Positions 1 through 64,000 of a stretch of 64,000 nucleotides of DNA are shown here, one piece after another. Source of the stretch: Tridacna crocea (lineage: Eukaryota > Mollusca > Bivalvia > Cardiida > Cardiidae); NCBI GenBank assembly GCA_943736015.1, contig OX031060.1, positions 2,004,001 to 2,068,000 on the forward strand, in the 5' to 3' direction. The notes beneath the pieces were generated by a model. The model was given only the letters and a program-made list of their open reading frames with translations, was not told the origin of the DNA and made no database searches. Each line of letters starts with the position of its first letter. Within the stretch, counting starts at the first letter, position 1. The translations under genes and the position numbers were made by a program.

Positions 1-900
1 ATTGAAATTTTACTCCTCACAAAGACAGAATAAGGTTGCCAACAGAGGAAAGGGGTCTATCAGCAGTACATCATTCAAAGAAGCTATCCGATTGGTTAGT
101 TCTGGAATAGTAAATTTACATGTACGATCCCACTGGTTAGTTGTTTATGTGTTGTGAAGTGGAAGTAGGTCCGAATGACGTCATGTTAGTAGCTTTCGAT
201 TGGCTTATAATAGCTATGGTTTATTTGTTGCTGTAGCAACGTGATTATATCAATGAATTGATCCAAAGTATTTTGCATTTGTCAAAAACGATGCTTTTTA
301 CGAATTCGATTTCATTCCTTCTAGAAACTTGAAGTTTCTTCTTGCTGTTCTGATTAAATTTACAATGGCCTCGACACTATTTTGTTCTAATGTACTCGAG
401 AAGTATCGAACTATTTGAAAGGCGTTTTGATAATGCTGTTCAGAGGCATTTTCAGCAAGCTGCCGAGCGTTGACATATGAAGGCGAGAATGAAAATCTCA
501 CCTTCCAAAAACTACAAATACAATAGGTTAACATTGTAAATATCTAAAATTTGTACCACAGAATTAATGCCATGAGTTATTTGGCAATAACAACTTTTTC
601 ATAATTATAGATTTTCTATAAAGTATGCGTAACAATCTTATTTGTTCCTGTATTACAATAATTGTCCTAAATTAAATGACTGATCAAACATCACAAAATT
701 CTTTGTCTAAACAATCTTAAAAACGACACCAAAGTACTGTTATTGATGCCAATATGCTGTAGAGTAAATAAGGTCTACTGCTGCTAAGTTATATATTGAA
801 AGGCGAAAGCTGCCAAGATTGGCGGAAAGCTGCAGAATAGTCTTCACAAAAACGTCATGTTACACAGTATTTACCAATGAGTAAGTGAGTCAACAGCCCC
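1..900. other. Unassigned AT-rich sequence
   Basis: I see no gene, TIR pair or MITE here; only a short minus-strand open frame at 298-534 with no recognisable motif. Confidence 0.5.
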
Positions 901-902
901 CA

Positions 903-1425
903 TCTTTGCAAGCCAAGGATACTAAGGCAGTACCCTTGGCTGCTTGCCTCTTTAAAAATTGAAGCTCCTATAGTGCCCAATTTCATTGGATGCGATCAAA
1001 ACCCATTGCGCCCAATCAAACCATCCGTAACAATAAATCTTTGGCAAAACAGAAAACATTAATGGCGGCAGCAATCATAAATGAAAGTTGTTGTGTCTGT
1101 GACGAAAATTTGCCAAAACAGAGTAGAGGATTGATACACGTATTTAATGAGTTTCTTTATAGTTTATGATCATTTATGTGAAGTATTATTATATTTTGTT
1201 TTTGATGTGATGAATCCGAAAGCACAGCCATATTTGATGCATAGACCAACAAATTTTATCACGAGCATGTTGATTTGTCAGAAATAACATCAGCAAAGGT
1301 TATGCAACTTGTGATACTCAATAGGTGGTGCAGAGGGAGTTTCAATGTTTTAAGAGGCGAGCAGCCAAGGTACATAACGAACAATGGAGTTAGTATCCTT
1401 GGCTTGAGAAGATGACATCCCCTGA
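903..1425. mobile_element. CATCTT/AGCCAAGG inverted-repeat element
   Basis: The ends are ATCTTTGCAAGCCAAGGATA on the left and, reversed, a close match ending TTGGCTTGAGAAGATG on the right. The arms are about 25 bp. The interior is non-coding. The same termini recur at 41378-41548 and 46604-46936. Confidence 0.6.
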
Positions 1426-1699
1426 CTCTCGTGTTAATAGAAGGAGCTAGCCTTTACGAAAACTTCATGATGCTCGATATTTACCAATTGGTTAGGGGTC
1501 ATAATCTTTAATTGAAGTGTTAGTTTGCTGAACTAGAGTGCATCTCCAAGTGGCAAACATTATTTACAAGGAATTTAAAGGAAATTTTTTAAATGCTGCT
1601 AGAAAACATATTTTCCTATAGAAGCAAGTTTACTGCATGTCATAGTAGTTGCTCTAAGTTAACTAAATGTAATCAAAATTTGTTTGCTTCAGGGTGTAA

Positions 1700-1888
1700 A
1701 TCTTGTATTTGAAAACATTGTTGGTAAAGGAGAAAATGCTGGTAACCAGCATTTTCTCCTTTTCCCACACTGTTTTCTACCCTTTCCAAATCAAATTTAA
1801 ATTTTTGATTCACATAATATATTGTGTCGTCTGCAAATGCTTTCAGTTTGGACTAGTCGAAAATTTTGTCATTTGGGAAAGAGTTAAT
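1700..1888 (+). repeat. MITE, type A, S end lost
   Basis: The core palindrome is at about 1712-1775 and the L arm is complete to TTAA at 1885. The left end lacks a recognisable terminus. Confidence 0.8.
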
Positions 1889-2034
1889 AATTATGTTGGT
1901 TGCAAAGGCTTTGAGTTTGGACAAGGCCAAAATTTTGTTATGGTTTCCAGCTTTTTTTCCCTTTCCCTACATTGTTTTATAAAGACTTATGCCTCAGAGT
2001 CATCAGAACTGGGGATTGTGTGGTAAAGGGTTAA
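1889..2034 (-). repeat. MITE remnant abutting the previous copy
   Basis: An L-arm fragment and the S terminus (GGTAAAGGG then TTAA at 2031) remain, with most of the core deleted. Confidence 0.6.
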
Positions 2035-2270
2035 GTCTGTAATTTCCATGAGTGCTCTGACTTCAAAAGTATCCTCATCAAAGTGATCTACAATCATTTA
2101 CAAGAAAAATTGGATAGAGTACAACAAGAGATGACTAATCCTGGAGGTTAGATCATCATGAACTAATTCCTGACTGGTTTTGACATTTATCTTGTCTGTG
2201 ATCCTTGAAATAGGGGGAAAAATGACGTCCAAACATACAATAACATACATCTCCAGTTTTACCTCATGGC

Positions 2271-2492
2271 TTAACTCTTTCCCAAACAAACCCTGGTTTT
2301 TACGTGTCTGCAGTAAAAGTGGTTTGAAAACACTGTGGGAAAAGGAGAAATTGCTCGTAACGAGCAATTTCTCCTTTTCCCACAGTGTTTTCTTACCCTT
2401 TTTGAGTGCCATTTTCTCAAAATTTAAAATTGTTGTCTGCAAACTCTTTAAGTTTGGAAGAGTCCAAAATTTGTCGTTTGGGAAAGGATAAA
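2271..2492 (+). repeat. MITE, type C
   Basis: The core is GGAGAAATTGCTCG, centred on TAACGA, with ACACTGTG pairing with CACAGTGT. Both ends carry TTTCCCAAAC-type termini. The right TTAA has decayed to ATAA. Confidence 0.85.
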
Positions 2493-2597
2493 TGATGTAG
2501 ATTACGATAATTTAACTCATAGGTCCGAGCCTGTATGGATATTGTTTGTAAGATACAGATAATCAGCATGCAATGGGATAATGAGAAAATACTTTGG

Positions 2598-2826
2598 TTA
2601 ACCCTTTACTCCACATATACTCATTTCTACTCATTGCTTGTAGGAGCCTTTGGAAAACATTATGGCAAAAGGTGAAATTGCTCATGACGAGCAATTTCAC
2701 CTTTTGCCACAATGTTTTCTACACTATCCAAAGGTGTCACATACACATAAGACACAGCTTCATCCTTGCTGTTATTTAGGGTCAATTAGAGATACCATAG
2801 AAATGCCTTATGGGGTAAAGGGTTAA
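2598..2826 (+). repeat. MITE, type B
   Basis: TTAA lies at both ends and the termini are CCCTTTACTCC and GGGGTAAAGGG. The core is GGCAAAAGGTGAAATTGCTC. The right TTAA is shared with the next copy. Confidence 0.92.
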
Positions 2827-3020
2827 CTCTTTACCAAACACTGGTCACAAGTGAAAGCACTTGCAGACGGCAAAATAAATGTAACTCAAAAATTGGAATT
2901 TGTTTCTGTCGGGGTAGAACATATTGTGGGAAAAAAAAGGAGAAAATGCTGGTTACCAGTATTTTCTCCTCCTCCCACAGTATTTTCTGAAGGATTTTTC
3001 CTCAGGGTTGTTAAAAGTTT
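2823..3020 (-). repeat. MITE, type A, S terminus eroded
   Basis: It starts at the shared TTAA at 2823; the core has an A-run expansion on one side and CCTCC on the other, so the stem is imperfect. Confidence 0.8.
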
Positions 3021-3046
3021 GGAATTTTTGATTCACATTTCCAGGT

Positions 3047-3249
3047 GACAAAATTTTAGACATGTGCAAATTGAAAGCAATAATGCAGATGACAATTTCA
3101 GTGTGGCTAGAAATGGTGCAACTTTTCTTTGATAGGGAAGAAAACATTGTGAGAACAGGGGAAAATGCTGGTTACCCTTCACCCCAGTTCTTTCAAAAGG
3201 CTTCTTTCCTGAAGTCATTTAAAGTTGGCATTGTGCGGCAAAGGGTAAA
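3047..3249 (-). repeat. MITE, type A, decayed
   Basis: The L arm is recognisable but the second half of the palindrome is replaced, leaving GGGGAAAATGCTGG without a partner. Confidence 0.7.
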
Positions 3250-3349
3250 GAAATAAATTGCTTGTCATGAATAATATCTCATAGTACTAAAATATTTTCA
3301 AAAATGCTGTGGTGAAACACACCAAAATTCAAGTTCAGTCCGTAATATG

Positions 3350-3578
3350 TTAAGTCGTTACCAAACGACAATAGTTTAGGCTTGTCCAAATTGAAAGCAT
3401 TTACAGACGACAAAATAAAAGTGGCTGAAAATTTGGAATTCGTTTTGTGAAGGGTAGAAAACATTGTGGCAAAAGGAGAAAATGCTTGTTACCAGCATTT
3501 TCTTCTTTTCCCACAAGGTTTTCTAAAGACTTCTTTCCCAGGGTCGTCAAAAGTAGGGATTATGTGATAATAGGTTAA
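3350..3578 (-). repeat. MITE, type A, full length
   Basis: TTAA lies at both ends; the core stem is nearly perfect. Confidence 0.9.
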
Positions 3579-4115
3579 TCTAGATCTGTATTCATGTATC
3601 TCTGTAACAATTTATCCCTTTTCACTGCTTAGATAGCTTTCAGTTTACCTTGAAAGCTTACCTAGATTTTCCAGAATTCTACAAGACTGGTGAATTTTGG
3701 CCCATATTTTGTTAATTAAAAGCTGGAGCTTTTACTAATTCACTACCATATTTTAACGGAATGGCACCACTTATAACAATAATTTTATCTAAATACTGTA
3801 CATGAATTCTCTGGAACGACTTACTCCAAGGGTAGAATCTCTCTCTGAAAAGGTTTTGAAGCGTTCCCACATTTGTTTATTGTTCCCTGTATATGTTACA
3901 TTACCTTCCTGGAAAAAAAGTCTTACCTACAAATTTATGGAATAACCAGTCTGCAAACTAGGTGAACTTGTAATATTTTCACAACTGTAATTATTACTCA
4001 TCAGGGAATCTGAAAACAAAACATACATTATTATTTACTTTGGTTTTTGTCCAGTTATCAGAAATATTTACTTGGGAAGACAAAATATCGAAATAAGTTA
4101 AAGAATAGCATTGTA
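3579..4115. other. Unassigned AT-rich gap
   Basis: No gene or repeat recognised. Confidence 0.5.
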
Positions 4116-4343
4116 TAAACTCTTTACTCCATAGATACTCATTTCTACGCATTGCTTGTAGGAGTCTTTGGAAAACATTGTGGCAAAAGGTGAAATTGCT
4201 CGTCACGAGCAATTTCACCTTTTGCCACAATGTTTTCTACACTATCAAAAGGTGCCATATACTCATAAGAAACGGCTTCATCTTTGCTGTTATTTAGGGT
4301 CAATTAGAGATACATAGAAATGCCTTATGGGGTAAAGGGTTAA
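4116..4343 (+). repeat. MITE, type B
   Basis: The core palindrome is perfect around CTCGTCACGAG. The left TTAA reads TAAA. Confidence 0.9.
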
Positions 4344-4508
4344 ACAGATACTATTAGCAAAAATACATGATTTTTATTGATTTGATGATTGTTGATGCTT
4401 ACAAGATTCTAGACGATTTACTGTCATCTGAACCTTTTGTATCCAGGTGAAATGAAGTTTGTGCCTACCTGGCACTAGCTTTTGCAGCAAAATATGGAGA
4501 CGCTCGTA

Positions 4509-4653
4509 TTAACCCTTTACCAAAGGACAAAATGTTTGACTTGTCCAAATTGAAAGCATTTGCAGACAGAATGTGATTCAGAAAATTGAAAACTGTTTTA
4601 GGAAAGATGGAAAATTTGTTTGAAAAGGAGAAAAGATAAAGGTAAAGAGTTGA
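4509..4653 (-). repeat. MITE with internal deletion
   Basis: The L arm runs from TTAA and then jumps to GGTAAAGAG and TTGA. The palindrome has been lost. Confidence 0.7.
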
Positions 4654-4990
4654 GATAAGTGCTTGCTTTAAGTACAGATACATGTCAACATGCATGTACA
4701 TTGCTATACATGTATAATACAGGGTGATTGCTAATAGAGGTGGCCTTATAGACAGAACATATTAGTAACTATGAACACAATGACTGAAAGAAGCCTGTGG
4801 GGGTGGCTTATCAGCATGCTAAATACAGACAATTAGAACAATTACCAGGTACACATTATAAATGGTTTACCTGCCCTGCCAAGCATAAACACACTTGATA
4901 GCATAGACTGATAAGATTTGGGGCCGAGCTTACTCCCTACACCCCTATCTTTACATAATTATGGGTGATGCTCTCTTGGAAAAGGGTGTT

Positions 4991-5223
4991 TTAAGTCCAT
5001 CAGATGTCAAAATTGAAGACTTGTCCAAATTGAAAGCATTTGCAGACAACAAAATTTTAATTATGTGTGGCTCAAAAATTGAAACTTGTTTTGGGAAGGG
5101 TAGAAAACATTGTGGGAAAAGGAGAAAATGCTGGACCAGCATTTTCTCGTTTTCCCACAACGTTTTCAAAAGGCTTCTTTTAACAGGGTTGTTAAAAGTC
5201 AGGATTGTGTGGTAAAGGGTTAA
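4991..5223 (-). repeat. MITE, type A, full length
   Basis: TTAA flanks both ends; the core centre is shortened to CTGGACCAG. Confidence 0.9.
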
Positions 5224-5299
5224 GCCTTTATTATGCGACAGAAATTTTGACTATTCAAAACCGAAAAAATTTGCGGGCAAAAAGTTAGACAAATAGCTC

Positions 5300-5503
5300 T
5301 TGAGGTAGAGCTTTGGCCTCGTAGCTTAATCAGATACCCGGGTGCATGCGTCAACCTTGGGATTTTTCATAGGCCCACACATTTGACACAAGTAGTAGTG
5401 TATTTACCAGGAAGCAGAATCGAGAGAGATGGAGGGAGATTAGTATAACTTGTAAGAACTTGTTTCTCAGTCGATGTAAAATAAGTAAGTTCAAACTAGA
5501 CTA
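5300..5503 (+). repeat. SINE, 5' part degenerate
   Basis: It is similar to the SINE at 44371-44588, including GGGATTTTTCAT, the GGAAGCAGAATCGAGAGAGA block and the GTAAGAACTTGTTTCTCA tail. The tRNA-like A box GAGGTAGAGC is kept. Confidence 0.75.
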
Positions 5504-5529
5504 AAAGTGAAAAATTATCTAAGAAAGGG

Positions 5530-5682
5530 TCAAGTGGTGCCATTTTGGTTTGATAGAGTAGAAAACTTTGTGGGAAAAAGAGAAAATGCTGGTTACCAGC
5601 ATTTTCTCCTTTTCCCACAATGTTTTCAACAGGCTTCTACCTCAGGTACGTCAAAAGTCAGCATTGTGTGGTAGAGGATTAA
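5530..5682 (-). repeat. MITE, type A, L arm truncated
   Basis: Only the inner end of the L arm remains; core and S arm reach TTAA at 5679. Confidence 0.85.
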
Positions 5683-5747
5683 ACCTTGCATTTTTTTTAT
5701 TATCCTTTATTAGACAATCCCGATCTTGTGCACTGATCAATCCCGAG

Positions 5748-5976
5748 TTAAACTCTTTACCACACAATCCCGACTTTTAACGACCTTGAGGTAGAAGCCT
5801 TTTGAAAACATTGTGGGAAAAGGAGAAAATGCTGGTAACCAGCATTTTCTCCTTTTCCCTCAATGTTTTCAATCATCACAAAAGCAATTTCAATTTTTGA
5901 GCCACATTTATTTTGTCGTCTGCAAATGCTTTCAATTTGGACAAGTCTAAGATTTTCTCGTGTGGTAAAGAGTTAA
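5748..5976 (+). repeat. MITE, type A, full length
   Basis: TTAA flanks both ends; it shares the right TTAA with the next copy. Confidence 0.93.
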
Positions 5977-6248
5977 ACTCTTTACCAAATGACAAATTTT
6001 AAACTTGTCCAGAATGAAAGTATTTGCAGATGATAAAAATAAACGTAACTAACTTGACTTTGGAAGAATAGAAATATCGTGGGAAAAGGAGAAAATGCTG
6101 GTAACCAGTATTTTCTCATTTTCCCACAATGTTTTCTTCTCTGTCGAAGAAAAATTACATCATTTGAGCCTCACTGAAATTGTCATCTGCAAATACTTTC
6201 AATTTAGACTGTTGAAGGCTAAGACTTTGTCGTCTGGTAAAGGGTTAG
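5973..6248. repeat. MITE with two L arms
   Basis: Both sides of the core are L arms, each ending in a GCAAATGCTTTC-like block, so the whole copy is an imperfect 276-bp palindrome. Confidence 0.8.
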
Positions 6249-6277
6249 CTAGTGTTTTCAGCCCCATCAAAAACAAA

Positions 6278-6506
6278 TTAACCCTTTCCCAAACGACAAA
6301 CTTTTGGACGAGATGAAATAGAAAGCTTTTGCAGACAACAATTCAAGTCTTGCTGAAAAGATGATTTCTGTCTATGATAGGGTAGAAAATATTGTGGGAA
6401 AAGGAGAAAATGCTGGTTACCAGCATTTTCTCCTTTTCCCACTATGTTTTCCAAAAGCTAATATTCCAGACCCGTAAAAACCAGGGATTGTTTGGGAAAG
6501 GGTTAA
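6278..6506 (-). repeat. MITE, type A, CCC-variant termini
   Basis: Both ends carry TTTCCCAAAC and GTTTGGGAAA instead of TTTACCA; TTAA lies at both sides. Confidence 0.92.
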
Positions 6507-7163
6507 ATTATTTGAGTTTATTTTAAAGGCTGGAAATGCTATCAATTTGGACCTAAAATTTTGTCTCATTTGGTAGAGAGATGAAGGGTATAGAGAGTAG
6601 ATCTATGGCAAAGGGTTGATATAACAATGCATTTTGTATTTCCTGCGGAGTGGAAGCTGGCCTATTCCAGTTGTATGTAAAAGTGAGAAGGTTTCGGAAT
6701 ATGAAAGTAAACATACATTTGTAACTCAGGTGTGCAGTGCTTTTCCTCTCTATCCAGTACATGCCTGCGCTGCATTCATTCATTTTATAGTTCCTTGTTG
6801 TTATACTTAACAGAGTGTACAAGAGTTTTTTTTTTACCTGGGATTTACAGAATTTATACTTGGATTAGACGGAATTTTAAGAATGTTTTGTAGTGAGACT
6901 TTGTGATGAAGGAATTCAAGTGCATTTTTTACGGATTGTGAAACGGTAAAACTTGCACTGCATTTCGTGTTCAATATTTAAGTGTGATTTAGTGCGCAAG
7001 ATCAATATGTTTGGAGTTTCCTTGTTTAATATCAAATGGGATTTTAAGTATTTTTATCAATTTGAATATTTAGGACTACCAACAGTGTATAGTTCGTGAT
7101 TTTTCCTGTATTTGACGTATAGAAATATTTGATGTTGAAGTAATTCTAGCAACTCTGTCTTTA
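6507..7163. other. Unassigned AT-rich gap
   Basis: No gene or repeat is recognised. A short L-arm relic is visible at 6536-6575. Confidence 0.5.
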
Positions 7164-7370
7164 GTTTTAACAGCCTTGAAGAAGAAAGCCTTCAGAAAAC
7201 ATTGTGGGAAAAGGAGAAAATGCTGGTAACCAGCATTTTCTCCTTTTCCCACCATGTTTTCTACCCTTTCTAGTACAATTTTCTATATTTAAGCCCCATT
7301 ATAATTATTGTTGTCTGCAACTGCTTTCAATTGGATTAGTCTGACATTTTGTCATATGGAAAACAGTTAA
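7164..7370 (+). repeat. MITE, type A, first of a tandem pair
   Basis: The S terminus is shortened; L arm ends GGAAAACAG then TTAA. It is nearly identical to the next copy, including the private AATTGGATTAGTCT change. Confidence 0.88.
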
Positions 7371-7579
7371 CTCTTTACCAGACAACCTTGAAGAAGAAAG
7401 CCTTTAGAAAACATTGTGGGAAAAGGAGAAAATGCTGGTAACCACCATTTTCTCCTTTTCCCACCATGTTTTCTACCCTTTCTAGTACAATTTTCTATAT
7501 TTTAGCCACATTATAATTATCATCTGCAACTGCTTTCAATTGGATTAGTCTCACATTTTGTCATATGGAAAACAGTTAA
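7367..7579 (+). repeat. MITE, type A, second of a tandem pair
   Basis: It shares private substitutions with the preceding copy, so the pair arose by local duplication rather than two insertions. Confidence 0.9.
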
Positions 7580-7671
7580 ATCTGTTACCAATCAAGCAAT
7601 TTTTGTAAAATAGCCGTAGATAGTGCAAGTTATAGTAAAGGAGAAATGTTGCGAAGAAAAGAAAAATATTG

Positions 7672-8032
7672 TTAACCTTTTACCACACAATCCTAAATTT
7701 TAATGGCTCTGAGGAAGAAGCCTATACCAGCATTTTCTCCTTTTCCCACAATTTTCCTTACACTATCAAAGTCAAATTCCATCATTTGAACCATATTTAC
7801 TTTGTCGTCTGCAATTGTTTTCAATTTGGACAAGTCTAAATCCCAAGCATTCGCAGAGGACAAAATTTATGAAGCGTGACTCAGTAATTGAAATTTGCTT
7901 TGGGATGGGTAGAAAACATGGTTGGAAAAGGAGAAAATGCTGGTTACCAGCTTTTTCTCTTTTTCCCACAATGTTTTCAAAGGCCTTTTCCACAGGTTGG
8001 TTAAAATTTGGGATTGTGTGGTAAAGGGTTAA
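7672..8032. repeat. Two MITEs fused through their L arms
   Basis: S-half core-L runs into L-core-S at about 7828-7850 with no TTAA between. The first core lacks its left half. Confidence 0.85.
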
Positions 8033-8119
8033 TACAAATAAGGTTTGAACTAGGCTGGAACATTTTAGACTTTTATCCAATTGGTCATAATTTCAGACTA
8101 CTGAAATGTGATTAAGATG

Positions 8120-8267
8120 AATTGTCTTTGAAAGGGCAAAAACATTATTGGTATTAAATTTTAGGAAGCACTGCTGGAAACAGCATTTCTTCCTTTTCCC
8201 TAATTGTTTTCAGAGGCTTTCATGCTCAGGATTGTAAAAAATCTCTGCTTTCTGTGGTTAGGGTTAA
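8120..8267 (-). repeat. MITE, decayed
   Basis: A weak core around CTGGAAACAGC and an S end with TTAA at 8264 remain. Confidence 0.6.
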
Positions 8268-8289
8268 TCGTAAGTTTTATTCTTGAGAA

Positions 8290-8472
8290 ATAAGGTTTTA
8301 GAAAAATTATGAAACAAGGAGAAATTGCTGGTACCAAGCATTTTTTCCCCGTTTTACAATGTTTTCAATCCTTTCAAAGCACATCATTTGATCACTTCAG
8401 CGATGATGAATTTCTTGTTTGTAACTGCTTTCATTTTGGTAAAGTCTTAAATTCTTTGTGGTAAAGAGTTAA
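8290..8472 (+). repeat. MITE, decayed
   Basis: The core has CTGGTACCAAGC; the L arm ends GGTAAAGAG with TTAA at 8469. Confidence 0.7.
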
Positions 8473-8605
8473 TGGAAAAAGCAAAGCGAAAAAGGGACTG
8501 ATTGATTGGTTGGCTTGGTTGAGGCAAAAAAATAAACTAAAAAGTATGAGCCTATATAGCTCTATGAAAAGAGGTTAGCAGTCTGCACTATAAAAAATAT
8601 CATCT

Positions 8606-8645
8606 TGGATCAGCCTGCACAGTCTGCACAGGCTGACCTCAGCCG
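8606..8645. repeat. Short GATCAGCCTGC palindrome
   Basis: GATCAGCCTGCACAGTCTGC is followed by its mirror ACAGGCTGACC. The same short palindrome family recurs at 23897, 24020, 25839 and 28869. Confidence 0.75.
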
Positions 8646-8720
8646 GAACTTTTTGCTATCGGTCAATTATTTGTTTGTCCAAAGACCAGTCCATTTCATA
8701 ATTACAGGTGTGCTTTTTGT

Positions 8721-8937
8721 TTTACCCTTTACCAAACGACAAAATTTTAGACTGGTCCAAATTGAAAGGACTTGCAGACGAGAAAATAAACATAACTCAA
8801 AAATTGGAATTTGTTTCGAGCAGGATATAAAACATTGTAGGAAAAGAAGAAAATGCTGGTTACCACTTCCCACAATGTTTTCAAAAGGTTTCTAAATCAG
8901 GGTCGTAAAAACCAGGGATTGTTTGGGAAAGGGTTAA
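8721..8937 (-). repeat. MITE, type A, core right half deleted
   Basis: The core reads GAAGAAAATGCTGGTTACCA and then jumps to CTTCCCACAATG. Confidence 0.85.
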
Positions 8938-9026
8938 AGAATTGATACTATGGACCTGTAAGTTTGTGATTTCTAGCATGTTGCCATAGATCATAGAGAT
9001 GTGGTCAGCCCCCATTTCATAGAGCA

Positions 9027-9253
9027 TAGCCCATTACCATACAATCCCTACTTTTGACGCCTCTTAGAAAAAAGCCTTTTGAAAACACTGTGGGAAAAGG
9101 AGAAAATGCTGGTAACCAGCATTTTCTCCTTTTCCCACAATGTTTTCTACCATTTCCAAAACAAATTTCAAATTTTCAGTCACTTTTATTTTGTCGTCTG
9201 CAAATGCTTTCAATTTGGACCAGTCTAAAATTTCTTTGTGTGGTAAAGAGATA
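9027..9253 (+). repeat. MITE, type A, full length
   Basis: The TTAA sites have decayed to TAGC and GATA; the stem has one C/A mismatch (CACTGTG against CACAATG). Confidence 0.9.
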
Positions 9254-9653
9254 GCTAATTATGAATTTTGTAATACAGTAATTGGTCTATTTTAGATTAT
9301 ATTGTTTTCCTTCCCATGAATCATAGACTATGAACATTAGATGCTAGAAACATTTAAAGTTGATTTTGATAATATACATACAGTTTCTTCTGTGTGAATG
9401 AAATTAACAGGTGCTTTGAGGAAGTATAATTATGTGAATCTGCATGTTAATTAGGAATTAATTATGTGGTTATTTATATTATTGCTGTGGTGATAATGTG
9501 ATATAAAAGGTATGGAAGAATACGTTAGGAAAAACTTGGGGGTAAGTTTTGTTTAAGCTTTGTTTATCGTATTTAGTTGAAGTTGAGCATTTGTATGAAG
9601 TTTTTGCAAGTTGAGATTCATAATATTATTCAGATGTTAATCTTATTAACATT
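9254..9653. other. Unassigned AT-rich gap
   Basis: No gene or repeat recognised. Confidence 0.5.
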
Positions 9654-9830
9654 TTAACCTATTACCACACAATCACTACTTTTGACAACCCTGAGAAAGA
9701 AGTCTTTAGAAAACATTGTGGGAAAAGGAGAAAATGCTGGTTACCAGCATTTTCTTCTTTTCCCACAGTGTTTCCAAAAGACTTCTTTTTCAGGGTTGTC
9801 AAAAGTAGGGATTGTGTGGTTAAGGGTTAA
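9654..9830. repeat. MITE with two S arms (177-bp palindrome)
   Basis: The S arm (CACACAATCACTACTTTTGA) appears on both sides of the core in mirror orientation, flanked by TTAA. The whole copy can fold into one long hairpin. Confidence 0.9.
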
Positions 9831-10302
9831 GTATGTCAACAGTACCATTTATCTTGATCCCTTGAAATCAATTGGATTGTGACCTTTTTCATGTGGAGAT
9901 CTAACGAAGCAACAGTTTGCAGGGAAACACTATTAAAAAAAAATGAAATGTGTTTTCACGGAGACTGGATTATGTTATAGAGATAAAAGAGTGGAATGAA
10001 AGATGAGCAGAGTTTTCCAGGACTATCTATTTTCCAGATCTGTTTGATATCTTAATTAAACACAGATTTTGTAACTCGGGTTAGGTCTCTTGATTTTATG
10101 CATTCTGCCACAGCTGCAGAAAAAAATCTGTTGAATGAACAAATTGAAATTTTCTTATTGTTACTTATGGACCTTATGGGCTGATCTGAATGTAACTTAT
10201 GTATGTACAATAAGGCATTGCAGGAATGCAACAAGAACTACTTGTGAAAATTTGACAAAGCAAGAGTTACTTGCATAAACATGCACAAAACCCAAATAAT
10301 GT
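9831..10302. other. Unassigned AT-rich gap
   Basis: No gene or repeat recognised. Confidence 0.5.
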
Positions 10303-10458
10303 TTAACCCATTACCACACAATCCCTACTTTTGACGCCCCTGAGAAAGAAGCCTTTTGAAAACACTGTAGGAAAAGGAGAAAATGCTGGTAACCAGCATT
10401 TTCTCCTTTTCCCACAGTGTTTTATACCCTTCCCAGAACAAATTTCAATTTTTCAGAG
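10303..10458 (+). repeat. MITE, type A, L arm cut at the next copy
   Basis: It is complete from TTAA through the core to ATTTTTCAG, where the next copy begins. Confidence 0.9.
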
Positions 10459-10687
10459 TTAACCCATTACCACACAATCCCTACTTTTGACGCCCCTGAG
10501 AAAGAAGCCTTCTGAAAACACTATGGGAAAAGGAGAAAATGCTGGAAACCAGCATTTTCTCCTTTCCCCACAGTGTTTTCTACCCTTCCTAGAATAAATT
10601 TCTATTTTTAGTCACCTTTATTTTTGTCGTCTGCAAATGCTTTCAATTTGGTCCAGTCTAAAATTTTCTCAGGCGGTAAAGAGTTAA
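10459..10687 (+). repeat. MITE, type A, full length
   Basis: TTAA flanks both ends; it is very similar to the preceding truncated copy. Confidence 0.93.
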
Positions 10688-11097
10688 AGCCATGGATAAC
10701 CATAATGTATCGAATGGACAGCATCTGTCCGAGCATCTTTCGGATGCCCCCATCTTTTGTGCCGCTACAGAGACGTGTCACACTATCCGAGGATGACACT
10801 GTACTGTAGCCAAAGTTTTACCCACATAGTTCTCACTCTGACCTCGCTCGCCTATTAGGTTTCTGTTCGTAAACAGCATCAGCTGCTATTGAAATTCTCT
10901 GCCTTTGGCGAGCAGCTTGTAAGTTCTCTTGATGGAGGAGAAGATTTAACAGATTTCTTTTGCGGTACAAGTGCCATCTTCACCTTGGGACTGATTAATT
11001 ATAATGAGGTTAGGTATCAATATACACTTTTATAATATAATGATTATGGCCCCAAAGTATATGTTGCTGTCATTCGTCGCTGGCCGGAAAGAATGCA
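10688..11097. other. Unassigned gap
   Basis: No gene or repeat recognised. Confidence 0.5.
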
Positions 11098-11265
11098 CGA
11101 AATCAATGCCGGAAATTGGAAAATTGAGAAAATGCTGCTTTCCAGCATTTTCCCCTTTCCGTACAATGTATTTTATAATTTTCATGATAAACAAATTCCA
11201 TCATTTTGAATTTAGTTTGTTATCTGCAAATGTGTTCAATCTGGACATGTCTAAAAATGTTTTTG
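11098..11265 (+). repeat. MITE, decayed, S arm lost
   Basis: The core reads GAGAAAATGCTGCTTTCCAG with mirror, followed by a diverged L arm. Confidence 0.7.
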
Positions 11266-11487
11266 TTTTGCCGAACAAAAACATTTTGGACTTGCCCAAA
11301 TTCAAACCATTTTGCAAGCAACAAATCAAGTAGAGTTCAAAAGAGAAAAGTGTGAGAAAGGGTAGAAAACGTTGTTGGAAAAAAGGAAAAATGCTGATTT
11401 CCAGCATTTTCTCCTTTTCCCTCAATGTTTTCAAAAGCCTTCTCTTTCAGGATTGTTAATAGCCTGGGTTGTCCAGTAAAGAGTTGA
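11265..11487 (-). repeat. MITE, type A, diverged
   Basis: It abuts the previous copy through L arms; S terminus and TTGA lie at 11484. Confidence 0.8.
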
Positions 11488-11712
11488 CTCATTACCAAAC
11501 GACAAAATCTTAGACTGGTCCAAAAGGAAAGCATTTGCAGATGACAAAATAAAAGTGACTGAAAATTTGAAATTTGTTTTGTGAAGGGTAGAAAACATTG
11601 TGGGAAAAGGAGAAAATGCTGTTTACCAGCATTTTCTCCTTTTCCCACAATGTTTTCTAAAGGCTTCTTTCTCAGGATCATCAAAAATAGGGATTGTGTG
11701 GTAATGGGTTAA
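11484..11712 (-). repeat. MITE, type A, full length
   Basis: The left TTAA site (TTGA) is shared with the previous copy; the core is nearly perfect. Confidence 0.92.
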
Positions 11713-12005
11713 ATGCTGTGTGATGAAAGATTTGACAAACTACAGGAAGAACATTTTGTGGGAAAATTCTAACATTTAACACACTCATTCATGTTTTTCT
11801 AAAAAAAAAACCTTTATGAAACAACGATTATTTTTTCACGTCCGGAAGGAACAGAGAAATTGCTGGCAACCAGCATTTTTAGCCAGCAGAGCTGATGTCA
11901 TAGTTCAGTTTTTGTTCTTATTGGTCAACTTTTTTATTATATTTAAATACTGTAAGTTTTATTTGAATAATGTTACAATAACTGACATTAGTGAGAGAAA
12001 GACAT

Positions 12006-12220
12006 TTAACCCTTTACTCCATAGATAATCATTTCAACGCATTGCTTGTAGGAGCCTTTGGAAAACATTGTGGCAAAAGGTGAAATTGCTCGTGACGAGC
12101 AATTTCACCTTTTGCCACAATGTTTTCTATGCTATCAAAAGGTGTCATATATACATAAAATACTGTTATTTAGGGTCAATTAGAGATACCATAGAAATGC
12201 CTTGCGGGGTAAAGGGTTAA
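12006..12220 (+). repeat. MITE, type B, full length
   Basis: TTAA flanks both ends; the core CTCGTGACGAG is perfect. A 15-bp deletion lies in the L arm. Confidence 0.92.
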
Positions 12221-12284
12221 ATGTTAATGAACTAGTTGAGGATATCTTTAAATCTTGTAACCTGTTATTCCTTTTGTAACAGAC

Positions 12285-12497
12285 CTATGAAATTTTAGAC
12301 TGGCCTAAATTGAAGGTTTTCCCAGGCAACGAAATAAATGTGTCTCAAAAATACAATTTGTATTTGAAAGAGTGGAAAAACACTGTGGGAATACAAGAAA
12401 ATGCTGGATAACAGCATTGTTTCCTTTTCCCTCATTGTTTTCAAATGGCCTTGTTCTTAGGGCTGTTAAAACTCGGGATTGTTTGGTAAAGGGTTAC
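12285..12497 (-). repeat. MITE, type A, diverged
   Basis: The core is imperfect (CTGGATAACAGC). It ends at TTAC, shared with the next copy. Confidence 0.75.
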
Positions 12498-12717
12498 CGG
12501 AACAGTCCTGACTTTTAACGACTTTGAGTAAGAAGGCCTTTGAAAATGTGGGAAAAGAAGAAAATTCTGGTAACCAGCATTTTCTTTTTCCCAACTATGT
12601 TATCAATCTCTGGTTTCAAAGACAAATTGTAAGTTTCGACTGACCTTTAAAATGTTATTTATGAATACTTATCAGTTTTGAATCGGTTTTAATTTTTGCT
12701 ATTTGGTAACAACTTAA
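12494..12717 (+). repeat. MITE, type A, diverged
   Basis: Part of the stem is deleted (GAAAATGTGGG); it ends at TTAA 12714, shared with the next copy. Confidence 0.75.
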
Positions 12718-12940
12718 CCCTTTCCCAGATAAGCCCTGCTATAAATGGCTCTGAGTTTGAAGGCATTTGAAAACACTGTGGAAAAAGGAGAAAATGCTCA
12801 TAGAGCATTTTCTCCTTTTTCCACAGTGTTTTCTTTCCTTACAAATACAAATACTACCTTTTTAGCCACTCTAAATTGTTGTCTGCAAATTCTTTCAATT
12901 TCAGAGGATCAAAATTACCTCATTTAAGGTAAAGAGTTAA
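12714..12940 (+). repeat. MITE with shortened core loop
   Basis: The core reads GAGAAAATGCTCATAGAGCA with a perfect mirror, and GGAAAAAGG pairs with CCTTTTTCC. Both mirror sites changed together relative to type A. Confidence 0.9.
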
Positions 12941-12971
12941 CAAAAATTCTATAAAGCAATTTTTTGTTCTG

Positions 12972-13192
12972 TTAACCCTTTCCCAAACAAGCCATTCTTT
13001 TTACCTGTCAGCAGTATAAGTCTTTTGAAAACACTGTGGGAAAAGGAGAAATTGCTCATTACGAGCAATTTCTCCTTTTCCCACAGTGTTTTCTACCCTT
13101 TATAAGAACTTTTTGCCATTTTGTCTAAAATCCGAAATTGTCGTCTGCAAACTCTTTCGGTTTCCAAAATTTGTCGTTTGGGAAAGAGTTAA
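12972..13192 (+). repeat. MITE, type C, full length
   Basis: The core GGAGAAATTGCTCATTACGA has a perfect mirror; both ends are CCC-variant. The right TTAA is shared. Confidence 0.92.
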
Positions 13193-13411
13193 CCCATTAC
13201 CGAACGACAATATTTTAGACTGGTCCAAATTGAAAGCATCAGCAGACAACAAAATAAAAGTGACTGAAAATTTGACATTTGTTTTGTGAAGAAACATTGT
13301 GGGTAAAGGAGAAAATGCTGGTTGCCAGCATTTTCTCCTTTTCCCACAATGTTTTCTAAAGGCTTCTTTCTCAGGGGCGTCAAAAGTCTGGATTGTGTGG
13401 TAAAGGGTTAA
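13189..13411 (-). repeat. MITE, type A, full length
   Basis: It shares its left TTAA with a type C copy, so these are two separate insertions end to end. Confidence 0.92.
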
Positions 13412-13489
13412 GTAAGGAGTCTACAGAAACAAAGCTAATACATGTACAAGACTTAGTATTAACCCATAGGCTGCTAAGCACGACTTGCT

Positions 13490-13560
13490 GACCTTTTATG
13501 GATATTGTAGATCAAGATCAGACTGCACAGAATGTGAAGATTGATCTTTGATCTGCACTA
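13490..13560. repeat. Short AGATCAGACTGCA palindrome
   Basis: GATCAAGATCAGACTGCACA is followed after about 10 bp by an imperfect mirror TTGATCTTTGATC. Confidence 0.6.
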
Positions 13561-13594
13561 CCCAATATGGAGATATTTTTCTACGAAGATTAAG

Positions 13595-13818
13595 TTAACC
13601 CATTACCAAAAAATCCCTGGTTTTTACAACCCATGGGAAGAAGCCTTCTGAAAACATTGTGGGAAAAGGAGAAAATGCTGGTAACTAGAATTTTCTCCTT
13701 TTCCCACAATGTTTTCTACCCATCCCTAAACCAATCTTAAATTTTATGTCACTTTTGTCTTCTGCAAATGCTTTCAATTTGGACAAGTCTGAAATTTTGT
13801 CGTTTGGTAAAGAGTTAA
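13595..13818 (+). repeat. MITE, type A, full length
   Basis: TTAA flanks both ends; the loop side has a GGTAACTAGAA mismatch. Confidence 0.92.
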
Positions 13819-14330
13819 CCAATCTTTCTGGCAAATAAATAATTAATTATACAAATCAAAGCGTTGAGAACGCTGAAGTGGAATTTGTCAAGGAAACCCA
13901 TTGTGTGGAATTAATAGTTTGAAAGAAAAAGAGACATAATGTTCAAATATTGGCTTAAAAGTCAACCGACTAAGCAAAGGAATACCTTTTCAGTTGAGGG
14001 GAGAGTGCTCATGTACCTTGAAACTTTAATTTTGAAATATCTTTAGCCTTTTACATTTAATTTCCAACATTACAATCAATTACTTCGATCTATAAATATT
14101 CATGAGCAATCACATGGAGAAGCGCGCAATCATAGGACGAACAAGCCATGGAACAAATTGGTTTGGAATGAAAAAGTAGGCAGATTTGTATCATTGCACC
14201 ATTAAAAGGCTATGATCGATAGAAGCTATTTTCAATAAAAAATTAGTATCTCAACGATCGATGGCCTCGCCCAATGTATTTTAACATGCTATTTCAAATT
14301 AAATATCTGAGTGCTACCGAAAAACTCATT
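13819..14330. other. Unassigned AT-rich gap
   Basis: No gene recognised; the stretch contains no MITE. Confidence 0.5.
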
Positions 14331-14334
14331 TGCC

Positions 14335-14510
14335 TAAGAAAAAATGAGTTTAACTGGGTTTATTCCTTCAGCTTTGCACAAAATAAGATACATGCAGCTA
14401 GAGCTGGCTACATCCAATGAAAAAGCGTATCGGGTGAACGTAAAAATCAAGCTCGATTCGCCAAGGTAAGATCCACATAGTGATCGTAAACTTGGCTGGC
14501 GAAGATGAAC
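14335..14510 (-). repeat. Relative of the AGCCAAGG element
   Basis: It shares the internal block with GCTAGAGCTGGCTACAT, TCCAATGAAAAAGCGTAT and the TTGGCTGGCGAAGATGAA end with the element at 46604-46936. Confidence 0.5.
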
Positions 14511-14559
14511 TTTCACATGCTTCAGCAGAGTTGAGAGGCAAAAATATGCCAGAAAGAAA

Positions 14560-14632
14560 GTTTGCCTCAACTGGGTATCGAACTCAAAACCACCAGGTCA
14601 CCACTGAGCCACCCGGGCAGGCACAAACACTT
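14560..14632 (-). repeat. tRNA-like SINE head
   Basis: On the - strand an A-box-like GGTGGCTCAGTGG is followed 30 bp later by a B-box-like GAGTTCGATACCC. No cloverleaf with a 7-bp acceptor stem is evident, so it is not an intact tRNA gene. Confidence 0.5.
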
Positions 14633-14808
14633 TTAGTCTGGAAATTCAACAATATGTGAAACCCCCAATGTTGGAATGTAGATATCAATATGAATACTGT
14701 AATTCAGTGACTTTCCTGGTGCTTGTATTTTCTTTAAGCATTGTGAGAAAATTTGGTATTGCGCCCAACCGAAGGTCAAGCCAGATGCCGAAATTTTCTT
14801 AACTCTTT

Positions 14809-14945
14809 ACCCCTTAATGCATTTCTAAGGTACATGTATCTCAAATTGACTCTAAATATCTGCAAGGATGAAGCTTTTTTTATGTGTATATGAACCTTCT
14901 GTTAGCATAGAAAACATTGTGACAAAAGGTGAAATTGCTCGTCAT
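14809..14945 (-). repeat. MITE, type B, cut at core centre
   Basis: It runs from TTAA through the long arm to AAATTGCTCGTC and then stops. Confidence 0.85.
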
Positions 14946-15425
14946 CATACCATATTTGGAACTGTATTCCTCAGTGTCTAGATACAGATCTTATTTCTTT
15001 CGTGGGTGATATTCTATTCTGCGAGCATTGTATGTAATTGAGGTAAATGTTCAGGTATGTAATAAAAAGTAATTATGACTGATTATTAGGAATCTCTTTA
15101 CGAAGAGGTTGTCATTTGAAATCCCCAGCCTTTTGCAGAACTGTTAGCAATGATCATTCAGTTGGTAAGTCATACCTTTATATTTATGGTTCAACCAGCC
15201 ACAGGCATTTGATGTATTGGCTAATTACATTAGATATTGTAATAAGTAAATATTGGCATAACCATAAAGCGAAAGGAATTCTTGGAATAGATGGATTTAC
15301 ACTTGGTGAACCTATTTCCTCTACAAGCCACAATATTTTCTTATATAAATATACTTGCTATTTCCATATGCATGTGGTTGATGTGGGAAATGGTTGAATT
15401 CCATGGTTTCCTTTGTTTGAGCACT

Positions 15426-15658
15426 TTAACTCTTTATCTTTACTAAACAACAAAATTTTAGACTTAACCAAATTGTAAGCATTTGCAGATGACAAAATAA
15501 AAGTGACTGAAATTTGAAATTTGTTTGGTGAAGGGTTGAAATCATTGTGGGAAAAAGAGAAAATGCTGGTTACCAGCATTTTCTCCTTTCCCACAATGTT
15601 TTCTAAAAGCTTCTTTCTCAGGGTCGTCAAAAGTAGGCATTGTGTGGTAATGGGTTAA
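15426..15658 (-). repeat. MITE, type A, full length
   Basis: TTAA flanks both ends. A TTATC duplication lies in the left terminus. Confidence 0.9.
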
Positions 15659-15882
15659 ACTCTTAACCAGACAACAAAGTGTTAGCGGTGTCCAAAATGG
15701 AAAGAATTTTCAGATAACAATGCTAGGTTGGCTCAAAAGGTGCTTTTTTTTGACAGGATAGAAAACATTGTTGGAAAAGGAGAAAATACTGGTTACCAGC
15801 ATTTTCTCCTTTTCCAATAATGTTTTCAAAAGCTTTCTTTCCCAGGGGTATTAAATGTTAGCATTTTGAGATAAAGGGTTAA
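15655..15882 (-). repeat. MITE, type A, full length
   Basis: The left TTAA is shared. Its interior closely matches the copy split by the 15-kb transposon, which helps define that insertion site. Confidence 0.9.
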
Positions 15883-15910
15883 TCTGATGGCTTGATTTTG
15901 ACAAAATATA

Positions 15911-16085
15911 ACTCTTTCCTGAAATGAAAGTATAAAATTTTGCCGACCACATAATCAAGACTAAAAGGCTCATTTCATAGAAGTTGTTGAAGGGTTGAAA
16001 ACATTTTGGAAAAAGGAGACAATATTGGCAGCCAGCATTATCTCCTTTTTCCCCCACAATGTTTTCAGAAGACTCTTTCTTTAAG
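15911..16085 (-). repeat. MITE, type A, decayed
   Basis: The core is imperfect and the S arm is truncated where the next copy begins. Confidence 0.75.
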
Positions 16086-16292
16086 TCTGTACCAAACAAC
16101 CCTGAGAAAGAAACCAATAGAAAACATTGTGGGAAAAGGAGAAAATGCTGATAATCAGCATTTTCTCCTTTTCCCATAATATTTCCTACCCTATCAAAAT
16201 CAGAAATCATCATATTACCAAGAATTAATTTGCTGTCTGCAAATGCTTTGAATTTGGTCCAGTCCAGAACTTGTCGTTTAGTAAAGGGTTAA
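16082..16292 (+). repeat. MITE, type A, S arm shortened
   Basis: The core is near-perfect around CTGATAATCAG; it ends with TTAA at 16289. An orphan S terminus follows at 16293-16326. Confidence 0.85.
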
Positions 16293-16479
16293 GTTGTTAC
16301 AACTGGGGATTGTGTGGTAAAGGATCAGAAATAAAACAACATAGTTATTGTTCTAGACAGCCTGACTGACTGATATATGGTTGGTATTTTACTTTTCTTT
16401 GATTGTAATACTTTTGTATATTTAAAGCCTCAGAAGGTGCTAAGGACTTGAAGAGAATTTATTCTCCCTTTTCCTGCCC

Positions 16480-16590
16480 TTTGTGGTACACTCTTTTCAT
16501 TGCAGTCCTGAGTTGTAATGATCCTGAGGAATTACCTTGTTGAAAACCTTGAGGGAAAAGAAAAAAAATGCTGGTAACCATACTTTAAGT
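16480..16590 (+). repeat. MITE half, decayed
   Basis: The S arm and left half of the core remain, ending at CTGGTAACCA. Confidence 0.6.
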
Positions 16591-16633
16591 AATCATTTAT
16601 CCGTTTTGTGCAATTGTTCTAGATTGTCAACTA

Positions 16634-17377
16634 TCAGGGCTGTAAATAGGGGTGGTCCAAGGTCCTTGACCTAATGAAATAGAGGTTGGACCTGCAGGTA
16701 AAAATAACATGAGGATCCGACAGACCTGTCAAAATGGAAGCTGGACTTGTCCAGTCTTCAAAGTAAAAGTCTGATGCCCGAAAATAAACTCAGAATGACT
16801 TAAATTTAGAATGATCATTCAAATGGCAACTCGGATCTCTATCACATAGACTTATATAAGTCATTGTAATGTCAACAGTTTTCCCTGGTTCCCGATTTGC
16901 CTTCCATCAATAATGGGATACATGTGGTGAAGCTGGTTTAAATCTTTAGTGATGTCATCTTTTCCTGTCGCTGAAAGTTTGGCAAAACTTTTATTCAAAC
17001 ATCAGTTTTCATCAAATATTAAGGAGAAACTCTGAGAGAAAATACAAAGGAGCTTTCATACTTGGAGGGGGTAGAAACTACTAGAAGAAACAGCAGGTTA
17101 GGACCTTTCAACAACAGTGAAATGAAAGTTGGTAATGTGGGTTTCATTCCACGATGCAATGAGATTCCAATTTGCAAATTTCATGTTGGTCTGCATATTC
17201 ATTATATTGTTAAATTGTTTAAACATCATTCTTTTTTCAACTGAAAACACCAGAGTAGAAGCAAATTGAAATAGTAGGTATTTTGTTTTTGTCATCTCCT
17301 GAGATACTAGAACTCTGTGCAATGACTGACAAAAAGGTCTTGGACCCAGCTGCTATTATCACTATTTTTCAGCCCTG
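16634..17377. mobile_element. Possible hAT-like non-autonomous element
   Basis: The ends read CAGGGCTGTAAATAGGGGTG and, reversed, CAGGGCTGAAAAATAGTGAT. CAGGG-starting termini are typical of hAT elements. I could not read an 8-bp target duplication, and the interior carries no transposase frame. Confidence 0.45.
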
Positions 17378-17517
17378 ATTATAGATCTGTTGGAATAATG
17401 TGATTTTGGATGATAATGTCCGAGACTGGATCAATATTCTAGACAATATTTTGTATTATAAAGGATTGCTCAGTAATTCAATTACAAAGAGCTCGGATTA
17501 TGTAATAGTCAGACATT

Positions 17518-17587
17518 TTAACTCTATTAGATTGCAAAATTTTGTTTGGTCCAAATTAGAAGTATCTGCAGAGGACAATTTAAATAT
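17518..17587 (-). repeat. MITE, type A, left part split by the 15-kb transposon
   Basis: The L arm runs from TTAA through GGTCCAAATTAGAAGTATCT to the target duplication. The remainder resumes at 32611. Confidence 0.85.
17582..17587. repeat. Target-site duplication, left copy (AAATAT)
   Basis: Six bases AAATAT directly precede the left terminus TACGAAAGCC and are repeated exactly after the right terminus. They belong to the L arm of the MITE that was the target. Confidence 0.88.
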
Positions 17588-17637
17588 TACGAAAGCCTAG
17601 AAGGGTCAATATGAACAATAAAAAAATCAAATAAAAA
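17588..17637 (+). repeat. Left terminal inverted repeat of the 15-kb transposon
   Basis: It starts TACGAAAGCCTAGAAGGGTC. The first 12 bases match the reverse complement of the right end exactly, and later blocks GTCA and ATGAA are also shared. It ends in an A-rich stretch that leads into the monomer array. Confidence 0.88.
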
Positions 17638-18205
17638 CACGTTATAACGCGAAAAAAAGTCGCACTAACGCGAAAATTCTCGTTATAACGTGAATATAAA
17701 ACACGTAATAACGCGAAAAAAGTCGCACGAACGCGAAAATTAACGATTTAACGTGAATATAAAACACGTTATAACGTGAAAATTCTCGTAGTAACGTGAA
17801 AAATCGCGTAATAACGTAAATTCCAAACATGTTATAATGCGAAAAAAGTCGCACTAACGCGAAAATTCACGTTATAACGTGAATATAAAACACGTTATAA
17901 CGTGAAAATTCTCGTAGTAACGCGAAAAATCGCGTAATAACGTAAATTCAAAACACGTGACAACGCGAAAAAAGTCGCACTAACGCGAAAATTCTCGTAG
18001 TAACGCGAATATAAAACACGTTATAACGCGAAAAAAGTCGCACTAACGCGAAAATTCTCGTTATAACGTGAATATAAAACACGTTAAAACGCGAAAAAAG
18101 TCGCACTAACGCGAAAATTCTCGTAATAACGTGAATTCAAATCACGTTATAATGCGAAAAATGTCGCACTTACGCGAAATTTCTCGTAATAACGTAAATT
18201 TTACG
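17638..18205 (+). repeat. Left subterminal array: nine 63-bp palindromic monomers
   Basis: Monomers begin ACACGTTATAACGCG at about 17638, 17701, 17763, 17827, 17890, 17953, 18016, 18079 and 18142. Each contains the block GTCGCACTAACGCGAAAATT and usually ends in CGTTATAACGTG, itself half of the 14-bp palindrome CACGTTATAACGTG. The monomers are unusually CpG-rich for this DNA. Copies 3 and 5 share a variant middle in which GTCGCAC is replaced, so pairs of monomers were probably duplicated together. The transposase gene starts about 90 bp downstream. The array may hold transposase binding sites, the promoter, or both; this is inference. Confidence 0.92.
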
Positions 18206-18291
18206 TTTAAATATGACTGAATGAAACTCTTTACTCTGAATTCACTGTATGCAGCAGATCAAAAGGTACTGATGTGTTCTACTTTCTTAAT

Positions 18292-19128
18292 ATGGATTTG
18301 GATAACATGCTATCTGTCTATCACCGAATGGGCTTAAGTCAAAATGAAATGCAGCAGTTTTTAGCTATTCAACACAGGGTATGCATTAGCAGTTCTACTC
18401 TGAAGAGAAGATTAAAGAATCTAAAGTTATTCAAAAGGAAATTATATTCCGATATTATAGATGTTGCAGTTTTTATTCAACAAGAGGTCTCTTCTTCGGG
18501 GAAATCCCATGGATATCGCTGGATGCATCTTAAGTGTATTCAGTCAGGCCTGAACGTGCCACGGGATACTGTCTACGACTTGATGAAACTCCTTGACCCT
18601 GAGGGATTGCTAGCACGTCGGAGAAATAGATTAAGGCGACGCGTTTACGTCAGTAAAGGACCAAACTACGTGTGGCATATTGACTCGTATGACAAATTGA
18701 AACCGTATGGTATTGCTATAAACGGATGCATTGACGGATTTTCCAGAAACGTGATTTGGCTTGAAGCAAATACGACGAACAGTGATCCAAAAGTAATCGC
18801 AAACTACTATATAAAGGCTGCGAGTCGAAAATCGGGATGTCCTCAAAGAATTCGTGCTGATTTAGGAACTGAAAATGGACATGTGGAACAAATGCAAAAA
18901 TTTCTTAGGCGCAACCATACTGATGAGTTAGCAGGGAATAAGAGCTTTTTATATGGCAAAAGTACTCACAACCAGCGAATAGAATGGTTTTGGGGGTGCC
19001 TTAGGAAAGAGATGGGTCAGTTCTACATGGACCTTTTTTCAACACTGGGTGATGAAGGAACAGATCTGTTTTGTGGTAATTTCCTTGATAAGAGCCTCAT
19101 CCAGTTTTGCTTCATGGACCTAATTCAG
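18292..19128 (+). CDS. DDE integrase-type transposase, exon 1
   Basis: This exon encodes residues 1-279 of a predicted 389-residue transposase that should cut and rejoin the ends of the surrounding 15-kb element in the nucleus. The N-terminal 60 residues are basic and helix-rich and look like a DNA-binding region. The integrase core follows and shows the acidic triad: D131 in VWHID, D190 in RADLGTENG and E231 in QRIEWFW, with D-D spacing of 59 and D-E spacing of 40. I chose ATG at 18292, because the frame upstream begins only with GTG. The frame stops three codons after a good donor, CAG/GTATGT at 19129, and the intron leaves in phase 0. The start lies close to the left subterminal array. The fold class is clear from the triad. 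The exact superfamily is inferred. Confidence 0.88.
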
Positions 19129-19356
19129 GTATGTTAGATAATGGGCTTTTTTGTACAATTGCTTTTCTTTCTTATCGGAATTGATGAAAGTCATTATGAC
19201 AGTTCCCCATCTCTCACAAATCTAGACAAGTGACTAAGTGATGTGCGTAAGACCTGCAACAAAACTTCGACACGGCATTGATAGGTGCACAGGCGACAAT
19301 GCTTGAAACAGCATAGAATAAATAACAATAATAACAACAAAAATGACAAATTTGTT

Positions 19357-20582
19357 TTAAAGGCGGCCCTTCAGAACTTGGGACAAAAAATTTACAAAAA
19401 TACAAAAATATCATCCTTATACTCCCAAAGCCTTATAAGTGTCATTCGTAAAACCCCAGCAGTCAAAAACCATCAGACAACAACAAAAATTAGAGATTTA
19501 CTACGGCCCTGGCCGACATCGACTGGAAACACGTTCTGTTTTTACATGAGAAACTCGCTCATATTCATACCGGAAAGACACAGACGAAGCTTCAAACATA
19601 GCGTCTGGGGAAGATATTGTGAAAAATAATTACATGTTTGTTATGTAATGGAATTTAAGCATCATTAGTCACGTGCCAGTCACTTAACATTCCCACAATG
19701 CTTTTTTTCAATTTTTGGCGCGAATCTAAAAAAAGCTTAAGAGGCTACGTAGCCTTTTAAGGGAACACCATCAAATTTTTTGCTTTTTGTAATTTTATGA
19801 TTCTTAATTATTGATGATTTGTGTTGTTTTTTTCATATAAATTTCAGTGATATATATTTTTTTGACTTGGTGAAATGTGAAAATTCTAAATACCCACCTT
19901 TAATAAGATTTCATAACCATTTTATATCACCTTGCTTTGTTTAGGGAAATACGACCAAAAATCGAAGGTTGTTTTTTTAAATACGGTGTGCCTTTGAGGT
20001 TTTTTTTAAATAATACGTTTCTCTGGTATATTGTTTAAAGGTGGGTATTTAGAATTTTCACATAACACCAAATTAAAAAATATATATGTCACTGAAATTT
20101 ATATGAAAAAACAATACAAATCATCAGTAATTAAAAATCATAAAATTACAAAAATAAAAATTTTTGGTGGTATTTCCTTGAAAGGCTACGTAGCCTCTTA
20201 AGCTATTTTTAGATTTCCCGCCAAAATTTAAAAAGCATTGTGGGAATGTTAAGTGACTTGCATGTGATTAATGACTATTAAATTCCATAACATAACAAAC
20301 ATGTAATTATTTTCCATAATATCTAGAACTTCGGATGCTATGTTTGAAGCTTCGTCTGTACATTTCTGGTATGTAAATGAGCTAGTTGCTTATGTAAAAA
20401 TAGACCGTATTTCCCTTCAGTGTCGACTTTGGCTGTAGTAAATCTCTAATTTATCTAGTTGTCGGATGGTTTTTGACTACTGGGGTTTAATGAATGAAAA
20501 TGATAAGGCTTTGGGAGTACAAGGATGATTTTTTTGTAATTTTGTAAAATTTCCCCCTCAAAATCTGAAGGGCCACCTTTAA
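19357..20582. repeat. 1.2-kb foldback element in the transposase intron
   Basis: The arms of about 550 bp are imperfect inverted copies. TTTAAAGGCGGCCCTTCAGA on the left matches the reversed end TTTAAAGGTGGCCCTTCAGA. Further pairs include AGGCTACGTAGCC and GGTGGGTATTTAGAATTTTC. The centre is near 19970. No open frame is retained. Confidence 0.85.
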
Positions 20583-20589
20583 AGAGGTG

Positions 20590-21520
20590 TATTTAGATGT
20601 TTGTCGTTAGCTGAAGTTTCTGGTAAAATATCAATAATTACTACTACATATGATTTTCTCTGCAGGTGGTAAAGTCAACTTTTGCATTCGGTGAAAACAT
20701 GCAGTTTTGCTTTTTGAATACCGAAGTGATATGTTTGCAAATGAGAACTGTTTTCACTAGATCAGATTTGACACTGCTCTACTTTCGTATATTTTAATAC
20801 GATCCCACATAAACCACTCTTGTCATATATCAAAATAATGCAATACGCTTTTTTCTGCAAGAGAAAAAATAATTCTAGAAATCTAAAAAATCCTTTAGGA
20901 GGCTACATACCACTTTAAGGGAACACTTTAAATAAAATCTTTTTAGCATCGCTTTTTTGTATTTGACTGATTTACAAATTATTCGGTTATCAAATACTTT
21001 CAGTTTGGATACATGTATCTTAAGGTCTATTTAGCCTCCTATCATACAATGTATGGCACAAGTTCTCCCAGCTAAAATTCGTAGTAAATAGAGGCTATTT
21101 GTCTTTTTTTTTCGGTGCGCCACACATGAAAATATTACCGATAACGTTCACTCGATGAAATAAATTTCGATCTTTCACCGAAAAAAGCAAATATTCTATT
21201 TATTTCATACTTTTGAAGCCCTTTCTGAGGGAAACTTTATCAAAATCCAGTACAGTTCTTGTCATCTTGTTCCTTCCCGTGGCGTACCCCCTCTGCATAG
21301 CAACGCATTACAATATTACGTCAAGCGCGAGAAATATAAGTTAAATGATGTCATATTTCCATCTGGTTGTGAGACACGCGCATTTTACCTGGGTAACTAG
21401 AGTATAAAAATCAATATTTTTCACTGGTCGTACCCATATAATATCGAAAATTATTTTCACCGCTATTTCTCTATATCCAACCAGAAAGCATGAAATAATA
21501 TGTTTTTTTTTCCGATTATA
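20590..21520. other. Rest of the transposase intron
   Basis: No gene or clear repeat recognised. Confidence 0.5.
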
Positions 21521-21525
21521 TCCAG

Positions 21526-21858
21526 AGAGATCTCGACTCACTTGTTGCTACTTGGAACACTCACACTCTTCAAAGTAAACCTGGAGAAACACTTAGAAGA
21601 AAGAAGCCCACTGTTCTCTACAACCTTCCTCAACTTTATGGTGCTGAAGATAGACTCTGTTACGTAGACAGCAACGAAATCGTTATATGTGAACAGGAGA
21701 CAACGCCAAAACCACGGACGCCATGCGATGACACAGTGAGAGAACTTTGTGATATATTTATGACAGAAAGTCACCTTTCAAAACCAGATGATACAGCCGA
21801 GGCACGTCAGTTGTACATAGAGCTTAGGCGTAAAATGTTGACGGCGCTTGAAGTGTAA
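21526..21858 (+). CDS. DDE integrase-type transposase, exon 2
   Basis: Exon 2 gives the last 110 residues and a TAA stop. The acceptor is a pyrimidine-rich tract ending TATATCCAG at 21525, and phase 0 matches the donor at 19129. The joined frame reads on as RDLDSLVATWNTHTL and later VLYNLPQLYG. That is the tryptophan/asparagine/histidine segment and leucine-proline motif I expect just after the catalytic core in this transposase type, which supports the splice. The remaining acidic and basic C-terminus shows no further domain. The 2.4-kb intron holds a 1.2-kb foldback element. I see no clear AATAAA within the next 100 bp. Confidence 0.82.
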   Translation, partial: RDLDSLVATWNTHTLQSKPGETLRRKKPTVLYNLPQLYGAEDRLCYVDSNEIVICEQETTPKPRTPCDDTVRELCDIFMTESHLSKPDDTAEARQLYIELRRKMLTALEV

Positions 21859-21869
21859 AACAAAAGAAT

Positions 21870-22190
21870 GCAGAAAAGAAGCAACATTTTCCATATATAA
21901 AATAGATCTTTTTCTGAGTTGATTATAATTGTCATTTGAATCTGCATTTGTATCTTAATATAATTATAGCAGATAGTATTGATTCATGGCCGGATTTCAA
22001 CAGCACATGTCTATTGCTATGACACGTCCATTTCTTACTCTACCCGAGCCGGGTACCGATAGCTCAGTGGTATTTCCCGAGATAAATTATAATCCGGGGT
22101 TGCAAGGTCGTATTTTATGCTCGAGAAAAAAGCCGTTGAGACGAGATGGCTTCTCTACAACTGCTGCTAATTTGTTTCGTTTTTATTGAT
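21870..22190. other. Sequence 3' of the transposase gene
   Basis: No feature is recognised; it may contain the 3' untranslated region. Confidence 0.4.
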
Positions 22191-22194
22191 AAGG

Positions 22195-22422
22195 TTAGCT
22201 ATTTACCAAACCACAAAATTCTAGACTTGTCCAAATTGAAGGCACTTGCAGACGACAAAATAAATGGGACTCAAAAACTGAAATTTGGTTTTTGAAGGGT
22301 AGAAAAAATAGTGGGAAAAAGAGAAATTGCTGGTTACCAGCACTTTCTCTTTTTTTCCACAATGTTTTCAAACGCATTCTTTCTTAGGGTCGTGAAAAGG
22401 GGATTGTTTGGGAAAGGGTTAA
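22195..22422 (-). repeat. MITE, type A, inside the 15-kb transposon
   Basis: It is near full length. The left site is TTAG and the right TTAA. One end has the TTTACCA variant and the other the TTTGGGAAA variant. Confidence 0.9.
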
Positions 22423-22699
22423 GCTGCTGATGGCTGAAAGGATAGTATATGTTGTAGTAGTGAGGAAGTTCCAGAAACACATGGAGAGACACACGACATG
22501 ATATTTGTAGGATATCTAACATGGTTTTAGACACTATTTCAGTTATATCTCTGTGGTCAGTGTACCCAGCCATGCTTTCCTTTAGCTTCTTTTACTGGTA
22601 ACGCGCACCATTCTTTCAAACCTACTGACTGCTTTTTCTGAAAATATTAAACTACATTAAAAGGGTAGCAGAGAGGAATTAATCACAATGACTAAAACC

Positions 22700-22790
22700 A
22701 AACCACGGGAATAATCTGGTCGAACTGTTGAATCGAACTTGTGACCCGTGGGTTTCAAGCCCTGAGCATTGGCGACTGGATTACCATTTT
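22700..22790 (-). repeat. tRNA-like SINE fragment
   Basis: On the - strand a B-box-like CAAGTTCGATTC lies downstream of GTAATCCAGTCG. It is a weak match and not an intact tRNA. Confidence 0.4.
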
Positions 22791-23111
22791 CGGCCTATGT
22801 GCTTTTGTTGCAACTGAAATATTATTAAAAACGAAGTTCTCACTAAGTTAAAGAAAGAAACGCTAAAAGGCGCCTACATTTTTTTGATATGCCGAATCGT
22901 TAAATAAATGGTGGAAACCCTTCTTTTGTTTATTCAATTTCAAATCATTCCTCATTGTCAGGACCGTTTTTAAAACAAGATCAAACATTGACGAACTGTG
23001 AGGCTTCTGTGGCTGTAAGGCAAAACCTCAATTTTAAATCGACAAACAAACGAATTTACAGGATCAAACATGTTCTAAAAGCACAAAAGTGTGATGACAC
23101 CGTGCAAAATC

Positions 23112-23158
23112 GTAATATTCTTGTGTGTGTGTATATACTCGTATATATATATATACTA
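23112..23158. repeat. Short TG/TA microsatellite
   Basis: TGTGTGTGTATA is followed by TATATATATA. Confidence 0.7.
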
Positions 23159-23222
23159 CTTGGACTTTGATAGGGATCACTGACATATTTCTGTATGGGT
23201 TTATATGTTACAACAGTTTTGC

Positions 23223-23447
23223 ATAAACTCTTTACGATACTACAAAATTCTAGATCTGTCCAAGTTAAAAGCATTTGCTGACCAAAAACTATATGAAACG
23301 TTCACTATGCTGTCTGTCATAGGGTAGAAAACATCGTTGGAAAAGGAGAAAATGCTGGTATCCAGCATTTCCCCTTTTCCAACAATGTTTTCCAAAGGCT
23401 TCTTTCTCAGTATCTTTAATAGTCGGCATTGTGAGGTAAAGGCTTAA
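23223..23447 (-). repeat. MITE, type A, inside the 15-kb transposon
   Basis: The core is near-perfect with TTGG and CCAA replacing GTGG and CCAC, a paired change. The ends are TAAA and TTAA. Confidence 0.88.
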
Positions 23448-23699
23448 AGATCCATTTCCACTGGTCCTTTTATTGATCAGAGTAGCGATGTAAGATATTG
23501 TAAAACCATACATAGTACATGCCACATATATACATGTATTTAGAGTGAATCTTTTAGGGTGATCCCTAGCAAATTTTGAGTAGTATATATATAGGGTCTA
23601 TCATAAGTTGGTATTTGAGGGAAAAATTATTGGACGAGTCTAGAAAACATCTTATCACGTGAACATCTGGCAAGCCTAGCAGCAATTTGTTTTGTCGAC

Positions 23700-24710
23700 G
23701 AATTAAATTGAGAAATAATCTTCTTTCTATCGTGGTTTATCGTTCATTATAACATGACACGCGACTTCGGCTCTATAAACACAGTGCAAGGAAAACGTGG
23801 TAAAATCTGCGACAATCCATGTAGATCATCCTATAATTGGAGTGCAACACGCGAAAAGGTTCATTCGGACATTTGCGTAAAGTGTCCTCCCGGATTAGCC
23901 TGCGCGGACTGCGCAGGCTAATCCGAGACGGCACTTTACGACTACCTTAGATTTTGTGTTACAGTAGACTTGCGTAAAACAGAAAATCACATAAAATCGG
24001 AAAGTGTCGTTTCGGATTAGCCTGTGCGGACTGCACACGCTGATCCGAGACGACGCTTTACGCAAATGTCCGAATGACCCTTTTCGCGTGTTGCACTCCA
24101 TATCGAGTGACGTCATTCAATGAGTGAGTTATTCAATTGAACATAATCTTCATCCGCGTTTTTACTCTAAGTTTAAACTTGTTTTTATTTCACTAAGAAT
24201 TGGCCATGTTAGAATCGAAATAATCTTCTTTCTGTCGTGGTTTATCGTACAATAAACCACGTTGTGAGTTTTGAGGCGCAATGAATAACCCACTCGGGCT
24301 ATCGCCCTCGTGGATTATTTATTGCGCCGCATAACTCATAATTGTGGTTTATTGAACGATAAACCACGATAGAAAGAAAATTATTTCTTAAATAAACCAC
24401 GGTTGTGAGTTATAGGGGACAATAAACAATCCACGAGGACGATAGCCCCAGTGGTTTATTCATTGCGCCTCATAACTCACAACGAGGTTTACTGAACGAT
24501 AAACCACGATAGAAAGAAGATTATTTGAATTCTAAAATGAACAACTCTTAGTCAAAGGAAAATAAGTTCATAACGCGGATAAAGATTATGTTCCATTGAA
24601 TAACTCCCTTACTTTATACAGAATGATGTCACTGTACATGTACATGTACCTGGTGAGTGTTGCAGATTTTACCAAGCTTTCATTGCACAGTGTTTATAGA
24701 GCTGAATTCG
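23700..24710. repeat. Composite foldback element
   Basis: CTCTATAAACACAGTGCAAG at 23772 pairs with its mirror at about 24690. CATAATCTTCATCCGCG pairs with CGCGGATAAAGATTATG. The internal blocks GTGGTTTATCGT and ATAAACCACG repeat several times in both directions. The left arm is interrupted by the element at 23838-24100. Confidence 0.75.
23838..24100. mobile_element. 263-bp TIR element nested in the foldback
   Basis: The ends TGGAGTGCAACACGCGAAAA and its mirror are nearly perfect over about 45 bp (one side CATTTGCGTAAAG). The interior holds two GGATTAGCCTGCGCGGACTG palindromes. I could not assign a target duplication. Confidence 0.8.
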
Positions 24711-24799
24711 AGTTAGAATAGAATTTTTAAAAAATGTAATTTTTTTCTATATTAGATAACCGTTTCTAAAAAATTATAGTTCATGATCTATATGTGCGT

Positions 24800-24910
24800 A
24801 TTAAACACTAAGGCTGCTAAGCGCGACTGACTGTCCTGTTGTGGACAATATAGATTAAGATCAGACAGCATAGAACGTGAAGTCTGATCTTGGATCTTCA
24901 AGGTTCGACA
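24800..24910. repeat. Short AGATCAGAC palindrome
   Basis: AGATTAAGATCAGACAGCAT is followed by the mirror-like GTCTGATCTTGGATCT. Confidence 0.55.
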
Positions 24911-25660
24911 ACGACATATTTTTCTTCCAGAAAATAAATCTGAAATAGGCATATTTGGTCTTTACTATCGGTTTATCAGTTTCATCTAATTATACTTTGC
25001 AGGATAAGAGTAAAAATTTACGTGAAGCCTATACATTTCTTTGACAGGTGTGTACATCACGGGTGATAGTCCCATGGAAATATAATATGTTTTAGTTGCG
25101 TCAAAAGATGATAAAAATGCAGCTTTGTTATAATCACCAATTTTGACAATAAAGTTCTTAGATAATTCTGGGTCATCAATCAAAGTTTCAGAAATGGGGC
25201 TTATGATTACACAGAGTTGACCAATTATGGCACTATTTGCTTGTCAAACGCGTGTGAGATAACAGAATGCAGAATACCAAACAAGTCATCACATAATTAT
25301 GAACCCATAAAATATGTTCAGTCTAATAATTGACTGAATCTGGAGGAAGAGTGGTCCTTAGACAAACAGAAAAAAATCATGAACAAACAAAATCAAAAGA
25401 GCTGTGCTGTAGAAAAAGGGGGCTTACTACATCCCGGTGATGTTTGATACCAACTAAGTTGTCACATCATAGGTCTATCAAATCCATATTGTACAGCGAC
25501 TGACTGACTCATTTGGTAGACCTGTCCTTTCACATGTAGAAAATTGAACAATGGCGAAAACTTTCGACCCAGGTCAGCCTGCGGGGACTGATTGCTTTAT
25601 ATAATGTATCAGAGGTATCAAAACCCCATTTTCCGTAGCGCACAAGAAATCACAATTTTA
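24911..25660. other. Non-coding transposon interior
   Basis: It resembles a worn copy of the CATGCTCTG element further right (shared CAAGTCATCACATAATTATG) but termini are unclear. Confidence 0.4.
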
Positions 25661-25923
25661 TGAGTCATACTCTGGCAAAACGGGGCTTAATGTATCTCCG
25701 TGATGCACGATACCATGCAAGTCATTGTATGATTACAGATCAATAAAATCCATTTGGTCGAACAACTGATTGAATCGTGAGGTAAACTTGTCCCTGTACA
25801 TGCATAAAATGTATCAATAGTGGAAAGTTTCAGCCTAGATCAGCCTGCACGGACTGCGCAGGGTGATCTGGGTTGATACGTTTCGCAGACGCATTGAGCT
25901 CCCTTTTCGCGGAGCATGGCTCA
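25661..25923. mobile_element. GAGCCATGCTCTG-ended element, copy 1
   Basis: The ends TGAGTCATACTCTG and GGAGCATGGCTCA are inverted. The interior includes the GATCAGCCTGCACGGACTGC palindrome. Confidence 0.6.
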
Positions 25924-26148
25924 AGTGTTTATAAGCAGCCAATTGGAAGCATCAGGCTCAGATGGTAATACACATTCTTAGTAAGTGATCGCTTGTTCGA
26001 ACACTGGAGCGGCCGAACTTTTTTTTAAAGAATTTATCGATAGTCATTGCTACAGGGTTTATTCTTTCACCGCTGAACATTTTTAAGACGGTTCGAGTGG
26101 CAAAATAACCAGCGGCTATGCTTAATTGTGGTATGGAAAACATCAATA

Positions 26149-26192
26149 TGTGTACTGGCCGCCGTGATTATGTGTACTGGCCGCCGTGATAT
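26149..26192. repeat. 22-bp tandem duplication
   Basis: ATGTGTACTGGCCGCCGTGA occurs twice in direct succession. Confidence 0.9.
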
Positions 26193-26583
26193 TGGTAAGA
26201 TGATATTGAAATCGGAGTAAAATATCAAATAATACATGGATATACAATGCAAAAATTACGAAAATCAAAGAGCTTTAATCAGAATATCAAAACAGTCTAG
26301 CTAGACCAGTTTTGGCCTTTTGAAACTAGATGATAAGGCATAATCAGTATAATTCTGGATAATTTCAGACTTTCAAAGGGCAAATCGAAAATTCTAATAA
26401 AAAGGTCGATCGGGAAAATAATCAAAATACAATGAACAAAATGACCTCCTAGGCAAAGAACTAAGTGTTATTAAAAACAAAAAAAATCTTGTGAGCCCAC
26501 AAAGCACTTTCTGCTAAAACTGTTGGAAGTGGATTTTCACCAAGAAAAGTTTTCTTTCTATAAATGAACAAAACTTTCAGATT
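26193..26583. other. Sequence 3' of the SAM-HECT gene
   Basis: No feature recognised; it is expected to include the 3' untranslated region. Confidence 0.4.
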
Positions 26584-28314
26584 TTAAATTATGTCCATCA
26601 CCCAAATGTTGGACTCCAGAACGGCCATGAATTCTGACTTGAACATTGGGTAGCTTTCAAAGGTCCTTGACAATTCAAGCAGGCAGGAACATGTGTGTGC
26701 CACAGGTCTTCTAGCTAAACCAACAACATTGACGAAAGAAACGTCTATTTTTTCTGTCAGAAGTAAATCTGATCCGGTGCAAAACCTTAGAAATTTTCTT
26801 AAAAGATCCCCGCTCAATTCCCTGACAAATCGTTGCAGATGTTTTGCGACAGTTTGCTCTTCTGATGTCATGGACTCCGGAAACTTTAGCATGTTGTTAA
26901 TCACTCTAGAATTAGGAATGAGGTCCTTGTACAGCTTATTCAGTTTCTCCTCCGATATTTCTATGTTTTTCATTACAGGCTGAAAACAGTCAATGATAAA
27001 CATGGGGACTTGAATGATTTCTTTGTGGGCAATTTCTTGCAATAGTTTTGAAATATTCTCTTCGGTAGGGGCAGTTTTGCAATCGTAATGATCTAAGATG
27101 TCTAGAAGCTCATCCTTATCTACAGAGGCAAAATCAGTAATTGCTACCTTCAAAGTTTTGACTTCGTCTTCGGGTATGAGATCAAAGAAAGCGTCTATTA
27201 TCGAAGTAGTCACAGAATTAAAAAAAGAGAGCTGCAGAAAAGGCAACGATATTCTCACGGGCATGTAACCGCACTTCTTCCATCCAAAATGTAAAATTTT
27301 GGCCACTGACTGCCATTCTTCTTCACCAAAGTCATGTCGAAGATATGGTACTTTGAATTTTGTCCCTGTTGCACACTGGTCATAAAATGATGTCCAAAAT
27401 TCGGACAAAGCGTCTCTAGTCACACCACCGTCATCTGCTGCGGCTTCCATGTTGCCGTCTGGCATTACCATAAGGATAGAAACAATATCTGTAGCTACAT
27501 CAATATCCTTAAATGATTGAATAAGTTCTTTCAACAGGTGACCCCGGTGAAGTTTCAACGTAACTTCCTTTGGTTGTAAAGCGGGGATGTCATTAGGTGT
27601 CACTGGTTCAATATCCGGTAGCTCAGGTGCTGTACCAGCTCCTGTAACACCAGAAATTTCCATGGCTTGAGAAATTATATCACTGGAAGAGGATGCGACT
27701 GGCCTATCGGACACTTCTGATTCAGAATTACTGTCTTCTTCTTGAGCTGTTTCATTTTCTTTCGACGATGTGGCCAAATAGAATCTCAGTAAAGGCAATT
27801 TTGTTTGTTCGTACATTTCTGAGACAGTTGTTTCATCATCTATGGGCCGATCTGAAAAGTCCCACAGATCTAGACAAAATTCAGTCACATGACCTTTTGG
27901 TGAGTATCCGTTCGGGAAAAAGAGGGATATGGCTTCTGACAGTATCTCTTTTTTGGTAGCTGTCTTGCAGACCACGGTCTTCCTAGTTCCACCTCCCTTC
28001 TTTTTCCGAACTTGTATGCTCCTTTTGTGATGCTTGTGGATCCACCCAAGTTCTATTAGTCTCGTCTGTTTTGCAGCAAACCTATTGCCGTAAGGCCTAT
28101 GTGGATTTCTCATATCGCCTTGGTCTGATACGTTTGTGGTATTTTTATTGTTTGTTGCCTTTTCCAACTTTTCTTGTAGAACCTTTAACAACTGGTGTCG
28201 TTTTGTCTGTGGATTCCGCTGCAGATGTGCTCGTAGTCTAAGTCTGTCTCCGTGATGAGGTAAGTAAGTTGACAACTCTTCGTCCGTCATGTGATTTACA
28301 ACGTCTGGCGTTAT
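26584..28314 (-). CDS. SAM-HECT protein, exon 2 (HECT E3 ubiquitin-ligase-like)
   Basis: This exon encodes residues 26-601 of a predicted 601-residue protein. The acceptor ATTTTAG precedes 28314, and eight residues (ITPDVVNH) lie upstream of the internal methionine. Residues 26-55 finish a SAM-like domain. Residues 90-220 are basic, then acidic and serine-rich, with a conserved-looking block (RLIELGWIHKHHKRS, then FFPNGYSPKGH). From about residue 273 a HECT domain follows: the N-lobe has DDGGVTRDALSEF at 319-331, and the C-lobe has RPVAHTCSCLLEL with the thioester cysteine C567, followed by FESYPMFKSEF near the end. HECT proteins pass ubiquitin from an E2 to a lysine through this cysteine. 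Proteins annotated as G2/M-phase E3 ligase-like (G2E3-like) in animal genomes look similar. Its role in transposition is unknown; modifying transposase or host restriction factors is a guess. Confidence 0.85.
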   Translation of the reverse strand: MTPDVVNHMTDEELSTYLPHHGDRLRLRAHLQRNPQTKRHQLLKVLQEKLEKATNNKNTTNVSDQGDMRNPHRPYGNRFAAKQTRLIELGWIHKHHKRSIQVRKKKGGGTRKTVVCKTATKKEILSEAISLFFPNGYSPKGHVTEFCLDLWDFSDRPIDDETTVSEMYEQTKLPLLRFYLATSSKENETAQEEDSNSESEVSDRPVASSSSDIISQAMEISGVTGAGTAPELPDIEPVTPNDIPALQPKEVTLKLHRGHLLKELIQSFKDIDVATDIVSILMVMPDGNMEAAADDGGVTRDALSEFWTSFYDQCATGTKFKVPYLRHDFGEEEWQSVAKILHFGWKKCGYMPVRISLPFLQLSFFNSVTTSIIDAFFDLIPEDEVKTLKVAITDFASVDKDELLDILDHYDCKTAPTEENISKLLQEIAHKEIIQVPMFIIDCFQPVMKNIEISEEKLNKLYKDLIPNSRVINNMLKFPESMTSEEQTVAKHLQRFVRELSGDLLRKFLRFCTGSDLLLTEKIDVSFVNVVGLARRPVAHTCSCLLELSRTFESYPMFKSEFMAVLESNIWVMDII

Positions 28315-28711
28315 CTAAAATATATAACAAGAAATAAAATTAAATGCATGATATTCACATAAATGCAACATGTTTTGGGAGAGGAAAGTATCGACGACAG
28401 TAAGTCTGCAGGCTTATACATGACAACACTTTTTGTAGATCAGAAGTGTACCTGGTTTAAAAGGTGGCCAAAAGTAATCAATGCGGGTGTTAACATGTTT
28501 TAAATTTAAATTACGCCATTTCAAAGCTTGGACATTATTGCGAAAATTACATTCTGTTATTGTACGATCATTCCAAGTGTAAGTCGCCAACTTGGCAACT
28601 TTTTATCTAGTTTTAAACTTCATTGTTTTACGGCGTCTAACTATCGACCCCACCTTACAACAACAGAATGGCATATTCAAAATAATTTCAGTAACTTAAT
28701 TTAAATACAAA
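28315..28711. other. SAM-HECT intron, unassigned part
   Basis: Nothing recognised between the acceptor at 28315 and the next element. Confidence 0.4.
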
Positions 28712-28960
28712 TGAGCCATGTTCTAACAAAACAGGTTTTAATGTACCTCAGTGATACCAGGCAAGTCATCACATAATTATGGACCCAATATAGCAACTTC
28801 TTTAACCAACTAAATCAGGTAGACTGGTCCTTTGACTTACAGAAAATTTACCAATAGCGAAAAGTTTCAGCCCAGATCAGCCTGCGCGGACTGGGCAGGC
28901 TGATTTGGGTCGATATTTTTCGCAGATGCATTTTGCCCCTTTTCACAGAGCATGGCTCAA
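28712..28960. mobile_element. GAGCCATGCTCTG-ended element, copy 2
   Basis: The left end is TGAGCCATGTTCT and the right ACAGAGCATGGCTCA. The middle has AGATCAGCCTGCGCGGACTG. It lies in the SAM-HECT intron. Confidence 0.65.
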
Positions 28961-29102
28961 ATGCATTTTGAAAACTATTTTTGGCCGCTACTGGGCATTT
29001 AATAACCCCCATCCCCCTGGTTTTTTATGTGCCATTTTCGAGTTTCTTCCCAGAGGCTGAAGAATAATTTTACCTCAAAGCAATAATTCGATCCTCACCT
29101 AA

Positions 29103-29545
29103 CACGGCGGGGAATCACGTGACACAACAACAACAACAATGACCGTTATTTGAAAAAATTCCCCGACTTCAGGTAAGAAAATCTTCAATAACTCCATGAC
29201 CGATTGGAATTTGGTTTGAAGCAGAGAAGGCGGAAGGACTCCGGGGATTTGCTTGATGTGTTAGATTTTTTAAACAACACCTGATAAAAAAGTTATTGAC
29301 GAGCAAACAAATTTTTTACCCTGGATAATTTGTTTGCTCCTCAATAACTTTTTTATCAGGTGTTTTTTAAAAAATTTAACACATCAAGCAAATCCCCGGA
29401 GTCCTTCCGCCTTCTCTGCTTCAAACCAAATTCCAATCGGTCACGTATTAACGGAATTATTGAAGATTTTCTTACCTGAAGTTGGGGAATTTTTTCAAAT
29501 AACGGTTATTGTTGTTGTTGTTGTGTCACGTGATTCCCCGCCGTG
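29103..29545. mobile_element. 443-bp foldback MITE with 6-bp duplication
   Basis: The two arms of about 210 bp are almost perfect inverted copies around a 13-bp spacer at 29314-29326. The ends are CACGGCGGGGAATCACGTGA. Exact ACCTAA copies lie at 29097-29102 and 29546-29551. The near-identity of the arms suggests a recent insertion into the SAM-HECT intron. Confidence 0.92.
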
Positions 29546-29551
29546 ACCTAA

Positions 29552-30495
29552 GGAGCCAAGTAATTCGTTGAAATGTCCTTTTACGAGATATTACAGATCT
29601 TCAGCTGAGCACTGAAACCGCGGACACATTTAAAAAAAGTGATGTGTCGCTGTGATATAACTGAAAGCTTGTTGGCAGCAGCATAGAACACTGCACAATC
29701 AACCAATCAATTATATTCAATGAGTCAAGCGAATAAAAGAAAATGCTTGTAGCCAAAATGTTCTAACGAAATAGATAAATCAAACACGTAGACTAAATTT
29801 TCCACCCCGTCAGATCTGAATCTAAACCACTTGCTAAAATCAACTCAGAATATCCTTTACTATCACAGATAAATACTCTATGGCCAAGGCGAAGAAAAGT
29901 TCAAAGACTATAGTACAAGTACAAAAGCAAGGAAACACACGGACAGACGACGACCCGTCGCGCGATGTATCTTTTCTTAGAGAGAAATAAAATCTCCCGT
30001 TCATTCTTGCTAGAATTGGTGACAAATTTACACGGCAATGTATCAGTAACTAACCTCTAGTTTTCCTCAACGCTTAGTCTATCTCAGCACTGGAAACTAT
30101 CAGAAAGTGAATTACTTATATTTGAATTTAACAGTTTACTGCTTGATCTGTCGTTGTATTGAAATATGCCACAGTAATTTCGAAATGCACGAAATGCACG
30201 TGCCCATATTACACTCGTAACTGCAGGTTAGATTCCAGTTCTTTTGGTACGGTATGAACCAAAAGCATGGATATAAGCCAATTTTCTGTAACATAATATA
30301 GAGTCTACAGGAGAATTCGAACATAATGAATACCAGTACTTTTGATAAGTAACAAGAGATCATCATTTTTACATTTCTGTATGTGCAACTTTTACAGCGT
30401 GTAAGTTGCAAATACGACACTTGTTCGGCAATATGGAATGTCCATCATCAGTTTCACATGCATTTTGCATTGTTTTTACTCATCGTATGAACCTA
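29552..30495. other. SAM-HECT intron, unassigned part
   Basis: No gene or repeat family recognised. Confidence 0.4.
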
Positions 30496-30577
30496 TCAAT
30501 CCTTTACCAGATAACAAAATTTTAGAGCTTTCTACTCGGACAGCATTTGTAGACGATAAAATAAATGTGACACAAAA
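30496..30577 (-). repeat. MITE L-arm fragment in the transposon
   Basis: CCTTTACCAGATAACAAAAT to GATAAAATAAATGTGAC matches the L arm; core and S arm are absent. Confidence 0.75.
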
Positions 30578-30580
30578 TAA

Positions 30581-30618
30581 AAAAGTTATAACTAGGCTAA
30601 AAAGTTATAACTAGGCTA
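30581..30618. repeat. 19-bp tandem duplication
   Basis: AAAAGTTATAACTAGGCT occurs twice in succession. Confidence 0.85.
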
Positions 30619-30941
30619 CGTAGGTATTGTTATATTTCGCGCCAATATTTACGCATAGGCTTATGGTAATTTGACATGATCAATAGGATACGTCGACGAT
30701 ATGGTATGATTTTCAAATAAGTGTGGTGACGCCATACCAGATTTCATAAAAAATAGACAAAGTTACTGATTGCACCACAACCATTAAAGCGCCAGAATTG
30801 AACCTTTTTACCGATTGTAGCCGTTAATTTTCTTCACGCCTGCATATAATTATTTTTGTAGATCTTTTTCTGAGTATTTTTACATAAAATATTTAACTGA
30901 TTGCAAAGAAGTCGAAGTAGGGTACTGGGGAACTATATGTA

Positions 30942-31199
30942 TGACTCATGCTCTGTAAAAAGAGGGTATACTGGCGCATCTGCAAAGAGTACTGACCCCA
31001 GTCAGCCTCGAAAGCTAACCTGAATCGAAATAATTTGCTATCGATCAATATTCCGCATGTCAAAGAACCATTCTACATCATGATTCAGTCGGTTGTGTTG
31101 GATAAAATTGGTTTCTTGGGTCAATAATTATGTGATGAACTACTTGCTGCGATGCATCACAGATATGCATTAAGCCCCCTTTTCACAGAGAATGGCTCT
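30942..31199. mobile_element. GAGCCATGCTCTG-ended element, copy 3
   Basis: The ends TGACTCATGCTCTG and CACAGAGAATGGCTC are inverted. The interior is in the opposite order to copies 1 and 2. Confidence 0.6.
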
Positions 31200-31424
31200 C
31201 TCACACAGAGATATATATCTAAAATGTAAATCATTATTATTATACTCTGATAGGGACAACAGCAGAAAACTGGTTGGCTACATGCAGTAAAAACGTGCAA
31301 ATAATGGATTGGTCTTTCCGATTGGTGACCGTTTTTTTTTAGATATACATGTACGAGCGTACTGCGGAGAGATCGTACGAATTTTGATACGACCCCAGAA
31401 AAAACACGTGACATTCCCCAAAAA

Positions 31425-31580
31425 CTTTACGGGTAACCACCATTTTCCCTCATCTATGCTCATAAATACTTTCAGTGCTTTCAAAGCCAATTTCCATAAT
31501 TTGAACAAAACTTAATTTGTCGTCTGCAACTTTGCTAAATTTGGACCAGTATAAAATTTTGTTTTCTTGTAATGACTTGA
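31425..31580 (+). repeat. MITE fragment in the transposon
   Basis: Half a core (GGTAACCACCATTTTCCC) and an L arm ending GTAATGACTTGA remain. Confidence 0.65.
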
Positions 31581-31599
31581 CGACCTGTTCAATACTTTA

Positions 31600-32085
31600 C
31601 ATTTATGTCTCGACAGCCATTGGACCTATCCATTTGTTCCTAGAGTTTTATTTATCAGTTCACAACCTCTGCAGCACGGCATCAATGAAATTGAAACTAA
31701 ATGTATGTCAACGGCTGGACAGGCTTTGACCGTAGAAATGAGTAAAAACAAGTTTCGCAAAAAGTTTGACAGAGGCTGGATTGGAACTCAAAATCTCTGG
31801 ATGACGAGCTTAACAGTTTATCAGTTTGGGACCAGAACTTGGCTTTACATATTTATGGAAGGCTTTTCACAACGACATTATACTTCCATCTGTAATGAGT
31901 AGACTCCCGTTAATGATCTTATTCGCCCGTATAAACTCCCTGTGAAGTTGTTGAAATACACCAGATTTTTGTATCCAAAATGTTGATTGTTACATAAGAG
32001 ATATCCAGAATTGGTATATTTCCACACATTTAAATTTTACATCCTAACCGAAAAAAAAGCAACATAATCAGAAGAACTATCCTAC
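31600..32085. other. SAM-HECT intron next to exon 1
   Basis: Nothing recognised. Confidence 0.4.
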
Positions 32086-32160
32086 CTTTTCTTCTTCCAT
32101 TTTTTTCGCAGCAGTCTCTGAGAGTCCAGAAATGAATATCTTGAAATTGTCCTGTTCCAT
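32086..32160 (-). CDS. SAM-HECT protein, exon 1
   Basis: Exon 1 runs from ATG at 32160 and encodes 25 residues (MEQDNFKIFISGLSETAAKK, then MEEEK). A donor GTAGGA follows at 32085, with the intron in phase 0. Joined to exon 2, the segment completes a SAM-like helical domain of about 55 residues: the MEEEK block runs into ITPDVVNHMTDEEL, the usual spacing of a SAM domain's middle helices. The exon lies just inside the right subterminal array, mirroring the transposase gene at the other end, so transcription probably starts in or next to the array. The exon is short, and its call rests on the splice signal and the domain completion. Confidence 0.75.
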
Positions 32161-32222
32161 TTTCTAACAGACGATCCAAGAAAATACGGAGAAAAGAAAC
32201 AGCGCAGATTATATAGTGATAA

Positions 32223-32557
32223 ACACGTTATTACGAGTTTGTGTTTCGCGTTACTGCGACTTTTTTCGCGTTATAACGTGTTTTAAAACACGTTATTACG
32301 AGAATTTTCGCGTTACTGCGACTTTTTTTTTACGTAATAACGTGTTTTAAAACACGTTATTACGAGAATTTTCGCGTTAGTGCGACTTTTTTTTTGCGTA
32401 ATAACGTGTTTTTAAAACACGTTATTACGAGAATTTTCGCGTTAGTGCGACTTTATTTGCGTTATAACGTGTTTTAAAACACGTTATTACGAGAATTTTC
32501 GCGTTAGTGCGACTTTTTTTGCGTTATTACGTGTTTTAACTTCACGTTATAACGTGT
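32223..32557 (-). repeat. Right subterminal array: five monomers plus a terminal half
   Basis: Monomers start at about 32223, 32288, 32352, 32417 and 32479, with a last half copy at 32542. On the - strand they read as the left array does, with GTCGCACTAACGCGAAAATT in the middle, so the two arrays form long inverted repeats. Spacers are TTTTAAAA rather than the left array's AATATAAA. The 5' exon of the SAM-HECT gene begins 62 bp inside the array. Confidence 0.92.
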
Positions 32558-32560
32558 TTT

Positions 32561-32604
32561 AAAAAAATAGTTTACCTTCATTCTGACACTTGTAGGCTTT
32601 CGTA
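32561..32604 (-). repeat. Right terminal inverted repeat of the 15-kb transposon
   Basis: Read on the - strand it starts TACGAAAGCCTACAAGTGTC and differs from the left terminus at two of the first 20 positions. It lies between the last array palindrome and the target duplication. Confidence 0.88.
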
Positions 32605-32610
32605 AAATAT
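32605..32610. repeat. Target-site duplication, right copy (AAATAT)
   Basis: AAATAT directly follows the right terminus GGCTTTCGTA and matches the left copy exactly. The sequence after it continues the interrupted MITE. Confidence 0.88.
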
Positions 32611-32697
32611 AGCTTAAAAGGTGCATTCTTACTTTGATTTGGTGGAAAACATTGTGGGAAAAGTAGACAACGATTTTACAAGCCAGTATTGTGCAGT
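32611..32697 (-). repeat. MITE, type A, right part split by the 15-kb transposon
   Basis: It resumes with AGCTTAAAAGGTGCATTC and AAAACATTGTGGGAAAAG, completing the L arm of 17518-17587. The rest of the core and S arm has decayed. Confidence 0.75.
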
Positions 32698-32870
32698 TAC
32701 TCTTTATCAGATGACAAAATTTTAGTTTGTTGAATTTGAAAGCAGCAGCTGCAGACATTTATTGCATAAGATCCAAATATGGGAATTTTGATTGAAAGGT
32801 TAGAAAAAAAACATGTAGGTTTAAAGGCATGTTTTTTTTTTCCTTTCTTAACAATGTTTACAAGAGTTGT
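32698..32870 (-). repeat. MITE, decayed
   Basis: The L arm is recognisable, with a weak core around ACATGTAGGTTTAAAGGCAT. Confidence 0.6.
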
Positions 32871-33033
32871 ACTTATTAGGTTCATTCCTTGTTCAATCCC
32901 AGCTAGCAGCAGTGGGCATGTTAATATGTCCTTAAGCAAGGCTCTACACAGCCCCCAGCCTACTAGTAGTCAATGCATGAGATATTGAATATCTTCAGAC
33001 ATCTGGGAGGGATCTATATTGTTTCTTGGGGGA

Positions 33034-33263
33034 TTATCCCATTACCACACAATCTCTACTCTTGACGCCCCTGAGAAAGAAGCCTTTTGAAAACACTGTG
33101 GGAAAAGGGAGAAAATGCTTGTCACCAGCATTTTCTCCTTTTCCCACAGTGTTTTCTACTCTTCCCAGAACAAATTTCAATTTTTCAGTCACATATTTTT
33201 TGTCATCTGCAAATGCTTTCAATTTGAACCAGTCTAAAATTTTCTCGTGTGGTGAAGAGTTAT
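33034..33263 (+). repeat. MITE, type A, full length
   Basis: The stem carries the paired change CACTGTG/CACAGTG; both TTAA sites read TTAT. Confidence 0.92.
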
Positions 33264-33371
33264 TGATGTCTAGATATGATCTATTGTTATGAAATTACAG
33301 TATGAGGATAAATCTCAACTGCTGAGGTTATCATATAGCATGATTGTTTTACCTTATCATTCTTTTATAGA

Positions 33372-33602
33372 TTATCCCTTTACCTCACAGTCCCTACTTT
33401 TAATGACCCTGTGAAAGATTTGCCTATTGAAAACATTGTGGGAAAAGGAGAAAATGCTGAATACCAGCATTTTCTCCTTTTCTCCAAATGTTTTCTCACA
33501 TTCCCAAAACAATTTTCAATTTTTCAGTCACTTTTGTTTTGTTGTCTACAAATGCTTTCAGTTTGGACCAGTCTTAAATTTTGATGTTTGGGAAAGGGTT
33601 AT
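33372..33602 (+). repeat. MITE, type A, full length
   Basis: Both TTAA sites read TTAT; the stem is broken near TTTTCTCCAAATG. Confidence 0.88.
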
Positions 33603-33660
33603 CCCTTTGCTGAAAGAAAGGTATATCCATGCAGACTTATTTGAAAGGAAACCTGGCTAA

Positions 33661-33863
33661 GGGTCCCAGTATTCACCAACCATTCTTAAGAATATTCTTT
33701 GTCTTGTTCTCCAGAATTTTCTACATTTGTAAGAAACACAACTTCTGATTGGCAAAACCATTTGGTTAAGCCATTCAGAAGTTGTGATACATACAAATTT
33801 AGAAAACCTTGGAGAATAAGACTTAAGAATATTCTCAAGAATGGTTGGTGAACACGGGCCCTA
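33661..33863. mobile_element. GGGYCC-TTCACCAACCATT inverted-repeat MITE
   Basis: TATTCACCAACCATTCTTAA and its mirror form arms, with the inner pair ACAACTTCTGATTGGC/GCCATTCAGAAGTTGT. A second copy lies at 45995-46190. Confidence 0.85.
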
Positions 33864-34101
33864 ACTCAGTAGTAGTATACTTCAGCGCTAGCTCTGGCTG
33901 GAGTAAAATAATGGCCAACAATTTTTTCTTACAAAAAATAATAGACAAAATAAGCGTGTGAATTTGGTTAAAAAAAATAAATAAATAAGCACATGTAGCA
34001 TTGAACAAACTTTACTGTTAACTCATAGTTTCAAACTTTCATTCACATAATTATGTCAATAATAATAGATCATCTATATATTTAATCTTACATGTATATT
34101 G

Positions 34102-34352
34102 TAGAAATACTGGGGGAAAAGGAACATTTGCTCTATACCATTTCCTGGGATAGTGCACATTTTCCCACAAGATTTGCATAAAAGCACAGAGACAGATTTC
34201 TTGGTTTCCTCTGATGAATGGTTACTTTTTTAACATATAACACAACTTTGTTTTAATCTTACAACGCAGAAAATATTGAGGGGGAAAAGGAAAATTTGTT
34301 AAGTGCTACTTCCTGGGACAGTGCTCCTTTTACCACAATATTGCATAAAAGC
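34102..34352. repeat. Two diverged related repeats
   Basis: Units at 34102-34190 and 34267-34352 share GGGGGAAAAGGAA, CTTCCTGGGA and CATAAAAGCA. They may be distant relatives of the MITE core. Confidence 0.4.
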
Positions 34353-35600
34353 ATAAGGGCTTTTGAGAGTTCTTCTGAACCAAACAACATTCTTTTATTT
34401 TCATAATAAATGATACGCACAAGTGAATGGAGAACATTTTCTATTACATGATTACCTCCCTTTATTATATTTTAACCTCAATTATTCTCAAGTTAGTGCG
34501 GCAGGCGAGTCAGACTATGTAAACAAAAAGTTATTCACTCTATAGTACATAAACAGTGAGGTAGACTTATATAAGTGAACAGTTATCCCAGTAGGTTTTT
34601 TTGTTTCACTGGTACACTTACCCCTGGAGCTGTAAATCTAGGGGTAAGATGTCATAATATGGTATGACAATAATTGTTCTCTGCTAGAGGTGAAGTAGTC
34701 AATATTGATGATTTGGTGCACAAAACTCTGTTAAAGTAAGATACCTGTGGAAATTTACAGCTTAAAGTCATTAAAAAGCTGAAAAGACGGTCCAAAGTGA
34801 CACTGAACGGGCAATGTCACATGGAACATTTTGTTGTGTCATGGGTTTCCGTGTTTTTTGCATCGAGCATTTTTTCACGTGTGTCGATTTGTGGATAGGT
34901 ATTTCCGCGTGATTAGACTATAATTATCAATAAGGATAGCAAGTAACTTCAAATCTTGTCATTTTACACAAGTTAAGCGGATGTTTTTTTTTCGTTTTTT
35001 CTTCCGTGAGGTCTCGCGTGTAGCCAAAATTTGTTACGTGAATTTCAATTCTATAATGTCAACGTAGTAACATCTGATTGGTTCCCTTCTATCACCGCGT
35101 CAGTTAACGTGGTCAATCAAAATTTAAGAAGAAACAAACAATAATGGCCAATTAACGGCTTGGAGTAATATATGACACGTGTTGTATACCAATCCATTGT
35201 GACCTGTTGATTGCCCAAGTCCGCCGAGGTGTGAAACAAGCAATTACCACACATTTCCGGCGCAAATTAACCTGTGATGCAAGCATGTAAAGGAAATTTT
35301 ATCCGACTTTTTTTGGGAATAAATTAATCGACAATTTTTATCGACAATTGGAAGAATTAATCGACATCTGAATTAAAAAATCGACAAATGTCAATAATGT
35401 CGATTGGCAGCGCGAGCACTGATACTTACATGTGCCAGTCAATCAGAGGTCACTTTTAATTCTTGATGGACCAAGTTCTTTTTTTAGCATTTATGAAAGC
35501 CATTGTGACAGGATTCACACTTTTAGCTTGGCTATTTTCAGAGAAAACGTCAAGGTATAGTTGTTACCCTGGCTTTGTTGTCTATGAGTCATCATTGTTG
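34353..35600. other. Unassigned sequence, somewhat CpG-richer
   Basis: No gene or repeat recognised. It is the longest MITE-free stretch outside the transposon apart from 48.6-50.4 kb. Confidence 0.4.
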
Positions 35601-35618
35601 TGTAAAAACTTTGACATT

Positions 35619-35654
35619 GTAATATCTTTGACACTACTGAAAGTATTTTCTTAA
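35619..35654. repeat. 36-bp direct repeat flanking a MITE, left
   Basis: TAATATCTTTGACACTACTG and the following bases up to TTTTCTTAA recur exactly at 35880-35915. Confidence 0.92.
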
Positions 35655-35879
35655 CCCATTACCACACAATCCCTACTTTTGCCGCCCCTGAGAAAGAAGC
35701 CTTTAGAAAACATTGTGGAAAACGGAGAAAATGCTGATAACCAGCATTTTCTCCTTTTCCCACAATGTTTTCTACTCTCCACAAAGCAAATTTCAAATTT
35801 TCATTCACTTTTATTTTGTCGTCTGCAAATGCTTTCAATTTGGAACAGTCTAAAATATCGTCGTTTGGTAATGGGTTAA
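35651..35879 (+). repeat. MITE, type A, full length
   Basis: TTAA flanks both ends. One stem mismatch (GGAAAACGG). Confidence 0.93.
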
Positions 35880-35915
35880 GTAATATCTTTGACACTACTG
35901 AAAGTATTTTCTTAA
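35880..35915. repeat. 36-bp direct repeat flanking a MITE, right
   Basis: It is the second copy of the flank at 35619; its terminal TTAA starts the next MITE. Confidence 0.92.
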
Positions 35916-36121
35916 GTCTCTACCAAGCGACAAAGTTTTAGACTTTGTGAAGCAGATGATCACTTATGGCTCACATGGCAGGATTTGTCTTTGATAGGGT
36001 AGAAAACATTGTGGGAAATGGAGGAAATGCTGGTTACCAGCATTTTCTCCTTTTCCTGCAATGTTTTCAAAAGTCTTTTCTCTTGGGGTTGTTAAAATTG
36101 GGATTGTGTGGGGAAGGGTAA
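35912..36121 (-). repeat. MITE, type A
   Basis: TTAA at the left; the right end GGGAAGGG has lost its TTAA. The stem is near-perfect. Confidence 0.85.
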
Positions 36122-36271
36122 AGAAATAACACAATAAAGCAATGAAATTAGGGACATAATCTCAATAAATAAAATATTAAGTATCTTTTTCGCTCATCAG
36201 AAAGTTTTCTTATCTGTCAGACATCCATGAAAAAATTTATTACAGGAAAACTGTAACGATAATGGTTACTT

Positions 36272-36438
36272 TTAACCCTTAACTGACCAATCCCTGGCTT
36301 TTACGATTGAAGCCTTTTGAAAACATAGTGGAAAAGGAGAAAATGCTGGTAACCAGCACCTTTTCCTTTTCCCACAATGTTTTCAAAGGGCTTCTTTAAC
36401 AGGGTTGTTAAAAGTTGGGATTGTGAGGTAAAGAGTTT
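36272..36438. repeat. MITE with two S arms
   Basis: S arms lie on both sides of the core, TTAA on the left and TTTA on the right, giving a 167-bp palindrome. Confidence 0.88.
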
Positions 36439-36503
36439 ACTTTAAAGTGGCAACATTTTGGGTTTTTTTATGGTTGAAAGTTTAATTTCGCTTATTTAGG
36501 GGG

Positions 36504-36734
36504 TTAATCCTTTACCACACCATTCCGAGTTCTGGCTCCCTGATTTAAAAGCTTTTTAAAATCATTGTGGGAAAAGGAAAACATGATGGTAACCAGCAAT
36601 TTCTACTTTTTCCACAAAGTTTTCTATCCTTTCATAGCAGAAAAGCAAAATTCCATCCATGTCTAATCAAAATTTTGTCATTTGTAAATACTTTCAATTT
36701 GGATTGTCTGAAATTTGGCGTTGGGTAAAGAGAT
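36504..36734 (+). repeat. MITE, type A, diverged
   Basis: The stem has several mismatches (GGAAAACATGATGG). Confidence 0.85.
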
Positions 36735-36739
36735 GAGGT

Positions 36740-36968
36740 TTAACTCTTTACCACACAAGAAAATTTTAGACTGGTCCAAATTGAAAGCATTTGCAGACGA
36801 CAAAATAATGGCGACTGAAAAATTGAAATTTGTTCTCGGAAAGGTAGAAAACACTGTGGGAAAAGGAGAAAATGCTGGTTACCAGCATTTTCTCCTTTTC
36901 CCACAGTGTTTTCAAAAGGCTTCTTTCTTAGGGGCATCAAAAGTAGGGATTGTGTGGTAATGGGTTAA
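36740..36968 (-). repeat. MITE, type A, full length
   Basis: TTAA flanks both ends. The stem is perfect with CACTGTG/CACAGTG. Confidence 0.95.
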
Positions 36969-37067
36969 TATTTAAGACGCTTATAATAGTTCAAAGAACA
37001 GACTGTATATGTGTGTAAATCTAAACAACAGAATTGGTTCACCTTTTTCACTAAACAGCCTGCCATT

Positions 37068-37305
37068 TTAACTCTGTGCCAAACAACAAAATTTTTGACG
37101 TGCCCAAATTGAAACGGTTTGCGTACAACAAAATTTTAATTAAATGTAGCTCAGTTAAAATTGCTGTCTTTGATATTGTAGAAAGCATTATAGGAAATGG
37201 AGAAAATCCTGGTTTGCAGCACTTCTTCCTTTTCCCATGATGTTTTCAAAAGCCTTTATCATAAGGGCTGTTAAAACTTGGGATTGTGTTGTAAAGACTA
37301 AAGAG
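37068..37305 (-). repeat. MITE, type A, diverged
   Basis: TTAA at the left; the core is mismatched (AATCCTGGTTTGCAGC). Confidence 0.8.
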
Positions 37306-37531
37306 TTAACCCTTTACTCAATAGATACTCATTTCTACGCATTGCTTGTAGGAGCCTTTGGAAAACATTGCGGCAAAAAGTGAAATTGCTCGTGACGAGC
37401 AAATTCACCTTTTGCCACGTTTTCTGTTCTATCAAAAGTTGTCATATACATATAAGAAACGGCTTCATCCTTGCTGTTATTTAGGGTCTTTTAGAGATAC
37501 CATTGAAATGTCTTGTGGGGTAAAGGGTTAA
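37306..37531 (+). repeat. MITE, type B
   Basis: TTAA flanks both ends; part of the right stem is deleted. Confidence 0.9.
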
Positions 37532-37852
37532 AGCCTGGATTTCAATGCTTATGTCGAAAGTGTGGATTTAGGATTAGACTGTACAGAAGGTGCATCTTGA
37601 TCTGAATCTGCATTGTACATTTCTATCTTAGATGTTTGCCAAAGAAGGTCTTGAATTCACAATTTCTGCAACTCTGGTACATAGAGTTTTGCTTTCATTT
37701 ATTAAGGCAACAATGATTAAGAGCCTTGAAAAACTGTCACAAAATCATAAAGAACAATAACTCTTAGGATACAGTCATTATTCTCTCTAAAACAATATGG
37801 GAAAAGGAGCTATTTCATGTTTTAGAAGCTATTTCTCTGTCTTAAACAGCTT
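37532..37852. other. Gap with a short AGATTAGACTG-like palindrome
   Basis: At about 37568-37610 a weak member of the short palindrome family is seen; nothing else. Confidence 0.4.
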
Positions 37853-37915
37853 TTATTATACCCCTGCACAGTTGACAGCTTTTCAAGGCTATCAACTGTG
37901 CAGGGGTATAATAAT
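37853..37915. repeat. 63-bp inverted repeat
   Basis: TTATTATACCCCTGCACAGT pairs with its exact mirror ACTGTGCAGGGGTATAATAA; the loop is about 14 bp. Confidence 0.92.
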
Positions 37916-38035
37916 AGTCCTATTTTCTCAGTGATGGGTTAAGTAGATCTGTGGAACCTATTACTGTATTTGATTGCCTCTGCTTCTGATCTACAGCTGT
38001 TAGCAACTGGTCCTTGTTGCTCTTTCCCTTTTGCC

Positions 38036-38415
38036 TGAACCCTTTACCACACAATTCCGACGTATAACACCCCCATGAAAGAAGCCTTTTGAAAACATTG
38101 TGGGAAAAGAAGAAAATGCTGGTAACCAGCATTTTCTCCTTTTCCCACAATGTTTTTATACCCAGGCAAAACAAATGTTTTCTGGGATAAACTGAAATCA
38201 GCCTGTCTGTTTGTGTGTCAGTGTGTCCATCCATGTGTCTGTCTGTGTACGAAATACTGTCAAATAACTGGAGGGGGTATAAAATCGCATTCAGTGACGG
38301 CTCTAGTTTCCCTCCCTAAAACAAATTTCAATTATTTAATCACATTTATTGTTTTGTCTGCACAAATGCTTTCAATTTGGACAATTCTAAAATTTTGTCA
38401 TTGGTAAAGAGTTAA
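38036..38415 (+). repeat. MITE, type A, interrupted by another repeat
   Basis: S arm and perfect core run to 38165. The L arm resumes at about 38314 with AAAACAAATTTCAATTA and ends at TTAA 38412. The insert (38166-38313) contains ATTCAGTGACGGCTCTAGTT, seen again at 53740. Confidence 0.88.
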
Positions 38416-38476
38416 CCCTTTACCACTGAATCATGATTTAACAACCTTGAGTAGAGTGCCTTTCAGAAAAAATTGT
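38412..38476 (+). repeat. MITE S-arm fragment
   Basis: It begins at the shared TTAA and ends at AATTGTGG before the core. Confidence 0.75.
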
Positions 38477-38477
38477 G

Positions 38478-38703
38478 GTTTGACTCTAGCAAACGACAAA
38501 ATTTTGGTCGAAATTTAAAGCACTTGCAGATGACAAAATTAATGTAACTCAATAATTGAAATTAGTCTCCAGTAGGGTAGAAAAATATTGTGGAAAAAAG
38601 GAGAAAATGCCATTTACCCGCATTTTCTCCTTTTCCCACAATGCTCTCCTAAGATCTCCTTCTCAGGGTCATTAAAAGTTGGGATTGCGTGGTAAACAGT
38701 TAA
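38478..38703 (-). repeat. MITE, type A, left terminus shortened
   Basis: The core centre reads CATTTACCCG; TTAA lies at 38700. Confidence 0.88.
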
Positions 38704-38784
38704 GGATAGTGCGACCTAATAATGCACACTCTAATGGGATTCATGTAACATTTGCTTTCATTGCAGAAAACTGGACAAATTTGG

Positions 38785-39013
38785 TTAACCCTTTCCCAAA
38801 CAATCCCTGGTTTTTACGGGTCGGGAACAGAAGCCTTTTGAAAACATTGTGGGAAAAGGAGAAAATGCTGGTTACCAGCATTTTCACCTTTTCCCACAAT
38901 GTTTTCTATCCTGCTGGAAGCAAATTTCAATTTTTGAGTTACATTTATTTTGTCGTCTGCAAGTGCTTTGAATTTGAACCAGTGTAATATTTTGTTGTTT
39001 GGTAAAGAGTTAA
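38785..39013 (+). repeat. MITE, type A, full length
   Basis: The S end is CCC-variant and the L end ACC-variant; TTAA on both sides. Confidence 0.93.
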
Positions 39014-39164
39014 GACTTGGGTAATCTGTAATAGATGTGGGGAAGTAGTGTCTATACACCAATAAATTATGGGTTATCAGAGTCTTGGCCAAATATGTAT
39101 GTTTTTCACAATGGCAGCCATGTTACACGAATCCCATTTGGGTGTCCCATTTGATGAAGAAAAT

Positions 39165-39303
39165 GATGATTTCTACCAGTATTTTCTCTTTTTCTAGCAA
39201 TGTTTACAACCTTGTCAAGTTTTAAACTTTTGATATGGGTGGCTTGAGTGCATGCTTTCAATTTGGGACAATTCTGAAATGCTGTCTTCTGGGAAAAATT
39301 TAA
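39165..39303 (+). repeat. MITE, decayed
   Basis: Half core ACCAGTATTTTCTC and an L arm ending with TTTAA. Confidence 0.6.
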
Positions 39304-39479
39304 CATTTTCAGTGGCAAATTATGTACTTGACTCCCTTTGATGACTGGAAATGCAATGCATTTCCATTGAAATACTAATTTTATTATGTTAATTCAACTT
39401 AATTGGCTGGAATATTTCACAAACTGTTTCCTAGACAGTATAATTACATTTTTCTAATATATGTTATAGATGAAAGATG

Positions 39480-39798
39480 TATGGGTGGACTGGTAGTGCA
39501 GTGTTAAAATGCTAGACTATCAGTCCTGAGGCTCAAGGTTTGATACCAGGCAAAACAGGACGTCTCTGAGACATCTTGTGTTTCCCTTCCAGCTAGAGGT
39601 GAACTGGTTTGGAACCCAGAGATAGCCTCATATGTATCTGTGCTTTACACAGAGCACATTAAAGGACCAAGAAGGTCTATTCAAAGAAGAGCCAAGAGGC
39701 TTGTACCCAGATTTCCTTGTATCTAAGATTCTCTCTCGCTAATGGTCCATACCATATGATGCCTAGAGCATGGAGGGACCTTGATTACAGTCATCATC
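39480..39798 (+). repeat. tRNA-derived SINE with 14-bp target duplication
   Basis: A-box-like TGGTAGTGCAGTG and B-box-like GGTTTGATACC are present near the 5' end, and the 3' end is a CAT run. ATAGATGAAAGATG occurs exactly at 39466-39479 and 39799-39812. Confidence 0.88.
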
Positions 39799-39899
39799 AT
39801 AGATGAAAGATGCCATTTAGACTGACTGGTATCGTGTGGAAAGGTTACAGTTTTGGGGAAAGAAACATGGCCTAGTCCCATATAGGGCAGACATGTCCA

Positions 39900-39950
39900 A
39901 AAGGCCTTCTGCAGAAGGTGCAGTCTGATCTTGATCTACACTGTCCGACA
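39900..39950. repeat. Short TGCAGTCTGATCTTGATCT palindrome half
   Basis: CTTCTGCAGAAGGTGCAGTC leads into TGATCTTGATCTACACTG; the left half is worn. Confidence 0.5.
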
Positions 39951-39966
39951 GGAGAAATCTTTACCC

Positions 39967-40160
39967 AGAGCTCCAGATAAGAGGGAGTGATGGTATTCTC
40001 AAGTCATTATTCTCTTTGAAACCCTATGTTGTTGGTACTCATTAGAATCGCCTCAATGAGATGATTCCAACGAGAACCCACAATACAGGGGTTTATGGAG
40101 AATAATTAATATTTTCAATTTTGAAATCAAAATCACTTCTTCTCTCTGGAGCTCTGCTTT
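39967..40160. repeat. 194-bp inverted repeat ending in GAGCTCCAGA
   Basis: AGAGCTCCAGA to ATTATTCTC on the left pairs with GAGAATAAT to TCTGGAGCTCT on the right, with CTCATTAGAATCGCCTCAAT near the centre. A related copy lies at 43262-43415. Confidence 0.7.
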
Positions 40161-40219
40161 ACTCCATAAAATACTTTTGAAATGGCAAAATTTGGGTTAA
40201 GACCATCAGTTAGAAAGGG

Positions 40220-40446
40220 TTAACTCTTTACCACACGACAAATTTATAGACTGGTCCAAATAGAAAGCATTTGCAGACGACAAAATAAATGTGACTGAAA
40301 ATCGAAATTGATTTTGGAAGGGACGGAAACATTGTGGGAAAAGAAGAAAATGCTGGTTACCAGCATTTTCTTCTTTTCCCAGGATGTATTCAAAAGGGTC
40401 CTACCTTAAGGTCGTCAAAAAACGTCATTGTGTGGTAAAGGGTTAA
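40220..40446 (-). repeat. MITE, type A, full length
   Basis: TTAA flanks both ends. The stem carries GAAGAAAATG/CATTTTCTTC, a paired change. An orphan terminus follows at 40466. Confidence 0.93.
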
Positions 40447-40489
40447 TTCACTTACTAAGTAGGACAGATGTGGTAAAGGGTTAAACCGT

Positions 40490-40860
40490 CAAAATACAGA
40501 GCTTTTTGAGCAAGTAGGACATATGCCGGCGCAAATAGGTTGAGTTGTCATTATTGGCATTACCTTTGGCATTATTTTCTGACATGATGTAGAGGGGTGC
40601 TGCCAGGATAAGGACTGTTTCTGTGTAACACCTGGTCTAGGTAAATCTACAGGAAGCCAATAAACAACACACTGAGCTCTATTTACTCTCCCTTCAGGAG
40701 GTACATTTGTTATAGGTCACATTGGCCAATGAGGAACTGTCAGTCTTCATTAAGTGTACCTTTGAACTATAATAGTTGATCTTGAAAACCAGGAAAGAGA
40801 ATAGGGGTTTTCAAGTGAAGTATATACTGCATGAGTTAACCATGTACCAAATATCACATG
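40490..40860. other. Unassigned gap
   Basis: No gene or repeat recognised. Confidence 0.5.
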
Positions 40861-40863
40861 TTT

Positions 40864-41090
40864 TTAACCCTTTACCAAATAGGGCATTTCTATGGTATCT
40901 CTAGATGAACCATAATAAAAGCAAGGATGAAGCCGTTTCTTATGTATATGACACCTTGTGATAGCATAGAAAACATTGTGACAAAAGGTGAAATTGCTCG
41001 TTACGAGCAATTTCACCTTTTGCCACAATGTTTTCCAAAGGCTCCTACAAGCAATGCGTAGAAATGAGTATCTATGGAGTAAAGGGTTAA
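40864..41090 (-). repeat. MITE, type B, full length
   Basis: TTAA flanks both ends; the core CTCGTTACGAG is perfect. Confidence 0.94.
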
Positions 41091-41313
41091 CTGTTACCAT
41101 AGGACAAAATTTTAGTCCAACCCAAATTCAAAACTTTTTCAGATGACAAATTGATGGTGGTCAAAGTGATAAGATTTATTTTCGAAAAGGTGGAAACCAT
41201 TGTAGGATAAGGACAAATGCTGGTTACCACCATTTTTGCCTTTTCCCACAATGTTTTCAAAAGCCTCCCCTTCATTGTCATTAAAAATCGGGAAATTATG
41301 ATAAAAGGATTAA
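41087..41313 (-). repeat. MITE, type A, diverged
   Basis: It shares TTAA with a type B copy on the left; TTAA at 41310 on the right. Confidence 0.85.
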
Positions 41314-41364
41314 TTATTCTGAGAAAATTGACTTTCGAAAACATTGTGGGAAAATGGAGAATCT
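41310..41364 (+). repeat. MITE S-arm fragment
   Basis: The shared TTAA is followed by a worn S arm and half core AACATTGTGGGAAAATGGAG. Confidence 0.65.
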
Positions 41365-41377
41365 CCCTACGTCTCAT

Positions 41378-41548
41378 CATGGTGAGCCAAGGTTACGATC
41401 AGTACGTCGATCTTACCTTGGCTGATTGAGCCGGACTTCGTGATTTCTGCGATGCGCCCTCTATTGGATGCTGGTTATTATCCCCCTTTACATCATTCTC
41501 CAAGGATAGAGTAGCGTATTGAATCGCCAGCCTTGGCTTGCGAAGATG
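41378..41548. mobile_element. CATC/GAGCCAAGG element, short copy
   Basis: It shares GAGCCAAGGTTACGATCA, the CTTACCTTGGCTGATTGA block and CAGCCTTGGCTTGCGAAGAT with the 46604-46936 copy. Confidence 0.7.
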
Positions 41549-41766
41549 CTACATCTGGGTATGATGTAATTTCTCCTTTTGCTGCATGCTCTTATGTGGT
41601 CTCCTGCCATAACACAAACAGTAATCCTCAGCAGATGCCAAGTTTAGGGTTATATGAGGATAAAGGTTTAGAAAATGGCACACTCCATTCATTATCAGGT
41701 ATATTGACTCTCCTCATGGCTTACCTGAATTTCTGTCCACACTTCATTATAAACCCTTTCTGTCTT

Positions 41767-41938
41767 TAAACCCTTTACTACATAAACACAACTTTTGATG
41801 ACCCACTTGAAAACATAGTGAGGACAGGAGAAATTTTTCTCTGTTCCCCACAATGTTTTCTAACCGTCCCGTAAACAAATTGCAATGTTTCAGTCATATT
41901 TATTTTGTTACCTGCAGATGTGTTCAATTTTGATTAAC
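41767..41938 (+). repeat. MITE with much reduced core
   Basis: The core is GGACAGGAGAAATTTTTCTC; the L arm ends at TTAA 41935. Confidence 0.75.
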
Positions 41939-42160
41939 AATGTACAGAACGACAACATTTTAGGCTTGTCCAAATCGAAAGCATTTGCAGACAACAAAAT
42001 AAGTGACTGATAATTTGAAATTTGTTTTGTGGAGAGTAGAAAACATTGTGGGGAAAGGAGAAAATGCTGGTCACCAGCATTTTCTCCTTTTCCCACATTG
42101 TTTTCCAAAGGCTTCTTTCTCTGGGTCGTCAAAAGTAGGGATTGTGTGGTAATGGGTTAA
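41935..42160 (-). repeat. MITE, type A, full length
   Basis: The core is CTGGTCACCAG with a near-perfect stem; right TTAA at 42157. Confidence 0.9.
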
Positions 42161-42495
42161 GGCTGATCTTACTTTGCAAGAAACAATTTCTCACAGCCAT
42201 GATTCATATGTATGTCAGCTGAAAGTCTTATTAAAAAGTTGATTTACTGGTGTTAGATTTTTTTTATCTCTAATGATGATTAATTTCGTACCTAACAGCC
42301 ATACAGGGCTTATCAGCACAGATTTCAGATATTATAGTAGATCTAACAGTGATTGCTTTTTACAAGCTTGGCATGAACTGATATGGGTTACTTTGTAGAG
42401 TGTGTAGTTTGAGAAATTGTAAAATCTTTATGAAATTTGATAAAGTTCCAAAGAAACTGTATTTCATTCACACAACCCTTTGCTTCACTTACATT
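42161..42495. other. Unassigned AT-rich gap
   Basis: Nothing recognised. Confidence 0.5.
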
Positions 42496-42724
42496 TTAAC
42501 CCTTTACCACATAATGACGACTTTTCACATCCCCGAGGAAGAAGCTTTTTGAAAACATTGTGGGAAAAGGAGAAAATGCTACTAACCAGCATTTTCTCCT
42601 TTTCCCACAAAGTTTTCTACCCTATCAACGGAAAACTGTGCCATTTGAGCCACTAAAAAATTTTTTTCTGCACATGCTTTCAATTTAGATAGGTTCTAAA
42701 TTTTGCCGTGTGATAAAGGGTTAA
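42496..42724 (+). repeat. MITE, type A, full length
   Basis: TTAA flanks both ends; core loop reads GCTACTAACCAGC. Confidence 0.93.
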
Positions 42725-42856
42725 CTCTTACCAGTCGACAAAGTTTTGGACTTGACCAAGTTCAAAGCATTGGCATAAGATGATGTAAGTGTAACTTAGG
42801 TGATGATTTCTGTCTCTGATTGGATATAAACATTGTGGGGAAAGGAGAAAATGCGG
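42721..42856 (-). repeat. MITE cut at the core
   Basis: It shares the left TTAA and stops at GAGAAAATGCGG, where a different repeat begins. Confidence 0.85.
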
Positions 42857-43024
42857 AAAATTGATTTTATTGCCGGGAGGGAGAGAGATTGTCGATAGAT
42901 TGGCCGTCTTTTGCACCAAAGTAAAGAAATAGTAAACATTACGGGAATGCATTACTCGCGCACCGGTTGTCAATGTTGACATATCGAGCAAGTAGTGTAC
43001 TGCAGGTACCTTCATCTTAAATGT

Positions 43025-43112
43025 TTTTACATGGTCGTTTGGTTAATTGGTTAATGATCGAAAGATTGAACGGTTAACCGGTTAGCAATTTACTAACCGT
43101 TGCCATCCCTAC
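43025..43112 (-). repeat. Possible hAT-like terminal sequence
   Basis: On the - strand it reads GGGATGGCAACGGTTAGTAA followed by repeated GGTTAACCG motifs. Only one end is seen. Confidence 0.4.
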
Positions 43113-43261
43113 TTAAAACTGATTGAATCATTAGGTACAATGGTCCTTTTACATGAAGAAAACTGCACTATAGCAAAATGTTTTGGGAAATGTCAGCCTA
43201 TGTGGTACTGCAATAGTAACATGATAGTCATCTTTGGATGAGTTCTACATTTTGTCACATT

Positions 43262-43415
43262 CCTGAAATAAAGGGAGTGATGTTGATTTTTGATGAAAAA
43301 ATATTAGTAACTTTCCATCGAACCCTATGAGACGATTCTAATGAGTACCCATAACATAGGGTTTGAAAGAGAAATAATGGATTTAGAGTTCCATCACCCC
43401 TTCTGATCTGGAACT
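43262..43415. repeat. Inverted repeat related to 39967-40160
   Basis: AACCCTATGAGACGATTCTA and GAGTACCCATAACATAGGGTT are shared with the earlier copy in altered order. Confidence 0.6.
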
Positions 43416-43429
43416 CTGAATTCATATAA

Positions 43430-43633
43430 CAAAAATTTACACTTGTTCAAATTGAAAGCACTTCCAGGTGACAAATGAGACTCAACAATTGAAGATTATA
43501 TTCTAAAGGAAGAAAACATAGCAGGAAATGGGAAAAATGCTGATTACCACCATTTTATCCTTTTTCCCACAATATTTTTAAATACTTTTTTTCCAGGGTC
43601 ATTAAAACTCAGGATTGTGTGGTGAAGGGTTAC
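43430..43633 (-). repeat. MITE, type A, L terminus lost
   Basis: The stem has scattered mismatches; the right site is TTAC. Confidence 0.8.
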
Positions 43634-43832
43634 CTGCAGAATTGTTCTGTGAAGAATGTATACATTTATATACATGTATTAGTGATACTAGGTAAAATAC
43701 ATTAACATCTACAGCGAAACTGACTCACAAAAGTACAAAATGTTTGGAGACATTTATAATTATGTGATGGGAGTGGGACAGAAAACCAGGATTGTCTACA
43801 ACAGTTTACTGTACTGTTCATGCCACAAACTG

Positions 43833-44063
43833 TATCAACCCTTTCCCAAACAATCCCTGGTTTTTACGGGTCTGGAATAGTAGCCTTTTGAAAACATTGT
43901 GGGAAAAGGAGAAAATGCTGGTAACCAGCATTTTCTCCTTTTCCCACAATGTTTTCTACCCTATCATAGACAGAAATCATCTTTTCAGAAAAAGTTGAAT
44001 TGTCATCTGCAAATGCTTTCAATTTGGACCAGTCCAAAAGTTTGTCGTTTGGGAAAGGGTTAA
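43833..44063 (+). repeat. MITE, type A, CCC-variant termini
   Basis: Both ends have TTTCCCAAAC/GTTTGGGAAA; the core is perfect. Sites TCAA and TTAA. Confidence 0.93.
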
Positions 44064-44103
44064 CCCTTAACCACTCAAACTTAATCTTTTACAAGCCTGA
44101 GGG
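44060..44103 (+). repeat. MITE S-arm fragment
   Basis: It starts at the shared TTAA and ends in CCTGAGGG, where a SINE begins. Confidence 0.75.
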
Positions 44104-44336
44104 ATTTGTGTAACACAGTGATAAGCTGTAGGACTCATGTCCTCATGTCCTAGAAGCCCCATGTTCAATCCTCACCAGGTTTTTACTTAGCATGTCCTTA
44201 GTCAAGACACTTCATGTGCTAGGCCAGTTCAAGTGAAAACACAGGAAATACATGAATATGTGAGCTGTCATGGCAATATGACTGAAGTAATATTGAAAGC
44301 AGCTTAAAACACCTTTCATTCAATCAATCAATTAAT
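44104..44336 (+). repeat. tRNA-derived SINE with ATCA tail
   Basis: B-box-like TGTTCAATCC at about 44162. It ends with ATTGAAAGCAGCTTAAAACA and an (ATCA)n tail. Confidence 0.65.
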
Positions 44337-44370
44337 CAATCCATCAGTTAATCAATGAATTATTCTAACA

Positions 44371-44588
44371 GTGGTGTCCGTGGTCGTGAGGTAGAGCGTC
44401 GGCCTCATAACCTAAAGGTCCTGAGTTTGATACCCGGGAGCGGGTGTCAACTTTGGGATTTTTCATTGGCCCACACATTCGGCGTGAGTACTGGTATAGT
44501 TCCCAGGAAGCAGAATCGAGAGAGATTAGTATAAGTTGTAAGAACTTGTTTCTCAATCGATGTAAAATAAATATGTTTAAACTAAACT
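44371..44588 (+). repeat. tRNA-derived SINE with 13-bp target duplication
   Basis: A-box-like GTCGTGAGGTAGAGCGTCGG and B-box-like GAGTTTGATACCC. AATTATTCTAACA flanks it exactly at 44358-44370 and 44589-44601. Confidence 0.9.
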
Positions 44589-44601
44589 AATTATTCTAAC
44601 A

Positions 44602-44781
44602 ACCTGATCAAGACTGTTTTTGAAAACATTTTAGGAAAACGAGCATTTTCTCCTTTGCCCAAAATGTTTTCTACCCAAACTAAAACAAATTTCAATATAT
44701 GAGTCACACATAAGAACATGGTCTGCAAATGCTTTGAATTTGGGTAAGTGTAGAATAATTCAGTGCTTTGTAAAGGGTTAT
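44602..44781 (+). repeat. MITE with reduced core
   Basis: Most of the left half-core is deleted (GGAAAACGAGCATTTTCTCC); the L arm ends in TTAT. Confidence 0.75.
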
Positions 44782-44974
44782 AATAAAGTTATTAACATCT
44801 GCAGATAATTTTCTTGTGGCTAATGGTAGATATTTTAACAACAGCATTGCGAAAGGAGAATTCTTTTTATCATTCATGAGCGTATTTCTTGCCTGATAGT
44901 GTTCACTTTTTATAAACCCACATATTTTTTTTGCAGTTCTCTAAATAACAATGATGTTCTGCAGTTGTCTTGTT

Positions 44975-45211
44975 TTATCCCATTACCACACAATCCCTAC
45001 TTTTGACGCCCCCGAGAAAGAAGCCTTTTGAAAACACTGTAGGAAAAGGAGAAAATGCTGGTAACCAGCATTTTCTCCTTTTCCCCTTTTCCCACAGTGT
45101 TTTCTACCCTTTCCAGGACAAATTTCAGTTTTTCAGGCACCTTTATTTTGTCGTCTGCAAATGCTTTCAATTTAAACCAGTCTAAAATTTTGTCATGTGG
45201 TAAAGAGATAC
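44975..45211 (+). repeat. MITE, type A, with CCTTTTCC duplication
   Basis: TCCTTTTCCCCTTTTCCCAC shows a slip duplication in the right stem; CACTGTAGG pairs with CCCACAGTG with one mismatch. Confidence 0.92.
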
Positions 45212-45302
45212 AAGTTTGTTTTAGAGCTAATTGACCAAAATGAACTAATCCATATTTGAACTGCCCTGATACAAATACACGGACCTTTTGAAATACATGG
45301 AC

Positions 45303-45454
45303 GTTTTGAAAACATCTAGGGAAAAGGAGGAAATGTCTTTAACATTGTTTTCTACTGTTTCACCAATAGAAATCATAATTTTGGGCTACCTTAGTCATCT
45401 GCAAATGCATTCAGTTTGACTAGTCTAGAACTATGATATTCGGTGGGGAGTTAA
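45303..45454 (+). repeat. MITE with deleted core
   Basis: Half stem only; diverged L arm ends at TTAA 45451. Confidence 0.65.
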
Positions 45455-45637
45455 TGAGTTAACAGGCTGTTGCATCTGAACTACTTTCACAGAACTGCAG
45501 AGTTACTTTGCACTTGGGTTTAATGCGATAGACTCACATTTGCATTCACCCTCAGTTAGTTTTGGGGTTTGGAATGCTTTTTATCATGTTTTTATTAATT
45601 TATGATTAAGTTGTGGAGGCAAACAGCTGGTGGTTTG

Positions 45638-45717
45638 CCTAACTCTTTACCAAACAGCAAAATTTTAGACTTGTCCAATTTGAAAATATTTGTAGACAAT
45701 AAATTAAAGGATGCTTA
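45638..45717 (-). repeat. MITE L-arm fragment
   Basis: CTCTTTACCAAACAGCAAAA to GACAATAAATTAAAGG, no core. Confidence 0.75.
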
Positions 45718-45808
45718 ACTCTTTATGACAAAATTTTAGACTAGTCCAAATTGAAAGCATTTTGCGGACGACAAAATAAATGTGACTCAAAAATTGAAGT
45801 TAAACAAA
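45715..45808 (-). repeat. MITE L-arm fragment
   Basis: TTAACTCTTTATGACAAAAT to CAAAAATTGAAG, no core. Confidence 0.78.
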
Positions 45809-45907
45809 ATTATAGAAGCCATGTTGCCATTGATTCCATACATAATCATAAGGTTACCTTATGAAGGCTATGTTGATAGGTATTCATGCTCTATGTGTGC
45901 ATGATAA

Positions 45908-45985
45908 GCTCATCACAGGCCAAATGGCTCATCACAGGCCAAATGGCTCACCACAGGCCAATTTGGCTCATCAATGGCCAAATGT
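45908..45985. repeat. Tandem repeat, about 20 bp, four units
   Basis: GGCTCATCACAGGCCAAAT is repeated with substitutions. Confidence 0.88.
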
Positions 45986-45994
45986 CACTGGCAT

Positions 45995-46190
45995 CAGGGC
46001 CTGTGTTCACCAATCATTTTTGAGAATATTCTTAGTGTTATTCTTCAGAATTTTGTCAATGTGAAAGTAACAGATCTTTTGATTGGCTAAACCAAATGGT
46101 TGAGCCAATCAGAAGTTCTGTTACTTTCACAGTTAGAATTTAGTCTTGAAGAACAAGACAAAGAATGTTCTTAATAGTTGAATACAGACC
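45995..46190. mobile_element. TTCACCAA inverted-repeat MITE, copy 2
   Basis: GTGTTCACCAATCATT and the inner pair TGATTGGCT/AGCCAATCA match the family at 33661-33863; the right end is worn. Confidence 0.75.
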
Positions 46191-46293
46191 CAGATGCTTA
46201 TGATAGGAAATGCTATCATTTTCATGTCTTTAGCGTAACAAGTACAAACCTTATCAAAGGTTGTCCCATATAACCTAAATGTGCTGATAGCTA

Positions 46294-46335
46294 TGTAACA
46301 CTCGGAGCCTGCTATGTAACACTCGGAGCCTGCTA
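46294..46335. repeat. 21-bp tandem duplication
   Basis: GCTATGTAACACTCGGAGCC occurs twice in succession. Confidence 0.9.
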
Positions 46336-46603
46336 AATTATCAAATTGTGGCAGTAAAAGGAGAAATTACATACTCAGGCTGATTTCTTGTCATGTCACT
46401 TATTGATAGCACATAATTATATTCATTTTGACTCTTAGTGATATATATATATAAGAATTTAGTTCCAATCTTAATTGTAGAGCTAGGTTCATGTAAATTT
46501 GCTTTGGGAAGTAAACTGTGAACACTGAGAGCACAGGAAAAACCCTATCAGACTTTTTCATCCTGGAAATACAACCTAAATAACTGGGGTTTCATGATTG
46601 CTT

Positions 46604-46936
46604 TCATCTTCGCGAGCCAAGCTTACGATCACTATGTGGATCTTACCTTGGCTGATTGAACCCGATTTTGAGATTCCTGCGATGTGCCCTCATTTGGATG
46701 CTAGTTATTACCCCTCTTTATATCATATTTCTAAAAGCCAAAAAGCAGACATCCACGTGGGTTTCTATGTTTACCTTCTATTCGAAAGATGAAATGCTAT
46801 GAGCAATTTCATTCGTTGCAGTTAGAGCTGGCTGCATTTTCCAATGAAAAAGTGTATTGGGGGAGTGTAAAACTCAAGCTTGATCCGCCAAGGGTAGAGT
46901 AGCGTAGTGAATTGTCAGCCTTGGCCTGCAAAGATG
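46604..46936. mobile_element. CATCTT/GAGCCAAG inverted-repeat element
   Basis: The ends CATCTTCGCGAGCCAAG and CCTTGGCCTGCAAAGATG are inverted. It is 333 bp with a non-coding interior. Confidence 0.78.
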
Positions 46937-46969
46937 GATTGCTTTTAGTGTAAAGTTTTTAAAAAAGGC

Positions 46970-47030
46970 AGACAGTGCAGATCAAAGATCAGGATGCATG
47001 GTTTGTGCAGCCTGATCTTGATCTATAGTG
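46970..47030. repeat. Short AGATCAxGATGCA palindrome
   Basis: CAGATCAAAGATCAGGATGC is followed by GCAGCCTGATCTTGATCTAT, an imperfect mirror. Confidence 0.65.
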
Positions 47031-47060
47031 GTTGAAAAGGCAACTAGTGTGAAAGGCACT

Positions 47061-47490
47061 TTAACCCTTTACAACACAATCTCAACCTTTAATACCCCTG
47101 TGAAAGAAGCCTTTTGAAAACATGGTGGAAAAAGGAGAAAATACTGGTAACCCGCATTTTTTCCTTTTCCCACAATGTTTTCTTCCCTTCCTGAAACAGA
47201 TTTTAATTCTTTAACCCATTACCAAATGACAATATTTTAGGCTTGTCCAGATTGAAAGCATTTGCAGACGACAAAATAAAAGTGACTGAAAATTTGAAAC
47301 CTGTTTTGTGAAAAGTAGAAAACACTGTGGGAAAAGGAGAAAATGCTGGTTACCAGCATTTTCTCCTTTTCCAACAATGTTTTCAAAAGTCTTCTTTCTC
47401 AGGGACGTCAAAAGTAGGGATTCTGTGGTAATGGGTTAATCACATTAATTTTGTCTCCTGCAAAGGCTTTCATTTTGGACTACCCCTGCG
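47061..47490 (+). repeat. MITE, type A, interrupted by a second MITE
   Basis: S arm, core and start of the L arm run to 47210. The L arm resumes after 47439 with TCACATTAATTTTGTCTCCT. Removing 47211-47435 restores one TTAA in the middle of the L arm. Confidence 0.9.
47211..47439 (-). repeat. MITE, type A, inserted in another MITE
   Basis: It is full length with exact TTAA at both ends, both lying inside the host copy's L arm. Confidence 0.94.
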
Positions 47491-47499
47491 AAACAAAAT

Positions 47500-47800
47500 G
47501 CATGAAATCAAGAATTTTTCACTCCTTTAAGAATACTTCATGAACTATTCTTAATCAATGCTTGAAGTCATATTCATGAAGTTTTATTCATGAAGTATGT
47601 CACTATTCACTTCATGAAGAGGTCAAGAATTATTGAAGAGTTCCAAATGTTCATGAAGTATTCATGATAGTATCACAGAGATTTTTTTGATTATTTCATG
47701 AATAAATGTGTTCCTTAAAAGTTCAAGAATCATGAATTACTAGTTTTCAAATTAACATCAACTTGAAATGGACTACCTTTCAAGAATAGTTCATGAATTT
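47500..47800. repeat. TTCATGAA-rich repeat
   Basis: TTCATGAA or one-base variants recur about every 20-30 bp. The same style of repeat occurs at 53985-54450. Confidence 0.75.
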
Positions 47801-47954
47801 CTAAAGTAGTTGGCTTTTTGTTTTAAGAAAGTTGTGTAATTAACCAAGGGTGGTTTTACATAAATGAATGAATACTAATTATTCTTTAAAATATTTTACA
47901 AAAATTTCTGTATTCATATTCAATACACAGCTGATTTTTGGACAATCAATACTA

Positions 47955-48070
47955 AAAAGACTCAGAACTTTTAATGACCCTGAGGAACTAGGCTTTTGCA
48001 AACATAAGAAAGGGAATAATGCCGATACCAGGTTTTTTTCTCCTCTTCATACTATAATTCTCACCTTCTA
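47955..48070 (+). repeat. MITE, decayed
   Basis: TTTTAATGACCCTGAGGAA matches the S arm, followed by a worn core. Confidence 0.6.
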
Positions 48071-48074
48071 AACA

Positions 48075-48545
48075 TAAAAAGGAACATCTCTTTAAAATTA
48101 TTTCAAAATCTGACATGCAGTTTCAGAGAAGAAGAATTTTCAAGAATTCCTTCATTTATGTGTAGTGCAAGTAGCCCCCATTCACCAGAGCCACGTTTCT
48201 TGACGGATCAGAATTTCACGAACACTGTTTGAAAAGGGTCAGCAAATGAACATCTCTGAGAAATTATTTCAAAATCTGTCCTGCAGTTTTAAAGAAGAAG
48301 ATTGTCAAAAAAAATCCTAGAAAATTCCATTTGGTTGCCATGGCAACCACAGTTTTTGATGGAATAAAATTTTGTGAACAGTTTTAAAGAGGACCTCCCT
48401 AGGAACATTCCAGCCAAGTTTGGTCCAAATTGGCCAAGTGGTTTAGGAGGAGTTGATGTTTAAAGAATTGTTGACAACGCATGATGGACACCGGGTGATC
48501 GTAAAAGCTCCGCTTGAGCATGTTGTGCTCAGGTGAGCTAAAGAC
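48075..48545 (+). repeat. Dispersed repeat ending GCTCAGGTGAGCTAAAGA
   Basis: Two related blocks (AAATTATTTCAAAATCTG) are followed by TTCCAGCCAAGTTTGGTCCA, GTTGACAACGCATGATGGAC and the end GCTCAGGTGAGCTAAAGA. I recognise this as a type of repeat common in bivalve genomes, from memory. Confidence 0.6.
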
Positions 48546-48547
48546 AA

Positions 48548-48640
48548 ATGCAGAAAAGAAGAAATTGCTATATACAGGGGTTTTCTCAATTTCCAACAAT
48601 GTTTTCTATCTTAAGGTTACAAATCCCAGCATTTGAACCA
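48548..48640 (+). repeat. MITE, decayed
   Basis: AGAAAAGAAGAAATTGCTAT and CCAACAATGTTTTCTATC mark a worn core. Confidence 0.5.
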
Positions 48641-49079
48641 TGTGATGTAAGCACACTAAGTTTTTTTTTCCTAGATCTTGACATAATAGCCAGTGATAAA
48701 AAGTTGTCAAATTTGCGTACAGTGCACAATGCCTTTGCAGTTGACAGTTATTTTGATTCCATAATTCATGAGTTGAGAAGTAGCAAATTGGTATTAGTCT
48801 TCAATAAAAGCAAAAAAAGTGCCACAATAAAGCCTAGCTTTGTGTCCTGGATTAAGTGGTGTGGAGAACGAGAGGCTCCTGGGAGCCTGAATTTGATTGA
48901 CCAACAGGGATTTTGCTTATTTTCCAGCAAAAATCACTAATTCTTCACGGAAAATGTAACACATTTCGGAAGTGAAATAAAACTTTTTGATTTTTTTAAG
49001 GATCGTTTTTAGTATTCATATTTCATAATCATTGATTAAGAATGGGTGCCAGCCCAGTTTAGTAGGGTGCCGGGTCACA
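48641..49079. other. Unassigned gap
   Basis: A + strand frame of 130 codons crosses 48548-48940 with no recognisable motif; nothing else is seen. Confidence 0.4.
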
Positions 49080-49800
49080 CGTGAGTAAGTAAAAGATTCT
49101 GCGAATGGAATGGATTGGCAAAAAAAAACGCAAACGAAAATAGGGACGAATGTATTCCTACCATTTTTCCCGTGTTCGCTATGCAAAAATTTATAAGAGT
49201 AATACCATGCGTCGGCAAAAGCAAACGCTTACAAACGTAAAAATTTTTCGTCTGATAATTCGCCTTTTTACACATTGTAGCAACACCTTTCGATGTTTTA
49301 CATCACTCATCCCCGTGACTCTTGGACGACGTAAATAGATGACGAATTAGACCGGATATTGTATTTAGTCAATATGCGGGTTCCTTCTAATGTAATCAAG
49401 GATTTCCGATGGTTCGTACATTTACGACGTAAACCGGACTGAAAGAAACGTTTCAAACAGATCATATTTTGCATCTGTTTAATTTCTGTTAGTGTTTGTA
49501 TAATTTTTTCGATAGAAATCTCGTATTAATTCACATTTCCACGGCATTCCTTTCCAAATGAAATTAAAGAAATTACCTCGGAAAGTTTCGGCAATTTCCG
49601 ACATTTACCATGCGTTTGAAGTTGAAGCGGGTCCGGTCGAAGCAAATGAAACGGAACTTTCGAAACTATTTCCTGACGTTTTGGACCCAAGAAAATGCTT
49701 GGCTGTTGCAAACACCGAGGGAAGGAGAGAGGCCATCGACGAGATTTAGCGGAAGGGTTTTATCAAGCTCTTATAGCGAACTACAAAAACTGTAAGTGGA
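49080..49800 (+). promoter_or_regulatory. CpG-richer unique stretch, possible promoter or first exon
   Basis: This 720-bp stretch lacks MITEs and has visibly more CpG than its surroundings, especially at 49590-49750. It holds an ATG-started 63-codon frame at 49558-49749 and a donor-like CT/GTAAGT at 49794. It lies about 6.4 kb upstream of the first recognised NAV exon on the same strand. The reading frame does not join exon a in phase, so if it is a NAV exon it would be untranslated or joined through another exon. It may equally be unrelated. Confidence 0.25.
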
Positions 49801-50387
49801 TTTCTCGGTGTATGTATTCGCCCCCTTGAATTATCACCCCCAATTTGCTTTGGAACCAATACTTTGGAGAAATCATACCAAAGTTCATGTAGGAAAATTT
49901 GTTGTATATATACTTTGAATTCACTTATATAAATTCAAGATGTCAACTGCAACACTTTCCTCTTTGTATCTTCTAAGTATTTTATTAACCCCCTTTCCTG
50001 CTTAATTGGGTGAAATGAAACTTTCAAACCGATTGAAAAATTTAAAATTTGCTGTTTCTAACGTTTTTTTTTTTTTAGGGAATGATAATCCTGCCTTGGA
50101 GAGTGTAGATCTAAGATCAGACTGCACATTCTCTGCAGTCTGATCTTAACCTACACTGGCTCTAAACGATCAGTGAGTCGGGCTTAGCGAACTAGTAAGA
50201 AATACAAGTGCTGTTTGATTGCCATGTCATTCTTGCTACAGTAAATTTCACACAAACAGAGTACTTTCAACACCTGTCACAGACATGTGTGGATGAAGAG
50301 CAAGGGACTGTCTCAAATCATAATGACTTGCTAATACATTGGATTCCAATAACTTGCAAGTCATATTTATTGGAGTAAATATTTTGA
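49801..50387. other. Gap with one short palindrome
   Basis: At 50105-50160 GATCTAAGATCAGACTGCAC is followed by the mirror TGCAGTCTGATCTTAACCTA. Nothing else recognised. Confidence 0.6.
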
Positions 50388-50614
50388 TTAACCCTTTACC
50401 ACACAGTCCCAACTTTTGACGATCCCGAGATAGAAGCCTTTTGAAAACATTGTGGGAAAAGAAGAAAATGCTGGTAACCAGCATCTTCTCCTTTTCTCAC
50501 AATGTTTTCTACCCTGCTGGAAACAAATGTCAATTTTTGAGTTACATTTATTTTGTCGTCTGCAAGTGCCTTCATATTGGACCAGTCTAAAATTTTGTCC
50601 TTTAGTAAAGTAAC
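50388..50614 (+). repeat. MITE, type A, full length
   Basis: Left TTAA; right site reads TAAC. Two stem mismatches. Confidence 0.92.
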
Positions 50615-50639
50615 TTTTGCTGAAAATATAAACAAAGAT

Positions 50640-50685
50640 CAGACTGCAAAGTAAGTGCAGTCTTATTTTAAATCAACTATGTCCA
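50640..50685. repeat. Short AGATCAGACTGCA palindrome
   Basis: AAGATCAGACTGCAAAGT is followed by GTGCAGTCTTATTT. Confidence 0.6.
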
Positions 50686-50784
50686 TATTTTTACCAAAAC
50701 AAGGTGTAAAGAGCCATGTTTTTGCCATTTTTTTTCTACCTGAAAATAACATTTATTTCTACACTAATCAGTTTCCAGATTTAA

Positions 50785-50925
50785 TGACCTAGACATTACA
50801 AACTTATGAATACATTGTGGAAAAAGAAGAAAATGCTTGTACCCTTCCCAAAGGTAAAAAGCGATATTGAGACAATTTTAATTTTTTGTCTGTAACTGCG
50901 TTCACAGATGCACCAGCTTGATACA
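50785..50925 (+). repeat. MITE, decayed
   Basis: Half core ACATTGTGGAAAAAGAAGAA then a worn L arm. Confidence 0.55.
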
Positions 50926-51404
50926 TTATACAAGCAAAGGCTACATTGTCACAGCCAAGATATAGTTGTATGCATTTATTTCAGATTAAGATTATCTGAT
51001 AGAGAAGGTGCATATTTACAAGATTTCGTCAATGTTGTCCATGTTGATGGAGAATGAGTTGGAGGCATCTGAACATGTGGAGAGGATAAGCTGGGAATAT
51101 AGTAAGCATGAATCATTATTTATCAATTTTTTAATAGGTTTTTTCTGAAACATTTGCTAGGCAATTTACAAAATTTTTCAAACATCGACTGATCAGAGGC
51201 ACTTAAAACTATCTTATCATTTTTTATGATGAATTTCAAGAGTAAATAACTTTGTGTACACAAATTCCTGTTTAAAGCATTATCAGTATAAAAATTTGGA
51301 AAACTTTTGGTTGCATTTGGAATGAAAATATGTAATAACCAATTAATTAGATGAGGATGCGGAAAGAATGGAGGTTGAACCTTCTTGTCTTACAGTATAA
51401 GCAC

Positions 51405-51627
51405 TTAACTCTTTACCACACGAGAAAATTTTACACTGGTCCAAACTGAAAGCATTTTCAGACAACAAAATAAAGGTGACGAAAAAATAGAAATTTGTTC
51501 GAGAAGGGTAGAAAACACTGGGGGACACTGGGGGGAAAGGAGAAAATGCTGGTTACCAGCATTTTCTCCTTTTCCCACAGTGTTTTTCAGAGGCTTCTAT
51601 CTCCGGGATTGTTTGGTAAAGGGTTAA
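51405..51627 (-). repeat. MITE, type A, with ACACTGGGG duplication
   Basis: TTAA flanks both ends; AACACTGGGGGACACTGGGG shows a slip duplication in the left stem. Confidence 0.9.
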
Positions 51628-51935
51628 AACTTTTTAAATTTGATTTTTACAGTCCAGTTGTGAAGAGTCCAAATCTTGGTTGCAAATTTGTGAGGAATAC
51701 TAAAGGCTTGTTGAATCTGGTCAAAACGTAACACAAAGGTGGAGAAGAAAGTGAGCTGCTAATAAGCCCCATGGTTTTGAGAAATTATCTCCTATGAAGA
51801 GGAAACTGAAGAAAAATTCACGGCTATTAGAAAAATCAGATGACAGAGAAATTCCAGTTGGTACAGAAAGAATTCAGGAGAAATGCGAAAAAATACAGAT
51901 GAAGATCCATGTTACAGCCCCGTTTGATGGCTTAT

Positions 51936-52076
51936 ACCAAACAATTCTGTGTTTTAACGACACTTATGAAGAGAAAGCGTTTGAAAGTAGTTAGGGGAAA
52001 AATGAGAAAATATTGCTTACCAGTATTGCTCCTGTTCTCACAATGTATTTACGATTTGAAGAACAAAAATCCTCTT
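51936..52076 (+). repeat. MITE, decayed
   Basis: Worn S arm and imperfect core around GCTTACCAGTATTGC. Confidence 0.6.
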
Positions 52077-52291
52077 TCAACCCTTTACCACACAACAAAA
52101 TTTCAGACCTATTGAAAGTATTTGCAGATAACAGTTTCAGTGTGGCTCATATCAAATGATTTTAGGGTAGAAAACATTGTGGGAAAAGGAGAAAATGCTG
52201 GTAACCAGCATTTTCTCCTTTTCCCACAATATTTTCAAAAGCTTTCTCTTTCAGGGGTGTTAAAAGTCGTCATTGTGTTGTAAAGGGTTAA
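52077..52291 (-). repeat. MITE, type A
   Basis: The stem is near-perfect; left site TCAA and right TTAA at 52288. Confidence 0.9.
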
Positions 52292-52599
52292 GCTTCACTT
52301 AGTCTTCTGCTAAGCTTTCAATTTGGATCTATCTAAAATTCTGTTGTTTGGTGGAGGGTTGAACAATTTCAAGTGACTGTAGAGAATAGGGATGTTTATG
52401 ATATTTTTGTTCCTTCCATATCATTGGCATTGTAAAAGGTCTTTATCTGGCTTTCGTTTTAGTAATAATAAAGATGGTGGTAAAACTTCATGAATAAAGA
52501 GTTCAATTTGGGTCTATATAAAATTCTGTCATTAGGTAAAGAGTTTTGCAAATGACTACGTACCATAGAGATGTCTCTGATATTTTTCTTTCCATGGAA

Positions 52600-52735
52600 A
52601 GCAGCCAGTGGCTTGGAAAGAAAAGTGTGCGAAGTACTGGTAAAAGAAATTCACAGGACACATGGTTAGATGCACTGGGTGCTGTGATATAACTGAAATA
52701 ATGTTTGAAACGCCGTTAAACACCATCAATCCATA
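52600..52735 (+). repeat. SINE 3' part
   Basis: GCAGCCAGTGGCTTGGAAAG to CCGTTAAACACCATCAAT matches the 3' part of the SINE at 63456-63766. Confidence 0.8.
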
Positions 52736-52796
52736 TCATTTGCATTGTAAAATGTCTTGACTTAGCTATTATTTTAGTGATAATCAAGTTGGGTGT

Positions 52797-52983
52797 CAAA
52801 ACTTAAAAAATTTAAAACAGTGTGGGAAAAGGAGAAATTGCTGCTTACCAGCATTTTCTCCTCTTCTCATAATGTATGTACTATTTCAGGAACAGAAATT
52901 ATCTTTAAAGTATCGCTAATTTGTCGTCGGCTAAAGCTTTTAATTTGGATCTGTCGAAATTTTAGTCATCTGGTACAGAGTAA
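52797..52983 (+). repeat. MITE in the tandem array, unit 2
   Basis: The core GGAGAAATTGCTGCTTACCA is imperfect; the L arm ends GGTACAGAG, TAAC. Confidence 0.82.
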
Positions 52984-53099
52984 CTATTGCAAGTGAATAT
53001 ATAGAATAGAGATGTTCATGATATTGTTGTATGGTTCATGTATTTTGCACTGTAAAATGTCTTGACCTGGCTTTCATTTTCTGAAAATTCTGATTAGAG

Positions 53100-53297
53100 G
53101 CAGTACTGATGAAGAGGATGTTTGAAAATAATGTGGAAAAAAGAGAAAATGCTGTTAAACAGCATTTTCTCCTCTTCTCACAAAACTTTTACCATTTCAA
53201 TAATAGAAATCAACTTTCAAACTTCACTGAATGTGTCGTCTGCAGAAGCTTTCAATTTGGATCTATCTAGAATTTTGTTATCTAGTAGAAAGTTTAA
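53100..53297 (+). repeat. MITE in the tandem array, unit 3
   Basis: The core AGAGAAAATGCTGTTAAACA has a near mirror; the L arm ends AGTAGAAAGTTTAA. Confidence 0.85.
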
Positions 53298-53432
53298 CTA
53301 TTGAAGTGGCTTTTTACTGTAGCTTAGTGATGTTTATCTGGCATTCATTTAAGTGATAATCAAGTTAGTAGAGAAACTAAATAGAGCATTTGAAAACAGT
53401 GTGGGAAAAAGAGAAAATACTGGTAACCAGTG

Positions 53433-53984
53433 TCGTTTCATGGTTATGAACTGACGATGACTGCATTTTGCAGGGTTCATGCTAGAGTACATTCTGTGCC
53501 ATTGGAGTGCATCTTGGCAGGGTGTGGTAAGGAATTAAACATTTGGCATCACCTAACCAGGCATCTAACCCACACCCTCTTATATTAAAGGATTCAATAT
53601 CATTTGTAACAGACTAGAATTTGTAAACTAAATTACTTTAATATACATTGATCATATGTTGAAGTTTTGCAAGACGCCATTTGGAAGCATTAACTCCCCT
53701 TAGCTGAAAAATTAGACACTTTTTTGCTGGCAGGGGTATCAAATCACATTCAGTGACAGCTCTAGTTGGATTTTTGTGTTGGATCAATGAGCAATTTCAG
53801 TTAGACCATGGTCAGTTAGGCCATAATGGTCACTTTCACCATAAATTAAAAAGGAAATATTCTACTGTATGAATTGTTCTTGAATCTCTATTTCATGCCT
53901 GATATACTGTTGAAAACAGCGTAAAACGCCATTCAATCAATCCATATTTCATGAGATTTTAATGCATTTTGCACATCTTCTGCT
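53433..53984. other. Gap with two repeat fragments
   Basis: ATTCAGTGACAGCTCTAGTT at about 53740 matches the insert at 38166-38313. TGTTGAAAACAGCGTAAAAC at about 53910 matches SINE 3' tails. Nothing else recognised. Confidence 0.5.
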
Positions 53985-54450
53985 TGCCTCATATTCATGA
54001 AGTATTCATGAATTTGACCAATTTAAAAACTTGTTTTCATGAAGTATTCATGAATACTCTACTAGACAAAATTCATGAAATTTCAAGAATATTAATTCAT
54101 GAAGAATTCATGAAGAAGAAGTGAACAGAAAATGAGACAATACGTTTATGAATAAAAAAAATGCATGAAAACTTCATAAAAAATGTATGTTCATAAAAAT
54201 TTCATGAATTCTTCATGAAGATAAACCAATGCTTCATTCATGATTTTTTTAAGAACTTGTATGTGTTCTTGATTTATGAATGTTTTATGCATTTTATTCT
54301 TCATGAACAATTCATGAACCATTATTTCACGATTTTTTCATGAATTTGTCTCATTTTCTGTTCACTTCTTATTCATGAAGTATTCATGAATTCAACTCAT
54401 GAACACTTCATGTTGTTTTCATTAAATATTCATGAAGAATTCATAAACAC
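53985..54450. repeat. TTCATGAA-rich foldback
   Basis: GAAGTGAACAGAAAATGAGA at about 54118 pairs with TCTCATTTTCTGTTCACTTC at about 54349; TTCATGAA repeats densely in both arms. Confidence 0.85.
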
Positions 54451-54884
54451 GACACAGGGGTAGCATAAAAGTTTTTGTCATTTGGGAAAGAGTGAAGGGT
54501 TAAATGATTCAAGATCTCCAGTCCCACATTTTCGTTGATTTATTACACCTCTTGCAGGCATAATATATATACTTTTTATTAACCCGTTAAAGTGCCAAAA
54601 AAATGAAAGGGATTAATTTTATTCCACAAAAAAGGACCAGGATATTGCGGTTTAATGGGAATTTCTCTCACAGAATCTCACCATTTTGAAAAAGTATGAG
54701 ACTGCACATTTTATGTAGTCTGATCTGGATCTTATTACTCAGGCTACTGAAGGCAGCTGAGGTTGTGATTTGAGCATGAAGGATTAACATGAAGAACAAG
54801 CCCAGAAGTTATGTATGCAATAATAGTGCAATAATTATAGGAAAGGAGCGTCATTAACTCATAAGAAGTTTCATAGCAACTTGA
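54451..54884. other. Gap with one short palindrome
   Basis: GAGACTGCACATTTTATGTA followed by GTCTGATCTGGATCTT at 54696-54735; nothing else. Confidence 0.5.
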
Positions 54885-55122
54885 CTCTTAACCGCACAAG
54901 CGGCGAGCTCTCACGACCCTGAGGAAACAGCTTCTTCTCCATTTCCCATAGTATTTTTCATCTTTCCAAAAATATTTATGAAAAAAATGTAGTGTAGATG
55001 AAAGGACCAAGTCTTTGATGGAATGCAAAATAGAGTTGAAAAATTTGAAAATGCTGGTCAATAGTAGCATCTTCTCCCTTTCCCACATTGTTTTCAAAAG
55101 TCTCAGTCTTCCTCTAAGTTGA
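54885..55122. repeat. MITE composite, decayed
   Basis: Two S arms are seen, one at each end, with two half cores between. Confidence 0.6.
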
Positions 55123-55352
55123 TTAACTCTTTATCATATGACAAAATTTTAGATTGGTCCAAATTGAAAGCACTCGCAAACGACAAAATAAACCTAACTC
55201 AAAAATTGAATTTGTTTCCAGCAGGATAGAAAACCTTGTGAGAAAAGGAGAAAATGCTGGTTACCAGCATTTTCTCCTTTTCCCACAATGTTTTCAAAAG
55301 GTTATTCTATATCAGGGTCATAAAAACCAGGGATTGTTTGGTAAAGGGTTAA
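55123..55352 (-). repeat. MITE, type A, full length
   Basis: TTAA flanks both ends; near-perfect core. Confidence 0.93.
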
Positions 55353-55484
55353 CTGTTTTACCAGATGACAAAATTTTAGACTGTTCTAAATCGAAAACTT
55401 AAGCAGATGACAAAACTCAGAAATTAAAATTTGTTTTGGACGAGTAGAAAATACTGTGGGAAAAGGAGAAAATGCTGGTTAATC
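55349..55484 (-). repeat. MITE cut at core centre
   Basis: Shares the left TTAA and ends at AAAATGCTGGTTAA. Confidence 0.88.
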
Positions 55485-55644
55485 CCTGTTAATTCTATTG
55501 TCTATGAACAGAGCCACTTATCTAGGAGTGGCCATAGACAAGGCAGTGAAAAAGTCCAGCCTAGGTCTGGGGATACCAAGAATTAGAAATAAACTATTCC
55601 TATGATAACCACAAAAGCACATTTGAAATTTTCATTTACTTTAA

Positions 55645-55855
55645 ACTAAATGACAGAATTAAAGATGAGTTCAATTTAAAAAAGCATTTGCAGATTTCAG
55701 AAAATAAATTTGAATGCAAATTCCAAACTTAGTTTTTATTTCGGGAAGAAAAGAGGAAAGTGCTGATCACCAGCATTTTCTCCTTTTGCCACAATGTTTT
55801 CAAAGGCTTTTTCTTGAGGGTCGTTAAAACTTAGGAATGTGTACTAGTGGCTTAA
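55645..55855 (-). repeat. MITE, diverged
   Basis: Core right half intact; left half worn; TTAA at 55852. Confidence 0.75.
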
Positions 55856-55904
55856 CGGTTTAGCACACAACCTGGAGGTTAAGCAACCCTTTAGATGGAT
55901 CCTT

Positions 55905-56133
55905 TTAACCCATTACCACACAATCCCTACTTTTGATGCCCTTGAGAAAGAAGCCTTTAGCAAACATTGTGGGAAAAGGAGAAAATGCTGGTAACCAGCA
56001 TTTTCTCCTTTTCCCACAATGTTTTCTATCCTTCACAAAACAAATTTCAAATTTTCAGTCACTTTTATTTTGTCGTCTGCAAATGGTTTCGATTTGGACC
56101 AGTCTAAAACTTTGTCGTTTGGTAATGGGTTAA
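55905..56133 (+). repeat. MITE, type A, full length
   Basis: TTAA flanks both ends; only one stem mismatch. It ends 84 bp before NAV exon a. Confidence 0.95.
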
Positions 56134-56139
56134 AGACCT

Positions 56140-56169
56140 AGTGGGTAAAGGAGAAAATGCTGGCTACCA
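56140..56169 (+). repeat. MITE half-core fragment
   Basis: GTGGGTAAAGGAGAAAATGC then TGGCTACCA, 48 bp from the NAV acceptor. Confidence 0.8.
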
Positions 56170-56217
56170 AGAATATAAGATACAAAATTGTATTATTTTT
56201 CATTTTCATACTTTCAG

Positions 56218-56335
56218 ATTTATACAGACTGGGCTAACCATTACCTGGAGAAAGCTCGCAGCAAACGCTACATATCCGACCTTCAACAGGATGTTACAGA
56301 CGGCGTACTGCTGGCAGACGTCATCGAGGCTGTCA
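56218..56335 (+). CDS. NAV: Neuron navigator homologue, CH-domain exon a
   Basis: The exon encodes 39 codons plus one base, starting IYTDWANHYLEKARSKR and ending DGVLLADVIEAV. This is the first half of the calponin-homology domain of neuron navigators (NAV1-3 in vertebrates, sickie in flies), large cytoskeleton-associated proteins acting in neurite outgrowth and cell migration. From memory, vertebrate NAV2/3 have nearly the same IYTDWANHYL and LQQDV-DGVLLA strings. The acceptor CTTTCAG is at 56211-56217 (phase 0 entry), and the donor CA/GTAAGT is at 56336 (phase 1 exit). No in-frame ATG exists, so a coding exon must lie upstream; none was recognised. A MITE core fragment lies only 48 bp before the acceptor. 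Confidence 0.93.
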
Positions 56336-56637
56336 GTAAGTATACCTGTAGAGTTATAAACAGTCGAAATCTATTGATTGATTGAGAGCACTTCCATTTT
56401 GTAACATACTGTTGGTTTCATCGAGCTGCCAGCTTGTTTATGCTGTTTAAATTTTTCATCACATGTTAAAGTTATAAAGCTGAATCATTTTCAAACTAAT
56501 GTCTGACATGTTTTTAGAACCCTGTAGGAGGAAGTATTCTGAAAATATTTAGATAAATTTCAATATGAAATGTACCCTTGGTTGGGTAAAATGTTTGCCT
56601 TTTTCTGGTGATCTTTACTTTTGCTAAAATGCTTAAT

Positions 56638-56821
56638 TTAACCCATTACCACACAATCCCTACTTTTGACGCCCCTGAGAAAACAGCATTTTCTCCTTTT
56701 CCCACAGTGTTTTCTTCCCTTCCCAGAACAAATTTAAATTTCTCATTCACCTTTATTTTGTCATCTGCAAATGCTTTCAATTTGAACCTGTCTAGAATTT
56801 TGTCGTGTTTTAAAGAGTTGA
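56638..56821 (+). repeat. MITE lacking the left half-core
   Basis: The S arm joins directly to CAGCATTTTCTCC. Ends TTAA and TTGA. Confidence 0.9.
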
Positions 56822-57049
56822 CCCATTACCATACGAGAAAAATTTAGACTGGTCCAAATTGAAAGCATTAATTTTGCAGATGACAAAATAAAGGTGACTG
56901 AACAATTGAAATTTGTTCTGGGAAGGGTAGAAAACACTGGGAAAAGAAGAAAATGCTGGTTACCAGCATTTTCTCCTTTTTCCACAGTGTTTTCAAAAGG
57001 CTTCTTTCTCAGGGGCGTCAAAAGTAGGGATTGTGTGGTAATGGGTTAA
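56818..57049 (-). repeat. MITE, type A, full length
   Basis: Left site shared (TTGA), right TTAA. CACTGGG pairs with CACAGTG imperfectly. Confidence 0.92.
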
Positions 57050-57089
57050 ACCCATGATAGTTGTTGAACCCATTCCAGAATCTTCAATA

Positions 57090-57238
57090 TTGACAGCAAT
57101 TGCAGATCCCAATTTTGAGACGGCTATTAGAATAGCTAAGAGGGCAGAAAACATAATGGAAAAAGCAGAAAAAATCAATTACCAGTACTTTTTTTTCCCA
57201 TCTTTTTTCTGTTTCCATAAGGATTTAGACTTGTAGAA
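57090..57238 (-). repeat. MITE, strongly decayed
   Basis: GCAGAAAACATAATGGAAAA and TTACCAGTAC only. Confidence 0.45.
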
Positions 57239-57455
57239 ACACAGAAGTATTTTGGTACAGGATCCAGTTTAATTTTAACCATTTTTACGATTGTGAAAGT
57301 TTGAAGCCAGTGCACAGCTGAAATACAATGGACGGTGCCTACGGGGATTTGAGCCAGTGCAGAAAAGATCATCGTTTTTCGAGGTTTAGAAGATCAGCCC
57401 CTGAACCACTTAGCCAAAGAGAATTCTTCTCAATGCAAATGGATTAGTTCTAAAA

Positions 57456-57665
57456 TTAACCCTTTACCACACAATTTTATGACCCAGCTGCTGAAAACAT
57501 TGTGGGAAAAGGAGAAAATGCTTCTATCTAGTGTTTTCTCCTATTCCCAGAATGTTTTCTACTCTTCTAAAGTCAAGTTTCAATTTTTGAGTCATGTTTA
57601 TTTTGTTGTCTGCAAATGCTTTCAATTTGGACAAGTCTACAACTTTTTGGTTTGGTAAAATAAAG
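57456..57665 (+). repeat. MITE, type A
   Basis: S arm is shortened; the core loop is mismatched (GCTTCTATCTAGTG). Confidence 0.88.
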
Positions 57666-57714
57666 AGCATTTGCATTTGCGGACAACATACTTAATTCAG
57701 CTGAAATGATGATA
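57657..57714 (-). repeat. MITE, left part split by the pogo-like element
   Basis: GCATTTGCGGACAACATACT to CTGAAATGATGATA is an L arm that resumes at 59267 with TATTTGTCTTTGATGGGGTA. Confidence 0.85.
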
Positions 57715-59266
57715 CAGTAGATTCCGCTTATTTGCAAGTCCTATTTGTCAGAGAAAATATCCCGAATAAGCGGTCGGCCCGATAATCCGATGGCTCTTTT
57801 CAGACCGGAAGTCTAACCAGAGATGCAGACGATCGTTTCGTTCTAATGACAGACGTTCAGATCTTGCATCCCGATCATTTGATTAATGTTCACAATTTTT
57901 TAAATATATGTATTTCAAACTAAACAAGTTTAAAAAAATTATTTGTTTGCTTACTTTATTTACCTATCAAGTGCACAAAGTACCAGAAACGATCCAGGCT
58001 GTTGGCCATAGTGATGCTTCGTTTGACATAAAATTCAACACAAACTTTTTCTAAACACAGGTTTCGACGCATATCTCCAGTTTCTGGTTATCTAACAATT
58101 ACCCCTTGTGTACATGCACATTCTTACACAACATGATCGTGTACTGTGCACCTGTATAAACCCCGACTCGCCACCTGTTCGGTTGAATGGGTGGGTAAAA
58201 GTTTGTGTGACGTCATAGACTGATTGCCGCACAGACGATTCTATTTTAACGCCTTAATTTAGGCCATACCATTCAAAGCAGACCTAAGTAAGAAACGGTT
58301 TTCTGTGTTTTTCACAGTTTACATGATTCGGTACACCTTACTCTCACGCCTGTAGTCAAATTGTTTGTCACAAATTGGATTATCAACGAGACACTAACAA
58401 ACAGTTAAGTTTTTTTCTACCCAGTGTGTAATTATCTGATTGGTGATAGGTTAATTCGATCGGTCTTTCTTGTAATAGGTAAAGTGCCGAATTCGTCTTC
58501 AGTTGCTTTCGGGGAGCGTAGACCGAGATCAGACTGCACAGTGTGAAGTCTGATCATAGAAAGTCCATTTTTTTTAAATTTTTTGCCGAGTTTTACCAAG
58601 ACAAGATTTAAGTACATGTAGTAATCTTTTCGCCGATTTTCCTGCACTAAAATTACCATTTTATTTATCAGTGCTCTTGGTGGTGGGTGTACAGCCTGGT
58701 ACCCAAAATCTAGCGTAACCGTCCAATTGTTGAACTTGATAATCGGCAACCAGTGAAGTAAACTAATGCACCAATGCTGCAAAACAGCCACTGAGTTAAC
58801 GAGGTCCATATTCAGAATGTCGGCCATTTGCAGATGTTTTGTAAACGTTATTACACTTTCTTAAATAAAAAACTAACATGAAATACGCCAAGAATTTTTA
58901 TCTTTAATGACTTAATTATGAAAACGGATCATGTCGGACTCGTCGTTTGTATGCAGTTGCATCAGTTTTTATCTGTGATTTTCCGTATGCACTATAATTC
59001 GACTTTCATCGTTTTGAGTAACCTTTTTTTCCCACGGACAGATTGGAATTTTTCGCTGTCTTATCCCAAGGAATTGCTAATAAACACTAGAATTTCGAAT
59101 AACTTGCTAATTTTTCGTTGCAAAAAACCGAAATGTTCTATTTATAGGATCCCGATTAAGCGTTGAAATTTACGTTGTCTAAATAGGAAATGGTTCGGTG
59201 CTGGACCAAATCTTGCAAATAACCGAAAATCCCGATAAACAGGGTTGCGATTAAGTGGAATCTACT
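57715..59266. mobile_element. pogo/Tigger-like non-autonomous element
   Basis: The ends CAGTAGATTCCGCTTATTTG and, reversed, CAGTAGATTCCACTTAATCG are flanked by TA on both sides (57713-57714, 59267-59268). Related CCGATAA/GATTAAG motifs recur near both ends. No transposase frame is seen in 1.55 kb; the longest open frame (58432-58827, - strand) has no recognisable motif. CAGTA termini with TA duplication are typical of pogo/Tigger within Tc1-mariner. Confidence 0.85.
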
Positions 59267-59408
59267 GTATTTGTCTTTGATGGGGTAGAAAACATTGTTG
59301 GAAAAAGATAAAATAGTGGATACTGGAATTTCCTTATTTCTTAAAATGTTATGAAAGAGCTTCTTCATCAAGGTTGTTAAAACTCGGAATTCTCTGTGAT
59401 AGAATTAA
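59267..59408 (-). repeat. MITE, right part split by the pogo-like element
   Basis: Inner L arm, worn core and S arm to TTAA at 59405. Confidence 0.82.
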
Positions 59409-59633
59409 CCCATAACCACACAATCCCTACTTTTGACGCCCCTGAGAAAGAAGCCTTTTGAAAACACTGTGGGAAAAGGAGAAAATGCTGGTAACCAGCA
59501 TTTTCTCCTTTTCCCATAGTGTTTTCTACGCTTCCCAGAACAAATTTCAATTTTTCAGTCACCTTTATTTTGTCGTCTGCAAATGCTTTCAATTTGGACC
59601 AGTCCAAAATTTTCACATGTGGTAAAGAGTTAA
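59405..59633 (+). repeat. MITE, type A, full length
   Basis: TTAA flanks both ends and both are shared with neighbours. Confidence 0.95.
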
Positions 59634-59862
59634 GTCTTAACCAAATGACAATATTTTTGACTTCTCTCATTTTAAAAGATTTGAGAATGGCAAATTCGAA
59701 TTTGATTCCAGTTGTAGAATTCGTCTTTGAAAAGACAGAAAACATTGTATGGAATAGCAGAAAATTCTGATTTCCAGCATTTTCTCCTTTTGCCACAACG
59801 TTTTTAAAAGCCTCTTTCCTCAGGCTTGTTGAAAATGGGATTATTGATGAAAGATTATGTTT
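59630..59862 (-). repeat. MITE, diverged
   Basis: TTAA at left shared; the right terminus is worn. Confidence 0.82.
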
Positions 59863-60021
59863 AATTAGGTCTAAAATTGAAGTTGTAAGGCAGACACTGG
59901 ATCTTGTCTGAACCAAAACTCTTGTGTGTGGTCTATTGGATAAACAGAAAATGCACAGATTATAATAATTTGGGAGAACCTGTGGTGCTCACTATCCATA
60001 TGTTTTGGTACCATCTTGCGT

Positions 60022-60236
60022 TTAACCCATTACCAAACAATGCCTGAGATAGAAGCCTTTTAAAAACATTGCAGGAAAAGGAGAAAATGCTGGTAACCAG
60101 CACTTTCTCCATTTCCCACAATGTTTTCTACCCTATCAAACACTTACAGTTCATTTGTACCTATTTTGAATTTTTTTTATCTGTGGATTCTCTCAGTTTG
60201 GAAGAGTATACAATTTGTTGTTTGGGAAAGGGTTAA
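60022..60236 (+). repeat. MITE, type A
   Basis: S arm is shortened; L end is the GTTTGGGAAAGGG variant; TTAA both sides. Confidence 0.9.
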
Positions 60237-60382
60237 AGTTTTGGACAGTTTTGATATGTGTTTGAAAGAGTGGAAAGATTGTGAAAAAAGGAGGAAATGT
60301 TGGGTACCAGATTTCTTTATCAAACAACAAAATTTTAGACCTATCCAAGGTAAAATTGAGGACTTTGTGGTAAAAGGTTAAA
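60233..60382. repeat. MITE, decayed
   Basis: It starts at the shared TTAA; only a half core and rearranged L-arm pieces remain. Confidence 0.6.
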
Positions 60383-60429
60383 TGCTTCATCGATGATTGA
60401 TTGTGTTTATTTATCATCGCCATGGGTTT

Positions 60430-60662
60430 CCCATATGGGTGACGCCCCCTGAAGGCTGTTGGTTTTGTTATGGGGGATAGTGCAGATACAGGACAAAACC
60501 CATCCTAAGTTTCGACAGGTTCTTTAAGGTGTTGGGTGTATAGCACACGGAACCTTGGTTTAATGTCTCATCTGCAAGACTATTAGCAATTTTAGTTGGC
60601 CAGCAGCCCACACTCATGATCAAGAGTCTTGCGCTCTACCAAATGAGCTACGCAGGCTGGTC
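60430..60662 (-). repeat. tRNA-like SINE fragment
   Basis: On the - strand it starts GTAGCTCATTTGGTAGAGCG, a clear A box, followed by CAAGACTCTTGATC. No good B box, so not an intact tRNA. Confidence 0.55.
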
Positions 60663-60816
60663 TCATTGATTTATAAAGCTACATGGAAATTATAATTTAT
60701 TACATAACAGGGATAGTGCAGACCAGTAACCAGACTACACCTTTTATATGATCTAATCTTGATCTTTATTGTTTACCTTCATGATAGGTAATATTGATAT
60801 TTTTATCTCCTTTCAG

Positions 60817-60869
60817 CCAATGAAAAACTGCAGGACATAAAGACAAAACCAAAGAACAGTGCTCAAATG
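60817..60869 (+). CDS. NAV: Neuron navigator homologue, CH-domain exon b
   Basis: Two bases complete the split codon from exon a (giving T), then NEKLQDIKTKPKNSAQM follows. This matches the NEK-x-x-DI stretch and the closing S-Q-M of the NAV CH domain. The acceptor TCTCCTTTCAG is at 60806-60816 and the donor ATG/GTAAGT is at 60870, leaving in phase 0. Both intron phases agree with exon a, which makes the pair secure. The rest of the CH domain and the gene must lie beyond position 64000. The 4481-bp intron between the two exons consists largely of MITEs, a pogo-like element and a SINE-like fragment. Confidence 0.9.
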
Positions 60870-61192
60870 GTAAGTGAGTCTGCTAGATAGAATTGTAAGG
60901 GAGTTAACTCTGAGATACTTAGGTTGTGTATCTTAAAGTTGTGTCCCTTGATTACTTTGCCATATTTCTATAGCAACAGTACTATCCTGCATATTTTGTG
61001 GATAATTGTTCTGATAATTAGTTAAAAGGGAGTATGGTAGCATTATGAGAAATGATGAGAGCATTTTAAGGAGTTTTTCAGATTATTCACATTATGCCCA
61101 AATAGTTTTTCAGGGCCTACAAATTTGAGGAATCTAGTCATGGGGCAGGTACACTCAAAATATTTTTGACACATTTATGTGCCTTTTGTTAC

Positions 61193-61420
61193 TTAACCCT
61201 TTACTAAACAATCCCTTGTGTTTACAGCTTTGAGGAAGAAGCCTTCTGAAAACATTGTGGGAAAAGGAGAAAATGCTAGTAACCAGCATTTTCTCCTTTT
61301 CCCACAATATTTTCTACTCTTCTAAAGTCAAGTTTCAAGTTTTGAGTCACGTTTATGTTGTCTTCTGCAAATGCTTTCAGTATGGACAAGTATAAAATTT
61401 TGTCATTTGGTAAAGAGTAA
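61193..61420 (+). repeat. MITE, type A, full length
   Basis: Left TTAA; right site reads GTAA. Core loop GCTAGTAACCAGC. Confidence 0.93.
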
Positions 61421-61689
61421 GTTTTATCATTAAAAGCAACTGAAGTGATGAAAAATGCATGTTGTGCTCTTGCCTGGCAGTACAGATCAAGGATGAGACT
61501 ACACAGTCTTTAAAAAAGGTTGGCACATTAGTAAACAAACCTTTTTCCTTTACTGGACAAGGTCGATGCAAGAAAAAATTATGTTCTGTGAAGTTTGACT
61601 TTGGTCTTCACAGTTTGCAGCGATAGATAATTTTGCAGTGGCACCAAAAGTGTTAACCATTAATTTACCTAACGATTCTTTGCTTTAAC

Positions 61690-61862
61690 AACTGAAAAAA
61701 GCTGTATAAAAAAAAAGTCAAGGGAAAAGAAGACAATGATAGAAATAACCATCCCCCCCCCCCCAAATTTTCACAAATTTAAAAAAAAAAATCGCAATTT
61801 TCAGAAACATGTATTTTGTCGTCTCCTAATGCTTTCAATATGGACAGGCATAATATTTTGTG
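61690..61862 (+). repeat. MITE, decayed, with C12 and A11 runs
   Basis: The core is replaced by a homopolymer-rich stretch at 61755-61790; the L arm is recognisable. Confidence 0.6.
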
Positions 61863-61880
61863 AAGTTTGATGAGACTTGA

Positions 61881-62105
61881 TTAAAACCCATTCACTCTTC
61901 AAATTCAAAGTATTTTCAAATCCAAAGCATTTTCGGACAACAAAATACATAAAATTGACAAAGGGAAACTTCCTTCTGGAAGGTTAGAAGGCATTATGGG
62001 GAAAGGAAAAATGCAGGTTACCAGCATTTTCTCCTTTTCCCATACAGTTTTCAAAAGCTGTGTGTCTTTGAGTTGCTAAAACTTAGGACTGTGTAGTAGA
62101 TGGTA
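61881..62105 (-). repeat. MITE, diverged
   Basis: Core GCAGGTTACCAGC with one stem side worn. Confidence 0.78.
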
Positions 62106-62176
62106 GGTGAACGAATTTCAGCAGACTGATCTAGATCTACGCAGATGACAAATGCAGCTATTGTTATGAGGAGCAC

Positions 62177-62402
62177 TGAACTCTTTATTACACTATCACA
62201 AGGTTTGGATGACCCTGAGGGAAAAACCTTAGAAAACCTTGTGGGAAAAGGAGAAAAAGATGGTGGCTAGCATTTTCTCCTTTGCCAACCAGATTTTCTA
62301 AATTGTACTTTTGAAGACAATCACCATATGTCAGCCAGCTTTAATATATTGTCTGCAAATGCTTTCAATTTAGGACCAGTCTTAAGTTTTTGGGCTTGGT
62401 TA
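62177..62402 (+). repeat. MITE, diverged
   Basis: Core GATGGTGGCTAGC; right TTAA shared with the next copy. Confidence 0.82.
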
Positions 62403-62628
62403 ACCCATTACCACACAATCCCTACTCCTGACGCCCCTGAGAAAGAAGCCTTTTGAAAACAATGTGGGAAAAGGAGAAAATGCTGGTAACCAGCATTTTC
62501 TCCTTTTCCCACAATGTTTTCTACCCTTTCCAAATCAAAATTTAATGTTTTAGGCACATTAATTTTGTCGTCTGCAGATGCTTTCAATTTGAACCAGTCT
62601 ATAAATTTGTCGTTTGGTAAAGAGTTAA
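62399..62628 (+). repeat. MITE, type A, full length
   Basis: TTAA flanks both ends; one stem mismatch. Confidence 0.95.
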
Positions 62629-62809
62629 CTCTTTATGAAAATTTAGACATATTAATATTGAGTATATTTTGAAGAGACACTAAACATGGCACAAATGATT
62701 TGTTTTTGACAGGGTAGAAAACATTTGGGAAAAGGAGAAATTGCTAGTTACCAGCCTTTTCTCCTTTTCCCACAATGTTTCAAATGGCTTCTTTCTCAGA
62801 GTTGCTTAA
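62625..62809 (-). repeat. MITE, S arm cut by the next copy
   Basis: Left TTAA shared; S arm stops at TTTCTCAGAGTTGC. Confidence 0.88.
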
Positions 62810-63034
62810 CGCTTTACCACACGGCAAAATTTCAGACCTAACCAAATCGACAGCTTCTACAGACGACAATTTTAAAGTTGTTCAAATAATGCAATTTTGC
62901 TTTCATAGGGTAGAAAACATTGTGGGAAAAGGAGAAAATGCTGGTTACCAGCATTTTCTCCTTTTCCCACAATGTTTTCAAAAGGCTTCTTCCTCGGGGG
63001 TGTCAAAAGTCGTCATTGTGTGGTAATGGGTTAA
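62806..63034 (-). repeat. MITE, type A, full length
   Basis: TTAA flanks both ends; the core is perfect. Confidence 0.95.
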
Positions 63035-63066
63035 ACTTGGAATTGTGTGGTAAAAGGATAAACGGT

Positions 63067-63288
63067 TTAACTGTTTATCAAACAATGCTGAGTTGTAAAA
63101 ACCCCAAGGTAGAGGTCTTTCAAAAACATTGTGGGAAAAGGAGAAAACACTAGAACCAGCATTTTTTCTTTCTCCCAAAGTGTTTTCTACCCTATCAAAG
63201 AACTTCATTTATACCACTTTCAAAGGTGCCAACTGCAGATGCTTTGAATTTCAAAGAGTCTAAATTTTGTTGTTTGGGAAAGGGTTAA
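63067..63288 (+). repeat. MITE, type A, diverged
   Basis: TTAA flanks both ends; core loop shortened (ACACTAGAACCAGC). Confidence 0.9.
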
Positions 63289-63455
63289 TAGTTCTGCTAG
63301 ACTGGTAATGATGTTTTTCCTGATATTTTGAGCTTTTCAATTAATATGCAGATGTTGCTGCAAATTTGCTGACAAAACCTGACTGTGAGTTTAGTCTAAA
63401 TGCTTCCTTTACGAGTTGGTCTTACTCATCAAGTATGCATTAGTTTTACCTTGTG

Positions 63456-63766
63456 GCGCCAAGTCCTGGTAGCTCAGTCAGTTGCGTGTATTATTTGTGA
63501 ACAGGGGTCGTAGGTTTGATCCCTTGCTTGGACAATTTCTTACCAAGGGTCTGTGATAGTCATTGCTACAGGTTTCATACCTCTCCCATTGCTGAGCATT
63601 GTCTCGACAAAGGTTATAACGGAAAGTAGCCAGAGGCTTGGGAAAGAAAATTGTGCAGAGTACTGCTAAAAGAGGCTCCAGGAATGCATGTATAGGTGCA
63701 CTGGCAGCAATGATATAACTGTATTAATGTTGAAAATGGTGTTAAACACCATACCATGAATCAATC
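63456..63766 (+). repeat. tRNA-derived SINE with target duplication
   Basis: A-box-like TGGTAGCTCAGTCAGTTG and B-box-like GGTTTGATCCC. The flanks TTTTACCTTGTG (63444-63455) and TTTTACTTTGTG (63767-63778) differ at one base. Confidence 0.85.
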
Positions 63767-63851
63767 TTTTACTTTGTGTCAGATGAGAGAATGTCCCCAG
63801 AATGAGCAACCATTTCAACCACAACATTATTTTTGCTGTTTATCTAATTTG

Positions 63852-64000
63852 CTTCGTCCTTTACCAAACAACCCTGTCTTTTGAATGCCCTGGGAAATAA
63901 AGCATTTGAAAACATTGTGGGAAAAGAAGAAAATGCCTGTAACCAGCATTTTCTTCTTTTTCCACAATGTTTTCTGTCCTGTCAGATACAAATTTCATCA
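63852..64000 (+). repeat. MITE, type A, cut by the window edge
   Basis: S arm and core (GAAGAAAATGCCTGTAACCA) then the start of the L arm. Confidence 0.92.

Follow-up and report, generated by a model that had tools for sequence, protein, structure and literature searches.

A Recently Mobile IS3EU/GingerRoot-like Transposon of Tridacna crocea That Pairs a DDE Transposase with a HECT-Type Protein

Introduction

Why would a DNA transposon carry a gene for a HECT-type, ubiquitin-ligase-like protein opposite its transposase? This question is raised by a 64,000-nucleotide stretch of the Tridacna crocea contig OX031060.1 (the window, to which all coordinates refer). From these letters an original prediction had described a complete transposon that combines a DDE integrase with a SAM-HECT protein, and had proposed a role for ubiquitylation. 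Here, we examine the element, its copies, and its relatives in one genome of 1.05 Gb.

Results and Discussion

The element occupies positions 17588–32604 (15,017 bp, + strand). Its left terminus (17588–17615, + strand) and its right counterpart (32577–32604, − strand) agree in their first 12 bp and match imperfectly thereafter. The shared motif TACGAAAGCCTA occurs without mismatch at only two places in the window, 17588–17599 (+) and 32593–32604 (−). Directly outside these termini lies an exact 6-bp target site duplication, AAATAT (17582–17587 and 32605–32610). A search with the flanks joined through a single AAATAT produced 40 scored matches from 977 first-look candidates. Two of these correspond to the insertion flanks in the window itself; the remaining 38 all cross the junction as uninterrupted copies of the repeat that was hit by the insertion. 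The predicted ends are thus fixed in three ways: by the termini, the duplication, and the empty sites. A longer terminus pattern with up to two mismatches matched the genome 283 times (144 + 139), versus 0 + 0 matches for the same pattern read backwards, which places the count above chance. We conclude that positions 17588–32604 hold a DNA transposon that is complete and was mobile recently.

Internal to the termini, the element contains two subterminal arrays. The left array (17630–18199, + strand) consists of 9.0 copies of a 63-bp unit; the right array (32221–32554, + strand) consists of 5.2 copies of a 62-bp unit in inverted orientation relative to the left. The inverted arms measure 60–90 bp and share approximately 77–90% identity. 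The left array is likely to provide binding sites for the transposase. Apart from the two genes described below, the only stop-to-stop open reading frame of at least 110 amino acids inside the element codes for 114 residues and sits in an inverted repeat.

The transposase gene lies on the + strand and codes for 389 amino acids in two exons, 18292–19128 (residues 1–279) and 21526–21858 (ending with the stop codon). Exon 1 contains the predicted catalytic residues D131, D190, and E231. The GT..AG intron (19129–21525) harbors a large imperfect inverted repeat, and its donor site at residue 279 recurs in three relatives, which supports the predicted splicing. The protein matches the Pfam integrase core rva_4 (E 2.5e-35) as well as the NCBIfam models IS3 (E 1.2e-8) and IS481 (E 3.6e-5), the latter two at scores far below the cut-offs curated for bacterial members. 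No Pfam zinc-finger model matches this protein, and residues 1–118 include only two cysteines and no CxxC motif; an N-terminal HHCC finger is thus absent. Searches with the transposase returned no relatives in viral contigs and no match among solved structures.

The second gene is encoded on the − strand by exons 32160–32086 (residues 1–25) and 28314–26584 (residues 26–601 and the stop codon), separated by a GT..AG intron (32085–28315). Exon 1 was seen in all ten right ends of the family that were checked, and the match of a relative at C2 likewise starts at residue 26. Pfam assigns residues 505–574 of the 601-residue protein to HECT (E 2.4e-5; 24.6 bits against a cut-off of 23.9). In the window protein, the C-lobe alone passes this model; the N-lobe is visible to the profile solely in a relative from a second family (family 2: E 2.6e-9, profile positions 40–292 of 306). 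C567, which corresponds to column C542 of our alignment A1, aligns with the HTC site of HUWE1. This catalytic cysteine is kept in all four rows of A1, in 6/6 exons of another group of relatives (group B), and in one extra lineage. Solved HECT structures gave weak matches (best E 0.063), and all 12 listed are HECT ligases; the window protein alone retrieved two weak, unrelated chains. The HECT half of the original SAM-HECT label therefore stands, just above the Pfam cut-off, and the SAM half is not supported: the N-terminal piece yielded no SAM model at an E limit of 10, at which the HMMER filters drop most matches above approximately 0.1. The N-terminus may contain a very diverged SAM fold. 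The element protein shares the C-lobe and the catalytic cysteine in its aHTC setting with cellular HECT E3 ligases (HUWE1, HERC6, AREL1, UBE3C, UBE3A), but is element-borne and very diverged. Cellular HECT E3 ligases usually place a phenylalanine four residues from the end, whereas the tail of the element protein (WVMDII) lacks this residue.

Both genes occur at nine loci of this family, and every locus that contains the family's transposase also contains the HECT gene. Six of the nine (C1, C5, C7, C10, C16, and C18) are flanked by exact 6-bp duplications. At the C12 locus at 38.3 Mb the duplication matches in five of six positions, and the flanks of the remaining two loci, nested neighbors on C12, do not match. 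All four exons are intact at seven of the nine loci, and the GT..AG sites of both predicted introns are kept in each of these open copies; stops interrupt one gene at the other two (C1 and C12 at 38.3 Mb). HECT copies without a transposase match were found at C9 and at C12, 40.16 Mb. Copies on different chromosomes are nearly identical. These observations are in line with the prediction of two open, putatively spliced genes with D131, D190, E231, and C567 in place.

Among the first 100 of the 283 terminus matches listed, we could read 26 end pairs. Four of these span 15–16 kb, and all four enclose both genes, as expected if the pair co-occurs between the same termini. The other 22 are derivatives of 1–3 kb. 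In the three short derivatives that were read, neither gene is present, the left subterminal array is preserved, and the 6-bp duplications are exact. The original prediction had named two observations that would speak against it. Termini without genes do exist in many short derivatives, while the four 15–16 kb end pairs among the listed matches all enclose both genes. A conserved host HECT gene outside such termini was not encountered, as no single-copy host version was met in the one genome searched. The closest HECT relatives beyond the window family are multi-copy sequences with 94–97% DNA identity and do not follow the pattern of a single host gene.

On most testable features the element fits the IS3EU/GingerRoot transposons, judged from its sequence. 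Members of this group produce 6-bp duplications, end in TA..TA, and encode a DDE transposase that resembles those of IS3/IS481 and lacks an HHCC finger (PMC10045372). Fungal members with TET genes have TAYGG..CCRTA ends with terminal inverted repeats longer than 30 bp, and encode an alpha-kinase opposite to the transposase with a TET/JBP gene in between (PMC12730594). The T. crocea element ends in TACGA..TCGTA, which preserves TA..TA and matches four of the five bases of the fungal motif. It also has an oppositely oriented second gene, but this gene is HECT-type instead of an alpha-kinase, and the long subterminal 62/63-bp arrays set the element apart from IS3EU/GingerRoot. Hence, this kind of transposon is already known; the HECT partner is the difference. 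The words HECT and ubiquitin are absent from the main text of PMC10045372 and PMC12730594, and the literature searched, to which Repbase is external, contained no earlier description of a HECT-bearing element.

Other transposons are known to encode enzymes of ubiquitin-like pathways. Ginger1 elements combine an integrase-like DDE transposase with OTU or Ulp1 protease domains, create 4-bp CCGG/CCGT duplications, and have TGTNR ends (PMC2836005). The same source cites Mutator elements with Ulp1 and Helitrons with OTU proteases, and ubiquitination-linked domains are mentioned for Burro retrotransposons (PMC6431247). The Ginger1 enzyme, a C-terminal domain of the transposase, takes ubiquitin or SUMO off its substrates, whereas the T. 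crocea element encodes a ligase-type protein that is distinct from its transposase. Mutator and Helitrons differ in having unrelated transposases and proteases instead of ligases. We can eliminate Ginger1 as the identity of the element because its 6-bp duplications lack CCGG or CCGT and its ends read TACG. Polintons/Mavericks, in which polymerase B and packaging genes accompany the integrase, are also eliminated, since these genes are missing and duplications and ends disagree.

The convergent pair recurs in more distant relatives. Transposases with 31–60% identity over the matched stretch are accompanied by a convergent HECT gene at part of their loci. A HECT locus lies within 20 kb of the transposase at 18 of 38 loci, convergently in 17 of these 18, and the other 20 have none within this distance. 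In 2000 random placements, the number of neighboring pairs averaged 0.07 and never exceeded 2. Counting near-complete rva_4 domains instead, a convergent HECT match lies within 20 kb of 13 of 22 and within 60 kb of 15; one further pair was recognized by reading the DNA, and for six we found no HECT. Two HECT-less rva_4 neighborhoods were read, one of which proved to contain a HECT gene. The partner is therefore not universal among relatives, or it was lost, or it was missed. In families 2 and 3, proximity and orientation, but not termini, tie HECT to the transposase. For both genes, these two families resemble each other more closely than either resembles the window family. Their HECT genes differ at synonymous sites far more than at nonsynonymous sites (pS 0.77, pN 0.15 over 171 codons), indicating strong purifying selection.

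How might these two proteins work together? We consider it probable that this IS3EU/GingerRoot-like transposon is autonomous and was active recently, and that its two convergent genes encode a transposase and a trans-acting HECT-type ligase that helps the element. The IS3-like transposase would recognize the ends and insert by a 6-bp staggered cut, consistent with the observed duplications. The termini and the inverted 62/63-bp arrays probably constitute the cis-acting part, because gene-less short derivatives that keep both have inserted with 6-bp duplications. The putative ligase would act in trans. That it helps the element succeed is suggested by its presence at all nine transposase-containing loci of the family, by the conserved cysteine, and by purifying selection between related families. 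Catalytic cysteine and selection also render the originally proposed, still putative role in ubiquitylation plausible. The protein may ubiquitylate a host factor that keeps transposition in check; candidates are a silencing factor and a repair factor that works where the element excises or inserts. Such host-directed action, as counter-defense or repair steering, is our leading guess, and we give it an even chance of being right.

Alternatively, the HECT protein could turn over the element's own transposase and serve as a copy-number brake. Self-limitation is known among other transposons, and the HECT gene can act on the short derivatives only in trans as they lack it. However, nothing in our analysis indicates the transposase as the substrate, and a brake should be easily lost from selfish lineages, yet HECT has been retained; we regard this explanation as rather unlikely. 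Still less probable is that HECT was captured from the host as a recent passenger and plays no part in transposition. Transposons often acquire host genes, and the TET/JBP genes of fungal IS3EU elements are held by their author to be passively transferred (PMC12730594). This scenario is difficult to reconcile with the recurrence of the pair beside diverged transposases, the selection between families 2 and 3, seven open copies, and closest outside relatives that are multi-copy. The empty sites and these multi-copy relatives led us to reject the reading of HECT as a host gene. Animal genomes do contain HECT and integrase-derived genes, but that two host genes lie by chance between repeats has a vanishingly small probability, given multiple copies with termini and exact duplications, empty sites, and near identity between chromosomes. 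As far as these comparisons can tell, the HECT protein resembles a long-standing partner that acts in trans more than a chance passenger.

The age of this partnership is a separate matter. Animal IS3EU-like transposons could have been two-gene elements from their root, with HECT inherited since before the families split as a selected trans-acting part; we hold this tentatively, at slightly less than an even chance. Several independent acquisitions, with the shared layout arising by convergence instead of descent, seem unlikely, if somewhat less so than the copy-number brake. The group-B C-lobes are unlike that of the window and were recovered by the Pfam model and not by the window protein, as repeated acquisition would predict. 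On the other hand, nearly all neighboring pairs are convergent, and families 2 and 3 group together for both genes.

Conclusions

Transposons with enzymes that remove ubiquitin or SUMO have prompted the proposal that the ubiquitin pathway functions in transposition (PMC2836005). The T. crocea transposon carries a putative ligase with its active-site cysteine preserved, and its near-identical open copies provide a defined two-gene system in which this proposal becomes testable. That the same pair is kept face to face in several related elements suggests, from comparison of sequences, that the element gains from ubiquitin tagging. Element-borne HECT genes could also account for some unusual HECT genes that have been annotated in animals. 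If the two-gene architecture does date back to the root of these transposons, a protein-modifying enzyme opposite the transposase, HECT-type here and an alpha-kinase in fungi, would be a general design of the superfamily.

Results and Discussion

The transposon of 15,017 bp at 17588–32604 begins and ends with perfect 12-mers, located by a pattern search of the window at 17588 and 32604, and in the sequence AAATAT stands on either side of it. The genome (1.05 Gb in 31 contigs, with the window at C5:2004001–2068000) was searched with the two flanks joined through a single AAATAT. Of 40 places scored among 977 first-look candidates, 38 cross the junction, the exceptions being the window's own two flanks. 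Since these 38 other matches run across the junction, the element must have inserted into a dispersed repeat, of which the other copies are empty sites. Termini, duplication and empty-site join thus fix the ends as the original prediction had placed them. By the same counts the interrupted repeat (flanks 17500–17587 and 32611–32720) is very common in the genome. Imperfect long inverted repeats at 19356–20583, 24176–24568 and 29103–29545 (arms of 93–250 nt, 82–97% complementary) occupy introns and spacer of the element and are perhaps nested foldback elements. The window is poor in genes: besides the DDE and HECT genes, the list of frames of at least 110 aa holds ten further stop-to-stop frames (111–203 aa), and a 114-aa frame in this list lies in an inverted repeat. 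Several of the ten have a phrase in common and look repeat-derived.

The DDE gene (+ strand, exons 18292–19128 and 21526–21858) encodes a transposase of 389 aa that matches the Pfam integrase core rva_4 with an E-value of 2.5e-35; bacterial IS3 and IS481 transposase models match at 1.2e-8 and 3.6e-5, both with scores short of the model cut-offs. The predicted catalytic residues hold up in relatives: of ten aligned, every one has D131 and D190 and nine have E231; the remaining one is partial and stops short of this position. Three relatives, on C2, C3 and C15 (29.69 Mb), share the position of the splice donor after residue 279.

The HECT gene runs opposite to the DDE gene (exons 32160–32086 and 28314–26584) and encodes 601 aa. 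A Pfam search of this protein, which had been described as SAM-HECT, found the HECT C-lobe (E 2.4e-5) and reported no SAM model. Its relative on C2, an open frame of 718 codons, matches profile positions 40–292 of 306 (E 2.6e-9), and therefore covers both HECT lobes. When a four-row HECT profile was compared with solved structures (E up to 1), all 12 listed chains were HECT ligases (best E 0.063), and the HTC of HUWE1 aligned with that of the element. The catalytic cysteine is present in every element-linked HECT C-lobe that was read.

Genome searches with each protein located both genes of the window family at nine loci (C1, C5, C7, C10, C16, C18 and three on C12, one of these with the genes 38 kb apart), and two further HECT copies without a transposase match. 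Six of the nine loci have exact 6-bp duplications at their borders (ATAGAG, AAATAT, CTTAAC, GGTTAC, TGTTAT, TAAATG), and at another the duplication agrees at five of six positions. The flanking 6-mers of two adjacent, nested C12 copies do not match. At C12:40463847–40525921 a pair of long, oppositely oriented copies is abutted by further termini; the 6-mer beyond the HECT end of one is reverse-complementary to that beyond the DDE end of the other, the pattern expected after an inversion between the two. Seven copies have four open exons and retain their splice sites; stops break the C1 copy and the C12 copy at 38.3 Mb. HECT exon 2 is the same in the C7, C16 and C18 copies to within one codon, and so is DDE exon 1. 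This family has been mobile very recently.

A longer terminus pattern gave 283 matches in the genome, compared with none for the reversed control. The first 100 matches listed contain 26 facing neighbour pairs within 40 kb. Four of these span 15.0–16.2 kb and are the two-gene loci on C1, C5, C7 and C10; the other 22 span 1.0–2.8 kb. Three of the short derivatives were read in their entirety; each is flanked by an exact 6-bp duplication and lacks both genes. Their similarity to the element is confined to the end arrays and, internally, to one stretch of non-coding spacer of about 90 bp. Termini that never hold either gene had been named as grounds for rejecting the pairing. Short pairs do exist, and they stand beside full-length pairs that contain both genes. 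Gene-less derivatives beside two-gene copies are ordinary for a DNA transposon, which answers this objection. Because such derivatives keep the end arrays, the ends with their arrays seem sufficient in cis, with the proteins working in trans.

The pairing extends to diverged relatives. Transposase matches merged into 38 loci and HECT matches into 48. A HECT locus lies within 20 kb at 18 of the 38, in convergent orientation at 17; the sole exception is a copy that adjoins another and has its own HECT gene 38 kb off. Random placement gave a mean of 0.07 pairs and a maximum of 2 in 2000 trials. With the window family excluded, 9 of 29 transposase loci have a HECT locus within 20 kb, all nine convergent, and one more has it at 51 kb. 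A separate list made with the rva_4 model contains at least 147 matches (150 of 228 candidates scored). Among those listed, 13 of 22 near-complete domains have a convergent HECT gene within 20 kb and 15 within 60 kb. DNA beside two of the remaining seven was read: at 8.41 Mb on C2 a further HECT C-lobe lies near the domain on the opposite strand (E 6.4e-4), and about 8 kb at 30.13 Mb on C10 contain no HECT. No HECT gene was found at six of the 22, the neighbourhood having been read at one of these.

Three further families with HECT convergent to an rva_4-type transposase lie at C16:37.49, C2:7.94 and C17:32.25 Mb, at C2:11.36 and C14:31.17 Mb, and at C18:12.48 and 17.02 Mb; their copies are 97–99.8% identical over the compared stretches (transposase or HECT end). 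In related families the transposase gene is preceded by short repeats of another sequence, built from ACGAAA/TTTCG-like words, that resemble the arrays of this element (17630–18199, 32221–32554) in design. Dozens of rva_4 fragments on many contigs (profile positions 105–190 or 25–108) carry similar in-frame stops with similar scores. These may represent a non-coding derivative, old and high in copy number, that arose from another IS3EU-like lineage.

Between families 2 and 3, two diverged relatives, the proportion of differing sites is 77% (synonymous) and 15% (non-synonymous) for the HECT C-lobe (171 codons), and 86–90% and 26–28% for the transposase. No ratio is quoted because synonymous sites have reached saturation, but the contrast is plain. 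The family-3 genes, 51 kb apart on C15, were paired by position. For both genes, family 2 is nearer to family 3 than either is to the window family, as would be expected from joint descent.

Conclusions

The element is mobile, makes 6-bp duplications, has gene-less derivatives and carries an open HECT gene under selection. The transposase would bind the end arrays, and the HECT protein is probably an active ligase. We put at about even the chance that this ligase aids the element's success through a host silencing or repair factor; the transposase as its target appears rather unlikely.

The transposon type is already known. We found no description of a HECT partner in the literature searched; Repbase and most subscription papers lay outside this search, and a curator may already have noted one. 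Where this element has a HECT-type protein, TET-bearing IS3EU families of fungi have an alpha-kinase, encoded by the gene opposite the transposase (PMC12730594). The group may thus typically have, besides the transposase gene, a second gene that faces the other way and encodes a protein-modifying enzyme.
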